Source: a bacterium (GTDB lineage: Bacteria > B130-G9). From it: a stretch of DNA of 36,793 nt. The position numbers were made by a program, and so were the translations under genes. The stretch covers positions 1-36,793 of the forward strand of contig JAGHCW010000133.1 in assembly GCA_021160245.1 (NCBI GenBank), read 5' to 3'. Below the pieces are notes generated by a model. That model was not told the origin of the DNA, did not search any database, and worked only from the letters and a program-made list of their open reading frames with translations. This document shows, piece by piece, positions 1-36,793 of this stretch (the stretch's first letter is position 1; every line of letters starts with the position of its first letter).

Positions 1-2
1 AC

Positions 3-461
3 AACGGCATCCCGGTGAACGAGATACGAGACATCTCGACCGCGCCGAACGGCGATATCTGGTTTGCGACCCCAGCCGGCCTCTTGTGCCTCGAATCGGG
101 TATGGCGCAGCCGGAGCCGAGTATCACGATCTCGACCGATGCTGAAACGTATCACGCTGGCGACACGATGCTCGTCGCGCTGACTTACGAGAATCCGGGG
201 CCTGATCTCGAAATCGACATTCAGATCGCTTGCGTTCTGCCGGACGGCTCGCTCTACTACCACGAGGGAGGGGATATGCCGGAACCATACATAAGCGGCC
301 TCTTGCCCTCCGGGACATTCATCCCCGGCTTTCCGGTCTTGATCCACGATTTCACCGCTGATTTCCCAACCGGCGACTACACCTGGCTTGCGGCATTCTT
401 CGAGATGGGCACAATGAACATGATAGGCGAACTCTCTAGCGCCTCGTGGCGCTTTGAGTAA
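3..461 (+). CDS. C-terminal part of a secreted beta-propeller-type protein (truncated by window edge)
   Basis: The reading frame is open to the left edge, so the true start lies outside the window. The first visible residues (NGIPVNEIRDISTAPNGDIW followed by FATPAGL) match the two-component-regulator propeller repeat (Reg_prop), a blade that usually occurs in tandem, so the missing part is probably a beta-propeller. The remaining roughly 110 residues form a separate beta-rich C-terminal domain. It opens with DAETYHAGD and has the pattern Y-x3-D, a PDG turn, LPSG and TGDY. The same domain occurs in the SUMF1-like protein at 20843-22063 and twice at the end of the giant protein at 28013-32239. 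No membrane anchor or sorting signal is visible after it. Function is unknown; a surface or periplasmic sensing or binding role is inference only. Confidence 0.75.
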   Translation, partial: NGIPVNEIRDISTAPNGDIWFATPAGLLCLESGMAQPEPSITISTDAETYHAGDTMLVALTYENPGPDLEIDIQIACVLPDGSLYYHEGGDMPEPYISGLLPSGTFIPGFPVLIHDFTADFPTGDYTWLAAFFEMGTMNMIGELSSASWRFE

Positions 462-1010
462 TAGAGCGAATTGGGAGATGCGTTGCGATATGTGCTGAAT
501 TATGTAGATAGAATGTCGTCTGAAGGAGGTTCGTTGCGTCGCAATGCCACATAACTAAGAGTTTTCGTAATCTTTGTGCTCGGCTGTTTGGGCTCTCTGA
601 AACGGGACTACAATGTAGCCGTAGGTGTCAACGGACGAAGTCGAATTGCGCCGGTATCCTCATCCCCCTAAGTGACTTGTCCGCCAAAGCATCCTCCTTC
701 GCACCGGCTATGGAGGACAAGCCGGCGACGGTGGGTCCGAACAGCCTTATCTTGAGGGCTATATTCAGCCCCCTAGGGCTGAGGAGCTGCCTTGTTCACG
801 TCTGATCCGTAGGTTGCATTTTACGGCTTCTGACGTTAATCCCTATTCAGGGATACAGAAATAACGCCTTCAACGGAGCGGGTCCGGGAATGAATACGAA
901 AACTCCTCCTCGGCGGACCCTTGACGAAGCATCGGTTCACGGCGATAATCTCTTTGAATCAGAGGGAGAGAGAAACAATCGTCAGATTCACGCTGGATGC
1001 ATATAGAGGA
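462..1010. other. Gene-free stretch with palindromic repeat element
   Basis: No convincing coding frame is seen here. An SD-like GAAGGAGG near 521 is followed by only a six-codon frame, which is not a gene. The part from about 609 to 854 resembles another gene-free stretch at 20598-20778 and is listed separately as a repeat. The end of this stretch (921-1010) is open in the frame of the downstream nucleotidyltransferase gene, but it is not counted as coding because the extra residues do not fit that family. Confidence 0.6.
609..854 (+). repeat. Composite palindromic intergenic repeat, copy A
   Basis: The left end TACAATGTAGCCGTAGG (609-625) matches TACAATGGTAGCCGTAGG at 20598-20615 with one indel. 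Further in, CCGTA (807-811) pairs with TACGG (822-826), as in copy B at 20731-20750. The element also holds a 7-bp hairpin, TCAGCCC/GGGCTGA (765-771 and 776-782), and a 6-bp hairpin, ATCCCT/AGGGAT (839-844 and 849-854). The order of a CCGTAGG-type unit followed by a short hairpin is the same in both copies. This looks like a mosaic REP-type intergenic repeat; no protein is encoded. Confidence 0.6.
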
Positions 1011-1334
1011 ATGACCGTGCAAGCGATCAAAGACCCCGCCCTATCCGCGTTTGAGGCGGCCATCCGGGAGCGACTGGGCGAGCATCTGAAGAAGATTATC
1101 CTCTTTGGCTCGCGGGCGAGAGGGGACAATGATCCCGAATCCGACTACGATATCTTGCTTGTTGTGGATGAGGTTACGCCGGATGTTAAGCGCATTAGTC
1201 TTGATGTTTCCGGGGAGTGCTTTTGTGAATACAGCAGGCTTTTCCCCGCGATTCCTATCTCAGAGGAGCGATTCAAGAATGACTTGTATGAGCCCTTCTT
1301 GATCAATGCGAGGAGAGAGGGGATATCGTTTTGA
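1011..1334 (+). CDS. MNT-type nucleotidyltransferase (antitoxin-like)
   Basis: This is a minimal nucleotidyltransferase of the DNA polymerase beta superfamily. The active-site motif GSRARGDNDPESDYD, at about residues 33-47, is an exact GS-x10-DxD match, giving the two metal-binding aspartates. Members of this family paired with HEPN proteins act as antitoxins, and characterised MntA enzymes AMPylate the partner. I start at ATG 1011, just after an AGAGGA sequence at 1004-1009; GTG 1017 would have better SD spacing. An upstream TTG at 921 would add 30 residues unlike the family. The stop overlaps the next gene's TTG start by four bases (TTGA), so the two are translationally coupled. The family call is firm; the toxin-antitoxin role is inferred from the pairing. 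Confidence 0.85.
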   Translation: MTVQAIKDPALSAFEAAIRERLGEHLKKIILFGSRARGDNDPESDYDILLVVDEVTPDVKRISLDVSGECFCEYSRLFPAIPISEERFKNDLYEPFLINARREGISF

Positions 1335-1759
1335 CTGGAAAGTATTCTCTGGCGAGCAAATTAAGAACGATGCTCGATAAAGCCATCGAGGATATTGATC
1401 TGGCCTTGAAGATCATCAATGGTGGTCCTTGCCGCGTAGCATCTTCCCGGGCATATTATGCCACTTTTTACGCAATGGAAGCCGCTCTGCTTTCTAAGGG
1501 GCTTCTGCGCTCCAAGCATGGCGGCGTCATAAGCGCCTTCAATCAGTATTTCGTCAAGACTGGCATATTGCCATCACATTTCGGAGCATTGATCTCCAAT
1601 CTTTTCAGCTGTCGAAACGTCGCAGACTACGAATTCGAATCCACAATCGACGAATCTGAAGCTAAGAGGCACATTCAGGCTGCACAGGAGATCGTTGGCG
1701 CGATCACGGAGCATTTGATCAAAGAGGGCTTCATTGACGCCTCGGGCGTCGGCGACTGA
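1331..1759 (+). CDS. HEPN-domain protein (toxin-like partner of MNT)
   Basis: The 142-residue all-helical protein carries the HEPN signature SSRAYYATFYAMEAALLSKG (about residues 38-57), followed by SKHGG and FNQYFVKTGI. It resembles the PF05168/COG1895 group. HEPN toxins cut RNA through an R-x4-6-H motif. Here the corresponding place reads RNVADYEF (about residues 97-104), and no R-x4-6-H occurs anywhere in the protein. If aligned with the HepT motif R-x4-H-x-Y, the His is Tyr and the Tyr is Phe. It starts with TTG inside the stop of the MNT gene. It is most likely the partner of that gene in a two-gene module, but ribonuclease activity by the standard mechanism is doubtful. It could instead be a non-toxic regulatory pair. 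Confidence 0.8.
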   Translation: MTGKYSLASKLRTMLDKAIEDIDLALKIINGGPCRVASSRAYYATFYAMEAALLSKGLLRSKHGGVISAFNQYFVKTGILPSHFGALISNLFSCRNVADYEFESTIDESEAKRHIQAAQEIVGAITEHLIKEGFIDASGVGD

Positions 1760-1798
1760 ACACTACGGAGAAACCCTAAACCATCGGAGGTTAGGTCA

Positions 1799-2965
1799 AT
1801 GCAATTGAGTCGCTACCTTATTATTGTGGCGGTCGCTATCATATTGCTCGCGGCGGCGCCGGGCTTCTGTTTTGAGACGAAAGTCGAGCTGAGGCGGGAA
1901 GGCGTTCATCGAATCGAGGTTACAACGGTTCGGTTTGACGAGGCGGAGCTGGTTGGGCTTGATGTTGACACCGAGGCGGGCGATATCCGCTGCGAGTGTT
2001 GGGACAAGGCCTATATGGAGGTTCGCGTCGTAAAGAAGAGCCGTAAAGACTTGCTTGATGGCGCGAAGTCGGAGTTTGGTGAGCTAAAGGTGTTGGTTGA
2101 GACCTCAAATGGATGCGGCGAGGTTGAGGTTGACAAAGCTAGCTTCTTTGCGAGCCTATCGGCAGAGATCCTCTGCAAGGTTCCTGCTGGTCGTGATGTA
2201 GAGCTCGAAACGGGTGGCGGCGATATGCGAATCAATGGCATTGAGGGCAGCGTTAAGGCAAATTCCGGCGGCGGCAATCTTAAGGTCTCAAACTGCAAAG
2301 GCCCAGTTTCGCTCACAACTGGCGGCGGAAACATCGAGATCGAGCGATCTCGAGGTCCACTGACCATCAAAACTGGCGGCGGAAACATGAGCGTCCAGAC
2401 CTGCTCGGGGAGGGTCGAGTGCAAAACCGCTGGAGGCAACATCGAGCTTCAGGATTGCAGCAGCGGCGTTGAGGCCAAGACTGGAGGAGGCGATATTGAG
2501 GCCGAGAATTGCCGAGGCGCCGTCTCATTTAAGACAGGCGGCGGTGATATTCGCGCAGACGGTGTGGAGAATATCGACGCTAAGACTGGTGGGGGCTCGA
2601 TTCATCTCTGCGGTGTTTCAGGCTCAGTCGATGCGACTACAGGCGGCGGACAGATAGTCGTCGAGGCATGTGAGTTGAGTTCCCAAGCAAAGGGCCGTTT
2701 TCGGCTGGTATCCGGCGGCGGAGACATCCGCGTGAAAATCCCAGGCAAACTCCCGGTTGACGCCTCAGTGCGCATCGAGACATCGAGCAAGGTTGACCCT
2801 CAAGAGCTGATTCGCTGCTTCTTTCCGCTCAAGCGGCATCAGAGCAACAGAGGATGGCTATTCAAGAGAACCGTACTAAATGCAAGCGGCAAGCAACTTG
2901 GCGGCGGCTTCGTCATCAATATAGAAACCGCGGATGCGGACGTCACGATAGAGGCCTGCGACTGA
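1799..2965 (+). CDS. Secreted DUF4097-like beta-repeat protein
   Basis: The 388-residue protein starts with a clear Sec signal peptide (residues 1-25: basic start, then a long run of Ile/Leu/Val/Ala ending in PGFCF). An SD-like CGGAGG lies just upstream of ATG 1799. The centre, about residues 130-300, is built from roughly 18-20-residue units, each containing TGGGNI, TGGGDI or a variant, which is typical of the DUF4097/GIN-type right-handed beta-helix. Two units are nearly identical in DNA (AACTGGCGGCGGAAACAT at 2317-2334 and 2371-2388, exactly 54 bases apart), suggesting growth by repeat duplication. Cysteines recur just before the repeats (NCKG, TCSG, DCSS, NCRG). The function of the family is unknown; an envelope or periplasmic location follows from the signal peptide. 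It appears to be a single-gene unit. Confidence 0.8.
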   Translation: MQLSRYLIIVAVAIILLAAAPGFCFETKVELRREGVHRIEVTTVRFDEAELVGLDVDTEAGDIRCECWDKAYMEVRVVKKSRKDLLDGAKSEFGELKVLVETSNGCGEVEVDKASFFASLSAEILCKVPAGRDVELETGGGDMRINGIEGSVKANSGGGNLKVSNCKGPVSLTTGGGNIEIERSRGPLTIKTGGGNMSVQTCSGRVECKTAGGNIELQDCSSGVEAKTGGGDIEAENCRGAVSFKTGGGDIRADGVENIDAKTGGGSIHLCGVSGSVDATTGGGQIVVEACELSSQAKGRFRLVSGGGDIRVKIPGKLPVDASVRIETSSKVDPQELIRCFFPLKRHQSNRGWLFKRTVLNASGKQLGGGFVINIETADADVTIEACD

Positions 2966-3013
2966 CAATTACCTAATTCCAATATCCGAGTTATTCTCAA
3001 TTGAGGGCAGAAA

Positions 3014-4381
3014 TTGCAGACGACACACAAAATCGTATTCGGCGACAGCAGATGGATGAGAGAACTCGACGACGAATCCGTTCACCTCGTTGTAACCTCG
3101 CCGCCATACTGGCAGCTGAAGGACTACGGCGGCAAGGACCAGATCGGCTTCGACGACAGCTACGAGGACTACGTCAACAACCTCAACATCGTCTGGAAGG
3201 AGTGCGAGCGCGTCCTGCACAAGGGCTGTCGCCTCTGCGTGAACATCGGCGATCAGTTTGCGCGTGCAGCATACTACGGCAGATACAAGGTTATCCCAAT
3301 ACGCACCGAGATCATCCGATTCTGCGAGACTCTCGGCCTCGACTACATGGGAGCGGTGATATGGCAAAAAGTCACCACCTGCAACACCACAGGCGGCGCC
3401 TCGATCATGGGCTCCTACCCCTACCCGAGAAACGGGATCATCAAGGTTGATTACGAGTTCATACTCATCTTCAAAAAGCTCGGCGAGCCGCCAGAGATCG
3501 CAGACGAGGCGAAGAAGGCGTCGCAGTTGAGCCTCGTCGAGTGGAACGAGTATTTCTACGGTCACTGGAACTTCCCCGGCGAGCGCATCAAAAAAACCGC
3601 TTCCCACAAGAAGAAGCCTCGCCCAAGATTGCCGAAAACACCGTCTCCCTTCGCGAGCGGTTCCGACGTCAATCCGCAATCCGCAATCCGTAATCCGCAA
3701 TCGCTTGAACACATCGCCCCATTCCCCGAAGAGCTCCCAAAGCGCCTCATCAAGATGTTCACGTTCGTCGGCGACACGGTGCTCGATCCCTTCTTAGGAA
3801 GCGGCACGACGACGCTCGCTGCAAAGAACCTCGACCGCAGCTCAATTGGCTACGAGATCAACCCCGACTATCGAGCCATTGTCGAGCAGAAGACCGGCGC
3901 AAAGGAGATGACGGTCTTCGGAGGCGGCGTGAAGTTCAACTTCATAGAGCAGAAGGGGCCTCTACCCGAGCTTAAGGCCTCGCTCGACGCGTTGCCGTAC
4001 AGGTTCAAAGACCCGGTCAAGATGGCGCGCAAAATGGACCCGAGGACCAAGACTTACGGCTCGCGCATTCAGGCCGGCCAAGCGACTGAGATAGAGTTCT
4101 TCAAGGTCAAACGCGTCCACAGTCCGGTCCTTTTGGAGCTCGACGACGAGACAATAGTCCACCTGATTGGCTACAAACCCATCGAGGGCAAAGAGTCGGA
4201 GGTAACTGCCCTGCTAGAAAGCCTCGTTCGGGGCAAGAAGGTCTATCTAAAGCAATCCAAACGCTTCAAATACGACAGCAAAGGCAACCTCTTGGCCTAC
4301 ATCTATCTAGAGGACGACACGTTCGTCAACGCCGAGCTGATCAAGAGCGAGCTCGTTGATATTGATACGAGGTATGAGTGA
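3014..4381 (+). CDS. TSPPY-type DNA methyltransferase with C-terminal SNase-like domain
   Basis: The protein has 455 residues. Motif IV, TSPPYWQLKDYG (TSPPY at about 28-32), precedes the SAM-binding motif I, DPFLGSGTT (about 258-266), the order of beta-class amino-methyltransferases. SPPY is typical of N4-cytosine enzymes, though N6-adenine cannot be excluded. Residues about 220-231 (NPQSAIRNPQS) are encoded by a heptanucleotide repeat in a low-complexity linker. From about 355 to the end the sequence resembles a staphylococcal-nuclease OB fold, with LLAYIY and VNAELIKSELV close to the nuclease LAYIY and VNEALV. Of the catalytic triad only the Glu seems kept: the first Arg aligns with His and the second (after the Gly before LAYIY) with Asn. 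TTG 3014 has GAGG seven bases upstream. No restriction enzyme gene is adjacent, so it may be an orphan methyltransferase. Confidence 0.85.
   Translation: MQTTHKIVFGDSRWMRELDDESVHLVVTSPPYWQLKDYGGKDQIGFDDSYEDYVNNLNIVWKECERVLHKGCRLCVNIGDQFARAAYYGRYKVIPIRTEIIRFCETLGLDYMGAVIWQKVTTCNTTGGASIMGSYPYPRNGIIKVDYEFILIFKKLGEPPEIADEAKKASQLSLVEWNEYFYGHWNFPGERIKKTASHKKKPRPRLPKTPSPFASGSDVNPQSAIRNPQSLEHIAPFPEELPKRLIKMFTFVGDTVLDPFLGSGTTTLAAKNLDRSSIGYEINPDYRAIVEQKTGAKEMTVFGGGVKFNFIEQKGPLPELKASLDALPYRFKDPVKMARKMDPRTKTYGSRIQAGQATEIEFFKVKRVHSPVLLELDDETIVHLIGYKPIEGKESEVTALLESLVRGKKVYLKQSKRFKYDSKGNLLAYIYLEDDTFVNAELIKSELVDIDTRYE
3671..3704 (+). repeat. Heptanucleotide tandem repeat (AATCCGC) inside the methyltransferase gene
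   Basis: Four consecutive 7-bp units, AATCCGC, AATCCGC, AATCCGT and AATCCGC, run from 3671 to 3698 and are followed by a partial unit, AATCGC. Seven is not a multiple of three, so gain or loss of one unit would shift the frame before motif I and remove the SAM-binding half of the enzyme. Similar ATCCGCA repeats are scattered in many environmental genomes, so this may simply be a dispersed microsatellite that landed in a tolerant linker. Confidence 0.8.
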
Positions 4382-4463
4382 GCATTGTAGCTGTTCATGA
4401 GGATGGCCTTCCCGAGGCTGTGCGCTGGCGTAGAATATGGCCAATCAACTTGCAGTCACCCGG

Positions 4464-4961
4464 TCAATAGTCGTGAGGAATGCCCTTGATGTGCAAAAGG
4501 AGATGCTCTCTGTCAGCCATCTCTTGTATCCAACCATAATTGGCATCGGTCTTAGCATCCAGGTCCTTTACGTAGGGTTTGATGTCAAGTAATGGAGTCC
4601 CATCAAACACATCTAAGCCCGATGTCTCGATCTCACAACCTGTAATGTGCTTTATACGAACAACGCTAAGACCGATAGGATTCGGTCGGACTGGCGACCT
4701 GCTTGCAAACAGACCGACTTTCATACCATTAGCCCAGGGAGGGAATGTTTCCATTGACAATTTGTGGCTTATACGGTCTATGAAGTAGATAACATAGATA
4801 TAACGAAATTTCGCAAGCTTATAAAGGCCGCCGACGTATTGGGGATCGACGATTATGCGGAAATCTCCCGTGTCCTCATCCACCGGTTGATACGGTGCGT
4901 TGTTCGTATAAGGGCTCCGGATAAGTCCGATCTGCTTCAAGTTGAAGCTTAGCGCTGTCAT
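4464..4961 (-). CDS. trmO: tRNA (N6-methyl-threonylcarbamoyladenosine37) methyltransferase TrmO
   Basis: The 165-residue protein matches the TrmO/TsaA (YaeB, VirR) beta-barrel family throughout. It has an N-terminal QIGLIRSPY, a central FASRSPVRPNPIGLSVV (the family hallmark) and a late LDVFDGTPLLDIKPYVKDLD. TrmO uses SAM to methylate the t6A base at position 37 of some tRNAs. The length is typical of the single-domain form without a C-terminal extension. Its ATG overlaps the stop of the upstream SAM methyltransferase gene (ATGA at 4958-4961), so the two are translationally coupled. The pair is clearly more AT-rich than flanking genes, which suggests later acquisition. The family call is firm. 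Some members of the broad family act on other substrates, so the exact tRNA target is inferred. Confidence 0.88.
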   Translation of the reverse strand: MTALSFNLKQIGLIRSPYTNNAPYQPVDEDTGDFRIIVDPQYVGGLYKLAKFRYIYVIYFIDRISHKLSMETFPPWANGMKVGLFASRSPVRPNPIGLSVVRIKHITGCEIETSGLDVFDGTPLLDIKPYVKDLDAKTDANYGWIQEMADREHLLLHIKGIPHDY

Positions 4962-5611
4962 AATGTTTTTACTCCTCTAAGTAATCGCACATATCCGCTG
5001 AAGAAAGATTGTTCCTTAAAATCACTGAATCCTTGCAGCAACAATATCTTTCCCCAGTTCTTTTCAATGAAATCAAATGCGTAACGACATTCCATAAGTT
5101 TGAAGGGCAGCCTTATATAAAGCGGCGTGTCACGCAGTGAGAACTCACCATAGTCCAATATGAAAAACTCACCGCCGTTCTTTAGTGCCTTGAAGGCATT
5201 CCTGACAATCTGGTTCCTAGCTTGCTGAGGAAATCCATGCAATACAAAAGAGATAAACACCTTGTCAAAATATCTCTCATAGGCCAAATCCTGATCAATC
5301 CGCGCGTTGATGATTTTGATATTGGGGAAATCTCGACATTTCTTTTCAAACTGAGATATCATCTCTTCAGATATATCTAGTCCTATGATTTCCCCTTCTG
5401 AGGAAGAATACCCCGCCATCAGGCAAGCATTCCTACCTGTCCCTGCCCCTAAATCGAGAATCTTGTCAGCTGGGCCAATCCCCATTAATCGAATAGCTTT
5501 CCGGATGAAAGAAGAGTATCTGCCCAATAACACTATATTTATTAATATATCATAATATCTTGCAACAAATCCACTGACTTCGACCTTTGACTCTGGATAA
5601 TAAGCAGACAT
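4958..5611 (-). CDS. Class I SAM-dependent methyltransferase (UbiE-like)
   Basis: The 217-residue protein has a Rossmann-fold methyltransferase core: motif I ILDLGAGTGRN (about residues 51-61), the acidic strand-2 end in IIGLDIS, and post-motif ALKNGGEFFILDYGEF. It is closest in look to the Methyltransf_11/25 and UbiE type, which act on small molecules or lipids; the substrate cannot be read from the sequence. I start at ATG 5611, which has AGGAAGG about six bases upstream. The in-frame TTG at 5617 sits too close to that ribosome site. The gene ends inside the trmO start codon. Base composition is markedly AT-rich (for example 5521-5580). A link to tRNA modification is suggested only by coupling with trmO. 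Confidence 0.82.
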   Translation of the reverse strand: MSAYYPESKVEVSGFVARYYDILINIVLLGRYSSFIRKAIRLMGIGPADKILDLGAGTGRNACLMAGYSSSEGEIIGLDISEEMISQFEKKCRDFPNIKIINARIDQDLAYERYFDKVFISFVLHGFPQQARNQIVRNAFKALKNGGEFFILDYGEFSLRDTPLYIRLPFKLMECRYAFDFIEKNWGKILLLQGFSDFKEQSFFSGYVRLLRGVKTL

Positions 5612-5677
5612 CTTCAACCTTCCTCTATCATGCTGGCCTCATATACCGTTTTCTCAACTTTCTTCTTCCACTGATGA

Positions 5678-7030
5678 CTATCTCCGCGTCAACCGCTCCT
5701 TCGTGATTCTCTTGCCCAATTCCACGCCCGGTTGATCGTAGGCGTTGATGTTGTAGAACTCGCCGGCTAACGATGTGGCCATGTTGCACAGCATCACAAG
5801 CTGGCCGATCGTGTCGGCATTGATAGCGGGGAGCGTTATGAGGCACGTCGGCCGGCCCTCTTGCTGAAGGGCGAGTTGGGTGCCGAGGCGCTCGGTGTGG
5901 ATAAGGTCATTGAGCGTGTGGCCGGCGAGGTATCCGATGCGCTCGTCGCTCTTGAAATCGTTGGGGATCGTGAGTTCGTTGTCGAATTGCTCAACCTGAA
6001 GGAAAGTGATAATCTTGTCAAAAGGTCCCTCGATGAAGAGCTGGTTCTGGGCGTGCTGGTCGGTGGCCCCGACCGCCTTCACTGGCGTCTGCCCAACGTT
6101 GACCATGTTGCCCGCTCTGTCAATTTTCTTGCCAAGACTTTCGGCCCAAAGTTGCACGAACCACTCCGAGAAGGCGTCAAGCCGCTCGCTGTAGGGGAAC
6201 ATGACGTTGATGTTCTTGCCCCGCTCGGTGTCCGCGAGGTAGTAAATGGTCGAGGCGAGCAGCGCCGGGTTCTTCACGACATCGCGCCTCTCGTAGCAGA
6301 CATCCAGCATCTTCCGCGCGCCTTCGACGAATGCGCCGACATCAATCCCACAGAGAGCGGCCGGAAATGCGCCAACGGCGGAGAGCACCGTGAATCGGCC
6401 ACCGAGTCTCGTTGGGATAGCAAGCGCGTGAAATCCCTCTTTGCTTGCCAGCGGGCGCAGGAAGCCGCTGACCGGGTCTGTGATCGCGACGACGTGTGAG
6501 GGAGCGTTTTTAAGGCCGACTTTATCTTTCAATTTATTGTACACGATGCCGAAATTGGCCATCGTCTCGGCCGTGCCACCTGATTTGCTCGTGACAACGA
6601 CGAGCGTCTTCGATAGGTCAAGCGCATCCAATAGGGCGGATGTGTAGTCTGGGTCAACGTTATCAAGCACAAACCACCTGGGGCGGCCCTTGCGCTGAGC
6701 GTCATTCAGAAGGTTGTGCATGGGATGAAGCAGGGCGGAGTGGAGCATCGAATTGCCGAGAGCAGAGCCCCCAATGCCGATTATGAGCAGGTTCTCGTAT
6801 TTGCCTTTGAGCTTTGCCGCAAGCTCTGTGGCCTGCCCAATGCTCTCATGGCCATGGACCATCTCAGCAAATGGGAGGTCGTGCTCGCATCTTCTCTCGA
6901 TTATCGCCGCGACGGCCCTCGCTCCCCTTTCAGAGAGAAACTCCATCAGTTTGGCCCTCTCAATGCCGTTCTCAGGGCCAATCGTCTCCACCAGAACTCC
7001 ATCATAGTCGAACTTGATCATATCCGTCAT
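5678..7030 (-). CDS. pgi: Glucose-6-phosphate isomerase
   Basis: The enzyme interconverts glucose-6-phosphate and fructose-6-phosphate in glycolysis and gluconeogenesis. Recognisable elements in order are IIGIGGSALGN (phosphosugar binding), VVTSKSGGTAET (SIS-domain loop), LGGRFTVLSAVG, QLWAESLGK (containing the conserved catalytic Glu), GATDQHAQNQLFIEGP (conserved His) and YDQPGVELGK (the C-terminal signature with Lys). About 450 residues is normal for the shorter bacterial form. I choose ATG 7030 (MTDMIKFDYDG), which has GGGGAG eight bases upstream, rather than the upstream in-frame start at 7063, which adds an unrelated MFRPFSRGDSK. The gene is followed after 66 bases by the AT-rich methyltransferase pair on the same strand; whether they are cotranscribed is unclear. 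Confidence 0.95.
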   Translation of the reverse strand: MTDMIKFDYDGVLVETIGPENGIERAKLMEFLSERGARAVAAIIERRCEHDLPFAEMVHGHESIGQATELAAKLKGKYENLLIIGIGGSALGNSMLHSALLHPMHNLLNDAQRKGRPRWFVLDNVDPDYTSALLDALDLSKTLVVVTSKSGGTAETMANFGIVYNKLKDKVGLKNAPSHVVAITDPVSGFLRPLASKEGFHALAIPTRLGGRFTVLSAVGAFPAALCGIDVGAFVEGARKMLDVCYERRDVVKNPALLASTIYYLADTERGKNINVMFPYSERLDAFSEWFVQLWAESLGKKIDRAGNMVNVGQTPVKAVGATDQHAQNQLFIEGPFDKIITFLQVEQFDNELTIPNDFKSDERIGYLAGHTLNDLIHTERLGTQLALQQEGRPTCLITLPAINADTIGQLVMLCNMATSLAGEFYNINAYDQPGVELGKRITKERLTRR

Positions 7031-7298
7031 CTTCGAATCTCCCCTGGAAAATGGCCTAAACAACGAGTGTGATTCTTAACTGCGAGGCGTCAAAGTTCAA
7101 GGCCAATAATGAAAAGACGTCTCCGTCCGACGCAAACGGGAGAAACGGAGAAAGAGGAAGAGTGGAATAAGGAATGGCCGGGCGGCTTGAATTAAGAAAT
7201 CCGTGCCAAGTTTCGATAAATATCTGCGCAAAGGGACTGCAAGCATTGGAGGAATTGGTTGGATGAGCGATTTTTTAGCATAGGGAGTAGGTAATCTA

Positions 7299-8057
7299 AT
7301 GGACCTCGCGACAATTATTGGCCTCTTGCTCGGTGGCGGGCTGGTCATCATGGCGATGGGGAGCTCAATCTCTTGTTTTATCGATATTCCATCGCTCATG
7401 ATCGTTGCCGGAGGGACGGTCGGCGCCGCGCTGATAAGTTTCCCGTTGAAGGACATGATCGGGGTGATAAAGGTCATCCAGAAGGCGGTTTTGGTTCAGA
7501 TCAAGTCGCCCGGGGACCTTGTGAAGCAGCTGGTTGGCTACTCACAGAAGGCCAGGAAGGACGGCATGCTCTCGCTAGAAAGCGTGACGAAGGAGATAGA
7601 CGATGTGTTCCTGCAGAAGGGCATAGGTCTTGCCATTGATGGAACACAGGCGGAGCTCGTCAAGGAAATACTTGAGACGGAGATGGACTACATCGGCGAG
7701 AGACACGGGGGTGGCGCGGCGATCATGGACGCGATGGGAAGTTATGCGCCGGCGTTCGGGATGGTCGGGACGTTGATTGGACTGATCTTGATGCTCCAGT
7801 CGATGGACGACCCGAGCTCAATCGGCCCGGCAATGGCGGTAGCATTGATAACCACGTTCTATGGAGCGCTTTTTGCTAATCTGATTTTCATACCGATTGG
7901 CGCAAAGCTAAAGAAGCGGTCGAAGGAGGAGCGGCTTCTCAAGGAGATGATCGTGGCCGGCATCATGTCGATTCTCAGTGGGGACAATCCGAGGTTGGTT
8001 GAGCAGAAGCTCAATACTTTCCTGCCTCCGACAGATCGGGTAACCTCATTCGACTAG
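7299..8057 (+). CDS. motA: Flagellar motor stator protein MotA
   Basis: This is the ion-channel subunit of the flagellar stator in the inner membrane. The 252-residue protein shows the MotA layout: two N-terminal membrane segments (about residues 1-25 and 30-52, the second being IPSLMIVAGGTVGAALISFP), a long cytoplasmic loop that contacts FliG, then two further segments. The third contains SYAPAFGMVGTLIGLILML, with the conserved Pro of the proton path, and the fourth is AVALITTFYGALFANLIFIP. A charged C-terminal tail follows. ATG 7299 has GGGAG and AGG sequences 7-11 bases upstream. It is the first gene of a block continuing with two motB-like genes, fliL, fliN and fliO. The 268 bases between it and the divergent pgi contain no gene and probably hold the promoter. 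Confidence 0.95.
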   Translation: MDLATIIGLLLGGGLVIMAMGSSISCFIDIPSLMIVAGGTVGAALISFPLKDMIGVIKVIQKAVLVQIKSPGDLVKQLVGYSQKARKDGMLSLESVTKEIDDVFLQKGIGLAIDGTQAELVKEILETEMDYIGERHGGGAAIMDAMGSYAPAFGMVGTLIGLILMLQSMDDPSSIGPAMAVALITTFYGALFANLIFIPIGAKLKKRSKEERLLKEMIVAGIMSILSGDNPRLVEQKLNTFLPPTDRVTSFD

Positions 8058-8161
8058 GATTGGCTTTTTTAGAGAATGGGATGGTCGGGACATGAGCATA
8101 ATAATCTCAAGTCCAGGGCCGAACGAACGGTCAACTCTCATAATTTAGGCGGGTAAGTAAA

Positions 8162-8914
8162 TTGGTTGAAGAAGAGAGCAATGCAGAGGAGCTTCCGGGC
8201 TGGGTGCCCCTTTTTACTTCTCTCATGATTCTCTTGTGCGCATTTTTTATTCTGCTTGTGGCTTACGCCTCATTCGATACGAAGAAGACGAAAGAGGCTA
8301 TCGGCTCTCTGCGCGGGACCTTCGGCGTTGCAGGAGGGGGCGTTCCCGGACTTCTCTCGGATGGAGCGGGAATTAGCCTCACCTCGAAGCCGATGAAGAA
8401 AGACGAGGCAGCGCAGAAGAGGCTTTCAATTAAGAAGCTAAAGGCCATCATAAAGTTCCAGGATTCACAGAAAGGGATTCGGGTGCAGAGCGATTCGGAG
8501 GGCCTTAGAATCGATGCGGCGGAACGAGTGATGTTCGACACGGGCTCCTTTGATCTGAAGCCCGCGTCCGAGGAATTCCTAACCTTAGTCGCCGATCTAA
8601 TGAAGTCCGCAGGCGTGCGCGCTGTAGTTGAGGGACACTGCGACTCTGAGGATATTGGTGCTATGACATGCGATTCGGGATGGGAGCTATCGCTATTGAG
8701 ATCGCTAGCTGTTACTTCGCTCCTGATTGCGAAGGATGTGGAACCTGCTCGCATCTCAAGTCAGGGCTATGGCCAATATCACCCGCTCTCAAAGCAGACC
8801 TCAGCCGAGGGAGGCTTTAACCGCCGAGTTACGATATTGCTGAAATTTCCCGACAAGGATAAACCGCTCTTGAAGGAAGCAACCAGAGATGGCGAAGAAG
8901 AAAAAAGCATCTGA
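8162..8914 (+). CDS. motB: MotB-like stator protein lacking the channel aspartate
   Basis: The 250-residue protein has one N-terminal membrane segment, a linker and a C-terminal OmpA-type peptidoglycan-binding domain (about residues 115-235; VMFDTGSFDLKP, VVEGHCDSED, SGWELSLLRSLAV, FNRRVTILL). In MotB the segment carries an Asp in the pattern xxxDxMTxxxxFF that relays protons or sodium. Here the segment reads VPLFTSLMILLCAFFILL, so Ser stands where Asp is expected and no Asp or Glu is in the membrane part. The next gene, a second MotB-like protein, has the Asp. The start is TTG 8162 after GGCGGGTAAG. It overlaps the following gene by 26 bases. It could be an accessory stator partner that heterodimerises with the next product, or a peptidoglycan-anchoring spacer. 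The paralogy is clear; the role is inference. Confidence 0.85.
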   Translation: MVEEESNAEELPGWVPLFTSLMILLCAFFILLVAYASFDTKKTKEAIGSLRGTFGVAGGGVPGLLSDGAGISLTSKPMKKDEAAQKRLSIKKLKAIIKFQDSQKGIRVQSDSEGLRIDAAERVMFDTGSFDLKPASEEFLTLVADLMKSAGVRAVVEGHCDSEDIGAMTCDSGWELSLLRSLAVTSLLIAKDVEPARISSQGYGQYHPLSKQTSAEGGFNRRVTILLKFPDKDKPLLKEATRDGEEEKSI

Positions 8915-9677
8915 AGGCGGAGCGAGCCAAGTATGGATGCTCACATTCTCGGATATGATGACGCTCCTGCTGACGTTTTTCGTTCTCTTGTTCTCCATGT
9001 CGTCAACCGACAGCGACGATCTGAATGAGGCGCTTACATCTCTCCAGGATTCGCTTTCAGTAATAGAGCTCGGAACGCTCAGTTTGAGCACATCTTCTCC
9101 GCCGCCTAAATGCACTCCGGTTATGACGGTGAAGCCCGGCCAGTTGATGGCCGCAGTGAATGAGATGAAGCAGTTCATCTCTCAAGAAGACCTCGATAGC
9201 GATGTTGATATCAAGAGCACGGAGCGTGGAATAGTGCTCTCAATTGGCGAGCAGGTTCTCTTCGATTCAGGCTCGACCGATGTGAAGGCATCATCTTATC
9301 CGCTATTGCATGAGATCGCGCGCAGTGCTGCCAGGCTTGCCAAGACCGTTAGAGTTGAGGGCAACTCCGATTCCACACCGTTTGCGGGCGACGGCCGGGG
9401 TTCAAACCTCGAGCTCTCGGGACGCCGGGCAATCAATGTGCTTCAGGTGATACTTGAGGAGAAGGTTCTAACTCCCCACGGCGCGAGTGTTGCTGCGCTC
9501 GGCGACTCACATCCCATCTATCCTGATGAGCAAACGGATGATGAGAGGCGTGCCAATCGCAGAGTAGATGTGTTCATCGTTGATCCGCCGGACGTGGAAT
9601 CTTTTTGGTATGCACTTATGAGCTCATATCTTGACAATGCTGAGGAGAAGCAGGAAGATGGTTTAAGTCCTGAATGA
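8889..9677 (+). CDS. motB: Flagellar motor stator protein MotB (canonical)
   Basis: The 262-residue protein has the expected basic N-terminus (MAKKKKASEGG) and a single membrane segment, WMLTFSDMMTLLLTFFVLLF, with the ion-carrying Asp at about residue 22. The periplasmic OmpA-like domain spans about residues 120-240 (VLFDSGSTDVKA, VEGNSDSTPF, NLELSGRRAINVL, DERRANRRVDVFIV) and anchors the stator to peptidoglycan. It pairs with MotA. Its ATG lies 26 bases inside the end of the preceding motB-like gene. An insert between the OmpA helices (EEKVLTPHGASVAALGDSHP) is ordinary for the family. Compared with the first MotB-like gene, the two proteins have clearly diverged outside the OmpA core, so the duplication is old or the genes are functionally distinct. 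Confidence 0.93.
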   Translation: MAKKKKASEGGASQVWMLTFSDMMTLLLTFFVLLFSMSSTDSDDLNEALTSLQDSLSVIELGTLSLSTSSPPPKCTPVMTVKPGQLMAAVNEMKQFISQEDLDSDVDIKSTERGIVLSIGEQVLFDSGSTDVKASSYPLLHEIARSAARLAKTVRVEGNSDSTPFAGDGRGSNLELSGRRAINVLQVILEEKVLTPHGASVAALGDSHPIYPDEQTDDERRANRRVDVFIVDPPDVESFWYALMSSYLDNAEEKQEDGLSPE

Positions 9678-9731
9678 ATATCTGTTAATGTGTGAGCGAG
9701 TTTTTAACAATCACACTTGAGGTGCTCTGAA

Positions 9732-10283
9732 TTGGCAGCTAAGAAGACGGACGCTGGCGCCGAGGGCAATGCACAACCCGTATCTGATGGCGCCGTTAAA
9801 AAGAAAGTGTCAATGGTAAAAATCCTGATTCTATTGATTATCGCCCTTGTGGTGCTCGGCGCCATCGTTGTGGGCGGTCTCTATGTTCTGACAGGGGTGA
9901 ATTCTCCTGAGACTGAGGAGGCCCAGGCCGAGCCAACGGAGGAGTCTAGCTCGTCCGAGGAAAGCTCCCCGACACTTAGCAAGGAGATCAGTACGCTAGA
10001 GCTAAAGCCCTTTGTGGTCAATCTTGCGGACAAGGGAACGTATCTGAAGATCACGATTGCTCTGGGGTATGGCGCAATTGAGAATGAGCAGCTCCTTCAG
10101 GACAAGATGACGAATGTGAGGGATTCCATCTTGACGGTGCTCTCGTCCAAGAGCGAGAAGACGCTATCCACAAAACACGGCAAGATGAAGCTCAAAGAGG
10201 ACATCAAGAAATCTCTGGGTCAATTGACAAGCATTGAGGGCGTCGTTACTTCCGTTTATTTCACGGACTTCCAGATTCTCTAG
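9732..10283 (+). CDS. fliL: Flagellar basal-body-associated protein FliL
   Basis: This is a single-pass inner-membrane protein that surrounds or supports the stator at the flagellar base. It has a short charged cytoplasmic part, a membrane segment at about residues 29-53 (MVKILILLIIALVVLGAIVV), an acidic Ser/Glu-rich linker (EEAQAEPTEESSSSEESSPT) and a C-terminal stomatin-like FliL domain. That domain runs from LKPFVVNLADKGTYLKITIA to VVTSVYFTDFQIL, the typical family ending. I start at TTG 9732, which has TGAGGTG seven bases upstream; the in-frame TTG at 9717 lies on that ribosome site and adds only MRCSE. The gene follows the second motB after 54 bases. Confidence 0.92.
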   Translation: MAAKKTDAGAEGNAQPVSDGAVKKKVSMVKILILLIIALVVLGAIVVGGLYVLTGVNSPETEEAQAEPTEESSSSEESSPTLSKEISTLELKPFVVNLADKGTYLKITIALGYGAIENEQLLQDKMTNVRDSILTVLSSKSEKTLSTKHGKMKLKEDIKKSLGQLTSIEGVVTSVYFTDFQIL

Positions 10284-10391
10284 CGATTGTATTCGGGCAC
10301 GCTGGGCTCTGAACGGGCTGACGAGAATAATGCAGGGCGGCCTGCAATTTAGCTCTTGCGTTATGATTTGATTGGGAGAGTAAAAGGACAG

Positions 10392-10712
10392 ATGGCCAAG
10401 ACATTGCGTTCCGCAGACGCCGATTCGGTTTCCAGGCCAATCGGGAATGTTGCCGAAGATTGGGATAGTGCTGAGATCACCTTTCTTTCCAATATCATCG
10501 TTCGTGCGTCAGTCATACTAGGCCGCACAACTATCACAATTCGGGATCTCTTGGAGCTGCAGCCCGGGAGCGTGATTGAGCTCAATAAACCGGTTGGCGA
10601 GGGGCTTGATTTTGTGATGAACGGAGCACCATTTGGCAAGGTCGATGTAACCGTCATCGAGGATACTTACGGGCTCCGTATTTCCGAGATCGTGAATCCC
10701 TTTGATGTGTAG
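10392..10712 (+). CDS. fliN: Flagellar motor switch protein FliN
   Basis: The 106-residue protein ends in a SpoA/FliN domain (about residues 35-105): an N-terminal VRASVILGRTTITIRDLLEL, then LQPGSVIELNKPVGEGLDFV and FGKVDVTVIEDTYGLRISEI. FliN forms the lower C-ring of the motor with FliM and FliG and binds export chaperone complexes. It is the short FliN form without a FliY-type phosphatase domain. ATG 10392 follows AAAGGACAG; an in-frame TTG at 10356 has no ribosome site. fliM, which usually lies between fliL and fliN, is missing here: only about 108 non-coding bases separate them. The end overlaps the proposed fliO start. Confidence 0.9.
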   Translation: MAKTLRSADADSVSRPIGNVAEDWDSAEITFLSNIIVRASVILGRTTITIRDLLELQPGSVIELNKPVGEGLDFVMNGAPFGKVDVTVIEDTYGLRISEIVNPFDV

Positions 10713-11325
10713 CGCTCCTCGGCAAGATACTACAAATGTCCGGTGTATGCGCGTGAGGGTTTTGCTCGCTCTGATCGCGGCCGTCGTCGTGATGTTCATC
10801 TATACAACGACCGTAACAGCTCAGGAAAACTACCTCGAGACAGAGCTCAAAGGCATATCAAACAACACCACGCCGGCCCAAGAACCCTCGCTAGCTCGGC
10901 TGAGCGTTAAGATGCTGATCGTCCTGATAATCATCGTCGGACTCATCATTGTGCTCGGCTTCGGACTCAAGAAGTTCATGAAGGGAAGACGCCTCGGGGC
11001 AGATAAGATCACGACTGTTCTCTCGGTTACTCACATCGTTGACCGCAAGTACGTCGCTATCATTGAGGTCTTGGGAAGGACGCTAATTATTGGCATTGGC
11101 GCGGACTCCGTAACACTCCTGTCGGAGATCAGCGCTCCATTTCTTTCAGAAACAGGAGATGGGCAAACTTCAAGCCCTGAGAGTGGCAACCCTCAGGAGG
11201 CTGCTCGGGACTTCACCCAAGTCCTGGGGGATAAGCTCTCCAATGAGAACGCCACAGACAATCCCTCTTTTCTGGAGGCCCTCTCCGATCAGGTCAAGAA
11301 GAAGATATCGCGCATCAAGCGATAG
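10705..11325 (+). CDS. fliO: Flagellar biosynthesis protein FliO
   Basis: FliO helps assemble the FliP ring of the flagellar export gate. The protein has a signal-peptide-like segment (MRVRVLLALIAAVVVMFIY, beginning at codon ATG 10747), a short extracytoplasmic stretch, a second membrane segment (VKMLIVLIIIVGLIIVLGFG) and a cytoplasmic FliO domain with LSVTHIVDRKYVAIIEVLGR and LIIGIGADSVTLLSEI. A long polar C-terminal tail ends in basic KKKISRIKR. ATG 10705 overlaps the fliN stop and would give coupled translation; ATG 10747 gives a cleaner signal peptide and is an equally good start. The genes fliP, fliQ and fliR, which normally follow, are not present downstream. Confidence 0.82.
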   Translation: MCSAPRQDTTNVRCMRVRVLLALIAAVVVMFIYTTTVTAQENYLETELKGISNNTTPAQEPSLARLSVKMLIVLIIIVGLIIVLGFGLKKFMKGRRLGADKITTVLSVTHIVDRKYVAIIEVLGRTLIIGIGADSVTLLSEISAPFLSETGDGQTSSPESGNPQEAARDFTQVLGDKLSNENATDNPSFLEALSDQVKKKISRIKR

Positions 11326-11713
11326 ACTCGCAGTTGTAGCACGGACCGACGCAGCCAGCCGCTTCCATCCTCGCTTCTTTACACTGCGAGATGAATCGAG
11401 CACTATACTCCCCAGGAGTTTTCATATTTTAAGTTTGTGATTGGTCGAGTTGCAGGCTCCGGGACTTGGTTATGGTTAATAAAGAAGTGGAATTGAGGCC
11501 GGCGTGATGCGATGTCTTGGTTCCCTAAAGTGACTGTGATTGGGGGCAAGGCTCTATTGTTCTTTGCCATGGGTTTTTGTCTCTGGCGATTGCATTGAGG
11601 ATTGTTAGGAGTCGGCGCATTACGGCTGTCAAAACGACTTTTGGCAGCAGCCTCGACATATCATCCGCTTTTGATATGTTGTAGGGCGATTAGCCCAATT
11701 GATGGAAGCGTAT
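11326..11713. other. Gene-free stretch between fliO and the ABC exporter
   Basis: About 390 bases with no credible coding frame separate the end of the flagellar block from the exporter genes. The right part contains a perfect AT-rich 8-bp inverted repeat (11656-11679), listed separately. A small GGGC/GCCC hairpin (11684-11696) lies just before the exporter start. The promoter for the exporter is probably here, but no sigma-70 boxes are clear enough to name. No strong terminator with a T tract was found after fliO. Confidence 0.5.
11656..11679. promoter_or_regulatory. Perfect 8-bp inverted repeat, possible operator
   Basis: ACATATCA (11656-11663) and TGATATGT (11672-11679) are perfect reverse complements separated by eight bases. 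The centre-to-centre distance of 16 bases is compatible with a dimeric regulator, and the site lies about 35 bases upstream of the exporter start at 11714. There is no following T run, so a terminator is unlikely. The regulator, if any, is unknown. Confidence 0.35.
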
Positions 11714-12562
11714 ATGAAAAGAAGCATTATCAACATCTACAAGCACAGAGCCCTCGTCCGCGCCCTTGTTAGCAGGGAACTGAAGGCGCGATACCGCAGC
11801 TCGCTTCTTGGCCTATTCTGGTCATTCCTTAATCCGCTTCTTCTGATGTCCGTTTACGTCATCGTCTTCACGCATATACTGCGATTCGACATGCCAAAAT
11901 ACGCCTCATTTCTTTTGACGGGACTCCTGCCCTGGATTTGGTTCTCCAGCTCCGTGAACGAGGCGACTGTATCGATTGTCGCCGGTGGCAACCTGATCAA
12001 GAAAGTCATGTTTCCGGCCGAGATATTGCCGCTGGTGTCCGTTCTCACAAACCTCGTGCATTACACACTCAGCCTGGTTATATTAATTCCGTTCGTTAGC
12101 ATTTACGGTGTGCCTTCTATGGAGAAAGTGCTGGTTCCGGAGATGATGGGCGCGGAGCCTGCTAGCATTTTCCTTCTGGCGTTCTATTTCATCGCGCTAA
12201 TTCTAATTCAGTTCATCTTCACGTTTGGCCTCGCGCTTGGGCTCTCGGCAATAACGGTCTATTTAAGAGACATTCAGCACATCATAACGAATCTGCTGAC
12301 GCTGTGGTTCTTTGCCTGCCCGATAATCTATCCCATTACTCAGATACTCGGTCAGAAGAAGCTGCCCAGCCTCTTGAGGCAAATCGCTGTGGACTTCAAT
12401 CCCATCACGTATCTGATCATCGCCTACCACAAGGTGTTTATATGTAGAGTGTCCCCAGGCGCGATAACGATGTTATTTATGTTTTGCTTCTCATTGCTCG
12501 TTCTTTTCGCCGGCTATTTCATATTCGAGAGATTCCGCGATTCGTTTGCGGAGGAGGTCTGA
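11714..12562 (+). CDS. wzm: Polysaccharide ABC exporter permease (Wzm/TagG/KpsM type)
   Basis: This ABC-2 family membrane protein exports lipid-linked O-antigen or a similar polysaccharide across the inner membrane. It is about 282 residues long with six hydrophobic segments. The N-terminal cytoplasmic stretch, ALVSRELKARYRSSLLGLFW followed by SFLNPLL, is the family signature, and the helix pair around VYLRDIQHIITNLLTLWFFA is also typical. ATG 11714 has TGGAAG about six bases upstream; the TTG at 11699 is less likely. Its stop and the ATPase start share one base (TGATG). The hydrophobic layout and the neighbouring Wzt-type ATPase make the export role firm. The sugar is not known, because only single glycosyltransferases occur in the window. 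Confidence 0.9.
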   Translation: MKRSIINIYKHRALVRALVSRELKARYRSSLLGLFWSFLNPLLLMSVYVIVFTHILRFDMPKYASFLLTGLLPWIWFSSSVNEATVSIVAGGNLIKKVMFPAEILPLVSVLTNLVHYTLSLVILIPFVSIYGVPSMEKVLVPEMMGAEPASIFLLAFYFIALILIQFIFTFGLALGLSAITVYLRDIQHIITNLLTLWFFACPIIYPITQILGQKKLPSLLRQIAVDFNPITYLIIAYHKVFICRVSPGAITMLFMFCFSLLVLFAGYFIFERFRDSFAEEV

Positions 12563-13878
12563 TGCGGACAGCTATCGAGATTGAGAAGGTCTGTAAGTAC
12601 TACAGTCGCTTTTCAAGACTCAAACAATTCAGGACGATCAAGGGTGCTCTTGTCCGTGATCTATGGCGCAATTCGCCGGCGACGACGCGGGAGAAGCACA
12701 CCGTGGCGCTCAAAGACGTGAGCCTGAAGATAGAAAGTGGCGTTACGCTTGGAATCATTGGCCTGAACGCCTCGGGTAAGAGCACGCTGCTCAGGGTCAT
12801 CGCCGGCATAACGAAGCCCACAAGCGGGCGCCTGCTCGTAAACGGCAAAATATCGACACTGCTTGAGATCGGCGCCGGCTTTCACCCCGAGATAAGTGGT
12901 CGCGAAAACGTCTATATCAATGGGACGATATTGGGGCTTTCGAGGTCTGAGATCAGGTCCAAGTTCGACAAGATCGTCGAATTCGCGGAGCTCGGTGAGT
13001 TCATAGACTATCCCGTGAAGACGTACTCGAGCGGGATGTTCATGAGGCTGGGATTCTCCGTTGCCGTGAACGTGGACCCGGACGTGCTTCTTATCGATGA
13101 GGTGCTCTCCGTCGGAGATGCGGTATTTGCCCACAAGTGCTATGACAAGCTCTTTGATTACAAGCGTCGCAAGAAGACAATCGTCATCGTGTCGCACGAT
13201 CTGAATGCCATACGCAAGCTCTGTGACGAGGTGGTGTGGCTTCACGAGGGAGAGATGAAAGAGCACGGCGCAACCGAACAAGTCATCGGGCATTATATGG
13301 AAGAGGTAACAGAGGGCGAGCTTGCCAGATATGCTAGGGAGCACGATCAGAATCTCGATACTGTGACATCCAATGAGAGCGAGGCCGGAGACGAATTTGA
13401 ACGGAAACTCCCTTACAAGGCTCAGGGACCGGGCAAACCCGTCGAGCCGCTCAAGAGATGGGGAAGCAAGGAAGTTGAGATTCTTTCCGTTGTGATGCGC
13501 AACGAGAAAGGCGCGGAGCAATACGTGTTCAACAACGGGGACACGGTCTTCATTGAGATTGATTATCTGGCTCACAAGAGAATAGAAAGGCCCATTTTCG
13601 GCGTGGGCATATTCAGAACAGACGGCGTCTGGTGCTACGGCACAAATACTTCCATCGACCAAGTGAAAATCCCTTGCATTGACGGCCAAGGCAAGGTGGT
13701 GGTGAGATTCGACAACCTCGCGCTTCTTGACGCGTCATATTATCTTGACGTGGCGGCGCACGCGGAGAACGATCACCCATACGATTACCTGAACCAACTG
13801 TTCACATTCGGCGTGAGGCACGACCGGCCGGAGATGGGGATATTCCGGCCTGACCACGCCTGGATAATCGGAGACTGA
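12562..13878 (+). CDS. wzt: Polysaccharide ABC exporter ATPase with C-terminal carbohydrate-binding domain (Wzt type)
   Basis: The 438-residue ATPase partners the upstream permease. The nucleotide-binding domain has Walker A GLNASGKST (about residues 67-75), the signature region YSSGMFMRLGFSVAV, Walker B DVLLIDEVLSVGD (about 174-186) and the H-loop VSHD. From about residue 304, VEILSVVMRNEKGAEQYVFN onward is a Wzt C-terminal beta-sandwich, which in O9a/O8-type systems recognises the capped end of the finished glycan. This implies the glycan is terminally modified before export. ATG 12562 has GGAGGAGG about five bases upstream and touches the permease stop; an upstream in-frame start at 12484 lies within the permease gene and is rejected. 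Confidence 0.92.
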   Translation: MRTAIEIEKVCKYYSRFSRLKQFRTIKGALVRDLWRNSPATTREKHTVALKDVSLKIESGVTLGIIGLNASGKSTLLRVIAGITKPTSGRLLVNGKISTLLEIGAGFHPEISGRENVYINGTILGLSRSEIRSKFDKIVEFAELGEFIDYPVKTYSSGMFMRLGFSVAVNVDPDVLLIDEVLSVGDAVFAHKCYDKLFDYKRRKKTIVIVSHDLNAIRKLCDEVVWLHEGEMKEHGATEQVIGHYMEEVTEGELARYAREHDQNLDTVTSNESEAGDEFERKLPYKAQGPGKPVEPLKRWGSKEVEILSVVMRNEKGAEQYVFNNGDTVFIEIDYLAHKRIERPIFGVGIFRTDGVWCYGTNTSIDQVKIPCIDGQGKVVVRFDNLALLDASYYLDVAAHAENDHPYDYLNQLFTFGVRHDRPEMGIFRPDHAWIIGD

Positions 13879-13896
13879 GCGATTGGAGAGGACGAA

Positions 13897-14655
13897 TTGA
13901 GCGAACAAACAAAAGCCCCAAAAGTGGCGTCCATAATTATCATCGGCGACGAGATACTCTCCGGCCGAACCGCGGACACAAATTCTCATTTCCTATGCAA
14001 GCGGCTCCACGAGCTCGGGATTCGCGTCAGCCGCATAACCACTATTCCTGACAAGATTGAGACAATTGTGGAGACGACGCGGTCCTATGCTCGAAGGGCG
14101 GATTACGTTCTCATAACCGGCGGAATAGGGCCTACTCCGGACGATCTTACACGTCAGGCCATTGCGCTGGCCTTCAATCGACAGCTCGTTCGCCATCCTG
14201 AAGCGGAACGAATCGTCAGAGACGCATATCGAGAGAAGATCAACCACTACAGACTCGAGATGACTCGGCTTCCTAAGGGGGCAAAGCTCATCAAGAACCC
14301 GCGACTCGCAGTGCCCGGATTCATAGTTGAAAACGTATTTGTATTCCCCGGAGTGCCTCAGCTGATGCGGGAGATGTTCGAACAGATCGCTCCACAACTC
14401 CGTGAGGGGAGATTTTACGAGCTCAAGATCGCCACATCTTTGGCGGAATCCGAATTCTCGGAAATTCTGCATACTCTCAAGCCCAAACCGGGAGTCTCGG
14501 TAGGCTCCTATCCGATGCTGCACGAGGGCGGCAATTGGTCCGTCGAGCTGGTGATTTCCGGCACGGACGAGGTCGGCGTTGCAGAGACAGCGGGCGCGTT
14601 GGAGACCAAATTGCGCGATCTTGAAAGGAGCCTCCTGTCGAATGAATCCAATTGA
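13897..14655 (+). CDS. cinA: CinA N-terminal-type (MoCF-fold) protein
   Basis: This 252-residue protein corresponds to the COG1058 half of CinA. It has IIIGDEILSGRTADTNSHFL at the start and YVLITGGIGPTPDDLTRQAI at about residues 68-87, the molybdopterin-binding-like fold, followed by VFPGVPQLMREMFE. In CinA proteins this half has ADP-ribose or NAD-related pyrophosphatase activity in some species. The usual C-terminal PncC-type nicotinamide-nucleotide amidase half is absent. The start is TTG 13897 with GGAGAGG upstream. It lies 18 bases after the exporter ATPase and overlaps nadC by 14 bases, so it sits with an NAD-synthesis gene. The family call is firm; the metabolic link is inferred from context. 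Confidence 0.85.
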   Translation: MSEQTKAPKVASIIIIGDEILSGRTADTNSHFLCKRLHELGIRVSRITTIPDKIETIVETTRSYARRADYVLITGGIGPTPDDLTRQAIALAFNRQLVRHPEAERIVRDAYREKINHYRLEMTRLPKGAKLIKNPRLAVPGFIVENVFVFPGVPQLMREMFEQIAPQLREGRFYELKIATSLAESEFSEILHTLKPKPGVSVGSYPMLHEGGNWSVELVISGTDEVGVAETAGALETKLRDLERSLLSNESN

Positions 14656-15487
14656 CGATATTGTCACTCTTGCGCTTGCGGAAGACGCCTGTTTCAATGA
14701 CATAACCAGCCGGGCGCTCTTGCCCGATCAACTTCGAGCAGACGCCAAGATGGTTGCCAAGCAGAGGCTCGTGCTATCCGGTTCGGTCGCCGTAGTCCAT
14801 GTCTTTCAAAGCGTTGATCCCTCCATTCGCGTTCAGTTCGTCAAAGATGATGGCGATACGGCCGAGGCCAATGAGGTGTTGGCCAATATCTCCGGGCCGA
14901 CCAGAGCGATTCTCGCTGGTGAGCGCGTGGCGCTCAATTTTCTCCAGCAGCTCTCGGGCGTCGCTACACTTACGCGCGCCTATTGCGACGCGATATCAGG
15001 GACAAATGCCAGAATCGTTGACACGAGAAAGACCGTGCCGGGCATGAGAGTTCTTCAGAAGCAGGCCGTTATTCATGGCGGCGGCACGAACCACAGGATG
15101 TCGCTTGCGGATGGTATTCTCATCAAGGATAACCACATCGCAGCCGCCGGTTCAGTCCATAAGGCCGTCACGTCCGCCAAGCGGTCGGCGTCCGCTCATC
15201 ATCTCTTACGCATTGAGATCGAAGTCGAGAACCTCGCCCAGCTCAACGAGGCGCTTGCGGCCGGCGCCGACGCTGTACTCCTTGACAACATGTCGTCAAA
15301 GATGACGGCTGAGGCGGTGCGGATAATAAATGGAGCTGCCACAGTCGAGGCGTCCGGCAACATCTCTCTTGAGAACGTGAGGGAGATTGCGGCTTGTGGC
15401 GTCAATATTATATCAATAGGCAAGTTGACCCATTCCGCGCCGTCCTGCGACATTTCGATGGATTTCGTCAAACCCGGCTCGGGTTGA
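14642..15487 (+). CDS. nadC: Nicotinate-nucleotide pyrophosphorylase (quinolinate phosphoribosyltransferase)
   Basis: NadC converts quinolinate and PRPP to nicotinate mononucleotide, CO2 and pyrophosphate in de novo NAD synthesis. The 281-residue protein is of normal length. The N-terminal sandwich holds ALAEDACFNDITSRALLP. The barrel has the catalytic stretch DTRKTVPGMRVLQKQAVIHG followed by GGTNHRMSLADGILIKDNHI, then EIEVENLAQLNEALAAGADA and VEASGNISLENV, ending with ISIGKLTHSAPSCDISMDF. ATG 14642 lies inside the end of the cinA-like gene (14-base overlap), which supports cotranscription. nadA and nadB are not in the window. Confidence 0.95.
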   Translation: MNPIDDIVTLALAEDACFNDITSRALLPDQLRADAKMVAKQRLVLSGSVAVVHVFQSVDPSIRVQFVKDDGDTAEANEVLANISGPTRAILAGERVALNFLQQLSGVATLTRAYCDAISGTNARIVDTRKTVPGMRVLQKQAVIHGGGTNHRMSLADGILIKDNHIAAAGSVHKAVTSAKRSASAHHLLRIEIEVENLAQLNEALAAGADAVLLDNMSSKMTAEAVRIINGAATVEASGNISLENVREIAACGVNIISIGKLTHSAPSCDISMDFVKPGSG

Positions 15488-15497
15488 GGTAAGCTCA

Positions 15498-16733
15498 GTG
15501 ATAGAAGAACCGCCCGAGAGGGCCCCCGGGCAATTGGACGAAAGCGAGAAACGGCGAGGTGGCGCTCTCTTTCTGTGGTGGGCGATTGCTTGCCTCGCTA
15601 TCGTCACGCTTTACACTTCTGCGCCTTATGTCCGGGAGATGCAGGTTGCTTTGCGGGAAGCGCTTCAGGAGCATTTCGACCTGATCTTCAAATCTACAGT
15701 GGTTCTGCTTGCCATCTGCCTCGTCGTATCTGGAGCCTGGGTTCAATTACGGCGAACTGTGGAACGAGGCTCGTCCGATGGAAATCGCCGGCGTCGGGTC
15801 CTCAAGGCTCTACTTGTGAAGCCCGCGCTGAGCTGCTTAGTTGCTCTGCTCTACTGGGTCGGCCTTTATTACGTCATCTGCACGAATCCAGCAAAAGGCG
15901 TTAGGATCATTGAGTTCATTCACCTTTTCGAGTACACACTGATCACGATTCTCGTTCTCAAAGCAGTCTCACGCACAGTCTCCGGCCCGCGCGCGTACAT
16001 CCTCGCGTTCTTGATCATGTATCTCGTTGGTCTCGGGGATGAGGCAATTCAGGGATATATCGCGCGGCGAGTGGGCGAGTTTAGGGACGTTCGCATCAAT
16101 GCGGTCGTCAGCGGCCTCGCGCTTCTCTCCGTATGGCTAGTATTCTCTCCGAGTGGATTGGCCGGGAAAATCAATCGAGGACAGATTCGGCGCATTCTGC
16201 CGATTGGCGCGGCCTGCATACTGGCGACGGCGGCATTCATATCCGCCATTCATGTTGGATACAGGATTGAGGACAAGAGCTGTGGTGTCTTCTACTCGCT
16301 GTTTTCCAAGGATGAGCTCCTGGACCGCGCACAGAAGGCGAATATCGGGCCGGCGCTTCCCAAACGCGAGTTACCGAAATCGACCAACGGCATAGACTAT
16401 TGGGCGCCGGAGGACTTTTATAGGACCGAGTCGCGAAAGCACAGGATTGAGCGTGACATCTTCCTCAGGGAGGGGAGATTCTGGGAGGCATTCTGCGAGG
16501 AGAAGATTCGCCGGGTCTATTACACTCGATTCGCCGACTGGGAGAGGTGGGGAGGCTGGACAGAATCGATGATGCGGAAGCGATTTGGGCCGTTTGACAC
16601 ATCCTCTTTTCAGAGTTATCACCACGACCTGGTCTTTCGAGGTTTTGAGCATTGGAGCGTTTGGGTTGCAGCGGCAGTCGCTTGCATTGGCCTTTATGTT
16701 GTGGGCATTCTCTTTCAAAACAACAAGGGGTAG
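15498..16733 (+). CDS. VanZ-like membrane protein with extra membrane segments
   Basis: The 411-residue protein has a short polar N-terminus and about seven hydrophobic segments. The central part (about residues 110-215) contains the VanZ-type pattern: FIHLFEYTLITILVLKAVSR (conserved His and Glu), then GLGDEAIQGYIARRVGEFRD and VRINAVVSGLALLS. VanZ-like proteins are of uncertain function, and the founding member gives weak teicoplanin resistance. A large soluble loop with many charged residues (about 265-375, including YRTESRKHRIERDIFLREGR) precedes a last membrane helix and is not part of VanZ. GTG 15498 has GAGGTAAG upstream. It lies between nadC and ribF with gaps of only 10 and 2 bases, so it is probably in their operon, but nothing links it directly to cofactor synthesis. 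Confidence 0.75.
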   Translation: MIEEPPERAPGQLDESEKRRGGALFLWWAIACLAIVTLYTSAPYVREMQVALREALQEHFDLIFKSTVVLLAICLVVSGAWVQLRRTVERGSSDGNRRRRVLKALLVKPALSCLVALLYWVGLYYVICTNPAKGVRIIEFIHLFEYTLITILVLKAVSRTVSGPRAYILAFLIMYLVGLGDEAIQGYIARRVGEFRDVRINAVVSGLALLSVWLVFSPSGLAGKINRGQIRRILPIGAACILATAAFISAIHVGYRIEDKSCGVFYSLFSKDELLDRAQKANIGPALPKRELPKSTNGIDYWAPEDFYRTESRKHRIERDIFLREGRFWEAFCEEKIRRVYYTRFADWERWGGWTESMMRKRFGPFDTSSFQSYHHDLVFRGFEHWSVWVAAAVACIGLYVVGILFQNNKG

Positions 16734-16735
16734 TG

Positions 16736-17743
16736 ATGCGGGTTTATGACACAACTGATCTCTCTCGGGAGATTGCCTCGCCCCTCGTCGTAACGATCGG
16801 CAACCTCGATGGCGTTCATCTTGGCCATCAGACGCTTCTTCGAAAGGTGGTCGATGTGGCCAAGAATCTGAACGCCAAGCCGGGAGCGATAACTTTCATT
16901 CCGCATCCACTTAAGGTGCTGCTATCAAACCCCGACATCAAGCTGCTGACAACTCTTGATGACAAGCAGAGGCTTGTGGAGCAACTTGGCATTGAGTTTC
17001 TTATCAGGATGAAATTCGACGAGGCGCTTGCTAAGACGTCGGCGAGAGATTTTATGACGAAGCACCTATTCAGAGACCTGGACCTTGTGGCGCTGGTCAT
17101 CGGACATGACTACAGCCTCGGTCGTAACCAGGAAGGTAACTTCGCCTTCCTGCAGGCGATTGGCAATGAACTGGGCAAAGAAATCATCATGGTTCCTCCC
17201 GTGAAATACAAGGGAATAACCGTGAGCAGCACAAAGATCAGGGAATGCCTCGTCAATGGCCACATTGAGTTGGCAAATGGTCTGCTTGGTAGAGAATACA
17301 CGATAACTGGCACGGTTCAGAAGTGCACAGGGCGGGGCCATGTTCTCGGTTTTCCCACGGCGAACCTCGAGGACATCTCGACGCTTCTCCCTCAAAACGG
17401 TGTATATGTAACTGAGCTGCAAGTGGATGGCCAACAGCCACTTCCCTCAGCCACAAATATCGGCCATCATCCAACTTTCTACACCGAAACGCCAACCGTT
17501 GAGGCGCACATCATCGACAATGAAGTGGAGCTCTACGACCAAACGGTTAGGCTATCCTTCTTCAAGCGAATCAGGGCCGAGCGTCGTTTCAGAAAACGGG
17601 AGCGACTCATAAGGCAGATTTGCTCTGACGTTGATACCGCCCGAGACTTCTTTCGCGCTCGTCGGTCGTTTCTGGACAATGGCAAGGCCTCAGCCGAGCC
17701 GCGCTCAATCAGTTCTTTGAATAACTCAATAAGACCAAAGTGA
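16736..17743 (+). CDS. ribF: Bifunctional riboflavin kinase / FAD synthetase
   Basis: RibF makes FMN from riboflavin and ATP, then FAD. The N-terminal adenylyltransferase half shows VTIGNLDGVHLGHQTLLRKV (about residues 17-36, with the HLGH nucleotide motif), IGHDYSLGRNQEGN and SSTKIRECLVNG. The C-terminal kinase half shows GREYTITGTVQKCTGRGHVL followed by GFPTANLE, then NIGHHPTF and VEAHIIDNEVELYD. At 335 residues it is slightly longer than usual, because of a polar C-terminal tail. ATG 16736 has AAGGGG about five bases upstream, directly after the VanZ-like gene's stop. An in-frame start at 16652 lies inside that gene and is rejected. Confidence 0.95.
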   Translation: MRVYDTTDLSREIASPLVVTIGNLDGVHLGHQTLLRKVVDVAKNLNAKPGAITFIPHPLKVLLSNPDIKLLTTLDDKQRLVEQLGIEFLIRMKFDEALAKTSARDFMTKHLFRDLDLVALVIGHDYSLGRNQEGNFAFLQAIGNELGKEIIMVPPVKYKGITVSSTKIRECLVNGHIELANGLLGREYTITGTVQKCTGRGHVLGFPTANLEDISTLLPQNGVYVTELQVDGQQPLPSATNIGHHPTFYTETPTVEAHIIDNEVELYDQTVRLSFFKRIRAERRFRKRERLIRQICSDVDTARDFFRARRSFLDNGKASAEPRSISSLNNSIRPK

Positions 17744-17763
17744 AGTAGTCGGAGGGATATGGG

Positions 17764-18948
17764 ATGCAAGACTCGATACCGCCTCAAGACGAGCTATTGA
17801 AAGAAGACGGAGAGCCTGAATTCAATGTCGCGTGTTTGTCGCACCTTTGCTGGGACCGGAAACTCTTTCAGCGACCCCAGCAGGTGATGAGCCGCATCGC
17901 AAAGCGCCATCCGGTCGAGTACTTCTGTCAAGTTCCCACAAAATCCTTCTGGTCGCTGCCGAGAACCTCGACGCTCTGCTACACGTTCTCACCGAGGGAA
18001 AACGTCAGGATCAACTACCTCCCATTCATGCCGCTGACTGGCAAGGGCTACGCATTCAGAGCGATAAATCGCGGGCTTTACACGCGCAAAGCGGCCTCGA
18101 TGATAAGAGCCTCGAGGAAAAGGCCGCTCGTCCTCTGGCTTTATCATCCGAAGGACGTCGCAGTGCTTGACCGAGTGTCCGCTGACCTCGTCGTCTATGA
18201 CTGCATGGATGAGTTCCAGGCGTTTATGAACTCGGAGCCCGAGACGAGGGAGTATGAGCGCCGGGTTCTTACGCGAGCGGACATCGTCTTCGCGGGTGGC
18301 CATTCGCTTTATGACGCGAAGAAGGAATTTAATCCAAATACGCATCTCTTCCCCTGCGGCGTGGAGTTTGAGCATTTTGCGAAGGCAACTGCAGCTGAGA
18401 CCGAGGTGGCAGAAGAGATGTCGGGTATAAAAAGGCCGATTATAGGCTATGTCGGCGCGGTTGATGAGCGGCTGGATTATGACCTTCTGATAGCCTGCGC
18501 AAAGTCGAGGCCCGATTGGTCATTTGTCCTCATAGGCCCGCTTCTTAAGGTCAATCCCGAGCGTCTCTTCGCAATGCCCAACGTTCATCACCTCGGCGCC
18601 AAGCCATACTCCGACCTTGCATCCTATCTGAAGGCCTTTGATGTCGCGACGATGCCATTTGCCCTGACCGAACTCACGAGCAAAATCAGCCCGACCAAGA
18701 CGCTGGAGTATTTCAGCAGCTCGCTCCCGGTCGTCTCCTCGCGCGTGCCGGACGTCGTGGCCGAATACTCGGACCTGGTCGAGTTTTACGAGGACTTGCC
18801 CTCATTCGAGCGCGCTATAGAAAAATGCCTCGAACTCTCAGCTGAGGATAGGCTCAAGTTCCGCGAGGCGGCAAAGGGCAAATCATGGGACCAAATGGTC
18901 AGCTCAATGGCTCGCCTCATTCAAGATGAGCTGGGGCGGCGAGGGTAA
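17764..18948 (+). CDS. Glycosyltransferase, GT-B fold, TuaH-like
   Basis: The 394-residue protein opens its N-terminal domain with CLSHLCWDRKLFQRPQQVMS, a pattern seen in TuaH-like and related GT-B enzymes that add sugars to surface glycans. The C-terminal donor-binding domain has IGYVGAVDERLDYDLL, FVLIGPLLKVNPERLF, VHHLGAKPYSDLASYLKAFD, MPFALTELTSKISPTKTLEY and FSSSLPVVSSRVPDV. There is no membrane segment or signal peptide, so it should act at the cytoplasmic face. ATG 17764 has GGAGGG about eight bases upstream and lies 20 bases after ribF. It is possibly related to the glycan exported by the ABC pair upstream, but it is not contiguous with it. Confidence 0.85.
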   Translation: MQDSIPPQDELLKEDGEPEFNVACLSHLCWDRKLFQRPQQVMSRIAKRHPVEYFCQVPTKSFWSLPRTSTLCYTFSPRENVRINYLPFMPLTGKGYAFRAINRGLYTRKAASMIRASRKRPLVLWLYHPKDVAVLDRVSADLVVYDCMDEFQAFMNSEPETREYERRVLTRADIVFAGGHSLYDAKKEFNPNTHLFPCGVEFEHFAKATAAETEVAEEMSGIKRPIIGYVGAVDERLDYDLLIACAKSRPDWSFVLIGPLLKVNPERLFAMPNVHHLGAKPYSDLASYLKAFDVATMPFALTELTSKISPTKTLEYFSSSLPVVSSRVPDVVAEYSDLVEFYEDLPSFERAIEKCLELSAEDRLKFREAAKGKSWDQMVSSMARLIQDELGRRG

Positions 18949-18998
18949 CTGGGCGGCTCATCGAGGGTCTTGGAGTTTCTTCTCGACGAGGCAAGCGA

Positions 18999-20486
18999 TC
19001 ACCCCTTACCAAGAATCCGCTTCAGGCCGGCAAGCGCGAGGTAAGTCAGCCGCCAGAACCAGCGAAGGGCCTTCTGATCGAGCACGGCAGCGACTTTTGG
19101 GCCGGAGAGGAATTTTAGAAGTGGCTTGGGAAGTCCATTGTGGATGGCAAGGACAAGGAAATTCAGAAATGATTTTTGGAACTCGTGATAGTACTTCCGA
19201 TAGACGCTCGTTAGCTCATCGGATATGAGGCCCTCTTTCGTCGCTCTCTCCCAGAGCTCGGTTCCGGGATAGAACGTGAGCGAGAAGAACTGGATGAGAT
19301 ACGGACGAGGCAGTTCAAGCAACAGCCGGATAGTCTTTAGGACATCCGAGCGCGATTCGAACGGATTGTCCAGTATTACATCGTAAATCGGCGGAAATAT
19401 CCTGTCCTTGTGCTTGTTCAAAATCCGCGCCGCCCGCAACACCTGGTCGTTCGTGATATTCCGGCGATAAATCTGATTTGTGCGCTCGCTCCCAGATTGT
19501 ATCCCCATCTCCACAAGGTGCATTCCCGCGTCCACAAGCGACTCGCACTTTTTTTCCGAGAGAGTCGGCGGGCTGATGAGGCAGAAGAATGGCATATCGA
19601 TTCTCTTCGTGTATTCGTCGCAGAAATCGCTCATCTCCTGGTCTGTAACCGCCGTCATCGAGTCGTCCGAGAAGGCTATGAGCTCAATGTAGGGCATGTC
19701 CCGCTTGACCCGCTCAAGCTCCTGCATCACGTTCTCCGTGCTGCGCCTCCTTAGTATCTTCTGGTCGGGAAAGAGCTTTCTGAACGCGTAGTTGCAGCAA
19801 TAGGAGCAGGCGTGGGGGCAGCCTCGGGTGGTCATGGTCTGATAAAAGCAGAGCCCCTTGCCGAGCCGCAGACCATTCACGAATAGGCCTTTCTGAATCT
19901 CGTAGTCCATGCGCACGAGGCGCGTCCCGTCGTCCGTCGCGGTGAAGTGGTCCTGAAAGTCAAAATCCTGAAACGGCAAACTGTCGAGGTCGAGTATCAG
20001 AGGTTCAGGCTCGTTTCTTATGGTCTTGCCATTATCCCTGAACCAGAGGCCCTTGATGCCTCGCGTCTCCTTCTTCTGCTCCATCGCGCGCACGAGACTT
20101 AGCGTTGGAATCTCGCCCTCGCCAACGCAGACAATGTCGCAATGGTTGAGGCAATCTTCTGGCATTACTGTCGGGTGTATTCCACCCCACACGACCGGGA
20201 CATCAAGCGAGCCCTTTAGCGCCTCGGTTATCTGAACTCCCCGATCGAAGTAGTTGCTCATCAGCGTCAAACCGACGATTTGGGAACCGGAGCACGCCTG
20301 AATCACGTCGTCCATGAGACTTTGGGGATAGCGCTGCGCGAAGTGGGGATCATCTGCGAGAAGCGACTTGTGATCAGGCAGAAAAATCAGCTCGCATTCG
20401 TGTCCGTGCTGTTTGAGGAATGACGAGATGCCTCGAATGCCGAGCGCGAGCACGTCCAGATAAGGCGAAATAAGCGTTACTTTCAT
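18999..20486 (-). CDS. B12-binding-domain radical SAM enzyme, paralogue 1
   Basis: The 495-residue protein has an N-terminal cobalamin-binding-type Rossmann domain (residues 1-140; MKVTLISPYLDVLALGIRGI, VVWGGIHPTVMPEDCL, CVGEGEIPTLSLV) without the His of the DxHxxG motif. The radical SAM barrel has its cluster cysteines in TTRGCPHACSYCCNYAFRKL (C223, C227, C230). Also conserved are MGIQSGSERTNQIYRRN, YDVILDNPFESRSDVL and FSLTFYPGTELWERA. The C-terminal 60 residues are hydrophobic and basic, ending in LAGLKRILGKG. The domain set matches the large COG1032 family, which includes methylases and cyclases; the substrate is unknown. The start is ATG 20486 after GAGAG; the leader contains the 11-base palindrome CTCATAATGAG (20493-20503). 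It converges with the glycosyltransferase gene. Confidence 0.88.
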   Translation of the reverse strand: MKVTLISPYLDVLALGIRGISSFLKQHGHECELIFLPDHKSLLADDPHFAQRYPQSLMDDVIQACSGSQIVGLTLMSNYFDRGVQITEALKGSLDVPVVWGGIHPTVMPEDCLNHCDIVCVGEGEIPTLSLVRAMEQKKETRGIKGLWFRDNGKTIRNEPEPLILDLDSLPFQDFDFQDHFTATDDGTRLVRMDYEIQKGLFVNGLRLGKGLCFYQTMTTRGCPHACSYCCNYAFRKLFPDQKILRRRSTENVMQELERVKRDMPYIELIAFSDDSMTAVTDQEMSDFCDEYTKRIDMPFFCLISPPTLSEKKCESLVDAGMHLVEMGIQSGSERTNQIYRRNITNDQVLRAARILNKHKDRIFPPIYDVILDNPFESRSDVLKTIRLLLELPRPYLIQFFSLTFYPGTELWERATKEGLISDELTSVYRKYYHEFQKSFLNFLVLAIHNGLPKPLLKFLSGPKVAAVLDQKALRWFWRLTYLALAGLKRILGKG

Positions 20487-20597
20487 AATTCTCTCATAAT
20501 GAGTGTTTTAGATCGTAGTGCATGGCGGACTTTCCAGTCTATCCATAATATATGAGGCCTCTGCTCTGGTTTCATCTAATTTCCCCTGAAGAGGGAA

Positions 20598-20778
20598 TAC
20601 AATGGTAGCCGTAGGCGGAAGATCGGGATCGGCAAAAACACCTCACAGCCTTGACGGGGCGGAACAATATAAACTCGCCCAATCGGTGTGAAACCCCTGC
20701 AGGGCTGTTTTTCATTATCGCAATCATAATCCGTAGGCTTCCGCTTACGGCTCCCGTAGTCAAGCCCTTTCAGGGCTT
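20598..20778 (+). repeat. Composite palindromic intergenic repeat, copy B
   Basis: The left end TACAATGGTAGCCGTAGG (20598-20615) matches copy A at 609-625. An imperfect 8-bp inverted repeat, CCGTAGGC/GCTTACGG (20731-20738 and 20743-20750, one G-T pair), is followed by a 7-bp hairpin, AAGCCCT/AGGGCTT (20762-20768 and 20772-20778), which parallels the right end of copy A. The two copies lie 20 kb apart and differ in the middle, so the element is mosaic. Confidence 0.6.
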
Positions 20779-20802
20779 CGCACAGGCCGCTGGAACAGAT
20801 AT

Positions 20803-20819
20803 CCCCTGATCAATCGGGG
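20803..20819 (-). terminator. Possible terminator hairpin after the SUMF1-like gene
   Basis: CCCC-T-GAT and ATC-GGGG (20803-20810 and 20813-20819) pair over seven base pairs with one bulged T and a two-base loop. The hairpin lies about 25 bases beyond the stop of the minus-strand SUMF1-like gene. There is no clear T tract on the minus strand after it, so the terminator reading is weak. Confidence 0.3.
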
Positions 20820-20842
20820 CAAACGTCCAAGTTCCCAAACTC

Positions 20843-22063
20843 CTAGTTCACCGACCTCACGAGGCGAAAGCCAACGTCGTAGTGGCGGTTGAACGGCCTG
20901 CCGTAGTCGCGATAAGCCGACCGGCAGCACTGGGCGCTGCGGCTCCAGCTGCCGCCGCGTACGACCCGGTAGGAGCCACCACTAGCGCCCGTAGGATCGC
21001 TATCCGGATCCGGCCGCGTCCCATAATAGCCCGATGAATACCAGTCCCAGCACCACTCCCAAACATTGCCGTGCATGTCGTAGAGCCCCCAAGTATTCCG
21101 CTCCTTCTCGCCTACTTCTCGTTTCTGCGGACCTGAGTTGCCAGAATACCATCCCGCGCGCCCAAGGTCGGAATCAGAGTCGCCAGTATAAAACCGTGTC
21201 GTCGTCCCCGCACGGCAAGCATACTCCCACTCCGCCTCAGTAGGCAAGCGATAGCCATTCGCATCGAAGTTGCATGAAACCTCCGCCGATGTGATGTGAT
21301 CGCCATTATAGCCCACATTCGTCATCGTGTAGCATTGCGCATAGCCGTCCGCCTGCGACAACTTGTTGCAGAACGATACGCAGTCGAACCAAGTAACGCC
21401 TTCGACGGGATAGTCATCCCCTCGCTCGTAGTAGCAGTCATTCCAGCCCATCACCTCTTCAAACTGCTTCTCTGTAACCTCAGTCTCCGACATCTCAAAC
21501 GCTGAGACATTCACCGTCCGCTGCGGCCCCTCATCCGAATCTCGCCCTGATTCGCCCGAAGGCGAACCCATCGTGAACGACCCCGCCGGAATCGAGAGCA
21601 TCGTGATGTCCGGCGAAGGGCCTGTTGAACTGTAGCTGAATGGCGCGAGGCTTGCAGAGCTTACGTATGTGAACGTGCCCGGATAGGTTAGGAGCGCGGC
21701 AAAGGCGTAGTCTCCTGCCACGTTGATTGGTGGCGCCTCGCATGGAAGGTCGAATGCCCAGAATGCGGTGGGCGCCATGTCGAATCCAGCAGGGACATAG
21801 ATGTCTGATATCCAGGGCTCGATGGAATAGCTCCAGCCGTTGTATTGTGCTGACCAAATGGCTCCGTCCGGGAGGATGAGCCCGATATACACATCAACCG
21901 GCATAGCCTCGTCATCGTTAGCAGCCGATAGACTGACCTCGATTGCGTCGCCGGATTTATATACGTCGGCGTCGGTCTCGATTGTGATCGTTGGCACACC
22001 GGAAGCCATCATCGAGGCAATCAAGACCAGCGCGAAAACAACACAAGCAATCCCTGCTCTCAT
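20843..22063 (-). CDS. Secreted SUMF1-like (formylglycine-generating-enzyme fold) protein
   Basis: The 406-residue protein has a signal peptide (residues 1-22, MRAGIACVVFALVLIASMMA). Residues about 25-145 are the unnamed beta domain shared with two other secreted proteins here (TDADVYKSGD, VDVYIGLILPDG, VPAGF, AGDYAF). From about 153 it has the SUMF1 fold: IPAGSFTMGSPSGESGRDSD, EMSETEVTEKQFEEVMGW, YRLPTEAEWEYACRAGTTTR, YDMHGNVWEWCWDWY and VVRGGSWSRSAQCCRSAYRD. True formylglycine-generating enzymes use two cysteines near the end. By alignment to GGSFMCHRSYC the first is Arg here and only the second is Cys, with another Cys beside it, so sulfatase activation is unlikely. ATG 22063 has GGAGGG seven bases upstream. 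It sits between two radical SAM genes on the same strand. Confidence 0.87.
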   Translation of the reverse strand: MRAGIACVVFALVLIASMMASGVPTITIETDADVYKSGDAIEVSLSAANDDEAMPVDVYIGLILPDGAIWSAQYNGWSYSIEPWISDIYVPAGFDMAPTAFWAFDLPCEAPPINVAGDYAFAALLTYPGTFTYVSSASLAPFSYSSTGPSPDITMLSIPAGSFTMGSPSGESGRDSDEGPQRTVNVSAFEMSETEVTEKQFEEVMGWNDCYYERGDDYPVEGVTWFDCVSFCNKLSQADGYAQCYTMTNVGYNGDHITSAEVSCNFDANGYRLPTEAEWEYACRAGTTTRFYTGDSDSDLGRAGWYSGNSGPQKREVGEKERNTWGLYDMHGNVWEWCWDWYSSGYYGTRPDPDSDPTGASGGSYRVVRGGSWSRSAQCCRSAYRDYGRPFNRHYDVGFRLVRSVN

Positions 22064-22425
22064 CTCTTACCCTCCATCTTGGGGATGTTGATTTCACCCG
22101 CGCCCACGTACACCGAGAGGAACGCGGCACAAAGGCAATACTATCTATATCACATCTGCGCCTCGAGGCAACACTCCGCCGCAAGAGTCTGTCCAATAGG
22201 TCGGACGGTCTCCGCTCATCTATGTATTTGGGCAGACACAAGGATGCTGGGACATAATTCAATTTGTCTCTAAACAATCGTGTGTCCGAAGGCATAGGTT
22301 CCTATATGTAGGGGCGATTCACGAATCGCCCAATATCATTCATCCGACCCGATTTGCCAGAAGCCGTTTGGCAGGGATCATAAGGGCGATTCACGAATCG
22401 CCCCTATGAACACCTCTTGCCCCTT
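22064..22425. other. Gene-free stretch with a paired palindromic repeat
   Basis: About 360 bases lie between the SUMF1-like gene and radical SAM paralogue 2. No coding frame looks real. The end near 22425 contains an inverted pair of palindromes (listed separately). The leader of the SUMF1-like gene occupies the left end. Confidence 0.55.
22309..22406. repeat. Inverted pair of GGGCGATTC/GAATCGCCC palindromes
   Basis: Each palindrome is GGGCGATTC-AC-GAATCGCCC (22312-22331 and 22384-22403). The flanks make the two copies mirror images: TAGG before the first and CCTA after the second, so 22309-22331 and 22384-22406 are 23-base inverted repeats matching except at the central two bases. About 52 bases lie between them. 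This has the layout of a very short non-coding mobile element or a double-hairpin 3' element. Similar GGGGCGAATCGCCCC-type repeats are common in environmental genomes. It lies immediately downstream of the minus-strand radical SAM paralogue 2. Confidence 0.7.
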
Positions 22426-24036
22426 CTACCGTTTGCGTCGGAGTATGCCTCGTATGCCCTCGCTCGGCGCGCCGATTAGTCTCTTCTTGAGTCGCACTAG
22501 ACAGACGATTGTCCACTCAAAATAGCGCCTATCAAAGAGGAATCTGAAGACTTTTGCAGTAAGAAACCTTATTAGAAGTGGCGGAAATGGTGTGTTGAGA
22601 AGATAGAGGAGAACGTTGAGATAGTTCTTGCGCTTGTTGAATAGTTGTTTGCGATAGACATCATTGAGCATGTCCTTCAAGAGGCCTTCCTTTATGGCTT
22701 TTGCCGCCAGCTCGGTGCCGGGCAGAAGCGTCAGGCAGAAGTACTGGATGAAATACGGGCGTTTAAGCCTCGAAAGCAGCCGAATCGTCTCAACCACGTC
22801 GCCTGCGGTCTCGAACGGATTGTCCACGATGACGTCGTAGCGCGGAGGCAGCGTGCGGCTTGAGAACCTGTGAAGGACATCGGCCACGCTTATCAATTTC
22901 GCATTGCTCACGTTTCGCCTGAAGAGCCGGGCCGTGTTCTGGCTACCAGTCTGAATTCCCATCTGGACATATCGAAGCCCGGCGTCGGCCAGAAGAGCCA
23001 CTTTCTCTTCCGTTATGCCAAGCGGTGTTCCGAGGCAGAAAAAGGGGAGGTCCACCTGCTGTTTGTAGAGAGATGAGAATCGCTCCAGATCGGACAAACT
23101 CCGCTCAAAAAAAGAATCATCGCAGATGAATACCGAGCCGATAAAGGGCATCTTGCTCTTGATGCCGGCTACCTCCTCAACGACGCTTCTCGGCGAGCGA
23201 TAGCGGAGCCACTGCTGGTTTGGGTAATTATTCTTTATCGCCGTGTTACAGCAATATGTGCAGTTGAATTTGCATCCCCGGCTGGTCAGCGCTATGTAAT
23301 AGGTTGACCCAGTCACGGTCTTAACCGGCCCCTCCTGCATGAAGAACTGGAGCAGGTCCGGGGTCATACGTATCAATTGACCCTCATAAAGAACGTAATC
23401 GTCGTGCAGGTCGTAATCCGGAAACGGCAGCGCATTTAAGTCCTGCACGAGCGGCCTCAAAGCGCCGCGGATCAACTGACCGTTCTTCACCGGCCACATA
23501 TTCCGCACCTCGTCCTGATCATCTCCTTTTATGAGGGCTTGCGCCAGCTCAACCACCGCCTCCTCGCCCTCGCCAATGCAGAGATAGTCCGCGAAATCAA
23601 CGCACTCTTCCGGTTGGAGCAGTGGATGAATGCCACCGAGCACAACCGGGATCGGGAGATTCTCCCTCAAGTAGCCGCAAAGCTGCGTTACGCGGTCGTA
23701 GTAGTTGCTCATAAAGGAGACGCCAACGAAGAGAGAACCCATACAATGTTCGGCCACGTGCTCGAGCACGCTCTGTGGGTATTTGCAGACGCCCATTGGG
23801 ATATCGCCGTGAGATTCCAGCCTCGAGACCGGCAGGAAGATCATCCTCGCGCTAAGCCCTGCGCGCCTGAGGCATGCCGCGAGTAATCTTATCCCCGTCG
23901 ATGATATGTCACCGTACGGCGAGATAAGCGTAACCTTTGGCGCTTGGCCCTCAAGATGCAGTTCGTCTTGGGACACTAGCGGCTCAATCTCCCACTCGGT
24001 ATCAACCAGACGTGGACCTGATTTTGTCCGTGGCAA
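22426..24036 (-). CDS. B12-binding-domain radical SAM enzyme, paralogue 2
   Basis: The 536-residue protein has the same architecture as paralogues 1 and 3. The Rossmann-like N-terminal domain starts at KVTLISPYGDISSTGIRLLA (about residue 34) and includes VGVSFMSNYYDRV and VVLGGIHPLLQPEECV. The radical SAM cysteines are in TSRGCKFNCTYCCNTAIKNN (C255, C259, C262), followed by MGIQTGSQNTARLFRRN, YDVIVDNPFETAGDVV and LTLLPGTEL. The C-terminal tail is hydrophobic and very basic (LVRLKKRLIGAP, GILRRKR). The start used is TTG 24036, which overlaps the upstream paralogue 3 by 35 bases. GTG 23976 is an alternative that would put the start closer to the family's normal N-terminus. The reaction and substrate are unknown. 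Confidence 0.86.
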   Translation of the reverse strand: MPRTKSGPRLVDTEWEIEPLVSQDELHLEGQAPKVTLISPYGDISSTGIRLLAACLRRAGLSARMIFLPVSRLESHGDIPMGVCKYPQSVLEHVAEHCMGSLFVGVSFMSNYYDRVTQLCGYLRENLPIPVVLGGIHPLLQPEECVDFADYLCIGEGEEAVVELAQALIKGDDQDEVRNMWPVKNGQLIRGALRPLVQDLNALPFPDYDLHDDYVLYEGQLIRMTPDLLQFFMQEGPVKTVTGSTYYIALTSRGCKFNCTYCCNTAIKNNYPNQQWLRYRSPRSVVEEVAGIKSKMPFIGSVFICDDSFFERSLSDLERFSSLYKQQVDLPFFCLGTPLGITEEKVALLADAGLRYVQMGIQTGSQNTARLFRRNVSNAKLISVADVLHRFSSRTLPPRYDVIVDNPFETAGDVVETIRLLSRLKRPYFIQYFCLTLLPGTELAAKAIKEGLLKDMLNDVYRKQLFNKRKNYLNVLLYLLNTPFPPLLIRFLTAKVFRFLFDRRYFEWTIVCLVRLKKRLIGAPSEGIRGILRRKR

Positions 24037-25498
24037 GACTCAACTTCTCGTTAATTATGTAGAATAACTTGTATATCGGCCGAAATATGGAACAAGAAAG
24101 CAACTTCACTAACCAATTCGAGGTTAGGAACCTCATCAACCCAGCAGGAGCGCCTCGGTTGACAAGAGCTATCAGCAGATTGGCATACCGGCCTTCCCGC
24201 TCCATGTAGAACTTCCCATATATCTGCCTCGCCTCGTCCGTGATCAGACCGTCTGTTCTGGCGCGGTCATAGAGCTCGGTGCCGGGAAAGAGCGTCAGTG
24301 AAAACACTTGAATCGTGAAAGGTCTCTTCAACTGCATTAAGAGCTTCACCGTCTTGATCTCATCGGGTACTGTCTCGTACGGATTGTCCACGATGACATC
24401 GTAAAGCGGAAGGAGCCGGTCCCCGTAGCTGTTGATCAGGGCTGCGGCCCTCAAGAGCTCATCGTTCGTCTCGTTCCGATTGTAAATCTTGTTGATACGA
24501 TCACTGCCCGTCTGAATGCCTACTTGTATGGCCGACAGGCCTGCGTCAACAAGCGCTTCGAGCTTGCTGGGCGTCAGGTTCTTTGGGCTTGACAGGCAGA
24601 ACAGGGGGAAGCCGATCTTCGCCTTGTATTCTCTGGAGAACTCCTCTATTTCCTCCGTGCTACCCGCGAGAAACGAATCGTCAAAGAAGCAGATGCGATT
24701 GAGGAACTCATAGCGTTTCTTGATGTTCACGAGCTCTTCTATGATGCCGCCGACGCTGCGCCTCCTGAGGTAGTTCTTGCGACCGTAAAGCTTGATGAGC
24801 GCGCTGTTGCCACAATAGGCGCAATTGAACGGACAGCCGCGCGTCGTTATCGTCTGGTAGTTCATCTCCCCGGGCGCATGCAGGGGGCCCTTGCCAAAAA
24901 GTCGCTTCTGCAGCTTCAAGTCCGGTTTGACGAACTCCGAGGCGTCGGGATCGAAGACGTAGTACTCGGGATTATCGAAGTCCGGCGGCGGAATGCTATC
25001 GAGGTCTTGGATAAGCGGCCTGACAGGATTCTTCGTAACGCGATCACCTGTCTTCAGCCACAGATTCCGGACATCATCGAAACCGGCGCCGGCGTTGAGT
25101 CGCTGTGCTAGTTCCAGCATCGCCTCTTCGCCCTCGCCCAGAATGACGATATCCGCATGCTCAAGGCACTCGTTCGGCCTGACGGTTGGGTGTATGCCGC
25201 CCCATACGATTGGCACGTTCAGAGTCTTCCTTAGATGGGAAGTCAGCTGGATGGCGCGTTCATATAAGTTGGTCATCAACGATAGCCCGACGAGATCGAC
25301 GTCCGAGCAGAGCTTCTCAACGCCCATCAGTTGAGCATCCGTGTACGGCTCGGCAAACTCCCGAACCACGCGTTTGACATAGAGATTTGGCATAAAGATC
25401 AGCTTTGTGTCGATGCCATTTGCGCGCAAATAGGCCGAGATGCTCCGGACACCGGGTGAGAATATGTCCGAGTACGGCGATATAAGTCCGACCTTCAA
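24002..25498 (-). CDS. B12-binding-domain radical SAM enzyme, paralogue 3
   Basis: About 498 residues. I start at TTG 25498 because AGGAG (25507-25511) lies eight bases upstream and the product then begins KVGLISPYSDIFSPGVRSIS, matching the beginning of paralogue 1. A longer frame to 25585 adds 29 unrelated residues. The cobalamin-type domain has VGLSLMTNLYERAIQLTSHL and IVWGGIHPTVRPNECL. The cluster cysteines are in TTRGCPFNCAYCGNSALIKL (C222, C226, C229), followed by VGIQTGSDRINKIYNRN, YDVIVDNPYETVPDEI and FSLTLFPGTELYDRA. The C-terminal tail is hydrophobic with basic residues. It is first in the minus-strand unit and overlaps paralogue 2. A small hairpin lies in its leader. It is unclear whether it methylates, cyclises or otherwise modifies its substrate. 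Confidence 0.87.
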   Translation of the reverse strand: MKVGLISPYSDIFSPGVRSISAYLRANGIDTKLIFMPNLYVKRVVREFAEPYTDAQLMGVEKLCSDVDLVGLSLMTNLYERAIQLTSHLRKTLNVPIVWGGIHPTVRPNECLEHADIVILGEGEEAMLELAQRLNAGAGFDDVRNLWLKTGDRVTKNPVRPLIQDLDSIPPPDFDNPEYYVFDPDASEFVKPDLKLQKRLFGKGPLHAPGEMNYQTITTRGCPFNCAYCGNSALIKLYGRKNYLRRRSVGGIIEELVNIKKRYEFLNRICFFDDSFLAGSTEEIEEFSREYKAKIGFPLFCLSSPKNLTPSKLEALVDAGLSAIQVGIQTGSDRINKIYNRNETNDELLRAAALINSYGDRLLPLYDVIVDNPYETVPDEIKTVKLLMQLKRPFTIQVFSLTLFPGTELYDRARTDGLITDEARQIYGKFYMEREGRYANLLIALVNRGAPAGLMRFLTSNWLVKLLSCSIFRPIYKLFYIINEKLSLATDKIRSTSG

Positions 25499-25523
25499 AA
25501 CTAGCTCTCCTAAGATTAGATTT

Positions 25524-25542
25524 GGGTGTGACCTTAACACCC
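25524..25542 (-). promoter_or_regulatory. Leader hairpin before radical SAM paralogue 3
   Basis: GGGTGT and ACACCC (25524-25529 and 25537-25542) form a perfect 6-bp stem with a seven-base loop, 12 bases upstream of the AGGAG ribosome site of paralogue 3. No T tract follows, so it is not a standard terminator. It could affect initiation or bind a regulator; this is a weak call. Confidence 0.3.
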
Positions 25543-25708
25543 TAAGTCTATCTTGCTCAAGCGGCGATATGGCCTCAATTCTCACGACGACGCCAACCGC
25601 AAATGCCAGTGGCGTCCCTGTCCGAAACGTCAGATGAGGAACAGAAGGGCTGCCGGCGGTGTTTTACGATAAACATTGCATGACTTAACCATTTAAGAGG
25701 ACAACATC

Positions 25709-27907
25709 ATGCGAAGATTGCGCCTCCCATTGCTATCCCTTGGTCTCTTGATTGTTCTTGCCTGCAGCGCATTTTCTCAAGGTCTTTTGTTCGTGCCAGA
25801 AGAGGAAACAAAAAGGCTTCAACCACTGGTCACCAAGACGCTTCAGGTCTCCTTCGACGCCACTGAGAGTTTGGCTACCACAAAGGTCAAACAGACCTTT
25901 TACAATCCAACGAGCCGCCGCCTAGAAGGTCGATTCATATTCCCATTGCCCAAAGGGGCGGCCATATCCAACTTCGCGATGTGGGCTGGCAATAAGCGGC
26001 TCCAGGCAAGAGTCCTGCCAAAGGAACAGGCGAGGCGGATTTACGACGATATCGTCAGGAAGATGCTCGATCCTGCGCTCCTTCAGTACATGGGCAGGGG
26101 GATGTTCGAGGCAAGAGTCTTTCCCATTGAGCCCAAGTCGGAAAAGAAGATCGAGCTTGAGTACTCGTGCGTGCTCGAGGCGGAAAGCGACATAGTGGAA
26201 TACAAGTTCCCTCTAAACTCAAGCCTGGTTACACAGATGCCGCTTATGAGCTTCTCGATTGTCGGAAATATCAAGTCTCGCGACCCGCTGAAGAACGTCT
26301 ATAGCCCGTCGCACTCGATTGCGTTCAATCGGATTAGCGAACACGAGGCGAGCGTTAGTTACGAGGGCAGCGATCTCAAGGCCGACAGGGACTTCACGCT
26401 CTATTACACGCTCTCGAGAGACGAGATTGGTCTCTCCGTCCTGTCGCACAAGGATGGCGACGATGGCTATTTCCTGCTGCTGGCGGCGCCAAAATACGCG
26501 GCCAGCGCAAGGCGGGAGCAAGCGAAGCAGGTCGTATTTGTGCTGGACATCTCGGGCAGTATGCAAGGCAAGAAGCTGGAGCAAGCGAGGGCTGCGGCAA
26601 AGCACATAGTCTCGAATCTCGGCCCGAAGGACTACTTCAACCTCATCGCCTTCAACGATCGCGTTCGCAAGTTCAAGGACTCGCAAGTCCCGGCAAAGCC
26701 GGGTCAGATTACGCGGGCGCTTAGTTTTCTTGATGGTCTTGAGGCCGGTGGAGGAACGGACATAAATGGCTCGCTGCGCGAGGCGGTGGCGCTAACGAGA
26801 GAGGCCAACATGGCGCGGATGATCATTTTTCTCACGGACGGGCGCCCAACGGTGGGTGAGACGGAGACAGCCCGCATCATCGAGAACATCAAGATGAGCA
26901 ACACATCTGGCACTAGGATATACGGCTTTGGCGTAGGCTTTGATGTCGGCGCGGACCTCATGGACGACCTAGCTCGTGAGAGCCGGGGCACGGTCTCTTA
27001 CGTGCTGAAGGACGAGGACTTGGAGCGGACAATCGCCTCATTCTACAACAAGGTCTCCTATCCAGTTCTCTCGGATATATCGCTCAGGATAAGCGGCGTT
27101 AAAGCGTTCGACATCTACCCCAAGGAGGCGCCCGATCTCTTCCGCGGCAGTCAACTGGTTATGTTCGGTCGCTATACTGGCAATGGCGCGGCAAACGTGC
27201 GCTTGTCGGGAAAGGTGGGGGACACGACGAGGGAATTTTCGCGCCGCGCAAGCTTCGCCGGAACGAGCGGAGAATATAGCTTCATCCCGAGGCTTTGGGC
27301 CTTGCGGCGCGTTGGCTTTCTGCTCGATAAGATTAAACAGATTGGAGAGAACAAAGAGCTGGTTGACGAGTGCACGAGACTTGGGACCCGCTACGCCATC
27401 GTCACGCCCTATACATCGCAACTCGTGACGGAAGACGGCCCGCTTGCGGACGCGGAATTGCCGAAATGGTACGCGGAGCAGAGAAGCGCTATGCCCGCGG
27501 CGCCGCGGAGACGAGACACATCTACTTCCCTAAACAAGGAGCAATATAAGAAAACGATGGCCGCAGCGCCGTCCGCGCCCGGCTCAATGAGAAAGAGCAA
27601 GGACAAGATATTCTCTTCGATGGCGGTTCAAGAGCTGGCCGAGGCAACATCGGAGAAGTCCCAGTACACCGGCACACGCAAAGTGATCGGCAAGAAGACC
27701 TTTGTGCACAAAGATGGATGTTGGATCGACACAGCGATAGAAAGCTCCCGCCTCGAGAAACCTGACAAGGTAGTTAAGTTCTTCAGCGATGAGTATTTCA
27801 GCCTCATTGACAAAGAGGAGGAGCTCGCGGAGTATCTCTCCGCCGGCAAGTGCTTGGTTGTGCTTCACAAGGGCAAAGTAATTAAGATCGAGGCGTCAGA
27901 CGGCTGA
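25709..27907 (+). CDS. Secreted VIT and von Willebrand factor A domain protein
   Basis: The 732-residue protein has a signal peptide (residues 1-24, LPLLSLGLLIVLACSAFSQG). The VIT domain, about residues 35-165, has FYNPTSRRLEGRFIFPLPKG and VLPKEQARRIYDDIV. The VWA domain starts at KQVVFVLDISGSMQGKKLEQ (MIDAS DxSxS at about 280-284) with the Thr in GGGTDINGS and Asp in LTDGRP, so metal binding looks intact. After it come GTRYAIVTPYTSQLVTEDGP and a low-complexity linker. A C-terminal domain of about 80 residues follows (VIGKKTFVHKDGCWIDTAIE, FFSDEYFSLIDKEEELAEYL) and is common in bacterial VIT proteins. ATG 25709 follows AAGAGGA. It is probably an extracytoplasmic adhesion or assembly protein; ligands are unknown. 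It is divergent from the radical SAM unit. Confidence 0.9.
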   Translation: MRRLRLPLLSLGLLIVLACSAFSQGLLFVPEEETKRLQPLVTKTLQVSFDATESLATTKVKQTFYNPTSRRLEGRFIFPLPKGAAISNFAMWAGNKRLQARVLPKEQARRIYDDIVRKMLDPALLQYMGRGMFEARVFPIEPKSEKKIELEYSCVLEAESDIVEYKFPLNSSLVTQMPLMSFSIVGNIKSRDPLKNVYSPSHSIAFNRISEHEASVSYEGSDLKADRDFTLYYTLSRDEIGLSVLSHKDGDDGYFLLLAAPKYAASARREQAKQVVFVLDISGSMQGKKLEQARAAAKHIVSNLGPKDYFNLIAFNDRVRKFKDSQVPAKPGQITRALSFLDGLEAGGGTDINGSLREAVALTREANMARMIIFLTDGRPTVGETETARIIENIKMSNTSGTRIYGFGVGFDVGADLMDDLARESRGTVSYVLKDEDLERTIASFYNKVSYPVLSDISLRISGVKAFDIYPKEAPDLFRGSQLVMFGRYTGNGAANVRLSGKVGDTTREFSRRASFAGTSGEYSFIPRLWALRRVGFLLDKIKQIGENKELVDECTRLGTRYAIVTPYTSQLVTEDGPLADAELPKWYAEQRSAMPAAPRRRDTSTSLNKEQYKKTMAAAPSAPGSMRKSKDKIFSSMAVQELAEATSEKSQYTGTRKVIGKKTFVHKDGCWIDTAIESSRLEKPDKVVKFFSDEYFSLIDKEEELAEYLSAGKCLVVLHKGKVIKIEASDG

Positions 27908-28012
27908 GCGATGCGACTAGATTGGCAGGGGATTCGCTTGCCTCTTGGCGAGTTCTTAGTAAGGTTGTACTGATTAACTGCCTTAAGTACACCGCAACCC
28001 GGAGGTCTGGTA

Positions 28013-31000
28013 ATGAGATACAAATCTCTTCTTAGGACGATTCTGCTTTCCATTCTAACGGTCGTTTTCGCATCTTGCATGGCGCCCGATTGTCTGGCTG
28101 AGGAGGACGAGACTCCACCTGTGACGACGGGCCATACGGAGCCGGTGGGGAACGGCCCATCCATCACAGTGAGTTACAACTCTATCGATGAGCTGGGAAC
28201 CATAGCGAGCGTTCATCTCTATTATCGATACACCGATCTTGAAGGGAGCGGGGATGACACGCTGCAAGACACCGGACTTGAGAAGGCTCAAGGGTCTGGG
28301 GTCTTTGTCTGGGAGCCTGATTTAGGAGCCGGGCACTATCATTTCTTTCTGTCTGGAACGGACGAGGCGGGCAATGTTGAGGGGACTGATGGGGAGCCGG
28401 ATGCTAGTTGCCTGTTTGATCCGGCGCTTGCCCTTTCGACGCTACAGGCGCCTCCAAACGCATCGCGGGCCACAATCGGGCTGACATTCGCGATAGATGT
28501 GGGCGAGGATGGCTACGATAGCGTTGTGCTTCGGTATCGTTTTGACGAGAATCGCATCTCGGCGGATGAGGCCACTTGGGCGACGACAGCTATCATATCG
28601 AGCGCCACGTCCGGCACGCTGAATTTCACTTTTCCAGATGGAGACGGTTACTATCAGTTCCACACGAGAGCGAAAAGTGACAGCGGATATTGGGAGCCCA
28701 CGCCAGACACAGCAGACGCCACAACGCTCGCCGACAGCGAAGCGCCTCGTACATCACTGAGCGCTCCTTCTCTTGTTACGACATCGGAATTCACGCTTAC
28801 ATTCACGGCCTCTGATGAGTACAACGTCGATTCGGTTGACGTTTACCGTTGGTATGCAGGGCACTGGTCGCTGCTTTACACGACCTTCCGCACCACTGAG
28901 GGGACGCTGGAGTTCGACACAGAGGGCATGGAGGGCGAATATAGGTTTTACTCAATCGGGAGGGACTTGGCCGGTAACGTCGAGGAGCCTCCGGCTGAAG
29001 GGTCTGAAAGCACGGTAATTGTTGACCTGATGCCTCCTGTCTCCTGGGCCTTGGTGGACCCTTATGGGACGCAATTCCCGATTGTGGTGACTTTCGGGGC
29101 CGATGATGCCGTAACGGATGTTGTGAATGTTGACATCTTTGGAGGATATGATGGCGGCGATTTGACGGACACGGGGCTTTCCGGTGTTGGCCAGAGCGGC
29201 ACAATAGACTTCACCCCCGAGGTTCAGCTGGAGGGGTCTTATCAGTTCTCCACTCAGGCGATGGACGGAGTCGGCCACGTTGAGCCTATGCACCTGGGCC
29301 CAGATAGCGAGATAATAATTGACTGGACGGCGCCCGCATCAACGAGTATTGCCCCACATTATTCCACAGATTCGACGATATCGTTCTCCTTCATGTCATC
29401 TGACGCTGTGTCCGGAGTTAAATCAGTCTCCGCCTGGATCAACGTTGCCGGAGGCCCCTGGGCTGGAACTGGCTTGGCTGTGCCACCCGACGTGGGTCAG
29501 ATATCGATTGATCTGTCTGGTATGGGTGAGGGGACTTACGGGCTGTGCGCCCGGGCGATGGATTACGCCGGCAACGAGGAAGGTCTCCCGGCCGTCGCGC
29601 CAGTTAGCACTATCTACGATCCAACAGCCCCCGAGTCATACGCGGCGCTTCCACCTAGTGGCCTCATCACTAATTCCACACCTGTCGAGATACCGTATTT
29701 TGGCATCGACGCATCGAGTGGCATTAGCAAAGTCAATCTGCGGTTCAGGTTTGACGGCGGCAATTGGCAGGATTCCGAACTCGAAGACGTTCCGTCGGGA
29801 GCGGGGCCGGATTACCAGGGCAGCTTCGAATTCAACCCGCCACACGGCGATGGCATCTATGAGTTTGTCGTCATCTCACAGGATGCGGCCGGCAATCGTG
29901 AGATGTCTATCGATATGCCCGAGGGAGGCGTTCTGGTGTTTGACCAGACCGCGCCGGAGTCTTCCGCATCCTTCAATGGGGACTACGCCACCCAGTTCCC
30001 GATAAGCATATCCTTTGAGGCGAGCGATCTCACATCCGGCGTGGCGAGTGTTTCGCTCTGGGCGTCATATAATGGGGAAGAGTATCTCGAGGTGGGAGTC
30101 TCCGCATCGGCAACTATCGGGACGCTCTATTGGACGCCTGGCGCCCCCGCGGATGGCACGTATCGATTTTACGCCATCGCAACGGACGCGGCCGGCAATG
30201 TCGAGCCTGCTCCGGACGATCCGGACGCCTCGGTGGTATTCGACTCTGCGGCCCCGAGGTCGTCGGCGAGCACCTCGTCCGAGTTCACGAGCCAGCTGCC
30301 GATTCAGGTTTCGTTCAGCGCGGAGGATGACACGTCGGGCGTGTTTAACGTCCAACTGTGGGTGAAGAGAAACGACGGGGAGTTTGTGTCCGCCGGTCTG
30401 GTTTCTGAAGGCGCATCCGGCATATTTGAGTACAGTCCTGCGCCGCCCAGCGACGGCAGTTATTCATTCGCGACGCGAGGGATGGACCGGGCGGGTAACC
30501 TCGAGGCAGCGACTCAGATTGCCGACAGTTCGATTATACTCGATAGGACGGCGCCCGAATCGTCATGCTCGAGCGACTCTAACCTTGTGAACTCATTTCC
30601 GCTCAGCATTGACTACGTATCTTCAGACGCCGGCAGCGGCATCCAGAACATCAAGCTCTTCTTCAGGCTCGACGGGGGCCAATGGATCGAGGCGACAACG
30701 GCTTCCGAAGCGTCAGGAACGATGCTATTCAATCCGCCGGACGCGCTCGACGGCGCCTATGAGTTTTATACAATCGCGCATGATGTGGCCGGAAATGTTG
30801 AGGACTCGAACGGAGCGGACGCATCTGTTCTGGTCGATTCTGCGCCACCGAGCTCATCCGCATCATCGCCCAAGACCGTGGCGGCAGTCCCATTCAACGT
30901 GTCGTTCACAGCAAACGACGACGGCTCGGGCCCGGCGACCACTGCGCTGTGGGCTAGCTTTAATGGCGCCGACTGGGGCCCGACTGGCCTATCCGAGAGC

Positions 31001-32239
31001 GGAACTGCCGGGGAGTTTGTCTTCGAAGCCCCAAACGGCGAGGGCCAATATCGGTTCTATACAATATGCGAGGACACGGCCGGCAATGTCGAGGCGCCGC
31101 CAGCGGATGCGGACGCTACAACGGTCTATCACGTGCCAGAGCCGAGTATTCAGTCTGATAGAGGCCACGTTGACTTCGGGGAGGTTTTCGTGGGGAACCA
31201 GAAGAGCGCTACCGTGATAATCTCAAACGCAGGCGACGCTGACCTTGATATCCAAGAAATATCCGTCAGCCCGGCCGTCTTCTCGGCGCATGCCGCAGCT
31301 GGGCAATTACTCCCATTTGCGCTGTCCCCGAGTGATTCATTTGAGATCGAGGTGGTTTTCTCCCCGGACAATGCGGGAGAGTTCTCGGGCGAGCTGACGG
31401 TGCATTCAAACGACCCGGACTCGGCGCGCCTCGATATAACTCTCAATGGATCGGGAACCGTGACGCGCGAATTCAGGATGGCCGTGTCCACGAATTCGGA
31501 CTTGTATGAGTTTGGCGACACGCTGCAGATCGACGTTGACGTCTTGAACGCCTCCGACACTGTCACGGCGGACGTTTATCTCGTGCTGACGTTCGATCTG
31601 GGCGGGCCTGACGAGGCTTCCTTTTCTGCTACGTTAGGCGGCGATTGGGTTGATGGCATTTTGCCGTTCGCGGCCGGTTTGGGGGTTCCTTCTGGTTTCC
31701 AATTCGCCGGGACCTGGTGGTCTCATAGTCTCCCCTGCTATCTGCCGGCGCTGTCGAGATCGGGTTTATATACTCTCAGGATGGCCGCAATAGACACATA
31801 TACATTTGACTTTGCATCCAACTTAGCGGTGTCCGAGTTTACGCTTGAAGGCGAGCCGTTTGTGGGCATATTCACGGACAAAGACGTCTATTCGCCCTCG
31901 GATACTAAAGCACAGATTTCTCTCGACGTCTCTCTACCGGATTACGAGATTACGGCAGATTTCTACATCTCGCTAATCGGCCCTGACGGCCAATTGTGGT
32001 TCCCAAATGGCTTTGGAGAAGACGTCGTATGGTCGCCTGATGTCGCATCGCTTGTCCCGAATGTCACGCTGCCGTCAGGATTTTCCTTTTCGACCGTGAT
32101 CTTCGAATCAAGACTTCACACTAAGACTCCATTTGATAGCGCCGGCGAATATGTGCTTCTTGTCGCCTTGGTTGAGCCGAACTCGCTTGTTCCCCTCTCC
32201 GACATCGGCCAGACGCTTTTCGGTTTGCAGAAATGGTAA
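28013..32239 (+). CDS. Giant secreted Ig-like repeat protein with ASH-type and unnamed C-terminal domains
   Basis: The 1408-residue protein starts with a signal peptide (residues 1-30); FASC could be a weak lipobox, otherwise cleavage after CLA is likely. Ten tandem Ig-like repeats of about 97-105 residues follow (about 34-1040). Each begins TAPESS or similar and ends in a YxFxxxAxDxAGNVE pattern, as in DGTYRFYAIATDAAGNVEPA. Residues about 1042-1150 form an ASH/choice-of-anchor-D-type domain (HVDFGEVFVGNQKSATVIIS, VVFSPDNAGEFSGELTVHSN). The last 255 residues are two copies of the unnamed domain found in two other secreted proteins here (TNSDLYEFGD at about 1160; TDKDVYSPSD at about 1287). No C-terminal sorting signal is visible. 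ATG 28013 has GGAGG eight bases upstream. A role in surface adhesion or matrix is plausible but unproven. Confidence 0.9.
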   Translation: MRYKSLLRTILLSILTVVFASCMAPDCLAEEDETPPVTTGHTEPVGNGPSITVSYNSIDELGTIASVHLYYRYTDLEGSGDDTLQDTGLEKAQGSGVFVWEPDLGAGHYHFFLSGTDEAGNVEGTDGEPDASCLFDPALALSTLQAPPNASRATIGLTFAIDVGEDGYDSVVLRYRFDENRISADEATWATTAIISSATSGTLNFTFPDGDGYYQFHTRAKSDSGYWEPTPDTADATTLADSEAPRTSLSAPSLVTTSEFTLTFTASDEYNVDSVDVYRWYAGHWSLLYTTFRTTEGTLEFDTEGMEGEYRFYSIGRDLAGNVEEPPAEGSESTVIVDLMPPVSWALVDPYGTQFPIVVTFGADDAVTDVVNVDIFGGYDGGDLTDTGLSGVGQSGTIDFTPEVQLEGSYQFSTQAMDGVGHVEPMHLGPDSEIIIDWTAPASTSIAPHYSTDSTISFSFMSSDAVSGVKSVSAWINVAGGPWAGTGLAVPPDVGQISIDLSGMGEGTYGLCARAMDYAGNEEGLPAVAPVSTIYDPTAPESYAALPPSGLITNSTPVEIPYFGIDASSGISKVNLRFRFDGGNWQDSELEDVPSGAGPDYQGSFEFNPPHGDGIYEFVVISQDAAGNREMSIDMPEGGVLVFDQTAPESSASFNGDYATQFPISISFEASDLTSGVASVSLWASYNGEEYLEVGVSASATIGTLYWTPGAPADGTYRFYAIATDAAGNVEPAPDDPDASVVFDSAAPRSSASTSSEFTSQLPIQVSFSAEDDTSGVFNVQLWVKRNDGEFVSAGLVSEGASGIFEYSPAPPSDGSYSFATRGMDRAGNLEAATQIADSSIILDRTAPESSCSSDSNLVNSFPLSIDYVSSDAGSGIQNIKLFFRLDGGQWIEATTASEASGTMLFNPPDALDGAYEFYTIAHDVAGNVEDSNGADASVLVDSAPPSSSASSPKTVAAVPFNVSFTANDDGSGPATTALWASFNGADWGPTGLSESGTAGEFVFEAPNGEGQYRFYTICEDTAGNVEAPPADADATTVYHVPEPSIQSDRGHVDFGEVFVGNQKSATVIISNAGDADLDIQEISVSPAVFSAHAAAGQLLPFALSPSDSFEIEVVFSPDNAGEFSGELTVHSNDPDSARLDITLNGSGTVTREFRMAVSTNSDLYEFGDTLQIDVDVLNASDTVTADVYLVLTFDLGGPDEASFSATLGGDWVDGILPFAAGLGVPSGFQFAGTWWSHSLPCYLPALSRSGLYTLRMAAIDTYTFDFASNLAVSEFTLEGEPFVGIFTDKDVYSPSDTKAQISLDVSLPDYEITADFYISLIGPDGQLWFPNGFGEDVVWSPDVASLVPNVTLPSGFSFSTVIFESRLHTKTPFDSAGEYVLLVALVEPNSLVPLSDIGQTLFGLQKW

Positions 32240-32439
32240 TCACACATCGCAGCTCATTCTCGCGACCAAAGGCATCTAGGCGGAAATTAGGCCGCTCTTA
32301 AGCCGGTTTCCCCAGGTTCTTTGTGAGGAGATTCGGTCTCTTCCGCTGTTTACAGAAAGGAATTAGGGCAGATTATCTTTGGGCAATGCCCGTGAGCCTG
32401 CCGGTTGGCAAGGAAATCAGGCTGAGGAGGGCAGTGAGA

Positions 32440-32859
32440 ATGGTTGTTTCAATTCACGAGTTTCAGGTCACAACTGAGGGCTTTACGGACGTGGTGGACA
32501 TCTCTGAGCAGGTAGGTAATGCTATTGATAAGTCCGCGGTAGCAGACGGTATGGCATTAGTATCAGTTGCAGGCTCAACGGCTTCGATAACGTCAATTGA
32601 ATACGAGCCGGGCGTCGTGCGGGACCTGAAGAACGCGATAGAGCGACTAGCCCCTTCGAATATCAAATATGAGCACGATGCGAGGTGGGGCGATGGCAAT
32701 GGCTTTGCCCACGTAAGGGCGGCCATGCTGGGCTCATCATTCTCTGTGCCGGTTCACAGGGGCCGGGCTGTGCTCGGGACTTGGCAGCAGATAGTCTTAC
32801 TCGACTTTGATAACAAGCGCCGGAGACGGAGCATTTACGTTCAAATAATAGGTGAATAG
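32440..32859 (+). CDS. yjbQ: YjbQ/UPF0047 family protein
   Basis: The 139-residue protein matches the YjbQ family along its length: GSTASITSIEYEPGVVRDLK, then RWGDGNGFAHVRAAMLGSSF and LGTWQQIVLLDFDNKRRRRS, ending in YVQIIGE. The motif usually written GNGHSH is GNGFAH here, so one His is replaced by Phe. Some members show low thiamine-phosphate synthase activity, but the physiological role is unsettled. I start at ATG 32440, with GAGGAGG about ten bases upstream; the frame is open to 32323, but those 39 residues do not fit the family. It lies 44 bases before the sigma factor gene on the same strand and may be cotranscribed. Confidence 0.88.
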   Translation: MVVSIHEFQVTTEGFTDVVDISEQVGNAIDKSAVADGMALVSVAGSTASITSIEYEPGVVRDLKNAIERLAPSNIKYEHDARWGDGNGFAHVRAAMLGSSFSVPVHRGRAVLGTWQQIVLLDFDNKRRRRSIYVQIIGE

Positions 32860-32903
32860 CGACTAATGGCCTTCGAGGCCTCTAATACAGACGGACGAAA
32901 TTG

Positions 32904-33773
32904 ATGAGCACCATGAGAGACCATAACGGCCGTACGGGCGATTCCGAGGACATTCTCCGAACCTATCTCAACGAGATATCAAGGACTCCTCTATTAAGCA
33001 GGGAAGAGGAGATTGAGCTCGGCGAGCGGGCCCGGTTGGGAGACGAGGAGGCTCATAATCGCCTCGTCAAGGCCAATCTGCGCTTCGTTGTCTCGATTGC
33101 GAAGAAGTACATTGCCAGCGGCGTGCCGCTTCTAGATCTGATCAACGAGGGCAATATCGGTCTCATCGAGGCTGCCAGGCGGTTCGATCCCCAAAAGGCC
33201 AATAGATTCATTACATACGCTAAATGGTGGATACAACAGGCGATAAGATCCGCTGTCTTTGCCCAGACAGGAATAGTCCGACTGCCCGCCAAGCAGCGGC
33301 TGCGGCTTTCCGCAATTGATAGGGCTTACGAGAAACTGCGGAACGAGCACGACGGGCCTCCGCTGATACGGGAAGTGGCTGATGAGGTCGGACTCTCTGA
33401 GACCGAGGTGGAGGCGCTTCAACGCGCCTCATCAACCGCGATCTCTATCGCATCTGACGGTGATCGAGGCGCGGAGATCCTCGGCGGAAGAACGGAGGAG
33501 AGCGGGGAGTTTGGTGAGACGGATATCGAGCGCCTATTGATGCTCAAGAGCTTAAGAGACCACGTCAGCGATATGATGGAGCTCTTAAATGCGCAAGAAA
33601 AAGAGATGATGACGCTTAGATTCGGCCTCAATGACGACGTCAAGCGGAGTCTGGAGAGCGTTGGCCGAAAGATGGGACTTAGCCGAGAGCGGGTGAGGCA
33701 GATCGAGAAGGCCGCCATGAGAAAGATACGCGGCTCTGCCAAGACCAAAGAACTCGCCGTCGCCCTGAACTAG
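32904..33773 (+). CDS. RNA polymerase sigma-70 factor, RpoD-like without region 1.1
   Basis: The 289-residue protein has region 1.2 (ILRTYLNEISRTPLLSREEE), region 2 (NLRFVVSIAKKYIASGVPLL, DLINEGNIGLIEAARRFDPQ, FITYAKWWIQQAIRSAV) and a region 3 from RLPAKQRLRLSAIDRAYEKL. Region 4 contains EKEMMTLRFGL and the helix-turn-helix ESVGRKMGLSRERVRQIEKA. Housekeeping RpoD is longer, with region 1.1 and often a spacer. This short form with ITYAKWWIQQAI resembles group 2 or the compact primary sigma factors of some phyla. No anti-sigma gene is adjacent. ATG 32904 is used; TTG 32901 and ATG 32913 are close alternatives and the ribosome site is weak. It converges with the GT4 gene. Confidence 0.92.
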   Translation: MSTMRDHNGRTGDSEDILRTYLNEISRTPLLSREEEIELGERARLGDEEAHNRLVKANLRFVVSIAKKYIASGVPLLDLINEGNIGLIEAARRFDPQKANRFITYAKWWIQQAIRSAVFAQTGIVRLPAKQRLRLSAIDRAYEKLRNEHDGPPLIREVADEVGLSETEVEALQRASSTAISIASDGDRGAEILGGRTEESGEFGETDIERLLMLKSLRDHVSDMMELLNAQEKEMMTLRFGLNDDVKRSLESVGRKMGLSRERVRQIEKAAMRKIRGSAKTKELAVALN

Positions 33774-33792
33774 GAAAGCGACCCGCATAGTG

Positions 33793-33811
33793 CAAGGGAT
33801 TAATCCCCTTG
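33793..33811. terminator. Possible bidirectional terminator between convergent genes
   Basis: CAAGGG (33793-33798) pairs with CCCTTG (33806-33811). The inner GGGATTAATCCC (33796-33807) is itself a perfect palindrome. The hairpin lies in the 58 bases between the convergent sigma factor and glycosyltransferase genes. T tracts are poor on both sides, so strength is uncertain. Confidence 0.45.
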
Positions 33812-33831
33812 AAACCCCTAATTCCTCCTAT

Positions 33832-34944
33832 TCACTTGCCCAGCACCTCGTGGTAGATGCCGAGCGTCTTTCGGGCCGTCTCTCGCCAGGAGAACGACTT
33901 GGCCCTGGCTAGCCCCTCTATCCTAAGGGATTCGCGCTTCTCGCTGTCTGTCAGAACAGAGATGATCGCATCCGCCATCTCTTGGGGACTCTCAGGATCA
34001 AAAAACTCTCCGGCCCGTCCGATCACCTCGACAAGCACGGGGATATTTGAGGCGCAGACTGGGACTCCAGATGCCATCGCCTCAACCGGCGGCAGACCAA
34101 AGCCCTCGTAGAGCGATGGAAAGACGAATAGGTCTGCGCCGCTATATAGCGTGGGCAGTTTGCCGTGCTCTATCGCCCCCAGGAACCGAATGGCGCGCTC
34201 AAGACCCATATCGCAGGCCTTCTGCCTCAACAAGGCGCCTTGCTCGGAATGATCGCCTGCAATCACGAGGCAATGCTCCAGGGGCTCACGCTTTTTGATG
34301 ATGGCGAAGGCGTCAATTAGTCGGTCGATGTTCTTGTGCTGCCGCAAGCTGCCAACATGCAGAATGTAGGGCTGCTCCAACGCATAGTCCCTCGCTAGGC
34401 AGTCAAGCGCTTGCTCCTTATTTTGGGGCCTAAATATGGGCGCAACACCGTTTGACACAACCGATACCCTCTCCGGGGCGATCTTTAGGCGTTCGACGAT
34501 TTCTTTCTTGCTCGACTCGGAGGCTGTGATTATCCGATCGGCTACCTTTGAGGCCAATCGCAGCATCGCTTTTGCATAGATAAGCCCGGACCTTCTTGAG
34601 CGCATGAACTGTGGATAAACAAGATGATTGATGTCGTGAATTGAGATGACGAAGCGACAGGGCTTCAAAGGGGACGAGGGATAATGCAGCCAGTGAAGGA
34701 GATCGAGCCGGAGCCTCTTCGCTTTGAGGGGCAGGCTGAGTAGCCCTTTGAGTGAATACTCGCCCGAATGCTCTCGAACCGTCGCGAAGTTATCACCCAG
34801 ACCGGGAATGACCGCCGGGTCGCCAAACGTGAAATACTCCGAGGCATCGTCGAGCGCGGCGAGGTTTTCAATCAATCTTGCCGTTATCGTTCCGATGCCG
34901 TAGTCGAGTATCTTCCTGCAGTCAATCCCGATTCGAGCGCACAT
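33832..34944 (-). CDS. Glycosyltransferase family 4 protein
   Basis: The 370-residue GT-B enzyme has an N-terminal acceptor domain starting ARIGIDCRKILDYGIGTITA, where the Gly-rich loop is typical. The C-terminal donor domain has ILHVGSLRQHKNIDRLIDAF (about residues 202-221), RFLGAIEHGKLPTLYSGADL and FPSLYEGFGLPPVEAMASG, the GT4 E-x7-E motif in full, then ASNIPVLVEVIGRAGEFFDP. I start at ATG 34944 (MCARIGID), with GAG six bases and GGGAG eleven bases upstream; the frame opens at 34971 with nine extra residues. No membrane segment is seen. It is likely a mannosyl- or similar sugar transferase in surface glycan synthesis; sugar and acceptor are unknown. Confidence 0.9.
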   Translation of the reverse strand: MCARIGIDCRKILDYGIGTITARLIENLAALDDASEYFTFGDPAVIPGLGDNFATVREHSGEYSLKGLLSLPLKAKRLRLDLLHWLHYPSSPLKPCRFVISIHDINHLVYPQFMRSRRSGLIYAKAMLRLASKVADRIITASESSKKEIVERLKIAPERVSVVSNGVAPIFRPQNKEQALDCLARDYALEQPYILHVGSLRQHKNIDRLIDAFAIIKKREPLEHCLVIAGDHSEQGALLRQKACDMGLERAIRFLGAIEHGKLPTLYSGADLFVFPSLYEGFGLPPVEAMASGVPVCASNIPVLVEVIGRAGEFFDPESPQEMADAIISVLTDSEKRESLRIEGLARAKSFSWRETARKTLGIYHEVLGK

Positions 34945-35167
34945 AAAAAACTCAGCTCCCGTCAAGTTCACTAAATCTCTAAGTATGAGAATACCGCAAA
35001 AGCCTCATATATGAATAGCGCTTGCCCGGGCCGGGAGAATCAGACTTCCGCAGCATACGCTCAATCTGATTTTTCGGGTCTTCGAATGCACTTGACTGGC
35101 GGCGTGAACGCTGTAAACTGCCACTTGGGGCAGACGAAGAGTACATGGCTCAGCTTGAGAGGCACAG

Positions 35168-36613
35168 ATGAAGATCACGCTGGTGTTACCCGACGTAGGG
35201 CAGAGAGTGATGAGTGGGACGGGCCGTCTGTTCCGGCCAATAATCGTTCGGCACCAGAGGATAGGGCCGCTCCTGATTGCCTCCGCCCTTGAGCAGCGCG
35301 GTCATCGGGTTCAGGTAATCGATGCCGAGGCGCAGGAGCTTGACGATCGAGGTCTTGTGCGGGAGCTTTCGGATTTTGGCCCTGACCTTTTGGGCATCCA
35401 CGCGAACCTAATGGTCTTCCGGCACGCCTTGAGGTCTGCCCGGGCGATGAAACTGGCATTCCCAAGGCTTCCGATTATTGTTGGCGGGCCGGCTGTAACA
35501 AGCCTGCCTGACGCGGTCATGAGCCATCCGGCCTTTGACTTCGGCGTGGTTGGAGAGGGCGAGCGGACGATTGTGGAGTTGGTTGATGTGCTAGGTGCAG
35601 GTCATGTCCCGGCCAACGTAAAGGGAATCGTCTTTCGGGATGGAGAGACTGTTATCGCGACGCCGCCTCGCGAGCCAGAACAGAACCTAGACCTGCTTCC
35701 GATGCCTGCTAGACATCATGTCAGGTTCGATCTGTACCGGGACGTGATACTGGGCAAACGGCGCTTCGCAAACGTGCTATGCAACCGGGGATGCCCATAT
35801 CATTGCTTATTCTGCGACCCTAAGAACAAGCTCGGCCAGAAGCCGCGATTTCGTTCCGTCGAATCAATCGTCGATGAGCTCACGTGCCTGAAGCGGGACT
35901 TCGGCGTCGAGAACATATTTTTCAACGACGACACTTTCACTCTCAACCGGACGCAGGTACTTGGGCTTTGCGAGAGGATGCTCAGGGACAGATTAGGCAT
36001 TGCCTGGTCGTGCAGAACAAGGGTCAATCTTGTTGACTTTGAGCTATTGTCAATGATGCACAAAGCAGGCTGCCAGAGGATTGATTTCGGCGTAGAATCC
36101 GGGGATGATGCCGTCCTCAAAGCACTGCGCAAAGGGATCACTGTCGAGCAGACCATCGAGGCGTTCGAGGCGTGCGGGCGCGCCGGAATAGATACGCTGG
36201 CTTTCTTAATGATCGGCGGCCCTGCTGAGACTAGGGAGACCGCCAAACGCACTCTCCGGCTCGCCGCGAGAATCAATCCGACATACGTTGCTCCAGCACA
36301 GTGCCGGATATTTCCGCCCGGGACGGAGCTCGTCCGCATTGCCGCGGAACGTGGCCTGATATCCTCCGACCACTGGGAGCGCTACATAAGAGACGAAGTG
36401 GGCGAAGTGGCTCCTCCTTTCACCACGCCACAGATGAGCAGGCGACTGGGCCGAAAATACTCGGCGAGGCTTCACCTAGTGAACCTTCTGTGGCCAGTCC
36501 GAAACCCTGGCGCAATGCTCAGCGGCAACCCCGTCTCTAACTTGAGAAGGCGACTCCGTGTGGACATGCAGATACTATTGATGGCAGTTGCCCGTCGGCG
36601 CGTGACGATCTGA
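35168..36613 (+). CDS. B12-binding-domain radical SAM enzyme, divergent fourth member
   Basis: The 481-residue protein starts with a cobalamin-binding-type domain (MKITLVLPDVGQRVMSGTGR, GPLLIASALEQRGHRVQVID, IVGGPAVTSLPDAVMSHPAF, VVGEGERTIVELVDVL). The radical SAM cysteines lie in LCNRGCPYHCLFCDPKNKLG (C209, C213, C216). FFNDDTFTLNRTQVLGLCER, IDFGVESGDDAVLKALRKGI and FPPGTELVRIAAERGLI are typical of BchE/COG1032-type proteins. It differs from the three minus-strand paralogues: it lacks their SPYxD start, DNPFE block and IQTGS block, and its tail is shorter. So it is a relative rather than a recent duplicate. ATG 35168 has AGAGG about six bases upstream. The substrate is unknown. Confidence 0.88.
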   Translation: MKITLVLPDVGQRVMSGTGRLFRPIIVRHQRIGPLLIASALEQRGHRVQVIDAEAQELDDRGLVRELSDFGPDLLGIHANLMVFRHALRSARAMKLAFPRLPIIVGGPAVTSLPDAVMSHPAFDFGVVGEGERTIVELVDVLGAGHVPANVKGIVFRDGETVIATPPREPEQNLDLLPMPARHHVRFDLYRDVILGKRRFANVLCNRGCPYHCLFCDPKNKLGQKPRFRSVESIVDELTCLKRDFGVENIFFNDDTFTLNRTQVLGLCERMLRDRLGIAWSCRTRVNLVDFELLSMMHKAGCQRIDFGVESGDDAVLKALRKGITVEQTIEAFEACGRAGIDTLAFLMIGGPAETRETAKRTLRLAARINPTYVAPAQCRIFPPGTELVRIAAERGLISSDHWERYIRDEVGEVAPPFTTPQMSRRLGRKYSARLHLVNLLWPVRNPGAMLSGNPVSNLRRRLRVDMQILLMAVARRRVTI

Positions 36614-36760
36614 GCCTTGACAGCCTCGCGCGGTCGTCAAAGGGCCATTTGTCATACCTGGCGGCAGCTGGAGCAACGGGCAAAGAGCTGCGCTCGGTGA
36701 ATCGCAACAATAACAATGACATTTGAAGAGGCCGTCTGTTTAACATAAGAGAAGAAGAAG

Positions 36761-36793
36761 TTGACAGAGCAGCCCAATATGCCTAGATTCGAC
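36761..36793 (+). CDS. Possible start of a further gene, cut by the window edge
   Basis: An AAGAGAAGAAGAAG purine run (36747-36760) directly precedes TTG 36761, and the frame reads MTEQPNMPRFD to the edge. Eleven codons cannot be identified. It is listed because TTG starts after purine-rich sites are frequent in this window. Confidence 0.25.
   Translation, partial: MTEQPNMPRFD

What the first reader, a model, noticed from the sequence alone, without database searches (positions are those of the whole stretch)
8162..9677. Tandem MotB-like proteins, the first without the channel aspartate
The second protein has the normal SDMMTLLLTFF segment; the first has TSLMILLCAFF, with Ser at the Asp position and no acidic residue in the membrane helix, while its OmpA peptidoglycan-binding domain is intact. 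The two genes overlap by 26 bases and follow one motA. Stators are MotA5-MotB2, and each MotB contributes one Asp. A heterodimer would have one working proton site, which could change torque or gating. Alternatively the first protein is a passive anchor. Seen: residues and overlap. Known: role of the Asp. Inferred: heterodimer.
Basis: partly seen in the sequence, partly recalled or inferred. Interest (0 to 1): 0.7.

Follow-up and report, generated by a model that had tools for sequence, protein, structure and literature searches.

The report
Flagellar stator pairs with one Asp-less MotB
Next to a single motA, this bacterium and bacteria of at least five other phyla carry two MotB genes, one with the proton-binding aspartate and one in which it is replaced by a small uncharged residue, which suggests natural flagellar motors that run on one proton site instead of two.

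Summary
Behind one motA (7299-8057) lie two MotB-type genes: B' (8162-8914, Ser at the aspartate position, no charge in the membrane helix) and B (8889-9677, Asp22), overlapping by 26 bases, then fliL, fliN, fliO. It is the only MotB locus found in the genome. All four genomes held of this phylum (three genera) share it, so it is no assembly error. A survey of 386 genomes across the bacterial domain shows the arrangement is widespread: 21 tandem loci pair an Asp-bearing with an Asp-less MotB, in at least six phyla, while 96 of 96 lone MotBs keep the Asp and no Asp-less MotB stands alone beside motA. In the two large groups the replacement is always Ser, Ala, Thr or Cys. The B' membrane helix is as conserved as that of B; the peptidoglycan-binding fold is kept. 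Best reading: B and B' form the axle of one MotA5-B-B' stator with a single ion site, B' being a permanently neutral arm. The heterodimer is inferred, not shown. Whether Asp was lost once or several times is unresolved. The nearest precedent found, Aquifex motA-motB1-motB2, has near-identical membrane helices in both MotBs (both Asp in the Aquificota-type loci read here).

The parts
7299..8057 (+). motA (252 aa, PomA/MotP-like stator A subunit)
   Evidence: PF01618 E 8.7e-30; NCBIfam PomA model 272 bits, below its cut-off; the MotA_ExbB member next to the MotB genes
8162..8914 (+). B': Asp-less MotB-type protein (250 aa, TTG start; relatives start with ATG at the same place)
   Evidence: MotB_plug 32.9 bits and OmpA 54 bits, both over cut-off; conserved in 4 of 4 genomes of the phylum
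8201..8269 (+). B' transmembrane helix (residues 14-36) without any charged residue
   Evidence: AlphaFold helix 14-36; 21 of 25 residues 11-35 invariant in the phylum, mean pairwise identity 0.92
8219..8221 (+). TCT codon, Ser20, at the position of the ion-binding Asp
   Evidence: Alignments
8279..8323 (+). B' plug-region helix (residues 40-54)
   Evidence: AlphaFold helix 40-54; PF13677 covers residues 8-54
8477..8845 (+). B' OmpA-like peptidoglycan-binding domain (residues 106-228), Asp161 and Arg180 kept
   Evidence: Foldseek best hits are MotS/MotB periplasmic domains; Arg180 is invariant in 54 MotB/B' rows
8889..8914 (+). 26-base overlap of B' and B, suggesting translational coupling
   Evidence: the same 26 bases in G002 and G001 from the ORF coordinates
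8889..9677 (+). B: MotB with Asp22 (262 aa)
   Evidence: MotB_plug 68.5 bits
8952..8954 (+). GAT codon, Asp22 of B, the single ion site of the pair
9717..10283 (+). fliL
   Evidence: PF03748 E 5.8e-20
10356..10712 (+). fliN
   Evidence: PF01052 E 9.9e-20
10702..11325 (+). fliO
   Evidence: PF04347 E 9.9e-10

Best explanation
motA, B' and B encode one flagellar stator of composition MotA5-B-B', in which the two-chain axle is a heterodimer. B carries the only ion-binding aspartate. In B' a small neutral residue (Ser here; Ala, Thr or Cys in other lineages) takes its place, so B' behaves like an arm that is permanently in the neutral, 'protonated' state. It still fills the MotA ring, carries a plug helix and anchors to peptidoglycan. 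Such a stator would pass about 5 ions per turn of the MotA ring instead of 10, one per 72 degrees. Shown: gene order, residues, conservation, co-occurrence, purifying selection, predicted fold of the periplasmic domain. Inferred: the heterodimer, the single ion path, the step size.
For: (1) Beside motA, Asp-less MotBs occur only with an Asp-bearing MotB: 21 D/non-D tandems, 11 D/D, none non-D only; 96 of 96 lone MotBs have Asp (on loci). (2) Recurrent in at least six phyla, within a motA-B'-B-fliL-(fliM)-fliN order in many of them. (3) In the two large groups the residue is always small and neutral: 25 B' rows have 9 S, 9 A, 5 T, 2 C; 29 of 29 B rows have D. This looks selected rather than decayed. 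(4) The B' membrane helix is the best conserved part of the protein (0.92 mean identity, against 0.95 for that of B, 0.36 for the B' linker, 0.62 for its periplasmic domain), as expected if it packs in the MotA ring. (5) dN/dS between G001 and G002 is about 0.26-0.31 for B' and 0.23-0.26 for B. (6) At the MotB-MotB coiled-coil core positions published for E. coli (PMC10659934), B and B' differ in size where D/D tandems hardly do. In one group the Phe at D+9, present in 96 of 96 lone MotBs, is Tyr in B (3 of 4 loci) and Met in B' (4 of 4); at D+2 one partner is large and the other small in most of these pairs. (7) The genome has no other MotB_plug locus, while FliG, FliL, FliN and FliO are present, so this set must drive the flagellum if it turns.
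Against: No complex was modelled or measured. B homodimers could form the working stator. Published models of the 5:2 motor use two exchanging aspartates (PMC9389320; PMC10659934), so a one-site motor may stall. The size complementarity is weak in the window's own pair (SMLFF with TMCFV), and its p-values are not corrected for shared ancestry. Several other genomes with the pair also hold ordinary stators.
Confidence: 0.55

Rival explanations
1. B' forms its own non-conducting complex with MotA (MotA5-B'2), a passive or braking stator that competes with MotA5-B2 for places around the rotor.
For: The B' helix is conserved like a MotA-contacting helix; overlapping genes would keep the ratio fixed. 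Dominant-negative dead stators are known from laboratory mutants (own knowledge).
Against: An obligate inactive stator in genomes with no other stator locus would waste torque. Reciprocal residue changes between B and B' at helix core positions are not predicted.
Confidence: 0.2
2. B' is a passive peptidoglycan anchor or scaffold near the stator that does not enter the MotA ring.
For: The peptidoglycan-binding fold is intact; accessory periplasmic proteins exist in other motors, such as MotK and MotE (PMC13023049).
Against: An anchor would not need a MotB-like membrane helix and plug as conserved as those of B itself, nor be tied to motA and an Asp-bearing motB.
Confidence: 0.13
3. B and B' form exchangeable homo- and heterodimers, so that the cell tunes the mean number of ion sites per stator by the B/B' ratio.
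For: Both genes lie in one operon; B and B' are only about 26% identical, so partly independent pairing is possible.
Against: Strict pairing and a small neutral residue in every lineage of the two large groups suit an obligate partner better.
Confidence: 0.08
4. B' is a decaying duplicate of motB that has lost its function.
For: Loss of the essential Asp is what decay would look like in one genome.
Against: The open frame and helix are conserved across three genera and the arrangement recurs in other phyla; dN/dS is about 0.26-0.31; always S/A/T/C in the large groups.
Confidence: 0.02

Closest known systems
MotAB / PomAB flagellar stator (MotA5MotB2)
   Same: One motA, MotB-type membrane helix, plug and OmpA-like peptidoglycan-binding domain, in a flagellar operon with fliL and fliN
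   Different: Two different B subunits; one lacks the ion-binding Asp in every relative examined
Aquifex aeolicus motA-motB1-motB2 (PMC4525482)
   Same: One motA followed by two motB genes in one operon; similar loci here, including a named Hydrogenothermaceae genome
   Different: There the N-terminal and membrane regions of the two MotBs are 97% identical, and both MotBs have Asp in the similar loci read here
AglR-AglQ-AglS of Myxococcus gliding (PMC9389320)
   Same: One A subunit with two different B subunits; whether they form heterodimers is stated to be unknown
   Different: AglQ and AglS are described as both having the membrane aspartate; not a flagellar stator

Membership tests
MotB/PomB stator B subunit (for B') | MotB_plug (PF13677) and OmpA (PF00691) domains in order | tested here: met
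   Both over Pfam gathering scores
MotB/PomB stator B subunit (for B') | Ion-binding Asp in the membrane helix | tested here: not met
   Ser20 in all four genomes of the phylum; S/A/T/C in relatives
MotB/PomB stator B subunit (for B') | Gene next to motA in a flagellar operon | tested here: met
   motA upstream, fliL/fliN/fliO downstream
MotB/PomB stator B subunit (for B') | Peptidoglycan-binding fold with the conserved Asp/Arg | tested here: met
   D161 and R180 kept in the window; PDB matches to MotS/MotB periplasmic domains. D161 is kept in only 15 of 25 B' rows overall, R180 in all
MotB/PomB stator B subunit (for B') | Dimerises inside a MotA pentamer | not testable with these tools
   Only single chains could be folded; no complex prediction was available
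MotB/PomB stator B subunit (for B) | Asp in the membrane helix, MotB_plug, OmpA, next to motA | tested here: met
   Asp22; 68.5 and 45.5 bits
Aquifex-type tandem motB operon | Two MotBs with near-identical membrane helices | tested here: not met
   B' and B of the window 26% identical, Ser against Asp in the helix

The most novel reading that the evidence does not exclude
In several phyla the flagellum is driven by a natural 5:2 motor with a single ion site (MotA5-B-B'), about 5 ions per ring turn and 72-degree steps, with B' as a permanently neutral arm of the axle.
Probability: 0.4. Interest if true: 0.88.

Novelty: new variant of a known kind. Interest (0 to 1): 0.72.

Why it matters
Current models of 5:2 rotary motors assume two equivalent ion sites and 10 ions per turn; a published review notes that 5 per turn would need an entirely new model (PMC9389320). 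A natural stator with one site would let that be tested directly, without mutants that break the motor. It would also show that asymmetric axles have been selected in nature, with a different trade between ion cost and torque. No report of this arrangement turned up in the open-access papers searched.

Tried and rejected
Twenty named genomes searched through loci gave Asp-bearing MotBs only. Searches of plasmids found MotBs at low identity; the three loci opened were not B' relatives in tandem (two single-MotB loci, one record without annotation). The idea that acidic versus basic N-termini drive the heterodimer fits the window's phylum but not others and was dropped as a general argument. A claim of three independent losses was dropped: whole-protein trees need 3-4 changes and group the first class at 95-96 SH-aLRT, but a tree without the membrane region does not recover that class, and AU tests do not reject one origin. 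A volume-deviation score over all core positions failed because D+9 does not vary among lone MotBs; only the per-position comparison was used.

Full report
What is there. The window holds motA (7299-8057), B' (8162-8914) and B (8889-9677), then fliL, fliN and fliO. B' and B overlap by 26 bases. B' reads WVPLFTSLMILLCAFFILLVAY in its membrane helix; Ser20 lies where B has Asp22. No charged residue lies in that helix. Both proteins pass the MotB_plug and OmpA cut-offs. No other MotB_plug place was found in the genome; five further MotA/ExbB-family places exist elsewhere and were not examined. FliG is present on another contig.

Same phylum. Only four genomes are held of the window's phylum, in three genera, and all four have motA-B'-B with Ser at this position. 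At 50-53% overall identity, the B' membrane stretch (residues 11-35) has 21 of 25 invariant positions and 0.92 mean pairwise identity; the linker has 0.36 and the periplasmic domain 0.62. The same stretch of B has 0.95. Between G001 and G002, dN/dS is about 0.26-0.31 for B', 0.23-0.26 for B and 0.06 for motA. B' is a maintained protein whose membrane helix is under about as much constraint as that of a working MotB.

Other phyla. A search of 386 genomes spread over the bacterial domain and inspection of the loci fetched from them gave, after removal of duplicates, 96 motA loci with a single MotB, all with Asp, and 32 tandem loci: 21 with one Asp-bearing and one Asp-less MotB, 11 with two Asp-bearing ones, none without any Asp. 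The four loci of the window's phylum are among the 21. One Asp-less copy (L287) had no motA in the stretch read. One of the D/D loci (L284) is two divergent stators side by side rather than a true tandem. Loci were read for the stronger matches only, so weak MotB matches in the survey were not all inspected. Phylum- or class-level searches around G316, G239, G216, G050 and G206 give separate sets of genomes, none overlapping the window's phylum, and added further pairs; with the window this makes at least six phyla.

Kinds. In the first group (order motA-B'-B, helix about FTVLFTSLSIILLAFFILLNS) the residue is S, A, T or C. In the second (order motA-B-B', about TFIALMLLLLCFMVIMVSLAQ) it is A or S. 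A third, loose set has N or T (G069, G074, G344) and is less like the window. In most loci of the first group, as in the window, fliL and fliN follow.

Origin. Whole-protein trees put the window's B' with the first group (SH-aLRT 95-96), but a tree without the membrane and plug region does not recover this group, nor is it rejected (p-AU 0.475). AU tests do not reject a single origin for the first two groups (0.91) or for all Asp-less MotBs (0.68). One to several origins remain possible.

Structure. AlphaFold on a 54-row alignment gives B' a membrane helix 14-36, a plug helix 40-54, a linker helix 80-102 and a periplasmic domain 106-228 (mean pLDDT 84.6). The nearest solved structures are periplasmic domains of MotS and MotB. 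Arg180 is invariant in all 54 rows. Complexes could not be predicted with these tools.

How it most likely works. MotA5MotB2 is thought to step 36 degrees per ion, 10 ions per turn, with the two Asp sites alternating (PMC9389320). If B and B' share one axle, only B binds an ion, and B' mimics a neutral site at all times. In the model that allows rotation only when both sites are neutral (described), such an axle could still turn, at about 5 ions per turn; this step is my inference. Support: strict co-occurrence, restriction to small neutral residues, helix conservation, and reciprocal sizes at the coiled-coil core positions of PMC10659934. At D+9, Phe in 96 of 96 lone MotBs, the second group has Tyr in three of four B and Met in all four B'. 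These statistics are not corrected for ancestry and rest on few independent lineages, and the window's own pair shows the effect only weakly. The heterodimer remains an inference.

Known or new. [quoted passage not shown] similar loci and a Hydrogenothermaceae genome read here have Asp in both. Myxococcus AglR/Q/S has one A and two B subunits, both described with the aspartate (PMC9389320). Searches of the open-access library found no description of an Asp-less MotB paired with an Asp-bearing one; most subscription papers are not held and no bioRxiv collection was available, so prior description elsewhere cannot be excluded. From memory, not tested: Desulfovibrio vulgaris has an 'OmpA family protein' gene between motA and motB that may belong here.

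Noticed in passing
L361 1645-2340 and 925-1641 (genome of L057, Hydrogenothermaceae): Tandem MotBs, both with Asp, behind one motA, as in Aquifex aeolicus.
   Followed up: partly
L179, L181, L286, L287 (G069, G074, G344): A third, looser set with Asn or Thr at the Asp position after an Asp-bearing MotB; G074 has an additional Asn-type copy on another contig without motA in the stretch read.
   Followed up: partly
L176/L177, L223/L224, L175/L222, L183, L221, L225: Tandem MotBs that both keep Asp occur in several lineages, so motB duplication behind one motA is common.
   Followed up: partly
window 9717-11325: fliL is followed directly by a short fliN (118 aa) and fliO; no fliM lies between, while in L216 and L235 a FliM/FliN-like gene lies between fliL and fliN.
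   Followed up: no
window 8889-9677, residues 234-262 of B: B has a C-terminal tail (DPPDxESFWYALMxSYLxN) conserved in the phylum (0.71 mean identity) that B' lacks.
   Followed up: no
window 28013-32239: A 1408-aa protein with bacterial Ig-like and ASH/HYDIN-type domains.
   Followed up: no
window 3014-4381: A DNA methylase (N6_N4_Mtase) whose C-terminal part weakly resembles a staphylococcal nuclease domain (below cut-off).
   Followed up: no
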